A DNA stretch of 64,000 nucleotides from positions 62,001-126,000 of the forward strand of contig NZ_NFJP01000010.1 in the NCBI RefSeq assembly GCF_002159915.1, written 5' to 3'. Both the position numbers and the translations under genes were made by a program. The stretch's first letter is position 1. Every line of letters begins with the position of its first letter. The notes under the pieces are model-generated. The model was not told the origin of the DNA and did not search any database. It worked only from the letters and a program-made list of their open reading frames with translations. The DNA is from Gordonibacter sp. An230 (GTDB taxonomy: Bacteria; Actinomycetota; Coriobacteriia; Coriobacteriales; Eggerthellaceae). This document shows positions 1 through 64,000 of the stretch, piece after piece.

Positions 1-1
1 A

Positions 2-1042
2 CTGCGCTTCGGCTCGGCCTGGCAGGATCTGCCCGCGCTCGCCGAAGCCGTCGCGTCGCGCGGCATCGACACGCGCTTCGCCAACCTCGTGAGCGACGAC
101 ACGCATCCGCACACGCTTGTGGCCGACGGACACCTCGACCATATCGTGCGCACGGCTGTGAGCTTGGGCATCGACGCCGTCGTCGCCATCCAGATGGTCA
201 CCATCAACTGCGCCCAGTGCTTCCAGATGGACCACGACCTGGGCTCCATCGCCCCCGGCAAGTGCGCCGACATCGTGTTCCTGGACGATCTAGAGAGCCT
301 GCAGGTCACGCGCGTGCTCATCGACGGCGAGGTGGTGGCCGAGAACGGGCGCGCCCTGTTCGACCTGCCGCCCTACCACTACCCCGATTGGGCGACGCGC
401 TCCATGCACCTGGGACGCGAGATCACGCCGGCAACGTTCGAAGTGGCCGCCCCCGAAGGCGCCTCTGACGGCGGCACCGTGCGCGTGCGCGCGATCGAGG
501 TCATCCCCGGCAAAGTGGGCACGCTCGAGGCGCACGTCGATCTGCCCGTTAAGAACGGGCGCTTGGAGTCCGCTGCGGAAAAGGACGCGCTCAAGGCGTT
601 CGTGTTCGAGCGGCACCATGGGACGGGCGCGTTCGGCAGAGGGTTCGTCAAAGGCTTCGGCATCAAACGCGGGGCGATGGCGTCCACCGTGGCGCACGAC
701 GCGCACAACCTGCTCGTGCTGGGTGCGAACGACGAGGACATGGCCCTGGCCGCGAACACGCTCGCCGCGTGCGGCGGCGGCATGGCCGTGGTCGCCGACG
801 GAGAGGTGCTGGGCCTTGTGGAGCTTCCCATCGCCGGCCTCATGGACGCGCTTCCCGCCGAGGAGATGAGCGCGAAGGTGCATGCCCTTGAGGACGCCTG
901 GGCTGCTATCGGCTGCGCCATGCCCTCCCCTTTCATGACGATGGCCCTGATCCCGCTCGCCTGCCTCCCTGAGCTGAGGCTGACGAACCGAGGATTGGTC
1001 GATTGCACGAAGTTCGAGTTCGCGGATTTGGCGGTGGAATAG
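2..1042 (+). CDS. ade: Adenine deaminase, 3' part
   Basis: The reading frame is open from base 2, so the true start lies left of the window; about 346 C-terminal residues are present. Adenine deaminase converts adenine to hypoxanthine and ammonia in purine salvage. The visible part carries the end of the amidohydrolase domain (around NCAQCFQMDHDLGSIAPGKCADIVFLDD, here cited only as the segment near 200-290) with the typical GxIAPGKxADIV ending of the metal-dependent amidohydrolase fold, followed by the adenine-deaminase C-terminal domain containing an HHGTGAFGRGFVKGFG-type stretch. The GTG at 89 is internal and is not the start. The gene ends about 180 bases before the first clear CRISPR repeat and shares no operon with it. 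Confidence 0.88.
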   Translation: MRFGSAWQDLPALAEAVASRGIDTRFANLVSDDTHPHTLVADGHLDHIVRTAVSLGIDAVVAIQMVTINCAQCFQMDHDLGSIAPGKCADIVFLDDLESLQVTRVLIDGEVVAENGRALFDLPPYHYPDWATRSMHLGREITPATFEVAAPEGASDGGTVRVRAIEVIPGKVGTLEAHVDLPVKNGRLESAAEKDALKAFVFERHHGTGAFGRGFVKGFGIKRGAMASTVAHDAHNLLVLGANDEDMALAANTLAACGGGMAVVADGEVLGLVELPIAGLMDALPAEEMSAKVHALEDAWAAIGCAMPSPFMTMALIPLACLPELRLTNRGLVDCTKFEFADLAVE

Positions 1043-1088
1043 AGAGCGGGCGGATCGGAGACATCTTCTGGCCCGCTCGCCCCTTGGA

Positions 1089-1184
1089 ACAAGAACCGCT
1101 CGCGCTCTCCGGGTTCGATCAGCCGCTGCCTTCATGCGAGCCCCTCGCGTGAGAGCTCTCGATCCGAACTCACGAAGGCTCGAC
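1089..1184 (-). repeat. Decayed CRISPR repeats beyond the array end
   Basis: Positions 1154-1184 match the 31-nt repeat at about 17 of 31 places, including GGCTCGAC at the conserved end, and sit exactly one repeat-spacer period (34-nt spacer) beyond the last recognisable repeat. Positions 1089-1119 are one period further and keep GAACC near one end and GGGTTCGA near the other (about 13 of 31). The phase match is the main argument; the second relic is weak. I read them as old, leader-distal repeats that have drifted. Confidence 0.45.
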
Positions 1185-1218
1185 ACGACCCTCTCAAAGG
1201 TGCGCCGCACCGATGCGC

Positions 1219-4194
1219 ATTCCAACCCGCGAGCCCGCGAGGACTCGACTACCCCGGCATCGCCGAGGTCGTGCGAACCGGCATGTTTCAACCCGCGAGC
1301 CCGTGAGGGCTCGACACGGCATGCCGCAGTCGTCGACCGCGGTCACGTCGTTTCAACCCGCGAGCCCGTGAGGGCTCGACCAAAAACCTTACGAGCAGCA
1401 CGCCCAGCACCATCGTTTCAACCCGCGAGCCCGTGAGGGCTCGACGATAATCACGCAGATAGTGCAGTTCGTCAATGAGTTTCAACCCGCGAGCCCGTGA
1501 GGGCTCGAAGTGTCCTCCAAGCTCTCCGGCGTTGCCGGCGCGGTGTTTCAACCCGCGGGCCCGTGAGGGCTCGACCAGGCGCCTACCTGCAGCAGATAAT
1601 CGACGGGCTGTTTCAACCCGCGAGCCCGTGAGGGCTCGACCGATGCTGTCGATCATCTGGTGCGCCGCCAGCCAGTTTCAACCCGCGAGCCCGTGAGGGC
1701 TCGACATCATGCTCAAGGACATCTATGCGGAGACGTTGGTTTCAACCCGCGAGCCCGTGAGGGCTCGACGTCGCGAACGACGAGACCGCCGCAACGCTGA
1801 CCGTGTTTCAACCCGCGAGCCCGTGAGGGCTCGACAAATCACCCACCGTCCACTCGCGGCGCCCGATAGGTTTCAACCCGCGAGCCCGTGAGGGCTCGAC
1901 GTACGAGAGCGACGAGGCCGTGCCCATGGCGAGGGTTTCAACCCGCGAGCCCGTGAGGGCTCGACGCCATGGTCGATTTGCCGTTTTGGCGCGCAACCAG
2001 TTTCAACCCGCGAGCCCGTGAGGGCTCGACCACGTAGGACGTCTTCGCGAGCTCGACGCCGTTGTTTCAACCCGCGAGCCCGTGAGGGCTCGACGGTTGC
2101 CGCCTCCTCGGCGCCCTCAAGGATGCTGTGTTTCAACCTGCGAGCCCGTGAGGGCTCGACCATGGCGACGTACTTCGCGGGAGCATCCACGCTTGAGTTT
2201 CAACCCGCGAGCCCGTGAGGGCTCGACGCATCGTGTCGCCGACCGGGAGGACGCCGTCGAGGTTTCAACCCGCGAGCCCGTGAGGGCTCGACTTGAGCGT
2301 TTTGAGGGGCGTTATGAATGGTACGAGTTTCAACCCGCGAGCCCGTGAGGGCTCGACTACGGGCGGCGCGAACACGTCCGCGCCGCATGCCTTCGTTTCA
2401 ACCCGCGAGCCCGTGAGGGCTCGACCGCAGCGGCGAACGTCCCCTATGCGAACCTGCAATGGTTTCAACCCGCGAGCCCGTGAGGGCTCGACCCACCGGC
2501 TTGTTCCTGGGATTACGCATCTGGAGAAGTTTCAACCCGCGAGCCCGTGAGGGCTCGACTGATGGTGGCGGCCATTTTGTCCCTTTCTCTCGTGTTTCAA
2601 CCCGCGAGCCCGTGAGGGCTCGACCTGCGCGTCCTCCTCGTTCAAAAACGCCTGGAAGGTGTTTCAACCCGCGAGCCCGTGAGGGCTCGACGCCGCTCCG
2701 GGGCCGCTGTAGAGGGTCTGGGATACGGTTTCAACCCGCGAGCCCGTGAGGGCTCGACGGATGGCGCTAGGCGGTAGGCCAGTCGAGCGTACGGTTTCAA
2801 CCCGCGAGCCCGTGAGGGCTCGACATCGATCATGCAAACCTCCAATGCATGTGATGTTGTTTCAACCCGCGAGCCCGTGAGGGCTCGACCATTCTATCCT
2901 CCCGTCACCATGATCCCGTTTATGTTTCAACCCGCGAGCCCGTGAGGGCTCGACGCTATCGCCGTCCACATCATCCCGCGAGCCCTCATGCGGTTTCAAC
3001 CCGCGAGCCCGTGAGGGCTCGACGGATAAAGGCAGATACAACCATTCCCAAAGCCCAGTTTCAACCCGCGAGCCCGTGAGGGCTCGACGACCGATTACAC
3101 GCCCATCACGCCCGAGCGCCTGTTTCAACCCGCGAGCCCGTGAGGGCTCGACGCGTCCGCGCCTCGGAGAATCGTTAGAGAGAAAGGTTTCAACCCGCGA
3201 GCCCGTGAGGGCTCGACCTGCGTACGTGGATAGCAGGGCGTCGATGACGGCGTTTCAACCCGCGAGCCCGTGAGGGCTCGACGACGGCACGTGGGCGCGC
3301 TGCTCCGCATCCAAGAGCGTTTCAACCCGCGAGCCCGTGAGGGCTCGACGACCCTGTACGGCTACAATTACGCGATGTTCAAGTTTCAACCCGCGAGCCC
3401 GTGAGGGCTCGACTGGACTCCGGGTCGCGAGCGATGTCCATGATGCGGTTTCAACCCGCGAGCCCGTGAGGGCTCGACAATCCGGCAGCGACGGGGTTAA
3501 AAAACCGCAGTGTTTCAACCCGCGAGCCCGTGAGGGCTCGACCTTAAGATAGCCGGTGCGAGAATCGCAATAAAAGTCGTTTCAACCCGCGAGCCCGTGA
3601 GGGCTCGACCGCCGCCGAGAGGTTCAAGGGCGACATGCGCGAGTTTCAACCCGCGAGCCCGTGAGGGCTCGACTCCTGCGAGCCCGTATCCGATTCCAGC
3701 GAAAGCTTGTTTCAACCCGCGAGCCCGTGAGGGCTCGACCATGATATTGCGATCATACTCGCGAAAAACGAGGGTTTCAACCCGCGAGCCCGTGAGGGCT
3801 CGACGGGGCCGGGAAGGAGAGAAGATGAGCATCAACTGGTTTCAACCCGCGAGCCCGTGAGGGCTCGACGAGCTCGCCGGTCGTCGCGTTGTCGTCGGTC
3901 GTGTTTCAACCCGCGAGCCCGTGAGGGCTCGACTCGCGAGACGGCTTGCAACGCCTCCTTGTTCAAATAGTTTCAACCCGCGAGCCCGTGAGGGCTCGAC
4001 CGATGTCGATGAGCACGCCGGGAACGTTCTCAAGTTTCAACCCGCGAGCCCGTGAGGGCTCGACTCGATACCGATGTGCCCTTCGTGGCTATCGATCTGT
4101 TTCAACCCGCGAGCCCGTGAGGGCTCGACGGGAGTCTCGAAGTTCGATCACATGGCTCTTTGAGTTTCAACCCGCGAGCCCGTGAGGGCTCGAC
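1219..4194 (-). CRISPR. Type I-C CRISPR array, 46 repeats and 45 spacers
   Basis: The 31-nt repeat begins at 1219, 1285, 1350, 1415, 1479 and so on to 4164. In the transcribed (minus) direction it starts GTCGAGCCCTCACGGGCTCG and ends CGGGTTGAAAC. CGAGCCC and GGGCTCG form a 7-bp stem with a 4-nt loop, as expected for Cas5-type (Cas5d) processing, and the GTTGAAAC end is typical of type I-C. Spacers are 33-38 nt, mostly 34. Repeats at 1219 (four substitutions), 1479 (terminal base), 1545 and 2130 (one each) differ from the consensus; all lie in the left part, so the right end beside cas2 is the leader end. No duplicated spacer was noticed. Confidence 0.98.
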
Positions 4195-4385
4195 TGTCGG
4201 AATATACATATTAGTGCATATTCTGACTATTATATTCATATTAGACAATCAGCCAACACCGTAAGCAGCTATCAGCGGGCTTGTGAAGCCTAAAACCTGC
4301 GCGAACCTCATGAATAGCGCGCCATTGCTTGGGGTTCGCGCGGCACGCTATCGAGTTTTCGCATTGTCAAGGTGCGCATTTCCTC
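4195..4385 (-). promoter_or_regulatory. CRISPR leader with array promoter
   Basis: This gap lies between the cas2 stop and the first repeat. The 65 bases next to the array are very AT-rich against a GC-rich background. On the minus strand TTGGCT (4256-4251) and TATAAT (4234-4229) are separated by 16 nt, giving a good sigma-A-like promoter whose start would fall about 25-30 nt before the first repeat at 4194. A 9-bp inverted repeat (GCGCGAACC at 4299-4307, GGTTCGCGC at 4333-4341) lies nearer cas2 and may be a leader element or a weak 3' hairpin of the cas operon. Confidence 0.75.
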
Positions 4386-4676
4386 TCACACGCACAGGAG
4401 CCCTTCCGGGTCGTACGCCTCCTTCGCTCCCACATGCTCGACTTTTCGCTTCCAGTTCTTCCCGAGATTATAGAACCGCAGGCTGTCACGCGTCAGATCG
4501 GCCGCCTTCATCAGCTCGCTCTTCATTGTCTCGAACTGAGCCGGATCGAGCGAGCACTCGAACACCGAGTTCTGCACGCGCTGGCCGTACTTCACGCAGA
4601 TCTTCGCAACCCGACGCAACCGGCGGGTTCCCTGTGGGCTCGCCGTTTCCACATCGTACGTCACCAGCACGTACAT
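4386..4676 (-). CDS. cas2: CRISPR-associated endonuclease Cas2
   Basis: This 96-residue protein begins MYVLVTYDVET, the usual N-terminus of type I-C Cas2 with the ferredoxin-like fold and the conserved metal-proximal Asp (D8). I take the ATG at 4676 rather than the in-frame ATG four codons upstream because GGAGG lies about 5 nt before it and the family aligns from there. The start is 2 nt from the cas1 stop, so the two are translationally linked. Cas2 forms the central dimer of the Cas1-Cas2 integrase that inserts new spacers. It is the last cas gene before the leader. Confidence 0.95.
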   Translation of the reverse strand: MYVLVTYDVETASPQGTRRLRRVAKICVKYGQRVQNSVFECSLDPAQFETMKSELMKAADLTRDSLRFYNLGKNWKRKVEHVGAKEAYDPEGLLCV

Positions 4677-4678
4677 CG

Positions 4679-5704
4679 CTACCTCCAAATGAACGCCGGA
4701 TAATCGTCCAAATCTCCGCGCAGGTGGCGCGCCAGCAGCTGCACCTGCAAGAACGGCACGAGACCCACCGGCACCTTCTCCTTCAAGAACGGATGCATCA
4801 CCTGCTCCTGTTTGCGCTGCTGCCAGAGCCCAAGCGCGTTCTTGCGGGCCGCGTCAGTCAAAACGACGCCCGATGCCTCGCTCGACGAGAAATCGGGCTC
4901 GCCCACCTGCCGACGATTGATCAGCGATACCACGAAGCGATCAACGTACCACGCCCGCAACTCCTCCATGACATCCAATGCGAGGCTCGCCCGCCCCGGT
5001 CGATCTCGATGGAAGAAGCCAACCTGGGGGTCGAGCCCGACGGTCTCGCACGCGCTCGCCACATCGCGAGCCAGAAGCGAATAGAAAAACGAGAGCAGGG
5101 CGTTCACCGGATCTCTTGGCGGCCTCCTCGTGCGTCCCGAGAAGGCGAAACCGTCCCCCGCCCGAAGCAAGCGGTCGAACACGCCGAAGTACCGATGCGC
5201 CGCGTCGCCCTCGACTCCCCTCAGCTCGTCAGCGTCGACCGTCGAGAACGCGCCAGCCTCACGAAGCTTGAGCCCTTCGATGGCCTCGTCCAAAGCATCA
5301 TCCGCCTCGTCGGGATAATCACGCCTGCAACGCTGCAGGACGGTCCGCGCGTTGCGCACCTTGGCCGCGACGAATCGCTGTGCGAGACGGAGGGCGGCGT
5401 CAGGATCGTCCGACACCCGGTACTGGGCGCGTCGGAGCAGCACGTTTCCCGAAACCGGCCCCTCGACCCGCGCGAGGAAGCGCCCGGCGTCGTCCAGAAA
5501 CGAGATCGTGATCCCCCGCTCAGCACAAGCCCCCAGAACCGCAGGGGAGCAGCCGAGGTATCCGAATATCACAATGCCCTCGAGCAAGTGGCACGGCACC
5601 TGCAGCGCCTTCTCGCCGTCCACCCGCACCACGAGCGCATCGTCGCCCTTGCACACGTACGCCTCAGGGTTCGTCACATAGAGCGTGTTGAGAAGCTTTT
5701 TCAA
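4679..5704 (-). CDS. cas1: CRISPR integrase Cas1, type I-C
   Basis: This 341-residue protein starts MKKLLNTLYVTNPEAYV, a typical type I-C Cas1 N-terminus. The presumed metal ligands are E165 (in RGVEGDAA), H232 (GFFHRDRPG) and D244/E247 (ALDVMEE), which are the catalytic positions of the family. Cas1 catalyses the transesterification that joins prespacers to the leader-end repeat. Its start overlaps the end of cas4 by 41 nt, a normal arrangement in I-C operons and a sign of tight coupling of the adaptation genes cas4-cas1-cas2. Length matches the family and no catalytic residue is missing, so adaptation should be functional. Confidence 0.97.
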   Translation of the reverse strand: MKKLLNTLYVTNPEAYVCKGDDALVVRVDGEKALQVPCHLLEGIVIFGYLGCSPAVLGACAERGITISFLDDAGRFLARVEGPVSGNVLLRRAQYRVSDDPDAALRLAQRFVAAKVRNARTVLQRCRRDYPDEADDALDEAIEGLKLREAGAFSTVDADELRGVEGDAAHRYFGVFDRLLRAGDGFAFSGRTRRPPRDPVNALLSFFYSLLARDVASACETVGLDPQVGFFHRDRPGRASLALDVMEELRAWYVDRFVVSLINRRQVGEPDFSSSEASGVVLTDAARKNALGLWQQRKQEQVMHPFLKEKVPVGLVPFLQVQLLARHLRGDLDDYPAFIWR

Positions 5705-6323
5705 ACCCCGCCTCCTTCCAATACGCTACGGCATCATGATCGAACGCCTCGAGGAGGCAAGAGTCGGCCAACGAGCATCGGCGGCACTTCGGGCCGCGCA
5801 CGGCCCGAGGCGTCTCGCCGCACTCGAACAGCTTGTGCATGCGAAGCGCCAACCCAGCGACGCGCTCGCGCAAGGCATCGTCGAGCACGACGCGCTCCCG
5901 ACGGCGGGTGGCGCCGTAGAACAGGTCGCCCTGTCCTACGGCGCATCCGAACATCTCCTCCAGGCACAGCGCCTGCGCACACACCTGGATGCGATCCCAT
6001 TCTTCTATCTTCGGTTTCCCCACCTTGTACTCCACGGGGCGCACCGCAACCTTGGCCGCATCGCCGTCCGCAGCGAACTCCACAACATCGGCGATGCCCG
6101 CTATACCGAGGCTGCGGCTCACGAGCCGATACCCTCGCTCGGACCTGACGCCCTTCGCGGCGGAGTACCCCTCCAAGTGCACCCGTTCGTGGAACAGCGA
6201 GCCCCGCACCGTGTCGTAGCTCTCGTCCCATATCTGCTCGAGGTGGATGAGCGCCCACTGGCGCTCGCAGTACGCGATGTGCTGCAGCCCCGAAAGCGGC
6301 AACAGCTCGTCATCGGCGTACAT
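5664..6323 (-). CDS. cas4: Cas4 exonuclease, PAM-selecting adaptation factor
   Basis: This 219-residue protein belongs to the RecB-like nuclease family. It has an N-terminal Cys (AYCERQW, C19), a PVEYKVGKPK motif equivalent to the QxxxY/DxK nuclease core, and a C-terminal cysteine cluster (KCRRCSLADSC) that with C19 would hold a [4Fe-4S] cluster. In type I-C systems Cas4 associates with Cas1-Cas2 and trims prespacers at the PAM end. It starts 3 nt after the cas7 stop and overlaps cas1, so it lies within the single cas transcript. Confidence 0.95.
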   Translation of the reverse strand: MYADDELLPLSGLQHIAYCERQWALIHLEQIWDESYDTVRGSLFHERVHLEGYSAAKGVRSERGYRLVSRSLGIAGIADVVEFAADGDAAKVAVRPVEYKVGKPKIEEWDRIQVCAQALCLEEMFGCAVGQGDLFYGATRRRERVVLDDALRERVAGLALRMHKLFECGETPRAVRGPKCRRCSLADSCLLEAFDHDAVAYWKEAGFEKASQHALCDEP

Positions 6324-6326
6324 GGT

Positions 6327-7232
6327 CTACTCGACCGGAAGTTCCAGCAGCTCGACCCCCTCGGGAATCGCCGCGCGGTCGACGACGATCTCGTAGTCCG
6401 AGAACGCACGGGCCTCGGCGCCGTCCTCGATGAGCCGCTTCACCGACACCGCATCGAACAGCTTATGGGCCGGCGCGTTCCCCAGCTTGCTCTCATGCTT
6501 GAACGCGAACAGCTTGCGCAAGGCCATGAGCCCGCGCGCGGCACTGCGGTCGTGCTCGAACATGTTCATGAGCGCCTCGAAGAACAGGTCGAGGTCCTCC
6601 TGGGAGAAGCCCGTCTTCTCGGCGAGCGCGGCGGAGATGAACCCCTCAGCCCGGTACAGCCCGTAGGGCACGTACTGCTTGCGGCCCATCGTCTTCTCTT
6701 TTTCGACGTCCTTCTCGTTCGTCACCGCCATGCGCGTGATGCTCATCTCGAGCGGCAGCACGGGGTCGACCGACTCGGCGAAGCACAGCTGGATGGGGCC
6801 GCGCACCTGGCCGCAGTTCACGTCGGTGGTCATGACCGCGCCGAACGCGCGGATGTCGAAGAAGTTGTCGCACATGAACTTCGTGACCTTGAGCTGGTCC
6901 TCCTTGGCTTTCGGCAGCTTCTTCGGCGCGGGCTTCATGTCGTAGTGCACGTACGCCTTGCGGTTGCGGTCGTTGAGCACGGCCGCCTCCTGCACGTAGA
7001 TCTTGTACCCGAGCTCGCCCTGGGCCACGTCGGGGTCGTCGATCGCCTCGCCTTTCACCAGGTCGACGTAGTTGCGGATCTTGCGCTTGAGGCACACGTC
7101 CGACACGATGCCGCGGCTCGTGTCGGGATCGATGCGCGGCATGTTGCCGGCATCCGGGTCGCCGTTGGGGTTGCCGTTCTTCACGTCGAAGAAGAAGACG
7201 AAGTCGTAGCGGTTCTTGATAGGCTCTGCCAT
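6327..7232 (-). CDS. cas7c: Cas7 (Csd2), type I-C Cascade backbone
   Basis: This 301-residue protein shows the Cas7/Csd2 N-terminal signature RYDFVFFFDVKNGNPNGDPDAGNMPRIDP (quoted here only as the region of residues 8-36), an RRM-fold beginning followed by the NGDP loop. Several copies coat the crRNA spacer in the Cascade complex. It lies between cas8c (9-nt gap) and cas4 (3-nt gap), the canonical type I-C order. Length is normal and no interruption is seen. Confidence 0.96.
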   Translation of the reverse strand: MAEPIKNRYDFVFFFDVKNGNPNGDPDAGNMPRIDPDTSRGIVSDVCLKRKIRNYVDLVKGEAIDDPDVAQGELGYKIYVQEAAVLNDRNRKAYVHYDMKPAPKKLPKAKEDQLKVTKFMCDNFFDIRAFGAVMTTDVNCGQVRGPIQLCFAESVDPVLPLEMSITRMAVTNEKDVEKEKTMGRKQYVPYGLYRAEGFISAALAEKTGFSQEDLDLFFEALMNMFEHDRSAARGLMALRKLFAFKHESKLGNAPAHKLFDAVSVKRLIEDGAEARAFSDYEIVVDRAAIPEGVELLELPVE

Positions 7233-7241
7233 GATGTCCTC

Positions 7242-9068
7242 CTAGTTGGTTTCGGTCTCGTCGTCGGCGCTATCGGCGTCCGCTTCCGCATCGGCCTCGT
7301 CGTCGTGCTTCTTCCACAGGTCGACGCGCTGCTGGTAGTACCCCACGAAGAACTCGCCCTGGTCTTCCGCGTCGAGTGTCTTGGGGAACAGGACCGGCCC
7401 GTCGAGCATCGCCATGATCTCGTCGTTCGCCTTCTCGAACTTCACGCAAAGCCCCGGGTTGAACTTGCGCAGCTTCGACAGATGGTTCTGCGTGTTGTGC
7501 AGCAGATGCGGGAACACGCGGGCGGGCGTCGTGGAAGCGGCCCCGATGTAGCGGTCGCGGATGGTAGCGTTCACCTCGCCGAGCGCGCTTCGCTGCGCGT
7601 GCTCCATGACGGCGAACAGCCTTCCGAGCACGTAACCGCGGTTCGCCCTCTCTTTGTCCAGATTCACGTCCAGACTCCTTTCCTCATCGGCGCGTGCGGC
7701 GCCGTCTTCCCCATTCGAGTTTTCTGCGCCGAGCCGTGCCCTGCGCACAAGGCACGCCTTGAGCAACGCCGCCCGCCGGCCCATGTCCCACGAGTTGCGC
7801 CGCGCATGGTCGGAGCGCATGCGCGAAAGCACCGCGTAGTAGAGGGCCTGCGGAAACGCGCGGCCGGTGAGCATGGCCTCCATGCAGCCGTTCACCAGCG
7901 TCGAAGGCAGCTGGTCGGCCGACCCCATGGGCGCGGTCTGCAGCAACAGCGTGCGAAGCGAGCGGGCGCGCACGTCGGCCATGCTCACATCGCGAAGGTA
8001 CGCTCCGAAGTTCTCGGCCATGCGGCCGAGCGTGCTCGTCTCGAAGAACCGAGCGGCCAAGCGCGCCGCGTTGGGCGCGAGGCCGAGCACGAAGTAGCGC
8101 GTCTCGGTGTCGACGCCGGTCAGGGGAAGGCCGCGCTCCATGCTCTCGAGCGCCGCGCGCACTTCCTGCACGGCGTTCTGGTCCTCGGCCCTGTCGAGCT
8201 CGTCGGGGTCGAGTATCCCCAGCATGAGCAGGTCCTCCGCCGGCGCCGGACGATCCGCCCAGAACACCACCGTCGTCTCGCCGAAGCGCACCCGATGCTC
8301 GCGGTCGGCGCAGAGCTGCCGCAGTGCGGAGCCCGCGTTGAACGCCGCCGCCTCCGAGACCGACGCGTTGTAAGCCTGCGACTTGCCATACGACTCGAAC
8401 GACTGCAGGTTGAACGATACGAGCGACGCTCCGGCCGACTGCGCCCCAGGAACGCCGGTCACCTGGGGAAACAAGCGGGCAAGCGGGCCCTCTTCGCCCG
8501 TGACGGCACATTGGCCAACCACCTCGCCCGTCGCCTGGCCATCGCAATAGGAAGCCCATGCGGCAGCCACCGCGGGCCGCTCGTGCAGTCGCCCCGGGTC
8601 TCCGTCCAGCCGGAACACCACGAAGCCGCCGCCGCTCGCCAACTCCGAGCGCACGCCCTCGTCGAGGTCGGCGTCGCGATCCTCGCGCTCGAAGAAGCGC
8701 AGGACGGCTTGCGCGCCCTCGTCGTCGCATTCGCCCAGCACGGCCTCGTGCAGCGCCCGCGCGCTCGCCAGCTTCTCGGGCCCGCGTTTCTCATCGTAAC
8801 CGAGCAGGTAGGCCGCATTGTCGCACAGGAAGAACGGCAGCATGCCGGTTCCGCTGCGCGTCGTATGCTCGGGCACGCGCAGCGAGACGAACTTCCGCAG
8901 CTCCTTGCCCGTGCCCGCTGTGAGTTGATACGCGCCCAGCAGCCTGCCGTCGCGGGAGAGCTTGAGCTCCCACGCCGCCTTCTCCACGCTCCAATGACGG
9001 GCGGGAACGTCGCGCTCGGGATCGGCCAACAGGCGCTCGTAATACTTGTTGAGCTCTTGCAAGATCAT
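7242..9068 (-). CDS. cas8c: Cas8c (Csd1), large subunit of type I-C Cascade
   Basis: This 608-residue protein starts MILQELNKYYERL and matches the length and N-terminus of Csd1, the large subunit that recognises the PAM. In type I-C an internal start also yields a small Cas11c subunit; I did not fix its start here, but the C-terminal 150 residues (with an IGAASTTPARVFPHLLHNTQNH-type helix region near residues 500-530) are where it would be. The start overlaps the cas5 stop by ATGA, so translation is coupled. The C-terminus is rich in Asp and Glu. Confidence 0.94.
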   Translation of the reverse strand: MILQELNKYYERLLADPERDVPARHWSVEKAAWELKLSRDGRLLGAYQLTAGTGKELRKFVSLRVPEHTTRSGTGMLPFFLCDNAAYLLGYDEKRGPEKLASARALHEAVLGECDDEGAQAVLRFFEREDRDADLDEGVRSELASGGGFVVFRLDGDPGRLHERPAVAAAWASYCDGQATGEVVGQCAVTGEEGPLARLFPQVTGVPGAQSAGASLVSFNLQSFESYGKSQAYNASVSEAAAFNAGSALRQLCADREHRVRFGETTVVFWADRPAPAEDLLMLGILDPDELDRAEDQNAVQEVRAALESMERGLPLTGVDTETRYFVLGLAPNAARLAARFFETSTLGRMAENFGAYLRDVSMADVRARSLRTLLLQTAPMGSADQLPSTLVNGCMEAMLTGRAFPQALYYAVLSRMRSDHARRNSWDMGRRAALLKACLVRRARLGAENSNGEDGAARADEERSLDVNLDKERANRGYVLGRLFAVMEHAQRSALGEVNATIRDRYIGAASTTPARVFPHLLHNTQNHLSKLRKFNPGLCVKFEKANDEIMAMLDGPVLFPKTLDAEDQGEFFVGYYQQRVDLWKKHDDEADAEADADSADDETETN

Positions 9069-9730
9069 CGGACCACCGCCTCGCGCGCGCGGGCGACGTC
9101 GATCACGCCGTCGCGCATCGAGGCGCGGAAGAACTGCGGCTCCATATCATGGTCGAAGTCGATGTCGAAGAGCATGAACCCCAGATCCCGCTCGCCGGAG
9201 CCGGCGTAGAACGACTTGGGCCTATCGCCAGGCTCCTCCACGATCGATACGTCGGCGGGGAACTCGCGGCAGCCGAAGTAGGGCTGGTTGAAGCACTGCC
9301 CCTTGCGCAGGCGGCGCAGGGCGATGCTGTAGTGCTTCTCCACCGCGTCGTCTTCCCCCGCCTGCTCCGTCAACGTGAAATGCGCGTCGATCAAATACGC
9401 GACGTCCTTCAAGTACATGGTCGCGCGCTGTTGGCGGTCGTCGTTGGCCGCCGTCCATACCTCCTCGCCGCGCTCCATGGCGGCCTTGGCATTGCGGTAG
9501 CTCAGCTTGCCGCCCAGCTCGTTGCGCCTGAACGTGTCGAAGCGAATCTCATTGAGCACCTCAATGCGGTCGATGTGCCATCGGATGGCCGGCTTCCAGT
9601 ACACGGCCTCGACGAGCCCGCGCGCCGCCGACGGCGTGATGACGTCGTAACTGACGCGCTCGGCTTTCATCTCGGGCCGCGTGAAGCACGCCCGAGGGCC
9701 TCGCGCGAGCACTTTGATGCCATATCCCAT
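9065..9730 (-). CDS. cas5c: Cas5c (Cas5d), crRNA-processing endonuclease
   Basis: This 221-residue protein replaces Cas6 in type I-C: it cuts the pre-crRNA at the base of the repeat hairpin and holds the 5' handle. The family catalytic Tyr probably corresponds to Y44 (AVYWKP), and the Lys-His pair to K132-H133 (EKHYSI), followed by the conserved GQCFNQPYFGCREF segment at about 144-157. Residue assignment is by motif position, not structure. It is 54 nt downstream of cas3 and overlaps cas8c by 4 nt. Confidence 0.94.
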   Translation of the reverse strand: MGYGIKVLARGPRACFTRPEMKAERVSYDVITPSAARGLVEAVYWKPAIRWHIDRIEVLNEIRFDTFRRNELGGKLSYRNAKAAMERGEEVWTAANDDRQQRATMYLKDVAYLIDAHFTLTEQAGEDDAVEKHYSIALRRLRKGQCFNQPYFGCREFPADVSIVEEPGDRPKSFYAGSGERDLGFMLFDIDFDHDMEPQFFRASMRDGVIDVARAREAVVR

Positions 9731-9784
9731 GTCGAACCTCCTTCCTCTCTCGTTGCAGCCGCGCCCGCAAGCGCGAACTTCGCC

Positions 9785-12082
9785 TTAGCAGCTCAACAGC
9801 TCGAGAACCTCCTCTCCCACCGCGACCAGCCCCACGTCCTCCCGGTAGAAGGATCGACAACCGTCATCTCTCAATATGAGGAACGGCTCAAGCTCCTCGA
9901 CCGCGCCGGTCTTTTTGTATTCGTCTATCTTCCACACAGGTACGCTCACGCTGAACCTCTGCAAGCGCATGGCCATGCCAGCCGGATTTTCGCTGGCAAG
10001 CAGCTCCTTGAGCAGCGTCCGCCCCTCTTCGCCCCATGGCACGAACACGGGAACCGAATCGTCCTCGATGATGCGGTAGTCGAGGGCGCACTGCTCGAAG
10101 GGCATGGTTTTAAATCCTGCGGCGATCAGGTCTTTGGAAGTCAGCTTCTGGAAAATGTGCTTGGCATCGAGGTCTTCCGTGCCGTAGCGCGTCGAGAAGA
10201 AAGCGGGTATGAGCGATTCGTCGACCTTCCCGTCGTTTTCACGGATCACATCACGGGCTATGCTCTTCATTTTCTCGAGCCATGCGCCCGTCTTCTGACG
10301 CTCGCCATCGACAGCGCATTCGAACACGTGCACCATGCCCCCGTCGATCAGACGGCCCTCCCGATTGCAGCGCCCCGCGGCCTGCACGACGGAATCAAGG
10401 CCCGCAAGTTCGCGGTACACCTCGGGAAAATCGACGTCCACGCCGGCCTCCACAAGCTGCGTCGACACGACGACGCAGCGCTGCTTGTCGTCGAGCCTCT
10501 TGCGAATGCGTTCGAGCATGGCGCTGCGATGCGCCGGGATCATGAAAGCGCTTAAATGGAAGAACCCCTCGTCGTACGCGTGTTTTGCATCTGAAAGCTC
10601 GCCGCGCTCCACCGCTCTCGTCACCACGTCGTCATAGATCGTGCGGGCCAGGGCGCGCGTACCCACGACGCAAAGCACCTCATGGCAATCAACGATGCGT
10701 TCAGCGAGGTCAGCCTTCTCAATTGCTCCGAGCGACTCGTAGGCGACCCGCCCTCCGAACGCCTCGTCGAACAAGTCGCGACGCCGCACGATCTCGCATG
10801 GCTCAGCGCCGAACGGCCAAAGCCCTTCCAACGCCGGCTGCGTAGCCGTGCACAGCACGACGCTCGATTCGTAACCCGCCACCAACTCCTCGAGCATGGC
10901 AAGCGAGGGCTTGAGAAGCGAGTCGGGAAGCGTTTGCGCTTCGTCGAGGATGATGACGCTCTTCGCCATGTTGTGCACCTTGCGGCTCTTGCCCGGCTTG
11001 TTCGAGAACAGCGACTCGAACAGCTGCACGTTCGTCGTCACCACGATGGGCGCATCCCAGTTTTGGACAGCGAGTCGCTGCTTGGCCTTCTCCTCGTCGC
11101 CGAGGTCGCTGAAGTCGTAGTTCGAATGATGCTCGAGCACGTTTTCAGAACCAAAGATGGTTTTAAGCGTGCCGGCAGTTTGCTCGACGATACTGGTGAA
11201 CGGAATCGCGACGATGACCCGATCCAGCCCGTGCTCAACCGCATGCCGCAGCCCGAACGCCATCGAGCTGAGCGTCTTACCGCCACCGGTGGGCACCGTC
11301 ATCGTGTAGAGTCCGCAGGGTAGCATGGAGGCCCCAAGGCACTCCTCGTACACCGAGCGGCGCACGCGGTTGACCGGCGTTTCCTTCGCGCTCCCCATGA
11401 GTTCGCTCATATGGGCTTCGAGTTTCGCCAGCAGCTCTTCCATGCTGGCAAGGTCGCGTGCCTCGCGCGCTTCTGCAGCTTCGGGAGTCATGAAGCGCTC
11501 GGTATCCAGATAATCGCTGTCAACAAGCGCCGAATATAAGAAATGTTCGAGCACGAACGTCGAGAACACCTTGCTCCCCGTTCCCTCGAACGTGCGACCA
11601 TAGCGCATGGGGGCTCCCAGTTGCGCAAGATCGGGAAGGCTGATCTCACCCGCTTCGGCCAAGTCGAAAAAAGCGTCATAAGGATCGATAGCGTTTGCAA
11701 GCCGGTCTTTGAGAGGGGTTCGCAAAGAAACCTTCTGCGAGCCAGAGCATTCCGACCAGTTCATGCCGTTAGCCATTCCCCCGTGATGCCCGCAGAGCGC
11801 ATAGGCCATGAACTGGCCGCATGTTGCATACCGTTCGATCGCGATCTTCGCGCCCGCGGTCGAATGATCTACCGGTTTGCCGCCCTCCAAGCGCTTCTGG
11901 AAGCCGGCGCTTGCCTTGCCCGCGTCATGCAGCAAACCGAGCGTGCGCCCCCATGTCCCCATGTCGAATTTCTCTGCGAATGCCTCGGCCCGTCGCGCCA
12001 CCTCGTTCGCATGCTCCGAAAGCGTCTGCCAGGTGGAAACATCTTCAAGATCAGAACCGGTATGAGCGTAATATTCAGGCAT
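9785..12082 (-). CDS. cas3: Cas3 HD nuclease-helicase
   Basis: This 765-residue protein has an N-terminal HD nuclease domain (H24, H52-D53 in LLHDAGK, H73, H99-H100) and a superfamily 2 helicase: Walker A TGGGKT at 265-270, DEAQ at 380-383, a CTATQPAL motif III, and an arginine-finger motif VI near QAAGRCNREG. It unwinds and degrades DNA marked by Cascade. The ATG at 12082 has AAGGA about 7 nt upstream. It is the first gene of the operon, so its upstream gap (12083-12458) should carry the control region for all cas genes. All key residues appear intact. Confidence 0.96.
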   Translation of the reverse strand: MPEYYAHTGSDLEDVSTWQTLSEHANEVARRAEAFAEKFDMGTWGRTLGLLHDAGKASAGFQKRLEGGKPVDHSTAGAKIAIERYATCGQFMAYALCGHHGGMANGMNWSECSGSQKVSLRTPLKDRLANAIDPYDAFFDLAEAGEISLPDLAQLGAPMRYGRTFEGTGSKVFSTFVLEHFLYSALVDSDYLDTERFMTPEAAEAREARDLASMEELLAKLEAHMSELMGSAKETPVNRVRRSVYEECLGASMLPCGLYTMTVPTGGGKTLSSMAFGLRHAVEHGLDRVIVAIPFTSIVEQTAGTLKTIFGSENVLEHHSNYDFSDLGDEEKAKQRLAVQNWDAPIVVTTNVQLFESLFSNKPGKSRKVHNMAKSVIILDEAQTLPDSLLKPSLAMLEELVAGYESSVVLCTATQPALEGLWPFGAEPCEIVRRRDLFDEAFGGRVAYESLGAIEKADLAERIVDCHEVLCVVGTRALARTIYDDVVTRAVERGELSDAKHAYDEGFFHLSAFMIPAHRSAMLERIRKRLDDKQRCVVVSTQLVEAGVDVDFPEVYRELAGLDSVVQAAGRCNREGRLIDGGMVHVFECAVDGERQKTGAWLEKMKSIARDVIRENDGKVDESLIPAFFSTRYGTEDLDAKHIFQKLTSKDLIAAGFKTMPFEQCALDYRIIEDDSVPVFVPWGEEGRTLLKELLASENPAGMAMRLQRFSVSVPVWKIDEYKKTGAVEELEPFLILRDDGCRSFYREDVGLVAVGEEVLELLSC

Positions 12083-12285
12083 ATGCCGTCCTTTTTCGGA
12101 CCGTTATTGTAATGGCTACCAGCATTGTATCCTACCTTCATTTGGCAACTATCCCTATACTGGGACTCGCAGGCAAGAACCTAATCGAAATCGTTATTTC
12201 TTCTGGCGCGTGGCGCGAAAGGACACACATATCCCGATCTTGCAGAACCATGACCTGAATCGCACTTTTAGCTTACCCTTCATTC

Positions 12286-12320
12286 TATTTCCTTTATAGA
12301 TTGGGTTAAGTTAATACTTA
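12286..12320 (-). promoter_or_regulatory. Candidate cas-operon promoter overlapped by a guide-like target
   Basis: On the minus strand TATAAA (12298-12293) lies in an AT-rich stretch and would start a transcript running into cas3 with a leader of about 200 nt. No convincing -35 hexamer is seen. On the plus strand, 12296-12311 (ATAGATTGGGTTAAGT) matches the spacer-like sequence of the adjacent crRNA-like element at 15 of 16 positions, the only mismatch being position 6, and is preceded by TTT, close to the type I-C PAM TTC. Alternative: a second weak promoter, TTGCCT-17-GATAGT, lies closer to cas3. Confidence 0.45.
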
Positions 12321-12404
12321 TTACGACACCCGTAGTATATATAAAAATGGGAGGCGCGTCTACAAGACGCGCCTCCCACCGTCACACACTTAACCCATTC
12401 TATA
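12295..12404. repeat. Nested inverted repeats between hipA-like gene and cas3
   Basis: An outer 16-nt inverted repeat (12295-12310 and 12389-12404, 15 of 16 paired) encloses a perfect 12-bp stem (12349-12360 and 12366-12377) with a 5-nt loop. The inner stem is a terminator. The outer pair is what a crRNA-like guide and its nearby target would look like; it is also what a small inverted-repeat (MITE-like) insertion would look like, since both ends read TATA. I favour the guide reading because a CRISPR-like repeat abuts it at the exact base. Confidence 0.7.
12338..12377 (-). terminator. Rho-independent terminator
   Basis: Read on the minus strand, GGGAGGCGCGTC (12377-12366) pairs perfectly with GACGCGCCTCCC (12360-12349) across a 5-nt loop, and ATTTTTATATATA follows directly. 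It would end transcription from the hipA-like gene and from the repeat-like element, insulating cas3 from both. Confidence 0.88.
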
Positions 12405-12430
12405 TTTCAATCCACGCATTTGTGCGACAA
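12338..12430 (-). ncRNA. Candidate crRNA-like regulatory RNA with solitary type I-C-like repeat
   Basis: On the minus strand 12428-12404 is a 25-nt type I-C-like repeat: it starts GTCGCAC and ends GCGTGGATTGAAAT, with a CGCA/TGCG mini-stem. The resident array repeat is 31 nt and ends GCGGGTTGAAAC, so this is a divergent, shortened copy. Its 3' end is followed at once by a spacer-like stretch starting ATAGAATGGGTTAAGTGTGT and then by a terminator. TATAAA (12442-12437) sits 8 nt before the repeat. The product would be an RNA of about 85-95 nt containing one crRNA-like handle and guide. Whether Cas5 processes it is unknown. Confidence 0.5.
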
Positions 12431-12458
12431 AACCAGTTTATACCACTTTGTACGGCAT

Positions 12459-13709
12459 TTACTTCTCTGCCACGTCCTTCAAAATCTTACCAGGATCGAC
12501 GGTCGGCAATACGAGCAGCATTGCAGCGCGACGTGCAATATAGCTATCCAAACACCTCAACCGCTCGTCGCTGAAATAGTTGCGGACATCGCTCTCATCG
12601 AACTCGTCCATGACCGGATGGCGCTCGAAGACGAATCCGGCAAGCCGCTCCAATTGCGCTTTCTGCACCGGACCGATCACAAGAGCCGCCTGCTCGTCGA
12701 GCGAGGGAGCGAACGCGCCGCGGCTGATCGACGCCTTCCGCATCATGGCATCCACGGTCAACTCATCAGGCATTGCGCTCGCGAACAACCCTAGGTTGTG
12801 ATCGAACAGCGGGGCCATCCCCCGCACGATGCCCGTACCGTTGTCGCGCAGGACGCCGTAATTTCCCATATGACGATCCTCGTTGCAGATGAGCGCGTCG
12901 AATACGAGCATCGACTTGAACTTCTCAAGCTCTGCCTCGCCGAGGTTCGCGAAATACGCAAGCGCCTCGCGCAGGTTCATGTCCTTGAAACGCTCGGGGC
13001 GAACCGCGAAGCCGAAAGGTACGAACGCGACGTCCTTCGAGCAGAATAGTTCGCAGGTGGAGCAGAGCTTCCTCTTCCACAACGCCAAGTCGTATGAAAC
13101 CGCGTCGATCCCCATGCGGTACGCGATCTGGAAAGATAGATATTCCGAATAGGGCTCCTTACCCACGTTCGCGCCCTCGAACAGGTGGCCGGCCTTGAAC
13201 AGCAGGCGCTTCGACCCCGCTGCGCGCCACGCCTTGGGGAACATGCCGCCGATGGTGAGCTCGCCGGGGATGCCGCCGTCGGCAAGCGCGTCTGAGACGA
13301 CACCCGTGTACGCGACAAGCTGCAATGCAGCGCTCATCTCATTGTCGTACAGGTTCCATTCGCCGAACGAGCCCTCGGAGCCTTGGGGGACAACCCAATA
13401 GGAATCGTTGAGCGAAAGGCCCTTGCTCACATCGATGATCGATTTGGCGTCATCGGACTCGATGCCGCACGACTTGAGTATCTCGTCAACATAGGCGCGA
13501 TTCTTCGGGATACGCCGTCGGTGAATCCATTCGATCAGGCGCTCGCGAGTTGCCTCCCCGTCGAACGACAAGGGGAGAAGGCTGCTTGCCGACGAGTCCG
13601 TCGAGAGTATCTCGATCGAAAGATCTCCGTACTCGCCTCGCGACATGCGAAAGACGATCAGAACCCGATCGAACAGCCGCAGCTCGTATATGTCGCTCTC
13701 GCGCATCAT
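12459..13709 (-). CDS. HipA-like Ser/Thr protein kinase, no antitoxin gene beside it
   Basis: This 416-residue protein has the HipA/PI3K-like kinase core: a nucleotide-binding Lys in LLFKAGH (K172), the catalytic segment CNEDRHMGNYG (D278, N283) and a metal-binding PLFDHN segment (D303). HipA kinases are toxins that phosphorylate targets such as glutamyl-tRNA synthetase; other relatives have different targets. No HipB-like HTH gene is adjacent on either side. The gene reads towards cas3 and ends 30 nt before the crRNA-like element, so it is either a chance neighbour or part of a guarded CRISPR locus. There is no Shine-Dalgarno sequence; a -10 box placed 6 nt before the ATG suggests a leaderless mRNA. 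An excisionase-type or phage-resistance role is also possible. Confidence 0.75.
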   Translation of the reverse strand: MMRESDIYELRLFDRVLIVFRMSRGEYGDLSIEILSTDSSASSLLPLSFDGEATRERLIEWIHRRRIPKNRAYVDEILKSCGIESDDAKSIIDVSKGLSLNDSYWVVPQGSEGSFGEWNLYDNEMSAALQLVAYTGVVSDALADGGIPGELTIGGMFPKAWRAAGSKRLLFKAGHLFEGANVGKEPYSEYLSFQIAYRMGIDAVSYDLALWKRKLCSTCELFCSKDVAFVPFGFAVRPERFKDMNLREALAYFANLGEAELEKFKSMLVFDALICNEDRHMGNYGVLRDNGTGIVRGMAPLFDHNLGLFASAMPDELTVDAMMRKASISRGAFAPSLDEQAALVIGPVQKAQLERLAGFVFERHPVMDEFDESDVRNYFSDERLRCLDSYIARRAAMLLVLPTVDPGKILKDVAEK

Positions 13710-13715
13710 GAGCGC

Positions 13716-13744
13716 ATTGTAGCATGGCGGGACCGCGCTGTCCG
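13716..13744 (-). promoter_or_regulatory. Promoter of the hipA-like gene, leaderless
   Basis: On the minus strand TACAAT (13721-13716) is preceded at 17 nt by CGGACA and followed after 6 nt by the ATG at 13709, so the predicted transcription start coincides with the start codon. This explains the missing ribosome-binding site. Confidence 0.55.
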
Positions 13745-14187
13745 GACGCCCCCCTCAGCACCCAAGCCGGTTGGAGCGTGGCGCAGCGAGCCTTCGTATA
13801 GCGCGAGATCGCGATGTCAGCGCCTCAACCAACATTACCGTGCGTAGCGCATGGCCGAATTCCAACAACGAGGTCCGAGCCCCAACCCAGGATGCAGCCG
13901 ACAGCCCAAACGGACGAAATTGAGCAAACCCCTTCGCTCGTGACGTCAGCGTTTCGAACTCGCACGCCAGAAAAGCCATCTCGATCAGCCAGAACGCCAT
14001 CGTAGACTTGCAGCCTGGACCCCACCCGAAAACCCGACCCCTCGCTCTCGGGAAAGCGGCGATTCCTCGTTGGCTCGTCAGCAAAACCGCACAGGCGGCC
14101 TCGCTCCGGAAGCGCATGGTTCCCGGCGGGATGCAACCCCAATGCCCGCCTACAGCAAACCCCCTATACCCATCGGCGGCAACCTCG
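13745..14187. other. Intergenic stretch between two divergent leaderless genes
   Basis: This is the bulk of a 490-base gap between the divergent hipA-like and Nudix genes. Open frames on both strands (for instance minus 14219-13755) show no recognisable domain, atypical composition and no ribosome-binding site. I see no antitoxin, RNA gene or repeat that I can support. It may hold an intergenic repeat family of the genome, which cannot be judged from one copy. Confidence 0.4.
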
Positions 14188-14193
14188 TACAAT
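14188..14193 (+). promoter_or_regulatory. -10 box of the Nudix gene, leaderless
   Basis: TACAAT lies 6 nt before the ATG at 14200 with no Shine-Dalgarno sequence between, the same geometry as at the divergent hipA-like gene. The -35 region is weak. Confidence 0.45.
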
Positions 14194-14199
14194 AGTCTT

Positions 14200-14850
14200 A
14201 TGCCCCTCATCGACGACATACGAGCCTACCGACCCTTCAACGAACAGGAAGAGGTCGATCGCGAGATCATCCTCCGGCAGCTCGAAAGCGACCCGGACGT
14301 GTTCGACCGCAGTTCGCTCGCGCACGTAACGTGCTCGATTTGGACGGTCGACCCGACCGCAGCCAAGACGCTCATGGTCCACCACAACGTCTACAGCTCC
14401 TGGAGCTGGATAGGCGGGCACGCCGACGGAGAGCGCGACTTGATCCGCGTCGCCTTGCGCGAGCTCGAAGAGGAGACGGGCGTCGCCGATGCGCGGCTCG
14501 TCGCATCATGCGGCCCTGGCGGCATCTTCTCACTGGAAGTGCTCACGGTGGACGGCCACGAGAAACGACATCGCTACGTGAGCCCGCATCTCCACCTCAA
14601 CGTGACCTACCTGGCCGTGGCCTCGTCCGACGAGTCGTTGCGCGCCAAGCCGGACGAGAACGACGGTGTGCGCTGGATGACCCTCGACGAAGCTCTCGCC
14701 TCGTCGACGGAGCCGTGGATCCGTGATCGGATCTACCGCAAGCTCGTCGACAAGCTGTCGACAGTCGACGTCGGACGAGACGGCGAACCCGCCCCTTCGC
14801 CTCCCGGCAAGCTGGCAACCGTCGACATCCAACGTTCGCGCACAAGATAG
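14200..14850 (+). CDS. Nudix hydrolase
   Basis: This 216-residue protein has a Nudix box at about residues 71-94: GGHADGERDLIR followed by VALRELEEETGV. The catalytic RELEEE part is intact, while the first glutamate of the consensus appears shifted by one residue, with Arg in its place. Nudix enzymes cleave nucleoside diphosphates linked to another group; the substrate cannot be told here. The first 60 residues resemble the NUDIX proteins with an N-terminal IxxYxPxNxQExxD segment. The start at 14200 is chosen because family similarity begins at MPLIDDI and a -10 box sits directly upstream. The 3' end overlaps the convergent TudS-GNAT gene by 118 bases. Confidence 0.85.
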   Translation: MPLIDDIRAYRPFNEQEEVDREIILRQLESDPDVFDRSSLAHVTCSIWTVDPTAAKTLMVHHNVYSSWSWIGGHADGERDLIRVALRELEEETGVADARLVASCGPGGIFSLEVLTVDGHEKRHRYVSPHLHLNVTYLAVASSDESLRAKPDENDGVRWMTLDEALASSTEPWIRDRIYRKLVDKLSTVDVGRDGEPAPSPPGKLATVDIQRSRTR

Positions 14851-15875
14851 TAGCACTCGCAGTCCTGCATGAGGCCATCAAGGGTCGCCTCGATGCCGTG
14901 CAACGTTCCCTCGCGGACGAACCCCAACTTCTCGATCACGCGTCGTGAGCGTGCGTTGAAGGAATAGTGAGTGCAGGTGATCATCGCGAGGCTCAGCTCT
15001 TCGAAACCGTAGCGCAGCACCTCACTCGACGCCTCGGTCATATATCCGCGGCCCCATGCGCGCCGCGCGAGCGCGTAGCCCAGCATGAGGCAGTCCACAT
15101 TGCGTCGCTGCGGATCGCGAATGAGCCCGATCGATCCGATGCACGGCCCCACGGCACCGGCGTCGGCGCCGTCGCCGCGCTTCTCGAAGATGCCGAACAC
15201 GTGTGGCTCGTGCGCAATCACCTCGACAAACATACGCGCGTCCTCGCGCGTGCGATGCGGCGCCCATCCTGCATCGGGATCGACAGCAGGATCGCTGCAG
15301 TAGGCGAACACATCGTCGATGTCGTCGGAGATCAGCGGGCGCAGCACGAGGCGCTTGGTCTCCAACGAAGGGCACTCCGCAGACGTCTCGGCCAATACGG
15401 CGGGCACCTGACCCGGACGCTGCGCCGCGCTCGCCTCGAGGCACGCCGCGAACTGCGATTCGTCGAGCGTGCGCACTCCCGCCTCGCGCAGCGCTCGAGC
15501 TGCGACGCCGTAACCAGGCACGAGAACGCCGGCGAACGTGCCGTCGTACACGAGGCCGCATCCGCATGAGGGGCTCTTCGCCTTGAGAACCGCCAGCGTG
15601 CAGCCCCGTTCCGACGCCAGTTCCACCGTTTTGGCTGCCCCTGCCAAAAACGCGTCCGTGACATCGCCCCCGTCCGCGTCGACCACGCGCAGAGCGCGCT
15701 CGGCTGCGACGATCTCGCAAGGCGTGCGCGGCACGGGCAGGCCTCCGAGCATCTCGGGGCACACGCCCACGAACTCGCGCGTCGCGCCCAGTTGCAGCAC
15801 CGCCTCGCAAGAACGAGATTCCCCGTCGTAACGGCACGGCTCGCCCAGCAGGCATGCGCTCACGGCTATCGGCAT
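14733..15875 (-). CDS. TudS-like (DUF523) domain fused to GNAT acetyltransferase
   Basis: This protein of about 380 residues joins two domains. Residues 1-150 are DUF523: ACLLGEPCRYDG, VCPEMLGGLPVPR and KAKSPSCGCG carry the three conserved Cys expected to bind a [4Fe-4S] cluster. The family includes the thiouracil desulfidase TudS. Residues about 170-350 are a GNAT N-acetyltransferase of the RimJ/RimL type (TKRLVLRPL, RAWGRGYMTEA, NARSRRVIEKLGF). The start at 15875 is preceded by GGAAGG, and the frame upstream of it has no domain. The C-terminal tail of about 30 residues is low-complexity and lies in the overlap with the Nudix gene. The pairing hints at handling of modified bases or tRNA damage, but no substrate is shown. 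Confidence 0.85.
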   Translation of the reverse strand: MPIAVSACLLGEPCRYDGESRSCEAVLQLGATREFVGVCPEMLGGLPVPRTPCEIVAAERALRVVDADGGDVTDAFLAGAAKTVELASERGCTLAVLKAKSPSCGCGLVYDGTFAGVLVPGYGVAARALREAGVRTLDESQFAACLEASAAQRPGQVPAVLAETSAECPSLETKRLVLRPLISDDIDDVFAYCSDPAVDPDAGWAPHRTREDARMFVEVIAHEPHVFGIFEKRGDGADAGAVGPCIGSIGLIRDPQRRNVDCLMLGYALARRAWGRGYMTEASSEVLRYGFEELSLAMITCTHYSFNARSRRVIEKLGFVREGTLHGIEATLDGLMQDCECYYLVRERWMSTVASLPGGEGAGSPSRPTSTVDSLSTSLR

Positions 15876-16043
15876 CCCCCATCCTTCCACTCCGGCATTC
15901 TCGTCACAGCGAGAAACGTAACGCAGTATAGCAAAGCATCGGGACGAGGCGTCGGAGAAGCAAGGTGGCCTGCGGGAGAGGGCGTCCCCGACCCAAAACC
16001 CGAAAGGCTCGCGGGCGCATTCGCCCCCTCCGAAACGCGACAA

Positions 16044-16067
16044 GTCCTCCGCCGAACGGCGAAGGAC
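16044..16067 (-). terminator. Hairpin after the fatty-acid operon
   Basis: GTCCTCCGCC and GGCGAAGGAC form a 10-bp stem with one mismatch and a 4-nt loop, 20 nt beyond the accDA stop. A poor T-run follows on the minus strand, so it may be an inefficient terminator or a 3'-end stabiliser. Confidence 0.35.
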
Positions 16068-16087
16068 CTGAACGAGCGCCGCCTCGC

Positions 16088-18604
16088 TCAGAACTTGGCG
16101 AACCGCTCGTGGCGCTTTTTCACAAGTTCGTCTGCCGGCATGTCTGCGAGCTCGTCGAGCGTCGCCTCAACGTAGGCGCGCACGCTCGCAGCAGCCTGCT
16201 CGGGATTCTCGTGCGCCGGGCGCGCGCCTTCGGACAGCACGGCGTCCACGATGCCCATCTCGCAGGCTTCGGCGGCGCTCATCTTCATGACGGCAGCTGC
16301 CTCGGGTGCGCGGGTGCGATCCTTCCAGAGGATCGAGGCGAACCCCTCCGGCGACAGCACTGAGTACACCGCGTGCTCCTGCATGGCCACGCGATCGGCC
16401 AGCGCAAGGGCAAGCGCGCCGCCGCTTCCGCCCTCTCCCAAAAGCACGCTCACCACGGGCACCCGCAGTCCCGCAAGCTCGATGAGGTTGTCTGCGATGG
16501 CGTTTCCCTGCCCGCGCTCCTCGGCCTCCATGCCGCAGAAAGCGCCCTGTGTGTCCACAAGGCACACGATCGGCCGTCCGAACTTCTCGGCCTGACGCAT
16601 GAGGCGCAGGGACTTGCGATAGCCTTCGGGCTGCGGGCAGCCGAAGTTGCGCGCGATACGCTCGGGGAGGTCGCGCCCCTTCTCCTGAGCGATCACCGTC
16701 ACCGCCCGTCCTCCGATCCAGCCAAGACCCGCAACGATGGCGCCGTCGTCGCCGAAGGCGCGGTCGCCGTGCAGCTCGATGAATCCGTCCACGAACGCGT
16801 CGATGTAAGAGAGCGCCGTCGGTCTGCGCGTGTTGCGCGCCAGCTGCACGCTCTCCCACGCGCGGTTGCCCTCCTGGGCGCCGACGTCGCCAGCTGCGGC
16901 AGCGCCCTCGAGCGACACGCCCGCCTCGGCGTCGAAGCCCCCTTCGCTCAGCACCCGCTCGAGCCGTTTGCGCGAAGCGGCTCCGCGCCGGTCGAGCCGC
17001 TCGGCCAGACTCGAGATGCGGCGCTTCAGCCCCAGAGGGCCCCATCCCTCTCCTCCGCCGAAGGCGAAGCCCTCCGATGCCAGATCGCCATACGTCACCG
17101 TGTTGTACGTGTCGGTCCCATGAGCGAGGTTCTCGCGCACCGCCTCGTAGCTCACGAGTATCTCGCGATCGCCCGGCTCGTGATCGGCACGCATCGCCAC
17201 CTCGGTGGCCAGATGCAAGGCAAGCAGATGCGCGAGCGTTCCGCGCAGCTCGGCACGCTCGACGATGGCGTCGATAAGCCCGTGCTCGAGTGCGAACTCG
17301 GCCGTCTGAAAGCCTTCGGGAAGCTCCTGCTTGATGGTGTCGCGAATGACGCGCTGGCCTGCGAAGCCTATGAGCGCGCGCGGCTCGGCCAAGATCACGT
17401 CGCCCTGCATGGCGAACGATGCGGTCACGCCGCCCGTCGTGGGGTCGGTGAGCACCGCAATGTAGGGCAGCTTCGCCTCGGCATGGCGTTCGAGGGCGCA
17501 GGACACCTTCGCCATCTGCATGAGAGACACGAGGCCCTCCTGCATGCGCGCCCCGCCCGATGCCGTGAAGATCACCACCGGCAAGCGCTCGGACGTGGCG
17601 CGATCCACGAGCCGCGCCACCTTCTCGCCCACGACCGACCCCATCGAGCCCATGAAGAACTGGGAGTCCATGATGCCGACGGCCACGCGCAGGCCCGCGA
17701 TGCGCCCCTCGCCCGTGCGCACGCCCTCCTCGAGGCCGGTCTTCTCGCGCTGGGCGGCCAGCTTGTCGGCGTAACCGGGGAAGGAGAGCGGATCAGTCTC
17801 GGCCACGACGCGATCCCATTCGACGAAGCTGTCCGCATCGAGCGTATCGTCGATCCGCTCGGTCGACGACATGCGCAGGTACCCGCCGCACGATGGGCAC
17901 ACATAGTGGCCGGCCGCAAGGCTCGCTTCGTCGAAATTGAGGCCGCAATGCGGACAGGCTCGCCACGACCCGCCGTCGAACGCGGGCTTGTCGGTGGTGC
18001 AGAGCACCCAGCCCAAAAGCGGCGCTTCGGCGCTCAGAGGACGGAACACGCGGATGCCGCGGGCGGCCGCTCGCGCGAGGAAGCTGTCCACCTCGGCGAG
18101 CGGCAGCGCCTCGTCGCACAAAAGCACCGTCGTCGCACCGCACTCCCCAGCCGCCGTCAGCACCGCATAGCCGTTGCAGAACAGCGCGTCTGAGTGCTTC
18201 TCGCCCAAGCAAACCGAAAGCGGGGCGAGCTTCACATGCGCATCGAACCGATGGTCCTGCGTGTAGACGACGCAGGGGGCGAATCCGGCATCCGACACAG
18301 ACCTCACCAAGCGCTTCGCCGTTCTCGCGCGCGCCATGACGAGCGCGACGGGAAGCCCTTTCACGCCGTCGGCCGAGCCGTTCGCATGCGAGGACGGCGA
18401 AGCGGTCCATTCGGACGAATCCGCTGCCTCGAGCGCATTCGGGACAACGGGAAGGGCCGCTGCGGCCTCGTCCGCCATGCGGGACAGCCGGTAGGCAACG
18501 TCCGCGGCTTCGGCCGTTTGTCCGGAGGAGACGGCTTCGCCGTCCTTGGGCAGCACCGTTCCGTCCGAGCCGATGGTGATGTAATCCTGCGTGCGCTGCT
18601 TCAT
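16088..18604 (-). CDS. accDA: Acetyl-CoA carboxylase carboxyltransferase, beta-alpha fusion with BC-like N-domain
   Basis: This 838-residue fusion makes malonyl-CoA from carboxy-biotin and acetyl-CoA, the first step of fatty-acid synthesis. Residues 217-239 form the AccD zinc ribbon (CPHC and CPSC), about 250-480 the beta carboxyltransferase, and about 545-838 the alpha half with the RRPTALSYID and GGSGGALALALADRV regions. AccD and AccA are separate in most bacteria. The first 200 residues are extra: about 85-190 (ARTAKRLVRSVSDAGF, CVVYTQDHR, VCLG, AAGECGATTVL) look like the N-terminal domain of biotin carboxylase without the ATP-grasp part. It is the last gene of the operon, 18 nt after fabZ. 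No accB or accC is nearby, so the biotin half must be encoded elsewhere. Confidence 0.9.
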   Translation of the reverse strand: MKQRTQDYITIGSDGTVLPKDGEAVSSGQTAEAADVAYRLSRMADEAAAALPVVPNALEAADSSEWTASPSSHANGSADGVKGLPVALVMARARTAKRLVRSVSDAGFAPCVVYTQDHRFDAHVKLAPLSVCLGEKHSDALFCNGYAVLTAAGECGATTVLLCDEALPLAEVDSFLARAAARGIRVFRPLSAEAPLLGWVLCTTDKPAFDGGSWRACPHCGLNFDEASLAAGHYVCPSCGGYLRMSSTERIDDTLDADSFVEWDRVVAETDPLSFPGYADKLAAQREKTGLEEGVRTGEGRIAGLRVAVGIMDSQFFMGSMGSVVGEKVARLVDRATSERLPVVIFTASGGARMQEGLVSLMQMAKVSCALERHAEAKLPYIAVLTDPTTGGVTASFAMQGDVILAEPRALIGFAGQRVIRDTIKQELPEGFQTAEFALEHGLIDAIVERAELRGTLAHLLALHLATEVAMRADHEPGDREILVSYEAVRENLAHGTDTYNTVTYGDLASEGFAFGGGEGWGPLGLKRRISSLAERLDRRGAASRKRLERVLSEGGFDAEAGVSLEGAAAAGDVGAQEGNRAWESVQLARNTRRPTALSYIDAFVDGFIELHGDRAFGDDGAIVAGLGWIGGRAVTVIAQEKGRDLPERIARNFGCPQPEGYRKSLRLMRQAEKFGRPIVCLVDTQGAFCGMEAEERGQGNAIADNLIELAGLRVPVVSVLLGEGGSGGALALALADRVAMQEHAVYSVLSPEGFASILWKDRTRAPEAAAVMKMSAAEACEMGIVDAVLSEGARPAHENPEQAAASVRAYVEATLDELADMPADELVKKRHERFAKF

Positions 18605-18622
18605 CGAACGATCGCCGCCCCT

Positions 18623-19072
18623 CTACGCTTCCGCTTTCGCCAGCACGTACTTCTGCGTGGCCGTGGCGCACACCGCGCCATCCACGCTCGCCTCCACCTC
18701 GGCCACGACGAGGCGCGATGAGGACTTCACTATGCGACCCTTCAAGGTGAGCGTCTCGCCCGGCTCCACCTGCCGACGGAACTTCGCGCCGTCGATGCCG
18801 GTGAGGAATCCGATGGCACCTTCCGATCCGCGATCGACGAGAACGCAAAACGAGGCCGCCTGCGCGAGCGCCTCCATGATGACGACGCCCGGCAACACCG
18901 GATGCCCGGGAAAGTGGCCTTTGAACAAAGGCAGGTCGGGGTCGACATCCAGCTCGGCCGTCACCTCGACGCCCGGCTCGCACGAAACGACGCGGCTCAC
19001 CCACAGAAACGGGTCGCGGTGCGGCAGCACCGCCTCGACGGCGCCTTTGCCGCAGGGAAACGAGATGGCCAT
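18623..19072 (-). CDS. fabZ: 3-hydroxyacyl-ACP dehydratase FabZ
   Basis: This 149-residue hot-dog-fold protein carries the catalytic His in HFPGHPVLPGV and the Glu/Asp partner in MEALAQAA. FabZ dehydrates 3-hydroxyacyl-ACP in each elongation cycle. The ATG at 19072 is preceded by AAAGGAG at good spacing. It is separated from fabF by 284 bases, much more than the other junctions of this operon, and is 18 nt before accDA. Confidence 0.95.
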   Translation of the reverse strand: MAISFPCGKGAVEAVLPHRDPFLWVSRVVSCEPGVEVTAELDVDPDLPLFKGHFPGHPVLPGVVIMEALAQAASFCVLVDRGSEGAIGFLTGIDGAKFRRQVEPGETLTLKGRIVKSSSRLVVAEVEASVDGAVCATATQKYVLAKAEA

Positions 19073-19356
19073 GTTCGGCTCCTTTCAACGGTGCGCGCTC
19101 CGCGCGCCATGCGCCCGGAGGACGCGCAACAAGCTCACAAGTAGGCCGCGCGTCGAAGGTCGAGCGACGCGGCCCGGCGCCGCCTTTTCGCGCGCGGCGC
19201 GAGAGCGACGACCCCGTGCGGACGACCGACGCAGGGCGCTGGAACAGCCCAGCTGACAGCCCTCCCGGACGCCAGCTTCCAGGCCGTGCGCCGAAACCTC
19301 GCGGCGACCCTCCCCCGGGAACCGCGCTTCCGGCGGCACGAGGGACAACGCCGTCC

Positions 19357-20661
19357 CTACCCCTCCGTTCGCCCGAAAGGAGAGATGGCGATGGAAGCGT
19401 TGTGGCCCCCGAATCCAAGCGAGTTCGACAGCGCCACCTTCTGAGGGTAGTCCGTCTTGGCCTCGACGACGACGCTCACAGGGCACTCCGGATCAGCCTC
19501 GGCGAATCCGCAGGTGGGCGGCACGCAGTCGTTCATGACGGAAAGAGCGGTCACGATGGCCTCGATGGCGCCGGCGGCGCCGAGCGTGTGGCCCGTCGTG
19601 CCCTTCACCGACGTCACCGGCACCTTCCGTCCCGCCTCCTCGCCGCAAAGCGCCAGAAGAGCCTTCGACTCGGTGACGTCGTTGGCCGGCGTGCCCGTGC
19701 CGTGCGCGTTCAGATGCCCCAAGTCGGCAGGCGTGAAGCCACCCTCTTCGAGTGCTTGGCGCATGGCGCGCGCCACGCCCTCGCCCGACGGCTCGGGGGC
19801 GGTCATATGGTAGGCGTCGCCCGTCGAACCGAAGCCGGTGACCTCGGCGAGGACGGTTGCGCCGCGCGCGAGCGCATGCTCCAGCGACTCGAGCACCACC
19901 GCGCCCGCGCCCTCGCCCGCCACGAAGCCCGCGCGTCGCACGTCGAACGGCAACGAGGCCTGCGACGGATCCTCGGACTTCGACAGCGCGCCTAGGTTCG
20001 CGAAGCCCGCGAGGCAGATGGGAGAGACGCTCTCCTCCGAACCGCCGGCAAGCGCCGCGTCGACGTAGCCGTGGCGGATGTCGCGCACAGCCGCGCCGAT
20101 GGAGTGCGCACCCGTGGCGCAGGCGGTGACCACGTTGAGGCACTCGCCACGCAAACCGTAGCGGATGGACAGGTTCCCGGCGGCGATGTTTCCGATCATC
20201 GTGGGGATGAACAGAGGGCTCACCCTCTTCGGCCCCTTCTCCGCCAGCGTGAAAAAGCCGTTCTGAAGCTCGTCGATGCCGCCGATGCCCGTACCGAACA
20301 CGCATGCGATGCGCGTCGTGTCCTCAGCTTCAAAGTCAAGCCCCGACTGCGCGACGGCCTCGTCGGAGGCGACGATGGCGTACTGCACGAAGCGTTCGAA
20401 ACGACGCGCCTCCTTTTTCGAGATCCCATGCTCGGTCGGATCGAAATCGCGCACCTCGGCGGCGATGCGCACGTCGTAGTCGGCCGCGTCGAAGCGCGTC
20501 ACCGGGCCGATGCGGCACTCTTTGCCCATGACCGCGTTCCACAGCGCCTCCACGCCCACGCCGGCGGGCGAAACGGCGCCCATGCCGGTGATCACCACGC
20601 GGTGCGTGCCGTCAGGGCGGCGCGTGGCGACCGCCGTGGTTCCGTTCGCATTCTCGCTCAT
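19357..20661 (-). CDS. fabF: 3-oxoacyl-ACP synthase II FabF
   Basis: This 434-residue thiolase-fold enzyme elongates acyl-ACP with malonyl-ACP. The catalytic triad is visible: Cys in TACATGAHS, His in NAHGTGTPANDVTE and His in KGTTGHTLGAAG. The start at 20661 (MSENANG) overlaps the fabG stop as ATGA; the family similarity begins at RVVITGMGAVSPAG about 20 residues in. Since no fabH lies in the operon, the initiating condensing enzyme must be elsewhere or be replaced. Confidence 0.96.
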   Translation of the reverse strand: MSENANGTTAVATRRPDGTHRVVITGMGAVSPAGVGVEALWNAVMGKECRIGPVTRFDAADYDVRIAAEVRDFDPTEHGISKKEARRFERFVQYAIVASDEAVAQSGLDFEAEDTTRIACVFGTGIGGIDELQNGFFTLAEKGPKRVSPLFIPTMIGNIAAGNLSIRYGLRGECLNVVTACATGAHSIGAAVRDIRHGYVDAALAGGSEESVSPICLAGFANLGALSKSEDPSQASLPFDVRRAGFVAGEGAGAVVLESLEHALARGATVLAEVTGFGSTGDAYHMTAPEPSGEGVARAMRQALEEGGFTPADLGHLNAHGTGTPANDVTESKALLALCGEEAGRKVPVTSVKGTTGHTLGAAGAIEAIVTALSVMNDCVPPTCGFAEADPECPVSVVVEAKTDYPQKVALSNSLGFGGHNASIAISPFGRTEG

Positions 20662-21422
20662 AGCGACATCCCTCCGTCGATGCAGACAACCTGTCCGGTG
20701 ATGTAGCCGGCCTCCTCGCCCGCCAAGAAGCGCACGAGCGCGGCCACGTCCTCGGGCGCGCCGAGGCGCTTGCTCGCGATGCGACCCATGATCGCCTCGC
20801 GCTGCCTCTCCGACAGCGCGCCCGTCATGTCCGTCTCGATGAACCCCGGCGCCACCGCGTTGCACGTGACGTTGCGCGCCGCCAGCTCGCGCGCGAGGGA
20901 CTTCGTGAGCCCGATGACGCCCGCCTTCGAGGCCGCATAGTTCGCCTGGCCCGCGTTGCCGGCCACGCCCACCACGCTGCTCATGTTCACAATGCGCCCG
21001 TAGCGCTGCTTCATCATGCGCTGCGCCGCCGCCTTACAGCAGTTGAATGTGCCCTTGAGGTTCACGTCGATGACGGCGTCGAAATCCTCTTCCTTCATGC
21101 GGGCGATAAGCCCGTCGCGCGTTATGCCCGCATTGTTCACAAGCACGTCCACGCGACCGAAGGCCTCGTGCGCGGCGGCGACGAGCGCCTCGGCTTCGGC
21201 GGCATCTGCCACGTTGGCGGCCACGGCGATGGCGCGCACGCCATGCTCGGCCTCGAGCGCGGCGGCCTGCTCACGCGCGGCGGGAAGCCCGCTTTCGCTC
21301 GAGCAGTTCACGCATACGTCGAAGCCTGCCCGGGCGAGCTCCTCGGCCACGGCGCGGCCGATACCGCGGCTCGACCCGGTGACGATCGCGCTTCTGCGCG
21401 GGGTTTCGGTGGTTTCGGTCAT
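20658..21422 (-). CDS. fabG: 3-oxoacyl-ACP reductase FabG
   Basis: This 254-residue short-chain dehydrogenase shows the NADPH motif TGSSRGIGRA, the NNAG motif, and the catalytic Ser-Tyr-Lys set (MSSVVG and YAASKAG). It reduces 3-oxoacyl-ACP. The start at 21422 (MTETTETP) has AGGAG about 10 nt upstream. It follows fabD by 11 nt and overlaps fabF by 4 nt. Confidence 0.96.
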   Translation of the reverse strand: MTETTETPRRSAIVTGSSRGIGRAVAEELARAGFDVCVNCSSESGLPAAREQAAALEAEHGVRAIAVAANVADAAEAEALVAAAHEAFGRVDVLVNNAGITRDGLIARMKEEDFDAVIDVNLKGTFNCCKAAAQRMMKQRYGRIVNMSSVVGVAGNAGQANYAASKAGVIGLTKSLARELAARNVTCNAVAPGFIETDMTGALSERQREAIMGRIASKRLGAPEDVAALVRFLAGEEAGYITGQVVCIDGGMSL

Positions 21423-21433
21423 GCAGGAGGCTC

Positions 21434-22438
21434 CTATTCGGAATCGGAGGAGTCGGGTGCGGAAACGGCAGCCGCGACGGTCTCGGCCCCGCCATGCGCC
21501 GCGACGCACGCCTCGAGGCTCGCGCGATCCTGCACGCAGCTGCGCGCAACCGACTTGTCGATACGCTTCACAAGGTTCGCGAGCACGCCGCCGAACCCCG
21601 TCTCAATGAACGTGTCGGCACCAGCGGCAACGAGCGCCTCGACGCTCTGCTGGAAGCGCACGGGGCTCGTCAGGTGGCGTACGAGGCTCTCGCGCGCCTC
21701 GACGGCGGAAAGCGGCTCGGCGGTCACGTTGCAGACGAGCGGGATGCGCGGCTCTGCGAACTCGACGTCTGCCAGATACGCCGCCATGCCCTCGGCCGCC
21801 GTCGACATGAGCGGGCTGTGGAAGGCCCCCGACGTGGCCAAGCGCGAGAAGCGCTTCCCATCCGAGGCCCATGCCGCTTCGGCACGTTCGACGGCTGCGG
21901 GCGCGCCCGATACGACGATCTGCCCCGGGCAGTTGTAATTCGCGGGCACAAGCACCTCGCCCTGCGCGCATTCATCGCAAAGCGCTGCCACGTCCTCTTC
22001 GCCAGCCTTCAGAAGCGCGCTCATCGCACCGGGGTGCTCCGCGGCCGCTTCGGCCATGAGCCGCGAGCGCTCCTTCACGAAGGCGAACGTCGCCTCGTCG
22101 GAGAGCATGCCCGACACCGCGAGCGCGCTCACTTGTCCCAGCGAGAACCCGAGCACAGCCGCCGGCTCCACGCCACGCGCCTCGAGCGCGCGGGCGACGG
22201 CCACCGACAGAACGCAGATCGCGGGCTGGGCGTTGCGCGTGTCATCGAGCACCTCGGGCTCGGCGCGCAGCACGAGGTCGACCATGTCGAATCCCAGCAC
22301 GTCGGACGCACAGGCGAACACCTCGGCCACCTCGGGCACGTCCACGAGGTCGGCGCCCATGCCGGGCTTCTGCGAACCCTGACCGGAGCACAGAAAGACA
22401 GGGGAGCCCGCTGCGATCGCGGGGATGGAGCCGCTCAT
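21434..22438 (-). CDS. fabD: Malonyl-CoA:ACP transacylase FabD
   Basis: This 334-residue acyltransferase moves malonyl from CoA to ACP. The nucleophile motif reads GFSLGQ, where most family members have GHSLGE: the Ser is kept, the preceding His is Phe and the Glu is Gln. The catalytic His is in GAFHSPLM. FLCSGQGSQKPGMG forms the N-terminal oxyanion region. It lies between fabK (11-nt gap) and fabG. The C-terminal 25 residues are Ala/Ser/Asp-rich and probably unstructured. Confidence 0.94.
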   Translation of the reverse strand: MSGSIPAIAAGSPVFLCSGQGSQKPGMGADLVDVPEVAEVFACASDVLGFDMVDLVLRAEPEVLDDTRNAQPAICVLSVAVARALEARGVEPAAVLGFSLGQVSALAVSGMLSDEATFAFVKERSRLMAEAAAEHPGAMSALLKAGEEDVAALCDECAQGEVLVPANYNCPGQIVVSGAPAAVERAEAAWASDGKRFSRLATSGAFHSPLMSTAAEGMAAYLADVEFAEPRIPLVCNVTAEPLSAVEARESLVRHLTSPVRFQQSVEALVAAGADTFIETGFGGVLANLVKRIDKSVARSCVQDRASLEACVAAHGGAETVAAAVSAPDSSDSE

Positions 22439-22449
22439 GCGCCCTCCCC

Positions 22450-23424
22450 CTATCGTCCCGCGCGCTCGCGCCGCGCGTTCGCTGAGGCCGTCGCCGCCAG
22501 ATCGAGCGCGCCGAGCGCTTCCGCTTCGGCCATCATTCCGGCGATCGCCTCGGCGGCCGTCGCGCGCTCGCGCACGAGCGCCGCCGACTGGCCGGCCATC
22601 ATCGTGCCGTTGTCCACATCGCCCTCGACCGCGCGGCGCAAAGACCCCACGTACATGGCCTCAAGCTCGTCGCCGTTTTGTGCGAGGTCGTCTTCGAGCT
22701 TGCGCACCGTGCGGGCGAACTTGTTCTTGAGGCAGCGCACGGGATGCCCGCTGCCGCGGCCCGTGACAATGGTGTCGGCGTCCTTGGCAGCCAGCACGCG
22801 CTCCTTGTACGCGTCGGCGATGGTGCACTCGTCCACCGTGAGGAAGCGGGTTCCCACCTGCACGCCTTCGGCGCCCAGCGCAAAGGCCGCTGCCACGCCG
22901 CGCCCATCGGCGATGCCGCCGGCGGCGATAACGGGGATGGACACGGCGTCGCACACGGCCGGGACGAGCGCCATCGTGGTCAACTCGCCGATATGCCCGC
23001 CGGCTTCCGTTCCCTCGGCCACCACGGCATCCGCGCCGAGGCGCTCCATACGGGCCGCGAGTGCGCTCGAAGCCACCACGGGCACCACCTTGATGCCCGC
23101 GTCCTTCCACATCTGCATGTAGTTCGCCGGACTGCCGGCGCCGGTGGTGACGACGTCCACGCGCAGATCGGCCAAAAGCTTCGCCAGCTCGGCGGCGTTC
23201 GGATCCATGAGCATGACGTTCGCGCCTATGGGCTTGTCGGTCATCGAGCGCGCGATGCGCACCTGCTCCTCCACCCAGGAAAGCGGCGCACCGCCGCACG
23301 CGATGACACCGAGGCCGCCGGCCTCGCTCACCGCACCGGCCAGGCTCGCATCCGCGATGCGCGCCATCGCACCCTGCACGACGGGCACCTCGATGCCCAG
23401 AAGCTCCGTTATCCGCGTCTTCAT
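22450..23424 (-). CDS. fabK: Enoyl-ACP reductase II FabK
   Basis: This 324-residue flavoprotein of the nitronate-monooxygenase-like TIM-barrel family starts ITELLGIEVPVVQGAM and holds the FMN-binding EGTEAGGHIG and the IAAGGIADGRG and GVQVGTRFL segments. FabK performs the last reduction of the elongation cycle with FMN and NAD(P)H, and is insensitive to triclosan. Its place directly after acpP and before fabD is the order seen in Firmicutes FabT-controlled operons. Confidence 0.92.
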   Translation of the reverse strand: MKTRITELLGIEVPVVQGAMARIADASLAGAVSEAGGLGVIACGGAPLSWVEEQVRIARSMTDKPIGANVMLMDPNAAELAKLLADLRVDVVTTGAGSPANYMQMWKDAGIKVVPVVASSALAARMERLGADAVVAEGTEAGGHIGELTTMALVPAVCDAVSIPVIAAGGIADGRGVAAAFALGAEGVQVGTRFLTVDECTIADAYKERVLAAKDADTIVTGRGSGHPVRCLKNKFARTVRKLEDDLAQNGDELEAMYVGSLRRAVEGDVDNGTMMAGQSAALVRERATAAEAIAGMMAEAEALGALDLAATASANARRERAGR

Positions 23425-23509
23425 GCCCTGCCCTCTTCCTCAAACCGCGCCCGAACCCCAAGACGAACCTTGCAGCGCGGGCCGCGCGTCGCGCAGCCCG
23501 CCAGAGCGA

Positions 23510-23527
23510 GGGCCCCGTACGGGGCCC
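23510..23527. repeat. Perfect 18-bp palindrome directly after acpP
   Basis: GGGCCCCGTACGGGGCCC is fully self-complementary and starts 12 nt after the acpP stop on the minus strand, with no T-run. It would fold into a very stable mRNA hairpin between acpP and fabK, which could protect the acpP message or partly terminate, raising ACP over the downstream enzymes. Confidence 0.6.
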
Positions 23528-23538
23528 GTCTTCACCTG

Positions 23539-23760
23539 TTATTTCAGCGAGTCGATGTGCGCGACCAGCTGGCCGATCGTCTCGATGCCCTCGGGCTCGC
23601 CGAACTCCACCTCGCATTTCTCCTCGAGGTCGCAGATCAGCTCCACCATGTCGAGGGAGTCGATGCCGAGAGAGTCGAGCGTGGCGTCCTCGGTGATGCT
23701 GTCGGCATCGAGGTCGAGGTTCTCCACGAGGACTTCTTTGACGGTGTCGATAGTGGCCAT
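23539..23760 (-). CDS. acpP: Acyl carrier protein
   Basis: This 73-residue acidic protein carries the phosphopantetheine attachment Ser in GIDSLDMVEL (S38 region). It holds growing acyl chains for all enzymes of the operon. The start has AAAGGA about 7 nt upstream. A FabT-like operator lies 23-45 nt upstream of the ATG, and a perfect GC palindrome follows the stop. Confidence 0.97.
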   Translation of the reverse strand: MATIDTVKEVLVENLDLDADSITEDATLDSLGIDSLDMVELICDLEEKCEVEFGEPEGIETIGQLVAHIDSLK

Positions 23761-23782
23761 GGCCGTTCCTTTCCCGAATCAA

Positions 23783-23805
23783 AATAGTTTGATAATCAAA
23801 GTATT
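23783..23805 (-). promoter_or_regulatory. FabT-type operator before acpP
   Basis: TTTGATAATCAAA at 23788-23800 is a 6-1-6 palindrome, flanked by ATA and TAT. It is nearly identical to the site before the FabT-like gene and to the AGTTTGATTATCAAA-type box known for Firmicutes FabT. It lies between the regulator gene and acpP, where binding would control acpP-fab-acc transcription. Confidence 0.75.
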
Positions 23806-23977
23806 TCCGTAGGGATAATGATATGGGGAGGCCCGTCCCCTTGCAAGGCACCCGCGCGCCCCTCCACGATATCTGCGCGCGAAAAGGCCTGCGAAGCCGC
23901 GCAGCGCCAACGACGGTCGCGCCCTCCCACCCACCGAAGATCGCCAAGACGCAAACGCACCTTCGAATCCGCGATCT

Positions 23978-24448
23978 TCATGCGCGCTCGTCGAAAAACG
24001 CCTTCACTTTGGCAAGCGCCTCAGCCAGCACGCGTTCCTCCTCTTCGCTGAGATCCGCTAGCGCCTCGTCAATCATCTGATGGTGAAACAAATTGTGCGC
24101 ACGCAGCACTTGTCGGCCCTTCTTCGTCAGCGACACGAGCACGACGCGTCGGTCGTCTTCGGAACGGGAACGTTCGACGAAGCCTTTGCGCACCAGCTTC
24201 GCCACCGCGGTCGTGAGCGTGGCCAGCGTCACTCCAAGGCGTGCTGCCACCACGTTCATGGGACTGCGTTCGTGAAGCCCCATGGCCACGATGGTGTGCA
24301 CCTCGGTGATGGTGAGCCCGTGCGTGAGCCGGTTGTCGAGCGAACGCTCCTCGATACGCAGAATGGAGTTGAACGTGCCGGACAAGAGCCCGTCAAGCTC
24401 CTCCCGGCGTCTTTGCGACGCATCGGCTCCTATGGCCGGACCGTCCAT
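23978..24448 (-). CDS. fabT: MarR-family regulator, FabT-like
   Basis: This protein of about 156 residues has the winged-helix core of MarR (GLTITEVHTIVAMG, VAARLGVTLATLTTAVAKLVRKGFVER, DDRRVVLVSLTKKG). In Firmicutes FabT represses the fab operon with acyl-ACP as co-repressor. I choose the ATG at 24448 because GGAAGGGAG precedes it; two ATGs upstream at 24481/24478 overlap the predicted -10 box. It is first in the operon direction, 217 bases before acpP, and has its own operator, so autoregulation is likely. Function is inferred from sequence, site and position together. Confidence 0.82.
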   Translation of the reverse strand: MDGPAIGADASQRRREELDGLLSGTFNSILRIEERSLDNRLTHGLTITEVHTIVAMGLHERSPMNVVAARLGVTLATLTTAVAKLVRKGFVERSRSEDDRRVVLVSLTKKGRQVLRAHNLFHHQMIDEALADLSEEEERVLAEALAKVKAFFDERA

Positions 24449-24476
24449 TCTGCGCTCCCTTCCGTTCCCTGGGCGC

Positions 24477-24509
24477 ATCATAGCGCAAAAAGTTTGATTA
24501 TCAAAGTAT
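24477..24509 (-). promoter_or_regulatory. fabT promoter with overlapping FabT-type operator
   Basis: On the minus strand TTGATA (24504-24499) and TATGAT (24482-24477) are 16 nt apart, a good sigma-A promoter. The palindrome around TTTGATTATCAAA (24493-24505) covers the -35 box, so a bound repressor would block polymerase. Confidence 0.75.
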
Positions 24510-24568
24510 TTTCCCGATCCGATCCGGCCCCCTTCGTCAGCCCTCGCCCCGAATGGACGGTCCTTCGC

Positions 24569-26785
24569 TCAACAAGCCTCCCATCTCGGCGACGCAAGCC
24601 TGAAATCAAGGCGGCACGAGCGCGCGTCGGCGTTCGTCAGCACGACGGCAAGGCGCTGCCCGAGCCTGTACGACGTTCCGCTGTCCTGGCCTGTCAGCCG
24701 ATGCTGCACGGCATCGAGCTCGAAGTACTCGTCTCCGAGCACCCGCAACGGCACGAACCCTTCCGCCGTATTGTCGAGACGCACGTAAAATCCGCCGGGA
24801 GCCACGCCGGAAACGACCGCGGAGAACGCCTGACCCACGAAACCCTCGAGATACTCGACGAGCTTGAGCTCCTGGGACTCGCGCGCGGCCCGTTCGGCCA
24901 CGCGCTCCATCTCGGAGGAATGCTCGGCGATCCACGGCAGCGCCGCGGCCTCTTGGTCGAAGTGCTCGGGCCGTCCACCGAGGAGCGCCTTCAACATACG
25001 ATGCACCACAAGGTCGGGATAGCGCCTGATGGGAGATGTGAAATGGGCGTAAGCGTCGCTGGCGAGGCCGTAGTGGGGCTCGCACTCCGGCCGATACACG
25101 GCACGCTTCATCGAGCGCAGCAGCAAAGACGACACGAGCTCCCCCTCGGGCCGCCCCGCGCTCGCGGCGAGCGCCCTCTGCAGCGCATGCGCCTCCCCCG
25201 CCGCGAACGAACGCGCGTCGACGTCCGAAAACCAAGGGAACTCTTCGAGCGCCTCCGCGAGCGCCGCAAGTCCGTCGGACGCAGGACGTTCGTGGACACG
25301 GTACAATCCGGGAAACCCCGCGTCGCGCAGGTGCGCCGCCACCGTCTCGTTCGCGAGGATCATCGCCTCTTCGACGAGCGCAGTCGCATCGGTCTTGCAA
25401 CGCAGATCGACCCCTTCGGGTCGTCCTTCGGCGTCGAGGCGCACCCGCGCCTCGACCGTGTCGAAGTCGAGTCCGCCCGCCCGCTCGCGCGTCGCCTGCC
25501 GCGCTTTCGCAATGCGCGAGAGCTCCCGCAGCCGCCAGGCAAGACCCTCTTCGAGACCAGCGCGCCCGGTGCATCCCACGCCGCGCAGCCGCGCAGCGCG
25601 AAACGCCTCGACGGGGTCGGCGCCCACCAGCGCCCTTCCGACTTCATCATAGGTGAGCCGCACGTCGGAGCGAATGAGCGATGGATACAATTCGTAGCCC
25701 ACGAGCCGCGCCGCTTCGTCCAGGTAGAGATCGACCGTCATCGCACGACGCGTCATGCCGGGTCGAAGCGAGCACAGATCGCCCGAAAGCTCCTCGGGAA
25801 GCATCGGTATCACGCGATCCACCAAATACACGCTCGTCGCACGGCGACGCGCATCGAGGTCGAGAGAGGATCCCCATGCCACGTAATGAGACACGTCGGC
25901 GATGTGCACTCCGAGCCGCCAGCGAGCCGACGCGGGCGAGCGCCCCTCCACGAACCGCACGCCGAAAGGCGCCTCTCCCCCGCGCGTTGGCCGCCGCGAC
26001 GCATCGGAAAGGACGCTCGCCTTTTCCGGATCCGAGCCGACAGCGAAAACGCCGGACGCCTCGCCGCCTTCCAAAGCGACGGCGTCCAACGAGACCGCGT
26101 CGTCGAAATCACGCGCGTCATCAGGATCGACGGTGAATGTGAAGCGCTCCCTCAGGTCGCGGTACCCATCGGCCAAGGCGCCGTCCTCGTCGAGCGAGGC
26201 CGAGCGCGCCTCGTCAAGCGCGCCTTCGGAGAACGCCGTCTCCAGCTTGTGGCGCGCGACGACCGCATCGACGGCGGCATGCGCCCCATCGGCGCGACCG
26301 AGCACTTCCTCCACGACGCCCGTGGCCGCAACGTTGCGCGACGGGAACGTCGCGATGCGCACGCGCACAAGCGACCCGTCCTCGATGTCGGGGTTGTCGG
26401 CACGCATGGTGAACACGTCGTAGGGGATGCGCGGATCTTCGGGTACGACCACCCCGAACGGATCCGCCACCTCGTAGCGCCCCACAAGCGTGTCGTGCGC
26501 ACGCTCGAGGACGCGCAGAACGCGCGCTGCAGGGCTCCCCCCTACGCCGTCGCGCCCTCCGACAGATCCGTCACGGCCACGCGCACGGCCGGCGCGAGAG
26601 CCTTGCGCAGGCAGCGGCACCAGCTCCACAAGATCGCCGTCGAACGCTCCTGACATCTTGGATGCGGGAATGAAGAACACGCCCTCGGCCGTCTGCACGA
26701 AGCCGAAACCACCCGCACGCACAGAGAGCACGCCGCGCGGATTCGCCCGGGGACGACGCCGCGTATGGGACCGCGCCCGTCCCAT
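24569..26785 (-). CDS. rnr: Ribonuclease R family 3'-5' exoribonuclease
   Basis: This 738-residue protein has N-terminal cold-shock domains, the RNB catalytic domain with DPDDARDFDDA (metal-binding Asp cluster near residue 220) and a C-terminal S1 domain (GQAFSAVVSGVAPGGFYVRL). It degrades structured RNA hydrolytically. Between the DFDDA motif and GVHIADVSHYV there are about 50 extra residues rich in Glu, Gly and Arg compared with typical RNase R. The usual Lys/Arg-rich C-terminal tail is absent. It starts 3 nt after the S41 protease stop in the reading direction of that gene, so it is last of the ftsE-ftsX-ctp-rnr string. Confidence 0.9.
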   Translation of the reverse strand: MGRARSHTRRRPRANPRGVLSVRAGGFGFVQTAEGVFFIPASKMSGAFDGDLVELVPLPAQGSRAGRARGRDGSVGGRDGVGGSPAARVLRVLERAHDTLVGRYEVADPFGVVVPEDPRIPYDVFTMRADNPDIEDGSLVRVRIATFPSRNVAATGVVEEVLGRADGAHAAVDAVVARHKLETAFSEGALDEARSASLDEDGALADGYRDLRERFTFTVDPDDARDFDDAVSLDAVALEGGEASGVFAVGSDPEKASVLSDASRRPTRGGEAPFGVRFVEGRSPASARWRLGVHIADVSHYVAWGSSLDLDARRRATSVYLVDRVIPMLPEELSGDLCSLRPGMTRRAMTVDLYLDEAARLVGYELYPSLIRSDVRLTYDEVGRALVGADPVEAFRAARLRGVGCTGRAGLEEGLAWRLRELSRIAKARQATRERAGGLDFDTVEARVRLDAEGRPEGVDLRCKTDATALVEEAMILANETVAAHLRDAGFPGLYRVHERPASDGLAALAEALEEFPWFSDVDARSFAAGEAHALQRALAASAGRPEGELVSSLLLRSMKRAVYRPECEPHYGLASDAYAHFTSPIRRYPDLVVHRMLKALLGGRPEHFDQEAAALPWIAEHSSEMERVAERAARESQELKLVEYLEGFVGQAFSAVVSGVAPGGFYVRLDNTAEGFVPLRVLGDEYFELDAVQHRLTGQDSGTSYRLGQRLAVVLTNADARSCRLDFRLASPRWEAC

Positions 26786-26788
26786 GGC

Positions 26789-28069
26789 CTACTCCTTCAC
26801 AAGCGACTGGGCCGTCTCGATCGCAAGCGCTTTCTGGTTGTCCTCGCCGTCCGACAAGCCCACCGCGACATCGGGCGTGACACCCACGCCGTCTATGTCG
26901 TGGCCGAGCGGGCTTTTGTAGTAAGCGGCCGTGTAGCGCAACGCCCCGCCGAAGCTCAAGTCACGCGTCACCTGCACCGACCCCTTCCCCAAGGTCGTCT
27001 CGCCCACGAGCGTGGCGCGCTGGTTGTCCTTGAGCGCCGCGGCGAGCACCTCGGCCGAGGCCGCCGTGTTGCCGTTCACGAGCACGACAAGGGGCTTGTC
27101 GGTCGCAAGGGCACCGGTGGCCACCTTCGTCGACTCGTCCATCTCGCGCGTCTCGATCTTCACCACGGTGCCGCTCTTCACGAACAAGCTGGCCACATCA
27201 ACGGCCTGCGTGAGATAGCCGCCGGGATTGTCGCGGATGTCGAGCACGAACGACGTGGCTCCTTGCGCCTCGAGATCTGACACCGCCTCTTTCACGAGGT
27301 CGTCGGCATTCTGCGTGATCTGTTTGAGCTTGATGTAGCCCACTGACCCCTCGAGCGCATGCTCCACGTTCTTCACCGTCGCATTCGAGATGGGAAGCGT
27401 CGTGGTGTATTCCTCGCCGCCCTCGTCGTCGAGCGACGCAGCGCGCCGCCACGTGATGACCACGCTCTCCCCCTCGTCACGCCGAAGAGCCGCAGCCACC
27501 TCGGTGGTGGTCCAATCATGATCACGATCCCCGTCGATGGCCACCACGAAATCGCCCTCCAGCACCCCAGCCGCTTGCGCAGCCGACCCCTCGAACACGT
27601 CCACCGCATAGGCGCGCCCGTTGTACTCCGAGAACAGCACCCCCACGCCAGCATAGCCACCAGAGCTATTCTGCACGAGCGCCGCATAGCGAGCCGCATC
27701 GTAGTACCGCAGATACGGATCCTCCGTGGTGTCGGCCAACGCGTCCAGCATGTTCGTCGTGGCCATTGACAGGTCGTAGGAATCGAGGCTGTCCTGCTCG
27801 ATGATACCTTCCACTTCCTCGACGCGTGCCCCGAGCGAATCGTAAGTGTCGCCCGAAGTAGTGGAGCCCGGGTTGCGCTCGGCATCGACCACGAGCGACT
27901 CGAAGCCGAGCGATTCGAGCACAGACGACTCGCCTCGCACGAAAAAACCCGCTGCGAAAGCGGCGCTCACCGCTATCACGACGGTGAACGCCTTCGCCAG
28001 TCGGACGTTGCGCGAGCGCGTCCTGCGTTCGGACGCCGCAAGTTTAGACGTGTCGTTGCGCTTGGCCAT
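26789..28069 (-). CDS. S41 (C-terminal processing) peptidase with PDZ domain
   Basis: This 426-residue protein has an N-terminal membrane anchor (about residues 27-47, AFTVVIAVSAAFAAGFFV), a PDZ domain (about 110-210) and a tail-specific protease domain with the catalytic Ser in NGNTAASAEVL and Lys in GETTLGKGSVQV. It would act outside the membrane on proteins of the cell envelope. It lies 15 nt after ftsX, and such ftsEX-ctpA linkage is common in Gram-positives and fits a role in cell-wall enzyme turnover. Confidence 0.93.
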   Translation of the reverse strand: MAKRNDTSKLAASERRTRSRNVRLAKAFTVVIAVSAAFAAGFFVRGESSVLESLGFESLVVDAERNPGSTTSGDTYDSLGARVEEVEGIIEQDSLDSYDLSMATTNMLDALADTTEDPYLRYYDAARYAALVQNSSGGYAGVGVLFSEYNGRAYAVDVFEGSAAQAAGVLEGDFVVAIDGDRDHDWTTTEVAAALRRDEGESVVITWRRAASLDDEGGEEYTTTLPISNATVKNVEHALEGSVGYIKLKQITQNADDLVKEAVSDLEAQGATSFVLDIRDNPGGYLTQAVDVASLFVKSGTVVKIETREMDESTKVATGALATDKPLVVLVNGNTAASAEVLAAALKDNQRATLVGETTLGKGSVQVTRDLSFGGALRYTAAYYKSPLGHDIDGVGVTPDVAVGLSDGEDNQKALAIETAQSLVKE

Positions 28070-28084
28070 AAACGAGGCGAACGC

Positions 28085-28990
28085 CTACACCTTCAAGTAG
28101 CGACGCATGGCCAGCGCAGATCCGAGCAAGCCGATGACCAGGCCCGCCGCAATCAGCACCGCGTAAACGAACAAAAACGCCATCATGCTCAGATCGAGCG
28201 GCAGGAACATGAGGGCATCCTGGGCCTTCGGCAACGCAAAACGATGCAGAAGCTCGATCACCCCCACTGCCAGAAGGGAGCCGATGATGGCATGCAAAGC
28301 GCCTTCCATGAGGAAAGGCCCGCGGATGAAGCCGTTCGACGCGCCCACGAGACGCATGATGGCGATCTCCTTGCGGCGCGCCAAGATGGCCAGGCGGATG
28401 GTGTTGTTGATGAACACCATGGCCACGAACACGAGCAGGGCCACAAGCGCGATGCCAACGTAGCGCACGGAGCTCGTAAGCGCGAACAGGCGGTCGACCG
28501 TCTGCTGGCCGTACACGAGCGACTCGTCCACCGTATCGTACCCGTAGATCTTCTGGTACGTGGCGTTGCCGCGGATCTCATTTGCCACCTGCTCGACAAG
28601 CTGCGGATCCGACAGTTCCACATCGATAGATGCCGGCAGCGGATTCACGCCGTCGAGTGTGTCAATGATGTCCGAAGTCGTCGACGAGCGGAAGTTCTCG
28701 AGCGCCTGGTCCTTCGTCGTGAAGCCGACGGAGGCCACGCCCTCGAAGCCCTTGATGTCGTCCTCGACCTTCTGGATGTCCGCCTCGGATGCGTCGTCGG
28801 CCACATAGGCCGTGATGGACACCTCGTCCTCCACCGACGACACCACCTTCTCCACGACGAAGCCGCCTACGAGAAAGATGCCGATGATGAGCAAGGACAG
28901 GAAAATAGTGACGATGGAGCCGAGCGCCGTCGAGAGATTGCGCGTGAAGCCCTTGAGCGACTCGCGTATGAAATAAGCGAAACTAGACAT
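28085..28990 (-). CDS. ftsX: Cell-division protein FtsX
   Basis: This 301-residue membrane protein has one N-terminal TM helix (about 22-44), an extracellular domain (about 45-165) and three C-terminal TM helices (about 180-205, 225-250, 268-292), the FtsX layout. With FtsE it couples ATP use to activation of peptidoglycan hydrolases at the septum. It overlaps ftsE by 8 nt, indicating coupled translation. Confidence 0.95.
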
Positions 28991-29822
28991 CGAAACCGTA
29001 CACCCCCCGGTCCTGGTCGCGGGTCAAATGCCCGCGGTCGAGCGCGATGACGCGACGACGCATGTTGTCCACCATCTCACGGTCGTGCGTAGCCACGAGC
29101 ACCGTGGTGCCCGTGCGGTTGATGCGCTCGAGCAAATCCATGATTCCCCGCGACGTCTGCGGGTCGAGGTTGCCGGTGGGCTCGTCGCACACGAGCAAGG
29201 GCGGACGGTTCACGATGGCGCGCGCGATGGACACGCGCTGCTGCTCGCCGCCGGAGAGCTGGTCGGGGCGCTTGTTCAGCTTGTCCTGCAGGCCCACCAA
29301 CCGCAGCACCTCGGGCACCTGCGTCTTGATGACATGTCGGCTCTTGCCGATGACTTCGAGCGCGAACGCCACGTTCTCGAACACGGTCTTGTTCGGCAGG
29401 AGCTTGAAGTCCTGAAACACGCACCCGATGTTGCGACGCAGGTAAGGCACGCGCCAATTGCGCATGCTCGTCAGATCCTCGTCGGCCACATAAATGTGCC
29501 CTTCCGTCGGCTTCACCTCGCGGATGAGCATGCGGATGAACGTGGACTTTCCGGATCCGGAGTGGCCCACAAGGAAGATGAACTCGCCTGCGAAAATCTG
29601 CAGCGAGATGTCGTTGAGCGCCGGTTTGTTGGGCTGCGCGGGATAGACTTTCGTCACATGGTCAAACGTGATGACAGGCGTGCCCGTCTGCTGGGGAATG
29701 TCGTCGACCTCCACGACTGGCAGCGAGGCGGACAGCTGCGATGCCGTCTGACGCGGGGGAGCCGCATGGGCACCGCCTCGCGAAGGACGCGCAGAGGCCC
29801 CTTGGCTGATGTCGTTCGTCAC
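28983..29822 (-). CDS. ftsE: Cell-division ATP-binding protein FtsE
   Basis: This 279-residue ABC ATPase has Walker [10 protein letters not shown], signature LSGGEQQRV and Walker [13 protein letters not shown]. About 48 residues precede the domain start ([12 protein letters not shown]); this N-terminal extension is rich in Ala, Arg and Pro and is not typical of FtsE. The start could be later, but no better ribosome-binding site was seen. Partner of FtsX encoded directly downstream. Confidence 0.93.
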
Positions 29823-29877
29823 AGAATGCTCCGTTCGAATAGTGATGTACTGAGACGCGTCGATTCTAGCAGAAGCG

Positions 29878-30843
29878 CTAACGGGCCATAACCCTCTTCA
29901 CAGCTTCGACAAGCGCCTTCGACCCCAGGCCGAAGAAGTCGAGCAGCTCCTCGAACTCGCCGGATTTGCCGAAAACGTCGCGCATGCCCACGAACTCGAC
30001 GGGCGTCGGCAGCCTGCGCGCAAGGACCTCGGCAACGGCCGATCCGAGACCGCCGTGCACGCTGTGCTCTTCCGCCACGACGACGCGCCCGGTCTTGCGC
30101 GCGGACGCCAGGATCGTCTCCTCGTCGAGGGGCTTCACGGAGAACGCGTCGATCACCTCGACGTCCACACCCTCGGCGACAAGCGCCTCTGCGGCCTTGA
30201 GCGCCTGCTCAACCTCCACGCCGCAGGCAACGATGGTGACATCGACCCCCTCGCGCAACACGTAGGCGCTCCCAAGCGAAAGCCTCACGCCTTCGGCGTA
30301 AACGGCCGGAACGCCCGCGCGACCCATGCGCACATACACCGGCCCCGGCGTTTCGGCGGCCAGGCGGATAGCGGCTCTGGCTGCGGCGTAGTCGGCCGGC
30401 ACGAGCACGCGCATGTTCGGCAGCCCCCGCATGAGCGAGACGTCCTCGAGCATCTGGTGGCTGCCGCCATCGGGGCCCACCGAGATGCCGGCATGCGTGG
30501 GGGCTATCTTCACGTCAAGGTTGCTGTAGCACACCGTATTGCGGATCTGGTCGTAAGCGCGCCCCGTGCCGAACACGGCGAACGAGCCAGTGAAGGCGAC
30601 ATGCCCCGTGATGGCCAGGCCAGCCGCAACATCCACCATGTTCTGCTCGGCAATGCCGCAGTTGAACAAGCGCTCGGGATAGCCCGCATCGGCAAGCTTT
30701 TTCGTGGTGGTGGAGCCGGAGAGATCGGCGTCGACGGCCACGACAGGCAGCCCATCGGCCGCCAGCTCCGCGAGCGTCGCGCCGAAGGCGGCGCGAGTGG
30801 CACGCTTGACGGATCGCTCGGTTTCGTTCGCCAACTGAACCAC
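29878..30843 (-). CDS. tktB: Transketolase, C-terminal subunit
   Basis: This 321-residue protein carries the pyrimidine-binding and C-terminal domains of transketolase ([13 protein letters not shown] with the catalytic Glu, then [15 protein letters not shown]). With the N-terminal subunit encoded 2 nt upstream it forms a split transketolase of the kind found in archaea and many anaerobes, moving two-carbon units between sugar phosphates in the non-oxidative pentose phosphate route. Confidence 0.93.
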
Positions 30844-30845
30844 AG

Positions 30846-31676
30846 CTACTCACCCCTCTTCCCGGCAGCGCCCAGATCGGCGAGCGCAACCTCCAACTGC
30901 TCGGCGTTCGGAGCTTTGCCGTGCCAGCCGGCCTGCCCCTCCATGAACGACACGCCCTTGCCCTTCACCGTATGCGCAACAAGGACGCACGGCCTGCCGC
31001 GACGCTCGGACTTCGCAGCGGACAACGCGTCCACGAGCGCGGGGATATCGTGCCCGTCCACCTCGCGAACACCCCATCCGAACGCGGAGAACTTCGCGCC
31101 CACATCGCCCGGATCGCACACGTCGGCCGTATCGCCGTCGATCTGCAGATGGTTGCGGTCCACGACAGCCACGAGGTTGTCAAGGCCCCGGTGAGCGGCG
31201 AACATGGCAGCCTCCCACACCTGGCCTTCCTGGCACTCTCCGTCGCCGAGGAGCGTGAACACCGTCTGCGGCGCTCCGTCGAGCGCAAGCCCCGCCGCAG
31301 CCCCCGCAGCAATGGAAAGCCCCTGGCCGAGCGAGCCGGTGGACACCTCCACGCCGGGCAGTTGGTTGGAATCGGGATGGCCCTGCAGGCGGCTCCCCAA
31401 CTTGCGCAGCGTCATGAGCTCCTCGCGCGGGAAATAGCCCGCATGAGCGAGCGCCGCATACAGAGCGGGCGCCGCATGGCCTTTCGCGAGGACGAAACGG
31501 TCACGCCCCTCCCAGCGCGGATTCCCCGGATCGTGTTCCATCACGCCGCCGAAGTAGAGCGCGCACAGCACGTCGGCGCACGACAACGACCCGCCCGGAT
31601 GTCCGCTGCCCGCCTCGGCGATCATGCGCACGATGTCGACGCGCATATCCCTCGCCCGTCGTTCAAGTTCGGTCAT
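30846..31676 (-). CDS. tktA: Transketolase, N-terminal subunit
   Basis: This 276-residue protein is the thiamine-diphosphate-binding half: GSGHPGGSLSCADVL, KGHAAPALYAAL, and the TPP motif GDGECQEGQVWEAA extending to the metal-binding RNHLQIDG. The ATG at 31676 follows AAAGGA by 6 nt. The 290-base gap upstream holds no gene I can support; a 77-codon frame that ends over this start has no domain. Confidence 0.93.
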   Translation of the reverse strand: MTELERRARDMRVDIVRMIAEAGSGHPGGSLSCADVLCALYFGGVMEHDPGNPRWEGRDRFVLAKGHAAPALYAALAHAGYFPREELMTLRKLGSRLQGHPDSNQLPGVEVSTGSLGQGLSIAAGAAAGLALDGAPQTVFTLLGDGECQEGQVWEAAMFAAHRGLDNLVAVVDRNHLQIDGDTADVCDPGDVGAKFSAFGWGVREVDGHDIPALVDALSAAKSERRGRPCVLVAHTVKGKGVSFMEGQAGWHGKAPNAEQLEVALADLGAAGKRGE

Positions 31677-31966
31677 GCTGGTCCTTTCCCGTGAAACACG
31701 TTGTCGAGAACAGTGTAGAGCAACGCCGTCCGATTTCCTATACAGATGTGCCGGCCCGAATGCGATGCGCCCGCTTGCGCCGCCAATCGGCTCGCAACGT
31801 CAACAAGCGCATGCGGCCGACGAAAGGCATCCGCGATGCGCAGCTCTGCGGCCTGCGCGCGAACGCGGCTCGCAATCAGATTCGCAGACCCGAACCGAGT
31901 AGCCACGCGAACGGCGCTCGAGGGCCTTCCAACCCGAAAGGAGGGCCGCGCTGCGGCAAGCGTCCG

Positions 31967-33061
31967 TCATTGCGACACCCGCCAGCGGTGGTAGCCTATC
32001 ACGAATTCGTCCAGATCCCCGTCGAGCACGGCATCGACGTTGCCCGTTTCGATGCCGCTGCGCACGTCCTTCACCATCTGGTAGGGGTAGAGCACGTAGT
32101 TGCGAATCTGGCTGCCGAACGTGGAGTCCATGCGCTCGCCTCGCAGCTCGGCCAGCTCCTGCGCGCGTTTCTGCTCCTCAAGTTCGTAGAGCTTCGCTTT
32201 GAGCACGCGGAACGCCGCCTCCTTGTTCTGCAGCTGGGACTTCTCGTTCTGGCACGTCACGACGATGTTCGTGGGGATGTGCGTGAGGCGCACGGCCGAG
32301 TCGGTGGTGTTGACGCACTGGCCGCCAGGGCCGCTCGAGCGGTAGACGTCCACGCGAACGTCAGCGGGGTTGAGGTCCACCTCGATGTCGTCGGGCAGCA
32401 CGGGCAGCACCTCCACGCCGGCGAACGTGGTGTGGCGGCGCTTCTTGTCGTCGGTGGGGCTGATGCGCACAAGGCGGTGCACCCCGCTTTCGCTCTTCAG
32501 CATGCCGAAAGCGTTGCGGCCCTCGATCTGGATGGTGGCCTTGTCGAGGCCTATGCCCTCGCCGGGAACCACGTCGAGCACGGTGACCTTCCAGCCCTTC
32601 TTCTCGGCGTAACGCGTGTACATGCGGTAGAGCATGTCGGTCCAGTCTTGCGCCTCGAGCCCGCCGGATCCCGGGTTCACCGTGAGGATGGCGTCGCCAC
32701 CGTCGAAACGCTCGCTGAACCACGAGCTCACCTCGAGCGCGTCGAGCAGCGATCCGAGCTTTCCGAGCGCCTCGTCCGCTTCGGCGGCAAAGGCCTCGTC
32801 CTCGACGGCGAGGTCGAGCGCTGCGCGCGCATCGGCGAGCAGGGCAGCCGCCTCGTCGTACTCGGCGATGGTGTCACGCAGCACGCTCGCCTGCTTCGAC
32901 ACGCTCTGCGCGTGCACCGCATCGTCCCAGAAGCCGGGCTTGGCGCTCTCCTCGTCGAGCCGCGAAAGCTCGGAGCGCTTGTCGTCGATGCGAAGGTAGC
33001 CACGCGCAGCCTCGACGCGATCGGCGACCTCCTCCATATCTCTCTCGGTTCTCTCAGCCAT
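31967..33061 (-). CDS. prfB: Peptide chain release factor 2
   Basis: This 364-residue class I release factor has the GGQ motif (246-248 in SSGPGGQCVN) that triggers peptide release. The RF2 discriminator loop reads SPT (201-203) where RF2 normally has SPF, while the rest (HRLVRIS before, RRHTTF after) is RF2-like. The frame is continuous through RGYLRIDD, where many bacteria have a programmed +1 frameshift at CTTTGA, so that autoregulation is absent. It starts 4 nt after the secA stop in the same direction; secA-prfB linkage is conserved widely. Confidence 0.95.
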   Translation of the reverse strand: MAERTERDMEEVADRVEAARGYLRIDDKRSELSRLDEESAKPGFWDDAVHAQSVSKQASVLRDTIAEYDEAAALLADARAALDLAVEDEAFAAEADEALGKLGSLLDALEVSSWFSERFDGGDAILTVNPGSGGLEAQDWTDMLYRMYTRYAEKKGWKVTVLDVVPGEGIGLDKATIQIEGRNAFGMLKSESGVHRLVRISPTDDKKRRHTTFAGVEVLPVLPDDIEVDLNPADVRVDVYRSSGPGGQCVNTTDSAVRLTHIPTNIVVTCQNEKSQLQNKEAAFRVLKAKLYELEEQKRAQELAELRGERMDSTFGSQIRNYVLYPYQMVKDVRSGIETGNVDAVLDGDLDEFVIGYHRWRVSQ

Positions 33062-33065
33062 CGTT

Positions 33066-35888
33066 TTACTGATCCCGTCCGTGGCATTTCTTGTACTTCA
33101 GACCGCTGCCGCACGGGCACGGGTCGTTGCGACCCACGTTGGCGAAGGGATCGTCCTTGTCCTTCACGTAGGTCTGCGGCTTCGCCGGCGCCGGCTTGGG
33201 CGGCGCGCTGGGAACGCCCTGCGCCCGCGCGCCGGCCGCTTGCGCGCGTTGGCGAGCGGCGGCAACGCCCGTTTGCTCGAGCGCCTGCTCGGGCGAAGAG
33301 TAGCTCACCTTGCCGTCGAGCGGGCTCTTCTCCTCGGCAAGCGCCGGCTGCTCCTGCTTCGCAGCCACCTGCAGGCGCAAGAGCGTGCGCAGATAATCCT
33401 CGTACATGCCGGCCGTGAGGTTCTGGAAGGCGACGTAGGCCTCGTTCTTGTACTCGACGAGAGGGTCGCGCTGGCCAAGCGCGCGCAGGCCGATGCCCGC
33501 CTTCAAGTAGTCCATCTCCTGGAGGTGCGCCATCCAGCGTGTGTCGATGATGCGCAGCATCACCTGGCTCTCGAGCATGCGCATCGTCCGCTCCCCCAGC
33601 TGCTCGGCCTTCTCGGCGTATACGCGCTCGAGGCGCTCGGCGACGGCCTCCTCCAGAAGCGCCGAATCGTCATCGTGATCGACGGCGGCCACCGAGAAGT
33701 CGGAGCGCCCCGTCATAGAGGAAACCCACATCTCGACGGCTTTCGTATCCCAGTCTTCGCTCGGAGCTTTCGCCGGGCAGTTCTCCTCGACAACCCCGCT
33801 CACTGCGTCGCGCACGATCTCGGGGATGCGCTCGTCCATGTCCTTGCCGTCCAAGATGGCGTTGCGCTCGGCATAAATGGCCGCACGCTGCAAGTTCATC
33901 ACGTCGTCGTACTCGAGCACATTCTTACGGGCGGCGAAGTGCATGCTCTCCACCTGGCGCTGCGCGCCCTCGATGGCCTTCGACACCATGCCAGCTTGGA
34001 TGGGCATGTCCTCGGGCATGTCGGTCTTCTCCATCATGCGGGCGATGGAATCCATGCGGTTGCCCCCGAATAGGCGCATGAGATCGTCTTCGAGCGAGAG
34101 ATAGAACTGCGTCACTCCCGGATCGCCCTGACGGCCTGCGCGACCGCGAAGCTGGTTGTCGATGCGGCGGCTCTCGTGCCGCTCGGTGCCGATGACAGCG
34201 AGGCCCCCCGCCTTGATGACGCGGTCGTGCTCCTCCGCGCACACGCGCTTCGCCTCGGCGAGCGCTGCGGCTCGCTGCTCGTCGGTGGGTGCGGGCGCAG
34301 CGCCCTCGTCGCCTTCAGCGGGAGGAGCGGCCGGATCCCGGTCGGGATCGAGTCCCTGGGCTCGAAGCGCGTCGTCGGCTAGCACCTCGGCGTTGCCGCC
34401 CAAAAGGATGTCGGTTCCGCGGCCCGCCATGTTCGTGGCGATGGTCACAGCGCCCACGCGTCCCGCTTGGGCGATGATGTGCGCTTCGCGCTCGTGGTTC
34501 TTGGCGTTCAGGGTCTCGTGCTTGATGCCGCGCTTGTCGAGCAAACGCGAAAGCTTCTCGGAGCTTTCGATGGACACCGTACCGATAAGGCAGGGCTGGC
34601 CAGCTTCGTGGCGGGCGGCAACGTCGTCAGCCACGGCGTTGAACTTCGCCTCCACCGTACGGTAGATGAGGTCGTTCTCGTCCTTGCGCGCCACCGGTCG
34701 ATTCGGGGGAACCGCCACAACGGGCAGCTTGTAGATCTGGCGGAACTCCGCGTCCTCGGTCATGGCCGTGCCCGTCATGCCGGAGAGTTTCTCGTACAGG
34801 CGGAAGTAGTTCTGAAGCGTGATGGTGGCGAGCGTTTGGTTCTCCTCGCGCACGAGCACGCGCTCCTTGGCCTCCACGGCCTGGTGCAGGCCCTCCGACC
34901 AGCGTCGGCCCTCCATGATGCGCCCCGTGAACTCGTCGACGATCTTCACCTCGCCGTTCGCCACCACGTAGTCAACGTCGCGATGATACAGGAACTGGGC
35001 CTTCAAGGCCTGCTGCAAATGATTCGCCAACTGGCCCGACGGGTCGGCGTAGATGTCATCGATGCCGAGCATCGCCTCTATCTTCTCAAGACCGCTCTCA
35101 GTGGCGTTGATGGTCTTTTTCGCCTCGTCCATGTCGAAGTCCTCGCCTTCGCGAAGCCCCACCATGACGCGCGCGAACTTGTTGTACGTATCGGCCGCCT
35201 GCGTCCCTGCGCCCGAGATGATGAGCGGCGTGCGGGCCTCGTCGATGAGGATGGAGTCCACCTCGTCGACGATGGCGAAATGATGGCCGCGCTGCACGCG
35301 CGACTCCGCGCGCGTCACCATGTTGTCGCGCAGATAGTCGAAGCCGAACTCGCTGTTCGTGCCGTAAGTGACATCAGCCTTGTAGGCGGGCACCCGTTTG
35401 TCGGGGCGCATGCCGTTCTGGATGAGGCCCACCTCCATGCCGAGGAAGCGGTAGATGCGCCCCATCCACTCGCTGTCGCGACGGGCAAGGTAGTCGTTCA
35501 CGGTGACGATGTGCACGTTCTGGCCCGAAAGCGCGTTCAGATAGCCGGCGAGCGTGGACACAAGCGTTTTGCCCTCGCCGGTCTTCATCTCGGCGATCTG
35601 CCCGTCGTTCAAAGCCATGCCGCCGATGAGCTGAACATCGAAGTGGCGAAGCCCCAGCGTGCGAACCGACGCCTCGCGCACCGCCGCGAACGCCTCGGGC
35701 AGCACTTCCTTGAGATCCTCGCCCTCCGCGACCCGTCCGCGCAGCATGGCCGTGATCGCACGCAACTCTTCGTCGCTTTTCGCTTGCATTTCGGATTCCA
35801 GGCCATTGATCTGGTCCACTACGGCCTGATAGCCCTTCATCTGCCTGCCCTCGCCGAGCGTGAGGAGTTTGGAGAGGAAACCTGCCAT
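33066..35888 (-). CDS. secA: Preprotein translocase ATPase SecA
   Basis: This protein of about 940 residues drives protein export through SecYEG. It shows Walker A MKTGEGKTL, DEVDSILIDEARTPL, and a C-terminal zinc-binding SEC-C motif (DPCPCGSGLKYKKCHG). The start at 35888 (MAGFLSKLLTLGEGRQMK) matches the family; the frame continues 16 codons upstream without similarity. An insert of about 40 residues rich in Ala, Pro and Glu sits in the second helicase domain after GGNAEVLADDALRAQG. Confidence 0.96.
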   Translation of the reverse strand: MAGFLSKLLTLGEGRQMKGYQAVVDQINGLESEMQAKSDEELRAITAMLRGRVAEGEDLKEVLPEAFAAVREASVRTLGLRHFDVQLIGGMALNDGQIAEMKTGEGKTLVSTLAGYLNALSGQNVHIVTVNDYLARRDSEWMGRIYRFLGMEVGLIQNGMRPDKRVPAYKADVTYGTNSEFGFDYLRDNMVTRAESRVQRGHHFAIVDEVDSILIDEARTPLIISGAGTQAADTYNKFARVMVGLREGEDFDMDEAKKTINATESGLEKIEAMLGIDDIYADPSGQLANHLQQALKAQFLYHRDVDYVVANGEVKIVDEFTGRIMEGRRWSEGLHQAVEAKERVLVREENQTLATITLQNYFRLYEKLSGMTGTAMTEDAEFRQIYKLPVVAVPPNRPVARKDENDLIYRTVEAKFNAVADDVAARHEAGQPCLIGTVSIESSEKLSRLLDKRGIKHETLNAKNHEREAHIIAQAGRVGAVTIATNMAGRGTDILLGGNAEVLADDALRAQGLDPDRDPAAPPAEGDEGAAPAPTDEQRAAALAEAKRVCAEEHDRVIKAGGLAVIGTERHESRRIDNQLRGRAGRQGDPGVTQFYLSLEDDLMRLFGGNRMDSIARMMEKTDMPEDMPIQAGMVSKAIEGAQRQVESMHFAARKNVLEYDDVMNLQRAAIYAERNAILDGKDMDERIPEIVRDAVSGVVEENCPAKAPSEDWDTKAVEMWVSSMTGRSDFSVAAVDHDDDSALLEEAVAERLERVYAEKAEQLGERTMRMLESQVMLRIIDTRWMAHLQEMDYLKAGIGLRALGQRDPLVEYKNEAYVAFQNLTAGMYEDYLRTLLRLQVAAKQEQPALAEEKSPLDGKVSYSSPEQALEQTGVAAARQRAQAAGARAQGVPSAPPKPAPAKPQTYVKDKDDPFANVGRNDPCPCGSGLKYKKCHGRDQ

Positions 35889-36050
35889 GTACGCGCCATC
35901 CTTCTCGTGGCCAAAGCGCCCATACGCGCTTATCAACAGTCGAATACAATATGTGCTACTCTAGCATAACGCGCCGTTGTCCGGGGAAAATCCACAGGGG
36001 GCGCAAGGGCGTCGGCGCACCTTTCGGATCGCGCCGACGCAAAGGGCGCG

Positions 36051-38636
36051 TCATTCGAACACGGCCTCCGTCTCGATGATGCTATGGTAGAGGCGCATGG
36101 TCTCGAGCGAAGGGTCGATCCCCAGCCCGTCGGCGAGGAACCTGCGGCAGGAGAAGTACGTCTCAAGCGCCGCCGTGCGCTGCCCGGCGGCGATCTGGGC
36201 GCCCATGAGCGCGGTGTAGGCGTCCTCTCGCGTGTGGTCCCGCTGAAGCGCGGCACGGGCGAACCAAAGCCCCTCTTGAGCCGCACCAGCGGCGACAAGG
36301 CGTGTCGAAGCGCTCACGAGCGCGTCGACGAGACGGCTGCGGTAATCCGTCCGCAGCGCCGCAATTGCCTCGTTGTCGTCGTCGCTTGGCAGCAGATCCT
36401 CCGAGAACCTCTCGTCCACCTGCAAGCACACGTGCGTCCAACCCCCGAAGCTCGGAGGTTCGAACAGCAGGCTGCGGCACACCTCCTCGAGCTGCGTCAC
36501 GTCGGTGGCCAGAAGGCGCGCGTCGAGCTTGAGGCCGTTTTGCTGGCGGATGAGGTAGGGGCACGTTCCTTCGGGCGTGGTGAGGGCGCGACGCAGCATC
36601 GACCAGATGCCGTAGAGGTTTTTGCGCGCGGCCTCGAGATTGCTATCAGGCCACATCAGCCCCACGAGCTTGTCGCGCGAGAACTCCTTGCCGCGATTGA
36701 GCACGAGCAGTGCAAGCAGGGTCTTGACCTTCTGCCGGCGGAGAAGGTGCGCATCGACGGGGTCGTCGCCGATGCGCACCTCGAGGCCGCCGAACAGGTT
36801 GACGGTAAGGAGGGGCTCGGAAGCGGTATGGGCATCCGCCGGATCATCGCGCCTGAACGCGTCGGGATGCGTCGTCGCGAACGAGCGTCGCCGCCTCGAG
36901 AGCTCGCGCTCTTGCCGTTCGACAACCGTGCGTTGGCGGTACAGCTCCATCTCCACCGAGCGCACGGCGTGCGCGGCGCGCGCATCGAGGGCAGGTTGGG
37001 CCAGGGCTCCGCGCTCGCAAGCCCGCTCGAAGGATGAACCCGCCGCAGCGTCGAACAGCCCGAGAGGGCCTTCGGAGCGCGAGACGCGCGCACGGACGAT
37101 GGAGGCCACGCGTTCGACGGAAGGGAGGGTTCCCGCACCCGGCGCTCCGGAAGCGGACGCCTCTGCCGAGGTTCCGTCGCCGCACCTCGCAGAAGCGCTG
37201 TCCAGCACCCAAGCCGCCGCCTGGGCGAGCGCCGGACCGCGCGCACCGCGGTCGTACCAGCAAAGCCACGCCTCGGCCCCCTTTGCGCACGAAGAGTCGA
37301 GGGCCGACCGCACCGAGACGGAAGCCTCCCACGAACTACCCTCCCCTCCGACCTCCTCCGACATCCGCGCGAGCGCCGCAACGAGCTCTTGGGCGCGATG
37401 GCGCTCCGCCCCGTCGGCACATGCGGCAAGCACGAGCGCCGCGCCCGCACGTTCTTCCGGATCGGCGGCAGGATCGCCCGCCACGCGGCGAGCAGAGGAG
37501 CATGCGGCGCGACGGTCGCCCAAAAGGGCGCGGCGACACGCCTCGTCCACGTCGAGCCGAGCGCCGCGCCCGGCGCCCTCCCCGCCGAGCGCCCGGTACG
37601 CATCGCACGCCGCCACAAGGCAGCATGCGTCGAGCAGCTCCCCGCCGTGGTCGGCGAGCCACGTTGCACATGCCTCGCGCGAAGCGAGCGTGCGCACCAC
37701 GCCGCATGCGCGCTCGAACCTCCCACGAGCCGCAAGCGCGTCGGACGCGCGTGACGCGAGCGCATCGCGATCGGCAAACAAAGAGCGGGACGCGATCACG
37801 CCGAGCTTCGAGGAGAACGCGAAGGCCACCTCCTCAACAGAGAAACCTGCGGTGGAGAACCGCTCGCGCCGAAGGTCTATGCCCAGATGCGGGTAATGTT
37901 CGGCGAGGAACTCGGCTTGATCGCCGCCAAACGGGCCGAATGCCGCCACATCGGAGAAGTCCCCGTGTTCGAGGACGAGCATCGACAGCATCGACAGCAT
38001 CACGTCGCTCGGAAGCTCTTCGTGCAGCACCCCTTCGAGAAACCCTCCCTCTTCGGGACGACCCCAGGCAAGCCCCGCGACCCGCTCGGCGCGCTCGACG
38101 CTCGCCGCGGGACGCGATGCGCGCTCGGCGACCGTACGCGGGCCGTCGATCTCGGCGTCGCTCAGCAGCAAATCGCTGGCGGAAAGCCTCACGCGGTCGC
38201 GATGCCTCGCGAACGCATCGCGCGTAGGCGCGCACGTGACGAGCACCTCGCAATCGCGATCAAGCATGCGGTCCATATCGGAGGACAGCGCGTCCACCCG
38301 CGCGGGATCGAGCGGCGGCACGTCCTCGATCACGACGAGGAACGGCTCGCGGTCGGCCTCGAGGAGCGCGTCGGCCACAATGCCGCGGTCAAGATCGCGC
38401 AAAAAGCAGGGACTCCTCCCGTCGAGCCAGATCACATGCTCGAAGCGGTACACGGTGTCGGCATACTCAAGCGCGAGCGCCGTCTTGCCGTACCCGTCGG
38501 GGGCCACGATAAAGCGCGCCACATGCCGCTCGCGCAGCAGCTTCGCGATAAGATCAGGGCGAGGGAATATCCGACGCGCGGCAAGATGCTGGGGTCGGCG
38601 GCCGCGACATGCGGCCTTAGCGAGAAAATCGGGCAT
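36051..38636 (-). CDS. SARP/BTAD-family regulator with N-terminal ATPase
   Basis: This protein of about 861 residues has a Walker A motif near residue 50 (APDGYGKTAL) and a Walker B-like VVIEDVPP, in an AAA/NACHT-type domain; a middle of Ala-rich helical repeats; a winged-helix DNA-binding domain at about 640-730 (VNLFGGLEVRIGDDPV, RRQKVKTLLALL, LVGLMWPDSNLEAARKNLYG); and a C-terminal bacterial transcriptional activation domain (ALQRDHTREDAYTALMGAQ). I choose the ATG at 38636, 8 nt after AGGAG, over a GTG three codons upstream. Large one-component regulators of this build are abundant in Coriobacteriia; the target genes are unknown. The divergent peptidase gene is a candidate by position only. 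Confidence 0.82.
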   Translation of the reverse strand: MPDFLAKAACRGRRPQHLAARRIFPRPDLIAKLLRERHVARFIVAPDGYGKTALALEYADTVYRFEHVIWLDGRSPCFLRDLDRGIVADALLEADREPFLVVIEDVPPLDPARVDALSSDMDRMLDRDCEVLVTCAPTRDAFARHRDRVRLSASDLLLSDAEIDGPRTVAERASRPAASVERAERVAGLAWGRPEEGGFLEGVLHEELPSDVMLSMLSMLVLEHGDFSDVAAFGPFGGDQAEFLAEHYPHLGIDLRRERFSTAGFSVEEVAFAFSSKLGVIASRSLFADRDALASRASDALAARGRFERACGVVRTLASREACATWLADHGGELLDACCLVAACDAYRALGGEGAGRGARLDVDEACRRALLGDRRAACSSARRVAGDPAADPEERAGAALVLAACADGAERHRAQELVAALARMSEEVGGEGSSWEASVSVRSALDSSCAKGAEAWLCWYDRGARGPALAQAAAWVLDSASARCGDGTSAEASASGAPGAGTLPSVERVASIVRARVSRSEGPLGLFDAAAGSSFERACERGALAQPALDARAAHAVRSVEMELYRQRTVVERQERELSRRRRSFATTHPDAFRRDDPADAHTASEPLLTVNLFGGLEVRIGDDPVDAHLLRRQKVKTLLALLVLNRGKEFSRDKLVGLMWPDSNLEAARKNLYGIWSMLRRALTTPEGTCPYLIRQQNGLKLDARLLATDVTQLEEVCRSLLFEPPSFGGWTHVCLQVDERFSEDLLPSDDDNEAIAALRTDYRSRLVDALVSASTRLVAAGAAQEGLWFARAALQRDHTREDAYTALMGAQIAAGQRTAALETYFSCRRFLADGLGIDPSLETMRLYHSIIETEAVFE

Positions 38637-38933
38637 GCAAACCACTCCTATCTTGAGGAGAGGAGCACGACGACCCGATAAAGGGGTTTCACTTTATCAC
38701 CCCCCTCGCAGCACTGCAAGCCGACATCGGTTCGTCTTCCGCGAGATGCGAGGAGGACGAACGAGCGCCCCCTCCGCACAACCGGAAAGGCGCAGCCGAT
38801 CCCAGGCGCCCGCCATGCAGCGTCCTCCCGCCCGGCGGCCCCCCGACTCCGCCCGTGCGCCCGCCAGCGCGTACAGCGCGAAAGAGGCCGATGTACAATA
38901 TGCGTCGCAAGCCTCTCCGAGAAAGGACGCCCT

Positions 38934-39911
38934 ATGCTTCAGCACGCCACGCTTGCCGACCTGCCCGCCTTCCGCTGCGGGCACGCGCACGATCTCCGTG
39001 CCGGCACGGGATGCACCGTCGCCGTGGCACCCGCAGGCGCAACCTGCGGAGTGGCGGTGCGCGGCGGAGGCCCGGCCACCCGCGAGACGGACCTCCTCAA
39101 ACCCGAGAACATGATCGAAGCCGTTCACGCCGTCGTCCTCTCGGGAGGCAGCGCCTTCGGGCTGGCCGCGAGCACCGGCGTCATGGACGAGCTCGCCGAG
39201 CGAGGCATCGGGTTTCCCGTTGGAAGCGCTCGCGTGCCCATCGTTGTGGGCGCCTGCCTTTTCGACCTGCTCGTAGGAGACAACGTGCATCCCGATGCCG
39301 CAATGGGACGCGAAGCCGCCCGCGCAGCCTTCGAGCGCACCCCCTCCGACCCGCTCGCTGAAGGCAACGTTGGCGCAGGTTGCGGCGCAAGCGTAGGCAA
39401 GATACTCGGCAAAGAGCGCGCCATGAAAGCGGGGTTCGGACTGTGCGGACTGCGCTTCGGAAAACTCGCATGCGTTGCGATGGTCGCGCTCAACGCCTTC
39501 GGAAATGTGCGCGACGAAACCGGAGCCTGGATCGCAGGCTGTCGCGGCGAAGATGGCCGCGTCATGGACCCGCTTGCCGCTTTCGCAGCTGCGTCGGCGC
39601 CCCAAGCCCCGACGGCAGGCCCATGCGCCAACACGACCATCGGCCTCGTCCTCACGAACGCGCGCCTCACGAAGGCCCAAGCCACGAAGGCGTCTTCCGT
39701 CGTCCACGACGCCTACGCTCGCGCCATCAAACCAGTGCACACCTCGGGGGACGGCGACACGGTGTTCACGTTTGCCTCAGGCGAGGTCGAGACCGGCTAT
39801 GACACGGTCGCCGTGCTGGCCACCGAGGCCATGCAAAAAGCCCTCGTGCGAGCTGCGACGCAGTCCGAGGGGGCCTACGGGCTTCCGGGGCTCCGCGCAT
39901 CACTTCCCTAA
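38934..39911 (+). CDS. P1 family (S58) peptidase, DmpA-like
   Basis: This 325-residue protein belongs to the N-terminal-nucleophile peptidase family S58: FRCGHAHDLRAGTGCTV at the start, RGGGPATRETDLL, VLSGGSAFGLAASTGVM, and the autocleavage region around CANTTIGLVLTNARL. Members process themselves into two chains and act as aminopeptidases or beta-peptidyl hydrolases; substrate unknown. AAAGGA lies about 8 nt before the ATG and TACAAT about 40 nt before, so this gene has a normal leader. Confidence 0.88.
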   Translation: MLQHATLADLPAFRCGHAHDLRAGTGCTVAVAPAGATCGVAVRGGGPATRETDLLKPENMIEAVHAVVLSGGSAFGLAASTGVMDELAERGIGFPVGSARVPIVVGACLFDLLVGDNVHPDAAMGREAARAAFERTPSDPLAEGNVGAGCGASVGKILGKERAMKAGFGLCGLRFGKLACVAMVALNAFGNVRDETGAWIAGCRGEDGRVMDPLAAFAAASAPQAPTAGPCANTTIGLVLTNARLTKAQATKASSVVHDAYARAIKPVHTSGDGDTVFTFASGEVETGYDTVAVLATEAMQKALVRAATQSEGAYGLPGLRASLP

Positions 39912-40335
39912 CGTCGCAGGACATCGGCGTCATGCGCAAACCGCCAGCTCTGACGCTTCGTGCTCGGCGGCGCCCCGCACGGCTCTCGACGCTCCGACGC
40001 ACACAGCACGGCATTCGTCGCCGGAAAGCCGATTCCGCATCGGAAAAAAGGAGGTTGAACGCGAAGATCGCCAGATCGCTACGTCCCGCAACCCACGATG
40101 CGTCGGACCGAATTCGACGGCAAGGGATTTTCGAGCACGGAGCGCTTCCGCACGGAAAATCCCGCCCCTGCCCCCTCAGATGAGCGGAATGCGGTAGCTA
40201 TCCGGCGAACTTTGCACACCGCGCACCCGATCTCGCAAGGAACCGACCGGTCAAAGCCCTCGAGGGACGAGCGGCCTCGCACCAACGCGAACACGCCCCC
40301 CTCTCCGCCCGAAGCCGCCTCTTCCCGGACCTCAC
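39912..40335. other. Intergenic stretch, nothing recognised
   Basis: This 424-base gap lies between the convergent ends of the S58 peptidase and rsfS genes. Short open frames occur on both strands without domains or ribosome-binding sites. A 5-bp hairpin (CCGAT/ATCGG near 40030) beside an A-run is too weak to call a terminator. Confidence 0.4.
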
Positions 40336-40764
40336 CTAGGAGCGACCGAGCAACTTCGCGATGCGGTCGGAGTACTCGATCTCGTCGAGCCCCGCCTCAG
40401 CGGCCAGATCCACCACCGGCGCGTCGTTCCACAGCGCCTCCAGGCGATAGTACTCGCGCGTCTCGGGCTGGAACACGTGCACGACGAAGCTGCCGTAATC
40501 GAGCAGCGACCACGTGCCGTCCTGCGTGCCCTCGCGATGGAGCGGCTTCATGCGCGCCTGCTCGCGCTCGGCCTCTTCGATCTCGTCCACGATGGCCTCC
40601 ACCTGGCGGCTGTTCGCCGCCGTGGCGATAACGAAGTAGTCCGTCACGCCGATGAGGTCGCGCACCTCCTGCACCATGATGTCGGTGGCCTTCTTCCCAT
40701 CCGCCGCACGCGCCGCGATGAGGGCGCACTCTCGCGAAGTCGGCTCGATCGTCGTCTCGCTCAC
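40336..40764 (-). CDS. rsfS: Ribosomal silencing factor RsfS
   Basis: This 142-residue protein (KKATDIMVQEVRDLIGVTDYFVIATAANSRQ, residues about 24-54; WSLLDYGSFVVHVF) binds ribosomal protein uL14 and blocks subunit joining under starvation. The GTG at 40764 has AAAGGAG 5 nt upstream and overlaps the yqeK stop as GTGA. It is last in the obgE-proBA-nadD-yqeK-rsfS string, a common neighbourhood. Confidence 0.94.
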   Translation of the reverse strand: MSETTIEPTSRECALIAARAADGKKATDIMVQEVRDLIGVTDYFVIATAANSRQVEAIVDEIEEAEREQARMKPLHREGTQDGTWSLLDYGSFVVHVFQPETREYYRLEALWNDAPVVDLAAEAGLDEIEYSDRIAKLLGRS

Positions 40765-41387
40765 GCTGCTCCTTTCTCGCCCGCCGCCGTGCGCAGTCGG
40801 GCCACGTAGTGGTTCCACACCTCCACCGTCGCCGGATGAAGGCGCTTTCGACGCTTCACGAGCGTCAGCAGGATATGCTCGAACGTCATCAGGAAAAGCT
40901 CCTCGAGCGGCACCTTCCCCGCCGCCGAGCGCAGCTCGTCCAGCCCGCCGAACGCGCGCTTGGGCTCGATCGCGTCGGCGACGTAGACGATCATGTCCAA
41001 ATCGCTCATGCCCGTCGCCGCCGCGGTGTGCCGCTCGATCGCCTGCAGCACGTCGGCGGGGATGCACGGAAACTCCCGTCCGAGCGCCGCGGCGGCCGTC
41101 GGGCCGTGCAAAAGCCGCGGCATCGTCTCGAGCACGAGCGGATCCACGTCCACGCCCAGGTCGCGGGCGCGCTGGCGGATCTCGTCGTCGGAGTGCTCCT
41201 TGTCCCAATCGTGCAGAAGGCCCGCGAGCCGCGCCTTGCGCACGTCGGCGCCGTACGCCTCGGCGAGCGCGGCCGCCGTGTCCGATACGCTGAGCACGTG
41301 GTCGAAGCGCCGCGGCTTGAGCCTTTCGGCCAGGTCGCGCTCGCGCGCTGCAAAGAACTCCTCTGAAAGCGCATCGGTCTGCGTCAT
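40761..41387 (-). CDS. yqeK: HD-domain phosphohydrolase YqeK
   Basis: This 208-residue HD protein shows H29 region RFDHVLSVSDTAAALA, LAGLLHDWDKE (HD pair) and LLHGPTAAAA, the YqeK pattern. The family hydrolyses symmetric dinucleoside tetraphosphates such as Ap4A. It overlaps nadD by ATGA and rsfS by GTGA; nadD-yqeK-rsfS is a widely conserved cluster. Confidence 0.93.
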   Translation of the reverse strand: MTQTDALSEEFFAARERDLAERLKPRRFDHVLSVSDTAAALAEAYGADVRKARLAGLLHDWDKEHSDDEIRQRARDLGVDVDPLVLETMPRLLHGPTAAAALGREFPCIPADVLQAIERHTAAATGMSDLDMIVYVADAIEPKRAFGGLDELRSAAGKVPLEELFLMTFEHILLTLVKRRKRLHPATVEVWNHYVARLRTAAGEKGAA

Positions 41388-42055
41388 CGAGGCCCTCCTT
41401 CCCCGTCGTCTCGGTACAAGCGCTTCTCCCGAATATAATCGAAGACGCGCTGCATCGTCAAATACCTGATCGACGCGCCCGCCGCCACGCGGCGGCGCAG
41501 GTCGCTCGACGAGACGGCGAGCGAGGTGATTTCGAGGTAGTCGACGGCGAAGTTGCCGCGCCCTTCGATGAGGGCGCGCCGCTCGTCCGAGAGCGCGTAT
41601 CCGGGCCGGGTGACCGCGATGAGGCGCGCCAAGTCGGCGATGGCCGCGCTCTCGCGCCAGGCCACGATGCTCGCCACTGCGTCGGCGCCTGTGATGAAGC
41701 GCAGCTCCACGTTGTCGGGGTAGTGGGCGCGCAGCTGGCGCAGCGTGTCAACCGTGTAGGTGTCGCCGCCGCGCTCGATCTCGATGGCGCTCACGTCGAA
41801 CGCGGGGTTGCTGCGCGTGGCGAGGCGGCACATCTCGAGGCGGTCGGCCGCCGGCGTCACGGCGCGGTCCTTCTTGAACACGGGGTTGCCCGCCGGGATG
41901 AACACGACCGCAGCCAACTCGAACGCCTCGCGCGCTTGCTCGGCGCATGCGAGGTGACCGATGTGGATGGGGTCGAACGTGCCGCCCATGATGCCGAGCC
42001 GCGCCGGACGCCCGTCCGCGCCCAGGTCGTCGAAGCGCTCGCAGATCGCCGCCAC
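41384..42055 (-). CDS. nadD: Nicotinate-nucleotide adenylyltransferase NadD
   Basis: This 223-residue nucleotidyltransferase carries GIMGGTFDPIHIGHLACAEQ with the HIGH motif and a C-terminal ISSTxxR-like ITSLAVSSSDLRRR. It makes NaAD from NaMN and ATP in NAD synthesis. It starts directly after the proA stop (0-nt gap), so it is in the same transcript. Confidence 0.95.
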   Translation of the reverse strand: MAAICERFDDLGADGRPARLGIMGGTFDPIHIGHLACAEQAREAFELAAVVFIPAGNPVFKKDRAVTPAADRLEMCRLATRSNPAFDVSAIEIERGGDTYTVDTLRQLRAHYPDNVELRFITGADAVASIVAWRESAAIADLARLIAVTRPGYALSDERRALIEGRGNFAVDYLEITSLAVSSSDLRRRVAAGASIRYLTMQRVFDYIREKRLYRDDGEGGPR

Positions 42056-43345
42056 TTACGCCCTCACCTGGCCCGTTCCGCGCAAAACGTACTTGTACGA
42101 GATGAGCGCGTCAAGTGCGAAGGGGCCGCGCGCGTGCAGCTTCTGGGTGGAGATGCCGATCTCGGCGCCCAGCCCGAACTGCCCGCCGTCGGTGAACGCC
42201 GTCGAGGCGTTCGCGTACACGGCCGCCGCGTCCACGCGCGCGAGGAAGCGCTCGCACGCCGCCGCGTTCTCGGCCACGATGGCCTCCGAATGATGCGTGC
42301 CGTAGCGGTTGACGTGGTCGATGGCCGCATCGACGCCCTCCACGCACCTCACCGCGATCTCGGGAGCCAGATACTCCGTGGCCCAGTCATCCTCGTCGGC
42401 GGCGACGAACTGCCCTCCCGCCTCAAGCCCCGCCTCGCGCGCGAGCGCCGCCGCCTGCGCATCGCAATGCAAAAGCACGCCTCGCTCGGCCAGCGCCGAG
42501 AGGATGGGAGGCAGAAGCGCGTCGGCGGCCGACGAATCCACCAGAAGCGTCTCGGCCGCGTTGCACACGCCGTAGCGGCGGCACTTCGCGTTCAGCACGA
42601 TGGCGCGCGCCTTCTCCGCGTCGGCGCTCTCGTGCACATACACATGGCAGTTGCCCGTGCCCGTCTCGATGACCGGCACCTTCGAATGCTCCACGCAGTG
42701 GCGAATGAGCCCTGCGCCGCCGCGCGGGATCAGCACGTCCACCACCCCGTGCAGCTGCATGAGCGCGTCGGTGGCGGCGCGGTCGGTGGACTCGATGGCG
42801 CCGATGCAGCCCGCCGGCATGCCCGCGGCCACAGCCGCGTCGTGCAGCACGGCTGCGATGAGGGCGTTCGAGTGCGCCGCCAAGCTGCCGCCGCGCAGCA
42901 CGGCCGCGTTGCCGGACTTCAGGCAGATGCCCGCCGCGTCCGCGGTCACGTTCGGCCGCGCCTCGTACACCACGGCCACCACGCCGAGCGGCACGCTCAC
43001 GCGCTGAAGCTCGATGCCGCTCTTCAGCACGCGCTCCTCCTGCACCCGCCCCAGCGGGTCGGGCAGCGCGATCAAGTCCTCCAGCGCCGCCGCCATGGCG
43101 TCCACGCGCTCCGCGTCGAGCATCAGGCGGTCGAGCAGGCTCTCCTTCGTGCCCGCCGCGCGCGCCGCCTCCATGTCGCGCCCGTTCGCCTCCACGATGG
43201 CGCCCGTCTGCGCGCGCAGCGCCGCCGCCATCGCGGCCAGCGCCGCATCGCGCTCGGCCGCGCTTTTCTGCGCAAGCGCCGCGCTGGCCTGCCGCGCCGC
43301 GCCGGCGACGCGCCGCGCCTCTTCCCAAGCCGTCTCTTCGACCAT
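42056..43345 (-). CDS. proA: Gamma-glutamyl phosphate reductase
   Basis: This 429-residue aldehyde-dehydrogenase-fold enzyme reduces glutamyl-5-phosphate to the semialdehyde in proline synthesis. VVYEARPNVTADAAG, the nucleotide-binding VIETGTGNCHVYVH and the catalytic Cys in AKCRRYGVCNAAETLL are visible. The ATG at 43345 has AAAGGA about 9 nt upstream. It follows proB by 132 bases. Confidence 0.95.
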   Translation of the reverse strand: MVEETAWEEARRVAGAARQASAALAQKSAAERDAALAAMAAALRAQTGAIVEANGRDMEAARAAGTKESLLDRLMLDAERVDAMAAALEDLIALPDPLGRVQEERVLKSGIELQRVSVPLGVVAVVYEARPNVTADAAGICLKSGNAAVLRGGSLAAHSNALIAAVLHDAAVAAGMPAGCIGAIESTDRAATDALMQLHGVVDVLIPRGGAGLIRHCVEHSKVPVIETGTGNCHVYVHESADAEKARAIVLNAKCRRYGVCNAAETLLVDSSAADALLPPILSALAERGVLLHCDAQAAALAREAGLEAGGQFVAADEDDWATEYLAPEIAVRCVEGVDAAIDHVNRYGTHHSEAIVAENAAACERFLARVDAAAVYANASTAFTDGGQFGLGAEIGISTQKLHARGPFALDALISYKYVLRGTGQVRA

Positions 43346-43477
43346 GCAACCACATCCTTTCGCATTCGCGCAGAGCGCGAAACCAACCGCAGAGCCCTCC
43401 CGCATCGGCGAGGGGCGAGATGCGCAGACGCGCCGCGCGCAGCCGGCTTTCACCACCCGGCAATCCACCGAAGGGCG

Positions 43478-44631
43478 CTACTCGAACACCACCAGCTCGT
43501 CGCGATGGACAAGCGGCTTCTCCGCCAAACTCGACAGCAGCCGGTTCGCCTGCAGCTGCGCGCGCGTGCGCCCGATGGCGAGCGCGGCCTCGTCGCTCGA
43601 GAACGCCGCGCGTCCGCGCGCGAACAGATTCCCCGAGCCGTCCTTGATGTCCACGATGTCGCCCGACTCGAAGCGGCCCTCCACCGCGCGCACGCCCACG
43701 GACAGAAGCGAGCTGCCGTGCGCGACGAGCGCGGCCTTCGCCCCCTCGTCCACCGCGAGCGCCCCGCGCGCGGCGTCGCCGAGCGCTATCCACAGCTTCT
43801 TCGGCGTGATCTCGTGAGGCCGCGAGGCCGCGACGAATCGCGTGCCCACCTCCTCGCCCCGCACCGCGTCCGCGATGGCGCCCTCGCGACGGCCATGGCA
43901 CACCACAAGCGGGATGCCCGCCACCATGAGCACGCGCGCAGCCTTGATCTTCGTCGCCATGCCACCCGAACCGACCGTACTGCCCGCGCCGCCCGCCGCG
44001 GCCATGATCTCCGGGCCGACAGCCTCCACGCGTCTGATGAGCCGCGCTTCGGGATGAACGGCCGGGTTCGCGTCGTACAGCCCGTCGATGTCCGACAGGA
44101 TGACCACGAGATCGGCCTCTACCAGGCACGCCACGAGCGCCGCGAGCGTGTCGTTGTCGCCGAAGCGAATCTGCTCCACCGACACGGTGTCGTTTTCGTT
44201 CACAATGGGGACCACGCCCAAATCGAGCAGCTTGTCGAACGTGTCGCGCGCGTGCAGGTAGGCGCGGCGGTCAGCCGTGTCACGCCGCGTCAGCAGCACC
44301 GTCGACGTCACGATGCCGCGCTTGGCGAAGGCCTCGGCGTACGCGGTCGAGAGCGCGCTTTGGCCCACCGACGCCGCCGCCTGGAGGCTCGGCATGTCGT
44401 GCGGACGCTTCTCGATGCCGAGTTTCTCCAGCCCGCAGGCGATGGCCGCCGACGTCACCACGACGGGATGCCATCCCTCTGCCCTCACCCGCGCGATCTG
44501 ATCCCCCAACCGTTCGAGGTAGGCGTAGTCTATCTTGCTCTCCGAAGTCGTCAGCGTCGAAGACCCGATCTTCACGACGAGCCTCCGACCGCCCCCTCGC
44601 CGCGCGCCGCACGCGCCCTTCCCAGCGCCCA

Positions 44632-44632
<1 letters not shown>
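43478..44632 (-). CDS. proB: Glutamate 5-kinase with PUA domain
   Basis: This 384-residue protein has the amino-acid kinase domain (LVVKIGSSTLTTSE, VTSAAIACG, PIVNENDTVSV, GDNDTLAALVA) and a C-terminal PUA domain (about 290-370). It commits glutamate to proline synthesis. The ATG at 44632 overlaps the obgE stop by one base (TGATG). The GSSTLT and TSAAIA strings differ slightly from the common GSSVLT and SSGAIA. Confidence 0.95.
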
Positions 44633-46038
<1,406 letters not shown>

Positions 46039-46169
46039 CTATCCTGGAACCGGCCTTCGCATCGGAAGGCCCTCTTGCGTCGCACGCGCGAAGTGAGCAA
46101 GTCGTCTTCACGCCCGGTTTCACGGCACGATGCGGGATGCGCGACGCGCTCTTTCGATTGTATACGAAA

Positions 46170-46196
46170 CATGCCCCCTGAAAGACAGAGGGCATG
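46170..46196 (-). terminator. Hairpin between rpmA and obgE
   Basis: CATGCCCCCT (46170-46179) pairs with AGAGGGCATG (46187-46196) at 9 of 10 positions with a 7-nt loop, 42 nt after the rpmA stop. The following T-run is poor, so it may only lower read-through from the ribosomal-protein genes into obgE. Confidence 0.4.
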
Positions 46197-46237
46197 CAAA
46201 AACAGACAAGGTGTGGTTGATGCGAAAGAAGCGGCTC

Positions 46238-46489
46238 TTACGCCTCGGGACGCACGTGAACCCTGCGCTTCACGCCGCGCGTGAACTCGAGCGTGCCGTC
46301 GCACAGCGCGAACAGCGTGTCGTCCTTGCCGCGGCCGACGTTGTCGCCCGGATGAAACTTCGTGCCGCGCTGGCGAACGATGACGTTGCCCGTCTTGACC
46401 GTCTGACCGGCGAACATCTTCACGCCGAGGCGCTGCGCGCGGGAATCGCGGCCGTTTCGGGTGGATCCAAGACCTTTCTTGTGAGCCAT
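46238..46489 (-). CDS. rpmA: Ribosomal protein bL27
   Basis: This 83-residue protein begins [16 protein letters not shown] and ends with the basic RGVKRRVHV segment of bL27. Its N-terminus reaches the peptidyl-transferase centre. It starts with AHKKG directly, so no N-terminal cleavage as in some Firmicutes is needed. It is 18 nt after rplU. Confidence 0.97.
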
Positions 46490-46507
46490 GATGTTCCCTC
46501 CTTCTGC

Positions 46508-46879
46508 TTACTCGGCGTCTTCGGACGCGGGCTTCTCGGCGGCCTTCTTGGCGACGGGCTTGTCGGCCTTCGCCGAGCCCACGGACTCGATCTCGATGCG
46601 CGTGAGACGCTGGCGGTGACCGCGCAGCTTCTTGTAGTTCTTGCGCTTCTTGAACTTGAAGACGAGCTGCTTCTCGCCCTTGAACTGCTCGAGCACGATG
46701 GCCGTGACCTTCGTGGCGGCGGCCTTCGCCGGATCGGCCTCGACCTTCGCGCCGTCGACGACGCAGATGGCCTCGAGGTCGACCTTGGCGCCCACCTCGG
46801 CGTCAAGCTTCTCGACGTTCAGCCTGTCTCCTGGGGCGACCTTGTACTGTTTGCCGCCCGTCTTAACGATTGCGTACAT
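46508..46879 (-). CDS. rplU: Ribosomal protein bL21 with C-terminal extension
   Basis: MYAIVKTGGKQYKVAPGD and FKFKKRKNYKKLRGHRQ identify bL21. At 123 residues it is about 20 longer than usual because of an Ala/Lys/Glu-rich tail (residues about 102-123). It is the first gene of the rplU-rpmA-obgE group. Confidence 0.96.
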   Translation of the reverse strand: MYAIVKTGGKQYKVAPGDRLNVEKLDAEVGAKVDLEAICVVDGAKVEADPAKAAATKVTAIVLEQFKGEKQLVFKFKKRKNYKKLRGHRQRLTRIEIESVGSAKADKPVAKKAAEKPASEDAE

Positions 46880-47149
46880 GAGTGTCTCCTTGAATGAAAT
46901 AAACGCAAGGCGATAGCTTAGCAGCGTGATCGTAGCAAGTCAATATGAACGTATGCACAATCTCCGCGTATCATCGCACTCTTCCTACGCGCGCCCTTTT
47001 GAGCGCAACGTTTGCATGATAGCAGATCTTTCCGGTCACGCACGGCAGCATGGCATGATTTTTCCCGGCATCACAGGTCCTGCAAAGTCGCAGAAAGACC
47101 GCGAACGCGCTTTGCGAATCGCGACCGCCGTTGCGCCGCCTTGCGGGCG

Positions 47150-47209
47150 GCATTGTCGCCCCGAAGACACGGTTTGCGGGCGAAAACCGTGTCTTCGGGG
47201 CGACAATGC
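47150..47209. repeat. 60-nt perfect hairpin, 26-bp stem
   Basis: 47150-47175 and 47184-47209 are exact reverse complements around an 8-nt loop. It lies in a 388-base gap (46880-47267) between the rplU start and the polA stop. On the minus strand it is upstream of rplU and 59 nt past polA, with no T-run on either side. It could be an unusual terminator or mRNA-end structure of polA, or a palindromic repeat of the genome. The rest of the gap shows no gene. Confidence 0.85.
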
Positions 47210-47267
47210 GCCCTCCCCTGTCACGCCCCTGCCCCGTCATACCCGACGGCCGGAGGGCACCGTGATC

Positions 47268-49895
47268 CTAGTGCGCTTCGGCCCAGGTGGCTCCTGCGGA
47301 CACGTCTGCCACGAGCGGCACGCGCAGCTTCACCACGCCCTCCATGACTTCCTTCGCAAGCGCGCTCACAACCTCGAGCTCGTCTTCGGGCACGCTGAAA
47401 TCCAGCTCGTCGTGCACCTGCAAAAGCAGCTTCGCGCGCAGCCCTTCGGCCATCAGCCGGCGCTGAACCTCGCCCATCGCGAGCTTGATGATGTCGGCGG
47501 CGCTTCCTTGCATGGGGTGGTTCATAGCCGTGCGCTCGCCGAAGCCGCGTTGGTTCGCGTTTCCGGCTTTGAGCTCGGGGATGTGGCGCTTGCGACCGAA
47601 CATCGTCTCGGCGAACCCCTGCTCCTTGGCCTTCGCGACGGTGTCGTCGAGGTAAGCGCGCACGCCGGGGTACGCCTCGAAGTAGCGATCGATCATCTCC
47701 TTGGCTTCGCCGAACGGGATGCCGAGGCTTTGCGAGAGACCGAACGCCTGCTGACCGTACACGATGCCGAAGTTCACAGCCTTCGCGCGGCTGCGCAGCT
47801 CAGGCGTGACCTCCTCCACGGGCAAGTCGAACACGCGGCTCGCCGTGGAGGCGTGGAAGTCGGCGCCCGAGCAGAAGGCGGCCACAAGGTGCTCGTCGCC
47901 GGAGAGGTGCGCGAGCAGCCTCAGCTCGATCTGCGAGTAGTCGGCCGACACGAACAGCTCGCCCGGCGCGAGCGGCACGAACGACTCGCGGATCTGGCGG
48001 CCGAACTCCGTACGCACGGGGATGTTCTGCAGGTTCGGGTCCGACGAGGACAAGCGGCCGGTCGTCGTGACCGTCTCGTTGAAGCACGTGTGCACGCGCC
48101 CGTCGCCGGCGCGCATGCGCGGCAGGGCATCGATGTAGGTGGACTTGATCTTGGCAAGCTCGCGGTAGCGCAGCACGAGCGCGGGCAGGTCGTGCTCATG
48201 CGAGAGCTCCTTGAGCACGGCCGCGTCGGTGGAGTAGCCGCGCTGGTTCTTCTTGAGGGGCTTCAGGCCCAGCACCTCGAACAGAATGCGCGAGAGCTGC
48301 TTGGGGGAATCGAGGTTGAACTCCTCCCCCGCCATGTCGAATATGCGAGCGCTCAGTTCGTCGAGCTCGGCCTGCGTGGATGCGCCCAGCTCGGCCAAAC
48401 GGTCGCAGTCCACCGCGGCACCCGTGCGCTCCACGATGGCGAGCACGGCCACGAGCGGCAGGTCGATGTCGAAGTACGGGCGCGCGCTGCCGTCGCGCTC
48501 AAGCGCCTCCGTAAGCGGCCCCACGAGCTGGCGCGCCGCAGCGGCCTGGAAGGAGGCCGCGGCCGCTTCGTCCTTCGCCTCGGGCAAAACGCCCCCGCAG
48601 TAGGCGTCGAGCAGCGCGTCGAAGGAGTACTCCGACACCGACGAATTCAGCACGTAGCCGGCCAGCCCCAGGTCGAACGCGCGCATGCCCATGAGGTCGG
48701 CGTCGTCCACAAGGGCGCGCTCGGAAGTGTCGGCCGGATAGACGCGGTGAAGCGCCTGCTTCACATCGAGCGCGGAGAACGGAGCGCCCTTCACGACGCG
48801 CGAGAACGCGGCCAGGCCCTCGTCGTCCTCGAACAGCGCGGTCCCCTCGCTCGTGGACACGGCGCAGTGCAGCCCCGCGTTGAACAGCGACACCTGTTCG
48901 GGCTCCACGAACGCCACCCCCAGCGACTCGCCGCGCGCGATGGCGGCATCCACCAGTTCGACAGCCCGCGCCCCCGTGACGACGGGCTCGACCGAAAGCG
49001 GAGCAGCCTTGCGTTCGAGCTCTTTGCCCACGAGCTTGAGCACGCGGTTGAGATGGGCGTTGAACCGCACCTTCTTGAACGCCTCGGTCACGGCCTCCGG
49101 ATCGAACGACGGGAAGCTGCACCCCTTTAGATCGAGCGGAAAATCGAGATCGCGCACGATGGTGGCCACCTCGCGACTCAGATACGCCATGTCCTTGTTC
49201 TCGACGATCTTCTCCTTCTGCTTGCCTTTGAGGTCGTCGACATGCTCGTAGATGCCTTCGAGGCTGCCGTAGGACTGCAAGAGCTTGGCCGCCGTCTTGT
49301 CGCCGATGCCGGGCACGCCGGGGATGTTGTCGGAGGAATCGCCTTTGAGGCCCAGAAAGTCGATGAACTGGTCGGGGCGCACGCCGTAGCGCTCCTCCAC
49401 CTCGGCCGGGCCGTAGATGGCGACGTCGGTGATGCCCTTCTTCGTGGTGACGATGCGCGTTTTGTCCGTGGCCAGCTGGTAGGCGTCCTTGTCGCCCGTC
49501 ACGAGCAGCGTCTCGAAGCCAAGCGCCTCGTCGCGCGCGGCGATGGTGCCCAGGATGTCGTCGCCCTCCCAGCCCTTCACGCGCACGACGGGCACGGCCA
49601 TGGCCGAAAGCAGCTCCTCGATGATGGGGAACTGCACCTTGAGATCGTCGTCCATGGGCGGGCGCTGCGCCTTGTACTGCTCGAGCGCGCGCATGCGAAA
49701 CGCGGGGCGTCCCGCGTCGAACGCGCAGATGATGGCGTCGGGGCTGGCCATGTCGATGAACTTCAGCAGCATGGCCAGAAAGCCGAACACGGCGTTGGTG
49801 GGCGTGCCGTCGGGGGCGTTCATCGTCTGCGGAACGGCGTGGTAGGCGCGGTGCATGAGCGAGTTGCCGTCGATGACGGCGATCTTCTTCGGCAT
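47268..49895 (-). CDS. polA: DNA polymerase I
   Basis: This 875-residue protein has the 5' nuclease domain (VIDGNSLMHRAYHA, FLGLKGDSSDNIPGVPGIG), a middle exonuclease-like domain and the polymerase with motif A DYSQIELRLLAH, motif B RAKAVNFGIVYGQQ and motif C VHDELDF. In the middle domain the DxE metal motif of proofreading is not found at the expected place (GVAFVEPEQVSLF), so the 3'-5' activity is probably lost, as in many Gram-positives. The start at 49895 (MPKKIAVIDGN) fits the family. Role: gap filling and repair. Confidence 0.95.
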   Translation of the reverse strand: MPKKIAVIDGNSLMHRAYHAVPQTMNAPDGTPTNAVFGFLAMLLKFIDMASPDAIICAFDAGRPAFRMRALEQYKAQRPPMDDDLKVQFPIIEELLSAMAVPVVRVKGWEGDDILGTIAARDEALGFETLLVTGDKDAYQLATDKTRIVTTKKGITDVAIYGPAEVEERYGVRPDQFIDFLGLKGDSSDNIPGVPGIGDKTAAKLLQSYGSLEGIYEHVDDLKGKQKEKIVENKDMAYLSREVATIVRDLDFPLDLKGCSFPSFDPEAVTEAFKKVRFNAHLNRVLKLVGKELERKAAPLSVEPVVTGARAVELVDAAIARGESLGVAFVEPEQVSLFNAGLHCAVSTSEGTALFEDDEGLAAFSRVVKGAPFSALDVKQALHRVYPADTSERALVDDADLMGMRAFDLGLAGYVLNSSVSEYSFDALLDAYCGGVLPEAKDEAAAASFQAAAARQLVGPLTEALERDGSARPYFDIDLPLVAVLAIVERTGAAVDCDRLAELGASTQAELDELSARIFDMAGEEFNLDSPKQLSRILFEVLGLKPLKKNQRGYSTDAAVLKELSHEHDLPALVLRYRELAKIKSTYIDALPRMRAGDGRVHTCFNETVTTTGRLSSSDPNLQNIPVRTEFGRQIRESFVPLAPGELFVSADYSQIELRLLAHLSGDEHLVAAFCSGADFHASTASRVFDLPVEEVTPELRSRAKAVNFGIVYGQQAFGLSQSLGIPFGEAKEMIDRYFEAYPGVRAYLDDTVAKAKEQGFAETMFGRKRHIPELKAGNANQRGFGERTAMNHPMQGSAADIIKLAMGEVQRRLMAEGLRAKLLLQVHDELDFSVPEDELEVVSALAKEVMEGVVKLRVPLVADVSAGATWAEAH

Positions 49896-50078
49896 GACGT
49901 GTCCTTCGGTCGCAAGGTCTCGGGTGGCCCAGTATAGTCCAACCCGCCCCGCCCGCACCGCCCAGGCCGACCGGAAACAGAGAATCCCCGGAGGGCGGGA
50001 CATCCCGGGACCGCGCGCTTACCGCAACCACGCCCGCCGCACGATGACACGCTCAGGTGCGAGCCCTCCGCGCCGGCC

Positions 50079-50756
50079 TCACGCGCTCCACAGGTACCCC
50101 ACGCCGCGCACCGTTTCCAGGTGCTGCGCGAGCTCCGGGCCGAGCTTGGCGCGCACGCGGCGCACGTGCACGTCCACCGTGCGCGAACCGCCGTAGTAGT
50201 CGAAGCCCCACACCTGGCGCAAGAGCGCGTCGCGCGAGTAGGTGCGACCGGGATGCGTGACCAGAAAGGACAGAAGCGCGTACTCCAGATAGGTGAGGTC
50301 GAGCGGCTCGCCGCCGACGGTCACCTGGTAGGTCGCCAGGTTGACGACCATGTTCTCCACGCACAAAACGTCGCGGGAGCCCCCCTCGTCGCCCGACCAC
50401 AGAAGCTGCCGGATGCGGGCCGCGCACTCCTCGGCCGAAGCGCCGTGCACGACGAAGTCGCTTCTCACCCGGACGGGGAGGCGAAACTCGTCAAGGCGCG
50501 ACCGTTCGACGATCGCGAGCAACGCCGCCCCGCCGCCCTCCCCGGCGATCGCCGCCTCCACCCGGCCCATGTTCGAGAACGCGTCCCCGCGGGCCTCGTA
50601 GACGATGAGGTCGTACGAAGGATGCTGGACGAGCAGCCTTTCAAGGTGCGCGGACGATCCCGCCGCCACCTCCACATCGAGGTGCGCGAGCACCTGTTGG
50701 AACTTGTGCGCGTTGTCCAGGCTGTCGGCCACGAATATGACGAGTTTGCGCCGCAC
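50079..50756 (-). CDS. OmpR-type regulator with degenerate receiver, GlnR-like
   Basis: This 225-residue protein has a receiver-like first half in which the strand that normally ends in the phosphorylated Asp reads DLIVYEA, with no Asp, and a clear OmpR/PhoB winged helix in the second half (LDLTYLEYALLSFLVTHPGRTYSRDALLRQVWG, residues about 152-184; RTVDVHVRRVRAKLG; VRGVGYLW). Actinobacterial GlnR, the nitrogen regulator, is an orphan of this type. Its place 18 nt after glnA in the same direction supports a nitrogen role. Name not certain. Confidence 0.75.
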   Translation of the reverse strand: MRRKLVIFVADSLDNAHKFQQVLAHLDVEVAAGSSAHLERLLVQHPSYDLIVYEARGDAFSNMGRVEAAIAGEGGGAALLAIVERSRLDEFRLPVRVRSDFVVHGASAEECAARIRQLLWSGDEGGSRDVLCVENMVVNLATYQVTVGGEPLDLTYLEYALLSFLVTHPGRTYSRDALLRQVWGFDYYGGSRTVDVHVRRVRAKLGPELAQHLETVRGVGYLWSA

Positions 50757-50774
50757 GGCTCCTCCCCTCGCACC

Positions 50775-52118
50775 TCAGAGCACCGCGAGGTAGCGGTCGC
50801 GCTCCCACTGCGACACGGAGCTTTGGTACTCGCCCCATTCGGCACGCTTGGCGGCCACGAGGTAGCCGTGGATGTGCTCGCCAAGCGTCTCGCGCATGAG
50901 GTCGGAGGAAGCGAACAGCTCCACCGCCTCGCCAAGGCTCTCGGGGAGCGTCCCGACGCCCAGCTCGCGCAGATCCCTGCGATCAAGCGAGGAGAGGTCT
51001 GCGTTCTCGCACGCCGGCTGCAAATCAAGCCCGTCCTCGATGCCCTTGAGGCCCGCGGCCAGCATGACGGCGAACGCGAGGTAGGGGTTCGCGCTCGGAT
51101 CGGGGCTGCGCACTTCGAGGCGGCAGGCCGCCTCGGAATCGGGACGGTAGCCCGGCACGCGCACGAGCGTCGAGCGGTTCGAGCGCGCCCACGACAGGTA
51201 GACCGGAGCCTCCCCGCCGGGAACGAGCCGCTTGTAGGAGTTCACGTGCTGGTTCGTGACCAGGCAGAACTCGGGAGCGTACTTGAGCAGTCCGGCAAGG
51301 TAGCACCGGGCCGTCCTCGACAGGCGGTAGCCCTGCGGGTCGGCGGGGTCGAAGAACGCGTTTTTCCCATCGAGGTCGAACAGGCTCTGATGCACGTGCA
51401 TGCTGCTGCCCGGCTCGCCCGAGAGCGGCTTGGGCATGAACGAGGCGTACACGCCGTGGCGCGTCGCGATCTCCTTCACCACCAGCTTGTACGTCATCAC
51501 CGCGTCGGCCATGGACAGCGCGTCGGTGAACCGCAGGTCGATCTCGTGCTGCGACGGGCCCATCTCGTGATGCGAGTACTCCACGGGAATGCCCATCTTC
51601 TCGAGCGTGAGCACCGTGTCGCGGCGCAGGTCGGAGGCGTAATCGAGGCTCGTGAGGTCGAAGTAGCCGCCGCGGTCGAGCACTTCTGCGCCCTGCGCGT
51701 CCTTGAAGTAGTAGAACTCGAGCTCGGGCCCCACGTTGAACACGTAGCCCATCTCGCGCGCCTTCGCCGCCATGCGCGCGAGCACCTGGCGCGGATCCCC
51801 CTCGAAAGGCCGTCCGTCGGGCGTGCGCAGGCTGCAGAACATGCGCGCCACCGCGTTGCTCTCGGGCCGCCAGGGCAGAACCTGGAACGTGGACGCGTCG
51901 GGAAACGCCAGCATGTCGGATTCCTGCGTGCGGCAAAAGCCCTCGATGCAGCTGCCGTCGAAGCCCATGCCGTCGGCGAAGGCGTCCTCCAGCTCGCTCG
52001 GGATGACGGCAAAGCTCTTCATGCGCCCGAGCACGTCGGTGAACCAGAAGCGCACGAAGTGCACGTCGCGGCTCTTGATGGTCTTAAGGACGAAGTCCTC
52101 TTCCGGGTTCGCGGCCAT
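50775..52118 (-). CDS. glnA: Glutamine synthetase, type I
   Basis: This 447-residue enzyme makes glutamine from glutamate and ammonia. Visible are the N-terminal FVRFWFTDVLGRMKSFAV, MGFDGSCIEGF, the ATP/metal region GPELEFYYFKD, HHEMGPSQHEIDLRF, and PLSGEPGSSMHVHQSL. No NLYDLP adenylylation site is found, so this is the GSI-alpha type controlled by feedback or regulators, not by GlnE. The start at 52118 follows GAGG by about 8 nt. Confidence 0.94.
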   Translation of the reverse strand: MAANPEEDFVLKTIKSRDVHFVRFWFTDVLGRMKSFAVIPSELEDAFADGMGFDGSCIEGFCRTQESDMLAFPDASTFQVLPWRPESNAVARMFCSLRTPDGRPFEGDPRQVLARMAAKAREMGYVFNVGPELEFYYFKDAQGAEVLDRGGYFDLTSLDYASDLRRDTVLTLEKMGIPVEYSHHEMGPSQHEIDLRFTDALSMADAVMTYKLVVKEIATRHGVYASFMPKPLSGEPGSSMHVHQSLFDLDGKNAFFDPADPQGYRLSRTARCYLAGLLKYAPEFCLVTNQHVNSYKRLVPGGEAPVYLSWARSNRSTLVRVPGYRPDSEAACRLEVRSPDPSANPYLAFAVMLAAGLKGIEDGLDLQPACENADLSSLDRRDLRELGVGTLPESLGEAVELFASSDLMRETLGEHIHGYLVAAKRAEWGEYQSSVSQWERDRYLAVL

Positions 52119-52367
52119 GGCCCGCCTCGCTTCCGATCCCGCCGCCGCGCTTCGCGGACGGCGCGCCCTTTCCCTTTCCGAGAGGCCATTATATCCCCGC
52201 CGCGTTTCGGATTCGTCACGTTGCCGAAACCCCATCGAACGCCCGCGAAGCGGCATGGCCGCACATCACGATCACGTGACGGTTCCGGACGAAGCCTCCT
52301 CGAAAAAGGGCCGGCCGCTATACTGTTCCCCTTGCACGCCCGAGACAACGCGCGAGAAGGGACCGAC

Positions 52368-52736
52368 ATGACCCTCGACCACACCGACCGCACCGAGCTT
52401 TTGCGCGAAGGCGGCATCGACCACCGCGAGGCCATGGAGCGCTTCTGCGGAAACGAGGCGCTCTACGAGCGGCTCGCCCTCAAATTCCTCGACGACCCCC
52501 ATTTTGCAGAGCTTGAGCAGGCGCTTTCCAACGAGGACGCGCAAGCCGCCTACCGCGCCGCCCACTCGCTCAAAGGCGTCGCGGGCAATCTGTCGCTGCG
52601 GCGCCTCTACGACCAATCCTGCCGCCTGTGCGACGCGCTGCGCGCGAGCGACCTCGGTGCCGCCGAGCGCATCCTGCCAGACGCCCGCGCCGCCTACGAC
52701 GCCGTCATAAGGACGTTGAACCAGTTGAGAGGGTGA
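52368..52736 (+). CDS. Orphan HPt (histidine phosphotransfer) protein
   Basis: This 122-residue helical protein carries the HPt motif AAHSLKGVAGNL with the phospho-accepting His at about residue 66. HPt proteins relay phosphate between receivers of multistep His-Asp systems. No histidine kinase or receiver gene lies beside it. The ATG at 52368 has AAGGGA about 6 nt upstream, and TATACT about 40 nt upstream is a likely -10 box. It diverges from glnA with 249 bases between. Confidence 0.88.
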   Translation: MTLDHTDRTELLREGGIDHREAMERFCGNEALYERLALKFLDDPHFAELEQALSNEDAQAAYRAAHSLKGVAGNLSLRRLYDQSCRLCDALRASDLGAAERILPDARAAYDAVIRTLNQLRG

Positions 52737-52807
52737 AGCCCGCCCAAAAGCCGCTCGAAAGCCATCCGAAAGCCTGCAACGAGAAGGCCAAACCGCAGCG
52801 CACTTGC

Positions 52808-52813
52808 TATAAT
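52808..52813 (+). promoter_or_regulatory. -10 box of GT4 gene, near-leaderless
   Basis: TATAAT lies 8 nt before the ATG at 52822 with no Shine-Dalgarno sequence, so the transcript should start at or within 1-2 nt of the start codon. Confidence 0.5.
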
Positions 52814-52821
52814 GCTCGGTT

Positions 52822-54090
52822 ATGGAAGCCTCCCGAGCGAAATACACCGGCAAGCACCGCATCGCCGTCGTCACGATGGGCGTGAAGCTGGGCGACGAGA
52901 CGAAAGGATACACACGGTTTCGGTTCCTCTCCGAGCTGCTCGTGCGCGAAGGGTTCGAGGTCGACCTCATCACCTCGTCGTTCCAACATTGGGAGAAGGC
53001 GCAGCGCGACCGCTCGAAGGCATGCTATCGCGGCCTTCCCTACCGGGTCGTGTTCGTCGAAGAGCCAGGGTATGCGAAGAACCTCGATCTGCAGCGGATC
53101 CGCAGCCATCGCGTGGCCGCGAGAAACCTTCGCGCGCATTTCGAGCACGAATCCGGCTCGTACGACCTCATCTACGCCGAGATCCCGCCGAACGACGTCG
53201 CCCGCGTCTGCGCCGAGGCGGCGGCTGCGCACGGCGTGCCGTTCGTCGCCGACATCAACGACCTGTGGCCCGAAGCCATGCGCATGGTCGTCGACATTCC
53301 CGTGCTGAGCGATGTGGTGTTCTACCCGTTCGCACGCGACGCCCGACGCGTCTACCAGCTGCTCTCGGCAGCGGTCGGCACATCCGACGAGTACGCCGCC
53401 CGACCGGCGAAGGATCGCGAGCATCCCTACCCGCATATCACCGTCTACGTGGGAAACGACGTGTCCACCTTCGACGAGGGGGCCCGAAGAAACGCGGGCC
53501 GGATCGTCAAACCGGAAGGCGAGGTGTGGGCCATCTACGCTGGAACGCTCGGAGCCAGCTACGATCTGGCGACGCTCATCGAAGCCGCGGCGCTGATCGA
53601 GCGCGAGCGCATGCCCGAAAGCTCCCCGAGAAAACCTTCGATGCGCGTGAAGATCCTCGGCGACGGACCCGATCGCGAACGGCTCGAACGGCTCGCCGAA
53701 GAGCTGCGCGCCCCGGTCGACTTCCTCGGATACGCCTCCTACGACCTCATGGCGGCATACCTGTGCGCATCCGACATCACCGTAAACTCCCTCGTCAAAT
53801 CCGCCGCCCAAAGCATCGTCACGAAGATCGGAGACTACCTCGCCAGCGGCAAGCCGATGGTCAACACAGGCTCGAGCCCCGAGTTCCGGGAAAAGGTCGA
53901 CTCCGAGGGCTTCGGCGTCAACGTGCCCGCTGAGGATCCGCGCGCGCTCGCCGACGCCCTCGCCAGCTTGGCGGACCGCTCGTCGACAAGGAAGATCATG
54001 GGGGCGAAGGCCCGATCAGTGGCCGAAAGGGAGTTCGACCAGCCGCATTCGTACCGGGCAATCGTGGATTTGCTGCGCACGTTGCTATGA
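52822..54090 (+). CDS. Glycosyltransferase family 4
   Basis: This 422-residue GT-B enzyme has an N-terminal Rossmann domain (KHRIAVVTMGVKLGDETKG), a linker region DINDLWPEAMRM, and a C-terminal nucleotide-sugar domain (WAIYAGTLGASYDLATLIEAA, KILGDGPDRERLERLA, and the end of the E(x)7E-like motif in SPEFREKVDSEGFGV). It probably adds a sugar to a lipid-linked glycan. It is followed by the aminotransferase and the PglC-like enzyme in the same direction. Confidence 0.87.
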   Translation: MEASRAKYTGKHRIAVVTMGVKLGDETKGYTRFRFLSELLVREGFEVDLITSSFQHWEKAQRDRSKACYRGLPYRVVFVEEPGYAKNLDLQRIRSHRVAARNLRAHFEHESGSYDLIYAEIPPNDVARVCAEAAAAHGVPFVADINDLWPEAMRMVVDIPVLSDVVFYPFARDARRVYQLLSAAVGTSDEYAARPAKDREHPYPHITVYVGNDVSTFDEGARRNAGRIVKPEGEVWAIYAGTLGASYDLATLIEAAALIERERMPESSPRKPSMRVKILGDGPDRERLERLAEELRAPVDFLGYASYDLMAAYLCASDITVNSLVKSAAQSIVTKIGDYLASGKPMVNTGSSPEFREKVDSEGFGVNVPAEDPRALADALASLADRSSTRKIMGAKARSVAEREFDQPHSYRAIVDLLRTLL

Positions 54091-54171
54091 TTCCCGCCGT
54101 ACGCCCTCGTCAAATCGACACGGGCGCGCCAAAATAGGTATTTCGACGAAACGCGACACGAGGAGCGACAC

Positions 54172-55404
54172 GTGACCGACAAACGACGCATCTCATTCTC
54201 TCCGCCCGACATCACGCAGGCCGAGATCGACGAGGTGGTGGACTCCCTGAAAAGCGGCTGGATCACCACCGGCCCGAAAACGAAGAGGTTCGAGCGGGAG
54301 CTGGAGGCGTTCACGACGTCGGATCGCGTTGCGACGTTCTCTTCGGCGACGGCCGCCCTCGAATGCGCCCTGCGAGCGCTCGGCATCGGCCACGGCGACG
54401 AGGTGATCACGAGCGCCTACACCTACACGGCCTCTTGCTCGGTCATCTGCCATGTGGGTGCCACGCCCGTGCTGTGCGACACCGCCCGCGGATCGTACGA
54501 GATGGACTATAACGCCCTGCCCTCCCTCGTCACCGAGCGGACGCGCGCCGTCATCCCGGTCGATGTCGCCGGCCGCATGGTCGACTACGACCGGCTCTAC
54601 GCCGCCCTCGACCGCGCGCGCGGCCTGTGGAGGCCGGCGTCCGATCTGCAGAGCGCCTTCGACCGCGTGGTCGTACTGGCCGACGCGGCGCATTCGCTCG
54701 GCGCCGTGCGCTGCGGCATGCCGTCGGGAACGGCCGCCGACTTCACCGCGTTCTCGTTCCATGCCGTGAAGAACCTCACCACGGCCGAAGGCGGCGCCCT
54801 CGCGTGGCGCGCGGGCGCGTTCGATTCCGATGCGCTGTACGACCGGCTCATGCTCATGTCGCTGCACGGGCAGACCAAAGACGCGCTCTCGAAAACACGC
54901 GCCGGGGCATGGGAGTACGACATCGCCTTCCCCGGCTGGAAGTGCAACATGACCGACGTGCAAGCAGCGCTCGGCCTTGCGCAGCTGCGCCGCTACCCCG
55001 AGCTCCTCGCACGACGCCGCGCGCTCGTCGAACGCTACGAGCGCGCGCTTAAATCCCTCGGGATCGAGTTGGACATCCTTCGCCACTATGGAGAGGGTTT
55101 CGCTTCCAGTGGGCATCTCATGCTCGTGAGGCTGCTCGGCAAAAGCAGGGCGTTTCGCGACGGCCTCATCGAGCGCATGGCCGAGGACGGCATCGCGACG
55201 AACGTCCATTACAAGCCCCTGCCGCTGCTTTCGGCCTATCGCGACCTCGGATTTTGCATCGAGGATTTCCCGAACGCGCTGGCCCAGTTCGAAAACGAGA
55301 TCACGCTGCCTTTGCACACGCTGCTTTCCGACGACGACGTCGACCGCGTCGCAGCGTCGCTCGGACGCGCGTACGCCGCGCTCGAGGCGAAGGGCGCGAG
55401 CTGA
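54172..55404 (+). CDS. DegT/DnrJ/EryC1/StrS sugar aminotransferase
   Basis: This 410-residue PLP enzyme has GWITTGPKTKRFERELE, VATFSSATAALECALRAL, SAYTYTASCSVICHVGATPV, and the PLP-binding Lys in SFHAVKNLTTAEGG (about residue 203). It aminates a keto-sugar nucleotide; PglE, which acts on UDP-4-keto sugars, is one relative. The GTG at 54172 follows GAGGAG by 7 nt. Its stop overlaps the next ATG by one base. Confidence 0.9.
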   Translation: MTDKRRISFSPPDITQAEIDEVVDSLKSGWITTGPKTKRFERELEAFTTSDRVATFSSATAALECALRALGIGHGDEVITSAYTYTASCSVICHVGATPVLCDTARGSYEMDYNALPSLVTERTRAVIPVDVAGRMVDYDRLYAALDRARGLWRPASDLQSAFDRVVVLADAAHSLGAVRCGMPSGTAADFTAFSFHAVKNLTTAEGGALAWRAGAFDSDALYDRLMLMSLHGQTKDALSKTRAGAWEYDIAFPGWKCNMTDVQAALGLAQLRRYPELLARRRALVERYERALKSLGIELDILRHYGEGFASSGHLMLVRLLGKSRAFRDGLIERMAEDGIATNVHYKPLPLLSAYRDLGFCIEDFPNALAQFENEITLPLHTLLSDDDVDRVAASLGRAYAALEAKGAS

Positions 55405-56003
55405 TGTACGAGCGGTTTGGAAAGCGAGCCTGCGACCTCGCCGTCGGCATCGTGGCGCTGCCGATCGTGCTGCTGGTCATCGCCGTGCTGGCGCCGTTCA
55501 TCCACTTCGAGGACAAGGGGCCCGTGTTCTACAACGCGCCGCGCGTGGGCAAGGACGGGCGCGACTTCAAGATGTACAAGCTGCGCTCCATGAAGGTGAA
55601 CGCCCCCGATCTTGTGATGGAGGACGGCTCCACCTACAACGGGGCCGACGACCCGCGCATGACGCGCGTGGGGGCGTTCATGCGCAAGACGTCGCTCGAC
55701 GAGATGCCCCAGTTCCTCAACGTGCTCAAAGGGGACATGAGCGTGGTGGGGCCGCGCCCCGACCTGCGCCGCGAGACGGAGCTCTACCAAGGCGACGAGG
55801 GCCTCAAGCTCGCGGTGAAGCCCGGCATCACCGGCTACGCCGCCGTGTACGGCCGCAACTCGCTGCCATGGCATGATCGGCTGGCGCTCGACGTGTTCTA
55901 CGTGCGCAACATGTCGTTCGCGCTGGACGCCAAGGTGTTCTTCAAGACGTTCGCCACCGTGTTCAAGCAAGAAGGTGTGTTCGTGGAGGACGCCGAGAAG
56001 TGA
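55404..56003 (+). CDS. Bacterial sugar transferase, PglC-like phosphoglycosyl transferase
   Basis: This 199-residue protein has one N-terminal hydrophobic segment (about 12-35, reentrant type), then KMYKLRSMKVNA, the catalytic Asp-Glu in KTSLDEMPQFLNVLKGDMSVVGPRPDL, and PGITGYAAVYGRN. Such enzymes move a sugar phosphate from UDP-sugar to undecaprenyl phosphate and so start a lipid-linked glycan. Together with the upstream aminotransferase it suggests a diaminosugar-type first sugar, but the matching dehydratase and acetyltransferase are not seen. Confidence 0.92.
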   Translation: MYERFGKRACDLAVGIVALPIVLLVIAVLAPFIHFEDKGPVFYNAPRVGKDGRDFKMYKLRSMKVNAPDLVMEDGSTYNGADDPRMTRVGAFMRKTSLDEMPQFLNVLKGDMSVVGPRPDLRRETELYQGDEGLKLAVKPGITGYAAVYGRNSLPWHDRLALDVFYVRNMSFALDAKVFFKTFATVFKQEGVFVEDAEK

Positions 56004-56031
56004 GGGGCGAAAGGCGCCGTCGCGATGCGAT

Positions 56032-57015
56032 CTACCCGACGGCCCCCTTCGCCCCTCCATCCTCCTCTCTTTTTCCCGCATTGCCGCGCTTGCCCAAAAG
56101 CTCGTCCCAGTCGCAGGCGGCCAGCACCGTGCCCGCCATGATGACCACGCAGCAGACGACGCTCACCGCATTCGGAACGGTGCCAAGCAAGATCAGCCCG
56201 AACACCACCGCCCACGCCGAGTAGGTGATGTTGAGCGCCATGCCGCGCGCGGCGCCGATGCGCTGGATGCCCTTGTAGTAGAACACGTACGATGACGCAC
56301 CCGCCAAACCGGCCAAGGCAATCACGCCCGTCGCCAAACTCGGCGCCGCCTGCACGGTGAACCCCCATGCGCCGAACAGCGGCAGGACGCAGATGCCGTA
56401 CACCAAAGCCGACGTGGTCTCGCGGATCTGGATGGCGGTTTCGTTGTCCACCGCGTCGTCGCGCATGCCGTACGCCACGATGACCGCCTCGGACCCCCAG
56501 CCCAGCACGCACAGAAGCGCCCCCGCAAGGCCCAGCGGCGCGTTCACGGCCTCGGAGGATCCCGAGGTGACGTACCCCATCACCATCACACCGGCGATGG
56601 CGGCGAACAGCGCTGCGAACTGGCGCGCGCGCATCCTCTCCTTCAGCACGAACACCGCCAAAAGCGCCCCCACCGCCGGATAGAACGCCGATATGATGGC
56701 GGTGTAGCCCGCGCCGATGTTGCTGATGGCGATGACGTAGCCCGTCATGCCCACCGGGCCGCCCAGAAGCGCTCCCAGCATGATGAACTTGCCGTGCCGC
56801 GTCTTGAGCGCCGCCACCGTGTCCTTCAACCGCCCGCGCACGCCCATGTAGCCGAACAGCCAGATGGCGCAGAACGCGTCGTGCAAAAAGCTGCCGGCGA
56901 TGGAGGCGAACGCCAGCGCCTCGGCCGTGCCCACGTAAGGAGCCATCGCAAGACCGATCCCCAGAATGACCGTGTCCAAACCCCACAGCATGCCGCCCAG
57001 CAATCCGAACCTCAT
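56032..57015 (-). CDS. licB: EamA-family permease, LicB-like choline transporter
   Basis: This protein of about 327 residues has ten predicted membrane helices (GLLGGMLWGLDTVILGIG at the start; ALLGGPVGMTGYVIAI; ISAFYPAVGALLAVF; and others) of the drug/metabolite transporter superfamily. LicB, the choline permease of pneumococcal lic loci, belongs to it, and the next gene upstream encodes fused LicC-LicA domains, so choline or a similar amino-alcohol is the likely substrate. Start chosen at 57015, after an AAAGG-GGAGG stretch; a start at 57048 is possible. The C-terminal 20 residues are charged. Confidence 0.8.
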   Translation of the reverse strand: MRFGLLGGMLWGLDTVILGIGLAMAPYVGTAEALAFASIAGSFLHDAFCAIWLFGYMGVRGRLKDTVAALKTRHGKFIMLGALLGGPVGMTGYVIAISNIGAGYTAIISAFYPAVGALLAVFVLKERMRARQFAALFAAIAGVMVMGYVTSGSSEAVNAPLGLAGALLCVLGWGSEAVIVAYGMRDDAVDNETAIQIRETTSALVYGICVLPLFGAWGFTVQAAPSLATGVIALAGLAGASSYVFYYKGIQRIGAARGMALNITYSAWAVVFGLILLGTVPNAVSVVCCVVIMAGTVLAACDWDELLGKRGNAGKREEDGGAKGAVG

Positions 57016-57057
57016 ATCCTCCGCCTTTCTCGACCGCCCCTGCCGCAACGCAACGCG

Positions 57058-58839
57058 CTACGCGAGGCCGTACAGTTCCGACGCTTTTCCGACGTACTCT
57101 TTGGCGTAGCGGTAGTACACGTAGAACGGCTCGCCCACGAACTCCCCTTGCGCTTCCTTGAACAGCGACCACACGTACCAGCACCATCCCGCGAACGCCA
57201 CCGACGCGAAGTTGTGGCGCCGCTCCTCGAACGTGGGCTTCCGGCCGAAGTACAGCTCCAAGGCGGCGTCGGCCAACGCCTCGTCCATCTCCGAGCACAC
57301 CACGAACGTGCCGAAGTCCTGGGAGTAGTCGGCCATGCCCGCGTACTCCCAGTCGATGAGCGAGAACGTGCCGTCCGCATCGAACAGCATGTTCAGATGG
57401 AAGAAGTCGTTGTGGCACAGGCAGCGCGGAGCCCCGTCTTGCAAGAACGCATCGCGAAGCGCGTCGACGCGGCGGCGCATGTCGGCGAAGCCGGGGACGG
57501 CTTCGCACCGTTCGCTTCCCAGCAAACCGCAGTACCTCACGCCTTCCTCGTAGAAGTCGAAGCCGTGGTCGATGGCGCGTCCCGAATCGTGCAGCCGCCG
57601 CAGCGCCTCCATGGCGCACCGTATGTCGCCGAGATCATGCACGTCAAGCGTGCGGCACTGCTCTATGTAGCGAGATATCTTCCAGCCGCGAGCGGGATCT
57701 TCATGGACGAACGTATCGTCCAGGCCCAAGTCGCGGGCTATGCTGTTCGCACGCTCCTCGTATTCGCGATCGATAAGCTGCTCAGTGCCCACTCCGGGAT
57801 GACGGTATACATAACGTTGGCCGCCCACGCGGAACCGGCACGAGAGGTTCGTGATACCCTGCTTGATGGGCACGAAGTCCGCGATGTCGGACCGCTCGCA
57901 CTCCAGCACGCTCACGATGTTGTCAAGCGCCTCCGAATCGACGTTCACGATGAACTCGGGGTCGAATGCGCGCGCATCATCGAGCGAGTCGAACTCCCAG
58001 ATAACCCCCTGATCGTATTCTCGCGCAACCATGCGCAGTTCCTTGATGTGGTCGACGAACAGCTCCTCCCACAGCTTGTCAGCCGTCTGCGGAAGGTCGT
58101 ATTCGTCTTCCAATATCCGTGCGAAGCGATTCGAGAACGAACGGTCGAAGTACACATGGCCCAGCATGATGGGAGCGTCGCACCCGCCAACGCTCACTCG
58201 CACGATGCGACCTCCCGGCCCCGTGGCGAGGCACCATTCGTCGGTGGGACCCTCGTGGAACACGGAAGCGTAGTACGCTTCGTACACGTACGGCTCGAAC
58301 ACGTTCTCGGTGAAGTAGTCGTCCGACGAGCAGATGTAGGTGTTGCCCAGGCGCTCGCGAACACGCACGAGCGAACTGTGATTGTTGCGCGAAGCGTACT
58401 CGTCGTTCACGACGAGGGAAACGCCGAACTTCTCCTCCAGATAGAAGAAGTACTCCTTCTTGTACCCCACCACCACGACGATGTCGTCGATGCCCGCCTC
58501 TCGCAGCTGACGGATCTGCCGCTCTATCAGCACCTCGCCGCGCACCACCATAAGCCCCTTGGGCTTCTCATAAGAAATGGGAGCAAAGCGCGACGAAAGC
58601 CCGGCCGCAAGAATGACGGCGTTATCGACCTTGTAGGGTAAAAGAGCATCGTAGCCAGCCGGAGTAAGGGAAAAGCCCTCTGCGAGCTTTCGCTCAACAA
58701 GCCTCCGATACGCCGCGTTCGTCTTCCCCAACGACATCCCCGCAGCTTTTGCCAAAGCGCGCTGGGAACCCGCAACACCCTTCCTCAGGGCCGAAAGAAT
58801 CTCGAATTCTCTTTTACCCAGCCCGTTCTTCGCTACCAT
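57058..58839 (-). CDS. licCA: Fusion: winged helix, LicC-like cytidylyltransferase, LicA-like choline kinase
   Basis: This protein of about 593 residues has three parts: a winged-helix DNA-binding domain (about 1-65, FEILSALRKGVAGSQRALAKAAGM), a nucleotidyltransferase (about 72-300, AVILAAGLSSRF, EKPKGLMVVRGEVLIER) and a choline-kinase/APH domain (about 310-593, FVPIKQGITNLSCRF, the Brenner motif CHNDFFHLNMLF and LIDWEYAGMADYSQDFG). It would phosphorylate choline and make CDP-choline in one chain. The start at 58839 has AAGGA 8 nt upstream; in-frame ATGs at 58956 and 58923 lack one. It lies 42 nt before licB in the same direction. The DNA-binding part suggests self-regulation. Confidence 0.85.
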   Translation of the reverse strand: MVAKNGLGKREFEILSALRKGVAGSQRALAKAAGMSLGKTNAAYRRLVERKLAEGFSLTPAGYDALLPYKVDNAVILAAGLSSRFAPISYEKPKGLMVVRGEVLIERQIRQLREAGIDDIVVVVGYKKEYFFYLEEKFGVSLVVNDEYASRNNHSSLVRVRERLGNTYICSSDDYFTENVFEPYVYEAYYASVFHEGPTDEWCLATGPGGRIVRVSVGGCDAPIMLGHVYFDRSFSNRFARILEDEYDLPQTADKLWEELFVDHIKELRMVAREYDQGVIWEFDSLDDARAFDPEFIVNVDSEALDNIVSVLECERSDIADFVPIKQGITNLSCRFRVGGQRYVYRHPGVGTEQLIDREYEERANSIARDLGLDDTFVHEDPARGWKISRYIEQCRTLDVHDLGDIRCAMEALRRLHDSGRAIDHGFDFYEEGVRYCGLLGSERCEAVPGFADMRRRVDALRDAFLQDGAPRCLCHNDFFHLNMLFDADGTFSLIDWEYAGMADYSQDFGTFVVCSEMDEALADAALELYFGRKPTFEERRHNFASVAFAGWCWYVWSLFKEAQGEFVGEPFYVYYRYAKEYVGKASELYGLA

Positions 58840-59099
58840 TTTTCCATTCCTTGAAACAGAGGCCGCAGCAGTGTAAGACCCATCAGAAATACTCGCCCCT
58901 CCGCAAAGCAACTCCACTAGCATTTTTGTTCTTTGCACAATAACATAGGTGTTCATAAATTTTCAAAGATATTTATAAATGAACGCTTTAAAAACCGCTG
59001 ATGCCCTTTGAAAATCGACGTTTCGCCATTTTTCGTGGTACCCTATAAGTCAATAAAGACAACCGTCATTTGCAAGTAAGAGGAACTTCGGGGACATCC
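58840..59099. promoter_or_regulatory. AT-rich divergent control region
   Basis: This 260-base gap separates the divergent licCA and GT2 genes and is far richer in A and T than its surroundings. GTTCAT (58951-58956) and ATGAAC (58979-58984) form a dyad 40-60 nt from likely starts on the minus side; it is a possible operator for the winged-helix domain encoded in licCA. A TATAAG box near 59043 may serve the plus-strand gene. No gene seen. Confidence 0.4.
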
Positions 59100-59846
59100 A
59101 TGACGAAACGCACTCGGGATGCTGCTACGCAATTTCGCAACAGCCCCGTCTTCACCGACTTGGTCGGCCGCACGCTCATCATCATACCGGCTTACAACGA
59201 GGAGGAATCCCTCGAAAGCACCATAGATGAACTGCTTTCAGTATTTCCAGCCTGCCATTACCTCATCGTCAACGACGGCTCCTCCGACAAAACGCGAAGC
59301 ATTTGCCAGCAACGCGGCTTTTCCTATCTCGATCTGCCCGTCAACATCGGTTTGGCCGGAGCATTCCAAGCGGGCATCAAATTCGCATTCGCGCACAACT
59401 ACAGATACGTCGTGCAGTTTGACGCCGACGGCCAGCACGATCCACGCTATCTATCTTCCCTGTTGTCCAAAGCGTGCGATCACGACATCGTGATCGGCTC
59501 TCGTTTCCTCACGCAGAAAAAACCGCTGTCGCTGCGCATGGTGGGAAGCACGTTCATCACCGCGGCGATACGGGCCACCACAGGCACGCATATAAAGGAT
59601 CCCACATCGGGAATGCGACTATTCGGGCCGCTCGCCATTAAGACGTTTGCCGCCGATATGAACTGCGGGCCCGAACCCGACACGGTGTCATACCTCATCA
59701 AAAGAAAGAAGGCCTCCGTTATCGAAGTGCCCGTCGCCATGAGGGAGCGCACGGCGGGGTCGAGCTATCTCGATGCCAAAGCAGCTATCCGCTATATGCT
59801 CCGCATGGCTATCTCCATCGTATGCATCCAACCCTTCAAAAAGTAG
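59100..59846 (+). CDS. Glycosyltransferase family 2, dolichol-phosphate-mannose-synthase-like
   Basis: This 248-residue GT-A enzyme has LIIIPAYNEEESL, VNDGSSDKT, the DxD-type QFDADGQHDP, GSRFL and KDPTSGMRLFGP. Enzymes of this type usually transfer a sugar to polyprenyl phosphate. GGGGA lies 6 nt before the ATG at 59100. It is followed after 10 nt by a DUF2304 gene, a common pair. Confidence 0.9.
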   Translation: MTKRTRDAATQFRNSPVFTDLVGRTLIIIPAYNEEESLESTIDELLSVFPACHYLIVNDGSSDKTRSICQQRGFSYLDLPVNIGLAGAFQAGIKFAFAHNYRYVVQFDADGQHDPRYLSSLLSKACDHDIVIGSRFLTQKKPLSLRMVGSTFITAAIRATTGTHIKDPTSGMRLFGPLAIKTFAADMNCGPEPDTVSYLIKRKKASVIEVPVAMRERTAGSSYLDAKAAIRYMLRMAISIVCIQPFKK

Positions 59847-59856
59847 GAGGCCCCCG

Positions 59857-60255
59857 ATGACCTTACTGTTCCAAATCATCCTCATCACCGCCTCCATCAT
59901 CCTCGCCGCGATCATCCTGCGAAAAGTCGCCAGCTCCCGCGCGAAAGTGGAGGATTCCATCTTCTGGCTCGGCCTTTGCCTCCTTATCGTTTTGCTCAGT
60001 ATCTTCCCCGACATCGCCGGATTCTTCGCTTCCCTAATCGGCATCTACTCGCCGATCAACTTCATTTTCCTGTTCTTCATCTTCATCCTCATCGTCAAAC
60101 AATTCTCCTCGAGCTTGCGCATCTCGAAACTGGAGATGCGCGTTCAGGAGCTTTCCCAAGCACTCGCCCTCTTGAAAAGCGACAGCACCGCATCGTCGGA
60201 AAAGGCCCCGGATGGAGGAAAGGAACGGGAAACCGTGTTTAAGCGCGACGCATAG
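59857..60255 (+). CDS. DUF2304 membrane protein
   Basis: This 132-residue protein has three hydrophobic helices (about 3-22, 37-58 and 64-84) followed by a short coiled coil (KLEMRVQELSQALALL) and a polar tail, the DUF2304 pattern. Such proteins are often encoded next to polyprenyl-phosphate glycosyltransferases and may anchor or assist them. TAGGAGG lies 6 nt before the ATG. The last 17 bases overlap the convergent flippase gene. Confidence 0.85.
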   Translation: MTLLFQIILITASIILAAIILRKVASSRAKVEDSIFWLGLCLLIVLLSIFPDIAGFFASLIGIYSPINFIFLFFIFILIVKQFSSSLRISKLEMRVQELSQALALLKSDSTASSEKAPDGGKERETVFKRDA

Positions 60256-61462
60256 TCGCGGCATTGAATACGGCGAACAGCACCACGAGCAGCGCCATAG
60301 CCCCGTCGTAGAGCAGCGCTGCGCCCATAATGCCCAATGTCGCAATCGAAAAACGAGAGAATGCAAGCACCAGAACGGAAACGACTACATAGCCGACAAG
60401 CATAAGCTTCTGCCGCCTCATGGTGACAAGCCCATAATACAGAATGACGCTCGCCGCGTTGAAGCCGCCGCCCACGAGCAAAACCAGCAATTCGGCCCGA
60501 AACGCCGATAAATCAACCCCGTAGAAAAACGAGAGGACGGGGATGCCCACGAGCCAGCCGACCAAAAGCGCAAACGCCGTGGTTCCCGCGACGACCAGCA
60601 ATCCCTTCATCAAGATCGAGCGGAACTGGCCCCACCGCCGCCCCTCCCAACATCTCGCCATGGTGGTCAACAGGGGCTTGAATATGAACCCGCTCAGCAA
60701 ATTGATGACCATGGCTGGCATGAACAGCGAGGCGTAATAGGTCTGATACTCCTTGGAGAGGAACTCCTCGATGCCGTAACGCGGCGCATTCACAAGGTAC
60801 ATGAGCAAAAACGCCGCCAAGAAAAGCGGGAAGCAGGTGACGAGCAGCTGCTTGAGCTGTCCGAAATCAAAACAGGGGCGCAGCTTTTCGAAACGGCGCG
60901 CCACCGGAACATTCAACACCGCAAGCACAACGAACGACACCGCGATGGAAAAGATGCAGGCTGCGGCGATATCCCGAGAAATAATGAGCGCTGCGGCAAA
61001 GGAGAGGACCGTCGCCAACACGCGGCCGAAAAAAGCCCTCCCCGCAAGATCAAGCCTCCCCTTTTGCTGGAGCATTCCATGATACACATCCTCAAACGCA
61101 TCGAAGCAGCGCATAACCGCAACAAGCACGAGCAGCAGAAAATCAGGGCCGATCCCATTCGAATACGCGGCATAGGTCGCCGCGCCAACAAGCATGAGGA
61201 CACAAGTGACGATACGGGAGGCATAGTACACGCCGAAGGGGAACTTGCCAGAGACATCGGTGGCCTGGTAGGGACGCATCTCGTACTGCCCCAGCACTTG
61301 GAACTGCTGGGCCACGGCAAACGCCAAAGCGAACACGCCGCCCTCGTAAGCCCCGAGGCATTGCGTCACCAGCATAAGCAAAATAACACTCGATGCAGCG
61401 TTCATCGTGCTGCCAAGGGTGTTCCACAAGTAGTCGTTCTTCACTTGGCGGGAAACGGCCAT
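60239..61462 (-). CDS. Polysaccharide flippase, Wzx/MATE-like
   Basis: This protein of about 407 residues has 12 predicted membrane helices and begins KNDYLWNTLGSTMNAASSVILLMLVTQCLG, cited as residues 8-37, the typical start of Gram-positive Wzx flippases. It would move the lipid-linked glycan built by the neighbouring transferases across the membrane. The start at 61462 (MAVSRQVKNDY) gives the family N-terminus. It is downstream of licD on the same strand. Confidence 0.87.
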   Translation of the reverse strand: MAVSRQVKNDYLWNTLGSTMNAASSVILLMLVTQCLGAYEGGVFALAFAVAQQFQVLGQYEMRPYQATDVSGKFPFGVYYASRIVTCVLMLVGAATYAAYSNGIGPDFLLLVLVAVMRCFDAFEDVYHGMLQQKGRLDLAGRAFFGRVLATVLSFAAALIISRDIAAACIFSIAVSFVVLAVLNVPVARRFEKLRPCFDFGQLKQLLVTCFPLFLAAFLLMYLVNAPRYGIEEFLSKEYQTYYASLFMPAMVINLLSGFIFKPLLTTMARCWEGRRWGQFRSILMKGLLVVAGTTAFALLVGWLVGIPVLSFFYGVDLSAFRAELLVLLVGGGFNAASVILYYGLVTMRRQKLMLVGYVVVSVLVLAFSRFSIATLGIMGAALLYDGAMALLVVLFAVFNAATMRRA

Positions 61463-61475
61463 CGAACAGGTACCC

Positions 61476-62333
61476 CTACTGCTCCGGTTCGAACTCAAGC
61501 ACGCATGGACGATGGTTCTTCCGCTGTTCGACTGGAGGTATTTCCAGATAATCGCCGTATTGGCGACTCAGCAAGACACCATCCTCGCATGCGGTCTGCA
61601 CCAAAAAGCCCTCGAACATAATGCTTTTCGTGGGAGCGATCTCCGTCAGGGACATCGACCAATCACCTGGATTGCGATCGGTGAAATCGGCAACGCGCCC
61701 GCTTCCGCAGCCTTCATAACGCCGCGCCGCGCGCTCCCATTTTCCATAAATCCGCTGGGAAGACACGCCCAGCAGCTTCATAAGCGTATGAGCGATGCGA
61801 CAAGCAGCTAATACCACCACGCGCTTCCATCCGGTTTCGGCAAGGTACGGCGTAGGTGTAGCCCTCAGGAAGGCAAGGCGGCCCCATAGCCAAGTGCTTC
61901 GGCATTGCCGCCTGAACAGCAACGGGTCATCCACCATGTCGTCAAGAGCATAGATGCCGATGCTGATCTTGTAGCGGCAGGGGCAGCCCGCAAACTCTTC
62001 GGGTACGCACACCGTATTTGCAAGGGCCAAATTCGCATTGCAAGCAGGAAAATGGGGGGTCGTACGCGGATCCACCACCTCGAAACGCTCCCCCACCTCG
62101 GCCGGAGCCTCCGCAAGGAAGCGCTCGTAATCGGCGCGAAGCAAAGCCACGTCGATATCGTCATCCCACGGGATAAATCCCCCATGCCGGACGGCACCAA
62201 GCGCAGTGCCCGCATATACGAAATATTGAATGCCCAGCTTGGCGCACACGCGGTCGAATTCTTTGAGTATCTCCGCAGAAGCTACCTGAAGCCGTCGAAG
62301 CTCGGCAGGATCATCGTATTCCTTATAAGCCAT
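61476..62333 (-). CDS. licD: LicD family phosphotransferase
   Basis: This 285-residue protein has the LicD nucleotidyltransferase core: GIQYFVYAGTALGAVRHGGF followed by IPWDDDIDVAL, then GIYALDDMVDD and a C-terminal YGDYLEIPPVEQR segment close to YGdyMqlPP. LicD enzymes transfer phosphocholine from CDP-choline to teichoic-acid or glycan sugars. GGAGG is 5 nt before the ATG at 62333. It lies 13 nt before the flippase gene and diverges from the GT2 gene with 93 bases between. Confidence 0.9.
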   Translation of the reverse strand: MAYKEYDDPAELRRLQVASAEILKEFDRVCAKLGIQYFVYAGTALGAVRHGGFIPWDDDIDVALLRADYERFLAEAPAEVGERFEVVDPRTTPHFPACNANLALANTVCVPEEFAGCPCRYKISIGIYALDDMVDDPLLFRRQCRSTWLWGRLAFLRATPTPYLAETGWKRVVVLAACRIAHTLMKLLGVSSQRIYGKWERAARRYEGCGSGRVADFTDRNPGDWSMSLTEIAPTKSIMFEGFLVQTACEDGVLLSRQYGDYLEIPPVEQRKNHRPCVLEFEPEQ

Positions 62334-62426
62334 CCAGCCCTCCACCTTGCGCTCATACCAACAATACGATACCGTTACTTCGTTCCCGTCAGAAGCGGAG
62401 AAGAGAAAATACAGGAAGTTAGTATC

Positions 62427-63221
62427 ATGTTCAAACCCACCGACCACGCATTCGTTATATGCGCCTACGGGGAAAGCCCGTTTTTGGAAGAGTGCATAAC
62501 CTCGCTAAAAGCCCAAACGAGAAAAGCTACCGTCCTATTGGCGACCTCCACTCCGAACCCCCATATCAAAGCGCTCTGCGATCAATACGCCATCCCCTGC
62601 ATCCCGGGAAAACCAGGCGGCGGCATTGCAGCCGATTGGAACCATGCCCTCTCCGTAGCTAAAACCCCCCTCATCACCATCGCCCACCAAGACGACACCT
62701 ACGAACCCGCCTATCTCGAGGAAATGCTGGAGATGGCAAACAGCTCTCGAAATCCCTTGCTCTACTTCACGAATTACGGCGAATTGCGCAACGGCAAGCG
62801 GGTGGACGAGAATAGGCTTTTACGCATCAAGCGGGCGATGCTCTCACCCCTGAAAAAGCAGCGCAACCGTCCAAGCGTATTCACACGGCGGCGTATCCTC
62901 TCTCTGGGATCGCCCATTTGCTGCCCTTCGGTCACGCTTATCGCCTCGCGGATACATACGCCGTTATTCAAAAGCGAGTTCAAATCGAACCTCGATTGGC
63001 AAACCTGGGCAGAGCTCGCCCGCGAGGAAGGAGAATTCCTCTACAACCCGCATATCCTCATGCACCACCGTATCCACGAAGGCTCCGAAACCACCCGGAT
63101 CATCGAGGACGAGGGCCGTGAAGGGGAGGATTTGAGAATGCTGCAGCAGTTTTGGCCCATCCCGTTAGCGAAACTCATCAACAAAGTTTATGCGAAGGGC
63201 CAAAAGAGCAATAGAGAATAG
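62427..63221 (+). CDS. Glycosyltransferase family 2
   Basis: This 264-residue GT-A enzyme has AFVICAYGESPFLEECITSL, ATSTPNPHIKAL, IAADWNHALSVAKTP and the DxD-like HQDDTYEP. It probably adds a sugar of the glycan decorated by LicD. AGGAA lies about 10 nt before the ATG. It ends 7 bases before the convergent second licD gene. Confidence 0.87.
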   Translation: MFKPTDHAFVICAYGESPFLEECITSLKAQTRKATVLLATSTPNPHIKALCDQYAIPCIPGKPGGGIAADWNHALSVAKTPLITIAHQDDTYEPAYLEEMLEMANSSRNPLLYFTNYGELRNGKRVDENRLLRIKRAMLSPLKKQRNRPSVFTRRRILSLGSPICCPSVTLIASRIHTPLFKSEFKSNLDWQTWAELAREEGEFLYNPHILMHHRIHEGSETTRIIEDEGREGEDLRMLQQFWPIPLAKLINKVYAKGQKSNRE

Positions 63222-63228
63222 AAACGCC

Positions 63229-64000
63229 TTAATACGGGCCGAAGTCAAGCCGTTCGGGGAAATGGTTCTTCCGCTTCTCAGGGGGGGGTAACTGCATGTA
63301 ATCGCCGTACAAACCCGTAAGATAATCGTGCCAGTTCGCTTGAACCCTGATCTGGCGGCCCTCGAACTCCATAGCCTCCAAAGGCATCAGATCGCCCCAT
63401 GCCACAGTGGCCGAAAACCGATCGGCATCGCAGAGATAGGCGATATGGCCAGTGGGCTCATCCTCGTACCTCCCGCGCGCCTCCTCTTCCCTAGCATACG
63501 CGCCCTCGCTTGTGATCCCCATAAGACGAAATGCCTTTGAGGCAGCTTGGCAGCAGATGAGGCCCGCCTGGCGCGCCACACCATGAAACGGCAGCACGGG
63601 CCGAGGAATACTCAAAAGGAGGCGCACGTGCGACCACCACCACGCATCCCAAGCCTGCTTGCGATAGGCCTTCTCGTCATCAGAGACGGGGTCGTAGGAG
63701 TACAAATCTAAGAATATCCCCAAGTTGCAAGGAATGCCTTTAAGGGCCTCCTCGCAAAACTGCGTTCCTTTCAACATCATACGCGTGGTAGCTAGAGGAT
63801 AGTCGATATTCTCCCCCGCATTGATGATGTCGTATTTATCGGCGTAATCGCACTTGACCACTTCAACCAACTTAGCGAGATCTTTGCGTGGCAAGGCTAT
63901 ATCAATATCATCATCCCACGGAATGAAGCCCTTGTGGCGCACGGCCCCTAGAAGCGAACCACCCACCACGAAATACATCAGGCCATGCCTTTCGCAAATG
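63229..64000 (-). CDS. licD: Second LicD family phosphotransferase, 5' end cut by window
   Basis: The frame is open to the right edge, and residues at the edge (ICERHGL before MYFVVGGSLLGAVRHKGF) are part of the LicD core, so the start lies beyond 64000. IPWDDDIDIALPR and YGDYMQLPPPEKRKNH match the first LicD at both ends, while the middle differs. Two LicD enzymes in one locus, as in pneumococcus, suggest two attachment positions on the repeat unit or two acceptors. Confidence 0.9.
   Translation of the reverse strand, partial: ICERHGLMYFVVGGSLLGAVRHKGFIPWDDDIDIALPRKDLAKLVEVVKCDYADKYDIINAGENIDYPLATTRMMLKGTQFCEEALKGIPCNLGIFLDLYSYDPVSDDEKAYRKQAWDAWWWSHVRLLLSIPRPVLPFHGVARQAGLICCQAASKAFRLMGITSEGAYAREEEARGRYEDEPTGHIAYLCDADRFSATVAWGDLMPLEAMEFEGRQIRVQANWHDYLTGLYGDYMQLPPPEKRKNHFPERLDFGPY

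What the first reader, a model, noticed from the sequence alone, without database searches (positions are those of the whole stretch)
12286..12442. Solitary CRISPR-like repeat and guide aimed at the cas operon's own promoter
Seen: on the minus strand TATAAA (12442-12437), then 8 nt later a 25-nt type I-C-like repeat (12428-12404, ending GGATTGAAAT), directly followed by ATAGAATGGGTTAAGT, then a strong terminator. The sequence ATAGATTGGGTTAAGT at 12296-12311 on the plus strand matches the guide at 1-5 and 7-16. The single mismatch is position 6, the position type I crRNAs leave unpaired. A TTT flank, close to the I-C PAM TTC, precedes it. The target covers a TATAAA box pointing at cas3. Known: CreA and CreR, degenerate crRNA-like guides in other type I (and some type V) loci, use short seed matches to repress toxin or cas promoters without cleavage. 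Inference: this is a CreR-like autoregulator of a type I-C operon that throttles cas expression when Cascade is plentiful and releases it when Cascade is lost or blocked. I know of no such element described for Coriobacteriia.
Basis: partly seen in the sequence, partly recalled or inferred. Interest (0 to 1): 0.93.

Follow-up and report, generated by a model that had tools for sequence, protein, structure and literature searches.

The report
CRISPR-derived guide silencing a tiny gene
Next to a type I-C CRISPR operon of a Coriobacteriia bacterium lies one stray, shrunken CRISPR repeat whose short guide almost certainly directs the CRISPR complex to silence a neighbouring promoter region rather than cut a virus; relatives carry the same device with different guides and matching targets, and here the gene next to the target is a hidden 29-residue peptide, possibly a toxin that makes the cell depend on its CRISPR complex.

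Summary
In detail: a solitary degenerate I-C repeat (12428-12404, minus), a guide (12403-12388), a terminator, and a plus-strand target (12296-12311, TTT flank) mismatched only at position 6; guide and target each occur once in the genome. Of 74 I-C loci, 33 (Coriobacteriia and Clostridia; 25 different guides) carry a solitary repeat whose guide matches a nearby target. The flank is TTC in 30, CTC in 2, TTT only here. Matches fill positions 1-5, 7-11 and 13-17, while 6, 12 and 18 are at chance: the signature of a Cascade-bound guide. Swapped guides fail. The cas3-promoter interpretation is only partly right. In relatives the target sits at the cas3 or cas5 promoter (CreR-like). In the window it abuts the ribosome-binding site of an unannotated 29-codon ORF under purifying selection, while cas3 has its own conserved promoter further downstream. 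The only relative with the same ORF (G063) has lost cas3, cas4 and cas1 but keeps Cascade genes, guide, co-substituted target and ORF, as expected of a CreTA-like addiction module. Repression is near certain by comparison; toxicity, and whether cas3 is also throttled, are untested. The held literature reports CreR only for I-B, I-E and V-A.

The parts
12435..12440 (-). -10 box (TAAACT; TATAAA 12442-12437 is the alternative register) of the guide-RNA gene, 6-8 nt before the repeat
   Evidence: a -10-like hexamer scores >=6 at this place in 17 of 33 relatives against 7 of 33 in a control window 100 nt upstream
12404..12428 (-). degenerate solitary CRISPR repeat (psi-repeat) GTCGCACAAATGCGTGGATTGAAAT; handle TGGATTGAAAT 12414-12404; stem CGCA/TGCG
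   Evidence: stems of relatives differ in sequence but stay complementary
12379..12403 (-). guide; positions 1-5, 7-11 and 12-16 (12403-12388) match the target
12346..12380 (-). intrinsic terminator of the guide RNA; its second arm holds the -35 of the next promoter
   Evidence: fold z = -7.6
12334..12362 (-). promoter of the small-ORF transcript, TAGACG-17-TATACT
   Evidence: homologous TTGACC-17-TATAAT in L047
12296..12311 (+). target (protospacer) ATAGATTGGGTTAAGT
12293..12295 (+). flank TTT in the place of PAM TTC (TTC in 30 of 33 loci)
12290..12295 (-). Shine-Dalgarno AAAGGA of the small ORF, overlapping the flank
12194..12283 (-). small ORF MKGKLKVRFRSWFCKIGICVSFRATRQKK, 29 aa, the probable regulated gene
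   Evidence: homologue at the same place in G063 (E = 1.6e-5 over a whole genome); changes by codon position 11/3/13, BLOSUM 77 against a simulated maximum of 66
12124..12129 (-). probable -10 (TACAAT) of cas3's own promoter, conserved in L045, L046 and L047
9785..12082 (-). cas3
   Evidence: TIGR01587, TIGR01596
9065..9730 (-). cas5c (repeat-processing Cas5d family)
   Evidence: TIGR01876
7242..9068 (-). cas8c
   Evidence: TIGR01863
6327..7232 (-). cas7 (Csd2)
   Evidence: TIGR02589
4386..6323 (-). cas4, cas1, cas2
   Evidence: cas1 TIGR03640
1214..4199 (-). CRISPR array, about 46 repeats GTCGAGCCCTCACGGGCTCGCGGGTTGAAAC

Best explanation
A solitary-repeat RNA gene (about 12430-12340, minus) makes a crRNA-like RNA. 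Cas5c/Cas8c/Cas7 take it up by its repeat-derived handle, and the loaded Cascade binds the 12296-12311 site through three 5-nt blocks (1-5, 7-11, 13-16). Pairing ends near position 17, too short for Cas3 cutting, so Cascade acts as a roadblock. It represses the transcript that starts at the promoter 12362-12334 and whose first gene is the 29-codon ORF 12283-12194. cas3, next downstream with no terminator between, may be lowered too, but has its own promoter. When Cascade is lost, blocked by an anti-CRISPR or saturated by array crRNAs, the small peptide is released. Shown by sequence: architecture, covariation, Cascade-type pairing register, selection on the peptide. Inferred: transcription, loading, repression. 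Open: what the peptide does; a toxin (CreTA-like guard) is my leading guess at about 0.4.
For: Covariation: 33 of 74 I-C loci have repeat, guide and target; own-guide scores total 322 against a maximum of 236 in 20,000 guide swaps; only 1% of swapped pairs reach 9/10; 32 of 33 loci have exactly one qualifying pair. Register: matches by position 33,33,32,33,33,7,33,32,29,31,33,11,28,27,23,20,22,8,8,6; positions 13-17 120/165 against 6/12/18 26/99, Fisher p = 2e-13; positions 12 and 18 alone, not used in the selection, p = 1e-9. Flank TTC 30, CTC 2, TTT 1; TTC is the documented I-C PAM (PMC7913775). Target on the antisense strand in 32 of 33. Nearest homologue G063: guide positions 9-11 changed GGT to TAC together with the target. 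The same scan gives 0 of 15 in other Actinomycetota I-C loci. Small-ORF conservation. G063 keeps cas5, cas8, cas7, guide, target and ORF although cas3 has a stop at about codon 301, cas4 is missing and cas1 is reduced to 35 residues. The psi-repeat handle follows the lineage's own array repeat in Clostridia (TGAGTTGAAAT in both).
Against: No RNA or protein data. The window alone has TTT instead of TTC. The genome with the most similar cas genes (G069, effector genes about 97%) lacks the whole module, and 41 of 74 loci show none. The unbound RNA is predicted to pair the repeat's 5' part with GTGTGAC after the guide rather than to form the 4-bp repeat hairpin. The psi-repeat handle differs at 3 of 11 positions from the array's. 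The small ORF has only one homologue.
Confidence: 0.85

Rival explanations
1. CreR proper: the guide throttles the cas operon itself. The small ORF is only a leader or upstream ORF of the cas3 transcript.
For: In most of the 33 relatives the target lies at the cas3 or cas5 promoter or leader with no gene between; no terminator between the small ORF and cas3 in the window.
Against: Target 214 nt from cas3; conserved cas3-proximal promoter block also in the module-less G069; the small ORF is protein-conserved; G063 keeps the device with a dead cas3.
Confidence: 0.35
2. The two copies are an inverted-repeat operator for an ordinary repressor, or a purely RNA-RNA antisense pair (the guide is complementary to the 5' leader).
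For: The guide strand is antisense to the transcript in 32 of 33 loci, so direct pairing with mRNA is geometrically possible.
Against: 25 unrelated guide sequences; free positions 6, 12 and 18; a near-constant TTC flank; psi-repeat immediately before the guide; in several loci the target covers -35 or -10 boxes, which are not transcribed.
Confidence: 0.03
3. A relic of an old CRISPR array whose last spacer happens to match nearby DNA.
For: The repeat is degenerate and differs from the present array repeat.
Against: Covariation across 33 loci, the repeated position next to the promoter, own promoter and terminator.
Confidence: 0.01
4. The regulated small ORF is not a toxin but a small regulator or accessory protein of the CRISPR locus.
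For: In G020 the gene next to the target is a 55-59-aa HTH_17 protein (Pfam E = 1.1e-6), a DNA-binding fold.
Against: The window's peptide has no recognised domain; G063 keeps it without cas3 or cas1.
Confidence: 0.3

Closest known systems
CreR, cas-regulating RNAs (reviewed in PMC13131331, and PMC12737573)
   Same: Solitary degenerate repeat by the cas operon, limited seed complementarity, predicted Cascade-guided repression without cutting; most of the 33 loci fit
   Different: Type I-C (held papers name I-B, I-E and V-A only); in the window the target serves a small ORF rather than a cas promoter
CreTA, CRISPR-repressed toxin-antitoxin (PMC12737573, PMC9458426, PMC10097628)
   Same: crRNA-like gene plus a small gene whose leader or promoter it targets, beside the cas genes; kept with Cascade when cas3 and cas1 are lost (G063)
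   Different: I-C instead of I-B or I-F; the small gene is conserved as a peptide, whereas described CreT toxins are RNAs; toxicity unknown
crRNA-like regulatory elements surveyed by Shmakov et al. 2023 (doi 10.1093/nar/gkad495; not held, abstract known from memory; citation seen)
   Same: Standalone repeats with spacers partly complementary to cas promoters or cargo, mostly in type I
   Different: Whether I-C or Coriobacteriia were in that survey could not be checked
Racr, viral RNA anti-CRISPRs including RacrIC1 (PMC10651486)
   Same: Solitary I-C repeat unit after a promoter
   Different: Racrs are encoded by viruses or plasmids and act as repeat mimics; this one is chromosomal and has a covarying guide

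Membership tests
crRNA-like guide of a type I-C Cascade | I-C effector genes cas5c, cas8c, cas7 adjacent | tested here: met
crRNA-like guide of a type I-C Cascade | Target with PAM TTC and seed pairing, every sixth position unpaired | tested here: met
   Family-wide; the window has TTT, so its PAM is non-consensus
CreR | Degenerate repeat outside the array at the cas locus | tested here: met
CreR | Guide complementary to a cas promoter | tested here: inconclusive
   Met in most relatives; in the window the target is upstream of the small ORF, 214 nt from cas3, cas3 with its own promoter block
CreR | Cas-dependent repression of cas expression | not testable with these tools
   needs RNA data or a reporter
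CreTA | A small gene whose promoter or leader is the target, inside the CRISPR locus | tested here: met
CreTA | The small gene is toxic when derepressed | not testable with these tools
   no known family
CreTA | Toxin acts as RNA with a minimal ORF of rare arginine codons, as in haloarchaeal CreT | tested here: not met
   The encoded peptide is under purifying selection
CreTA | Cascade retained where nuclease and adaptation genes are lost | tested here: met
   One locus, G063
Racr | Encoded on a virus or plasmid | tested here: not met
   Chromosomal cas locus; the psi-repeat-guide patterns of this and two related loci are absent from viral contigs

The most novel reading that the evidence does not exclude
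A type I-C CreTA-like guard whose toxin is a genuine 28-29-aa cationic peptide: Cascade loaded with the stray guide keeps the peptide silent, so loss or anti-CRISPR blockade of Cascade releases it. Related loci have swapped the cargo (HTH_17 protein in G020, a different 32-aa amphipathic ORF in G062) while keeping the guide device, so guides and cargoes are modular.
Probability: 0.4. Interest if true: 0.86.

Novelty: new variant of a known kind. Interest (0 to 1): 0.74.

Why it matters
It extends RNA-guided control by a CRISPR effector to subtype I-C, in gut Coriobacteriia (including a genome of Eggerthella lenta size) and Clostridia, and supplies 25 naturally covarying guide-target pairs that read out, without experiment, which positions I-C Cascade uses for binding without cutting. 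The hidden peptide gives a directly testable candidate for a CRISPR addiction toxin, and every such guide is a predicted sensor of anti-CRISPR attack.

Tried and rejected
(a) Inverted-repeat operator and antisense RNA: rejected by free positions 6, 12 and 18, the TTC flank and 25 unrelated guides. (b) Array relic: rejected by covariation. (c) An early scan used loci that were not oriented; redone with oriented loci. (d) Reading the target-overlapping TATAAA as the cas3 -10: set aside for the promoter 12362-12334 shared with L047 and the cas3-proximal TACAAT; the scan's second candidate TTAACC-16-TAGAAT (12309-12282) is not excluded. (f) Phage copies of the psi-repeat-guide of three loci: none. 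(g) Rfam: no meaningful match. (h) Laying out the whole genome and a Clostridia-wide search centred on L032 were not available. (i) Shmakov et al. 2023 could not be opened.

Full report
WHAT IS THERE. On the minus strand, a -10-like box (TATAAA 12442-12437, or TAAACT 12440-12435) is followed by a 25-nt shortened I-C repeat (12428-12404), the guide ATAGAATGGGTTAAGT (12403-12388) and a strong terminator (12380-12346; fold z -7.6). On the plus strand, TTT-ATAGATTGGGTTAAGT lies at 12293-12311 with a single mismatch at guide position 6. Chance does not give this (0 of 100 shuffles), and in the whole 3.88-Mb genome the guide and the target each occur once. The downstream operon is a complete type I-C system (cas3, cas5c, cas8c, cas7, cas4, cas1, cas2) with an array of about 46 repeats. 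The stray repeat is not a copy of that array's repeat: the handle differs at 3 of 11 positions and the stem is cut to 4 bp, as described for ectopic psi-repeats (PMC9458426).

THE COVARIATION TEST. I collected I-C loci by cas3 and cas5 similarity, fetched and oriented them, and searched each cas3 upstream region and cas3-cas5 gap for a repeat 3' end followed by a guide that matches a nearby target at positions 1-5 and 7-11. Of 74 loci, 33 are positive; 32 of these have exactly one qualifying pair. The guides fall into 25 clusters sharing fewer than 12 of 17 positions. Own guides score 322 in total; the best of 20,000 random reassignments scores 236, and only 1% of swapped pairs reach 9 of 10. 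The scan finds nothing in 15 I-C loci of other Actinomycetota. The nearest homologue of the window's element, in G063, has guide positions 9-11 changed from GGT to TAC and the target changed in the same way.

WHY IT IS CASCADE. With 33 pairs the matches per position are 33,33,32,33,33,7,33,32,29,31,33,11,28,27,23,20,22,8,8,6. Positions 6, 12 and 18 sit at the composition baseline of 0.31 (p = 0.93, 0.46 and 0.85) while 13-17 are far above it (p from 3e-10 to 5e-4). Positions 12 and 18 were not used in finding the pairs, and their contrast with 13-17 gives p = 1e-9. That type I Cascade flips out every sixth base is established knowledge; neither an operator palindrome nor an antisense RNA would show it. 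The flank is TTC in 30 loci, CTC in 2 and TTT only in the window; TTC is the I-C PAM (PMC7913775). Complementarity ends at about 17 nt. The antisense strand is the target strand in 32 of 33 loci. Repeat stems differ in sequence between loci but stay complementary, and in Clostridia the unusual handle TGAGTTGAAAT is shared by stray repeat and array.

ANATOMY IN RELATIVES. Three arrangements occur: psi-repeat in the operon's direction upstream of cas3 (16 loci, Coriobacteriia); psi-repeat antisense in the cas3-cas5 gap with the target just before cas5 (12 loci, including G053, whose 3,632,260 bp equals, from memory, E. lenta DSM 2243); psi-repeat antisense upstream of cas3 (5 Clostridia MAGs). 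By a simple promoter score the target overlaps the -10 (L039-L043), the -35 (L132, L141, L142, L052), or the stretch from -10 to the ribosome-binding site (L032, L034, L038, L054, L121, L136). Where it abuts the ribosome-binding site, the GAA opposite the PAM is the start of the Shine-Dalgarno GAAGG. These loci fit CreR, cas autorepression by a crRNA-like RNA; the held papers name I-B, I-E and V-A for it (PMC13131331).

WHAT THE WINDOW'S GUIDE CONTROLS. In the window the target abuts the Shine-Dalgarno AAAGGA (12295-12290) of an ORF of 29 codons (12283-12194), MKGKLKVRFRSWFCKIGICVSFRATRQKK. The best promoter before it (TAGACG-17-TATACT, 12362-12334) starts inside the guide gene's terminator, as does its counterpart TTGACC-17-TATAAT in G063. 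G063 has a homologous ORF at the same place, MRGKIKIHFRTWFCRLRIGIAFGFKRSK (E = 1.6e-5 against the whole genome). Over 23 codons the changes fall 11/3/13 on codon positions, and the amino-acid similarity (BLOSUM 77) exceeds all 20,000 simulations (maximum 66), so the peptide is under selection. No family is known. cas3 starts 214 nt after the target, behind a promoter-like block (TACAAT 12129-12124) that is conserved in G020, G063 and G069. G069, with effector genes about 97% identical, lacks the entire guide-ORF module. Hence the module is separable from the cas3 promoter, and the first regulated gene is the peptide. As no terminator lies between, read-through control of cas3 is not excluded.

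WHY A GUARD IS PLAUSIBLE. In G063, a single-contig genome, cas3 has an in-frame stop at about codon 301, cas4 is missing and cas1 is reduced to 35 residues, while cas5, cas8 and cas7 are open and the guide, co-substituted target and peptide ORF are kept. Retention of Cascade without immunity is what an addiction module predicts and what pure cas3 autoregulation does not. It is one locus and the decay may be recent. Related loci hold other cargo at the same place: an HTH_17 protein in G020 (Pfam E = 1.1e-6) and a 32-residue amphipathic ORF in G062, where one guide has two TTC-flanked targets. I put the toxin reading at about 0.4.

WEAK POINTS. No expression data; the only TTT flank of 33; one homologue of the peptide; 41 loci without the element; the free RNA may not fold the short repeat hairpin. 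The survey most likely to overlap with this work (Shmakov et al. 2023, cited within PMC10651486) was not held, so I claim a new variant, not a new kind.

Noticed in passing
L057 (G062), oriented 7061-7612: One guide with two TTC-flanked targets: one over the guide gene's own promoter, one before a 32-aa amphipathic ORF (MEKLVGFAERLVKLVREIVFLIQEFTNLLRTS); cas1 of this locus appears frameshifted.
   Followed up: partly
L045 (G020) 8032-8210: The target abuts the ribosome-binding site of a 55-59-aa HTH_17 protein placed between the guide gene and cas3.
   Followed up: partly
L039-L043 (Clostridia MAGs), upstream of cas3: Guide gene on the antisense strand; the target covers the -10 box of a consensus-like TTGACA-17-TATAAT cas3 promoter, a very clean CreR-like layout.
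   Followed up: partly
L056 (G053, 3,632,260 bp, the size of the E. lenta type strain from memory), oriented 9967-10128: Stray repeat, guide and TTC target in the cas3-cas5 gap, in what is probably the genetically tractable E. lenta DSM 2243.
   Followed up: partly
L047 (G063), oriented 8718-8722 and 13568-13756: cas3 interrupted by a stop codon, cas4 missing and cas1 nearly all deleted, while cas5, cas8, cas7, cas2 and the array remain.
   Followed up: yes
window 12459-13709 (-): HipA_C kinase-like gene directly upstream of the guide gene, with PADLOC hits to PDC-M03A; a similar gene lies at the same place in L045 and L046.
   Followed up: no
window 23782-23806 and 24487-24511: Two near-identical palindromes (AGTTTGATNATCAAAGT) flank a MarR-like gene (23978-24481) next to a fatty-acid synthesis gene cluster; they resemble FabT operators.
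   Followed up: no
L021/L059 (Gordonibacter) and L046: A second CRISPR array with a different repeat (GTCGCGCCCC...GGGCGCGTGGGTTGAAAC) lies upstream of cas3, in addition to the array after cas2.
   Followed up: no
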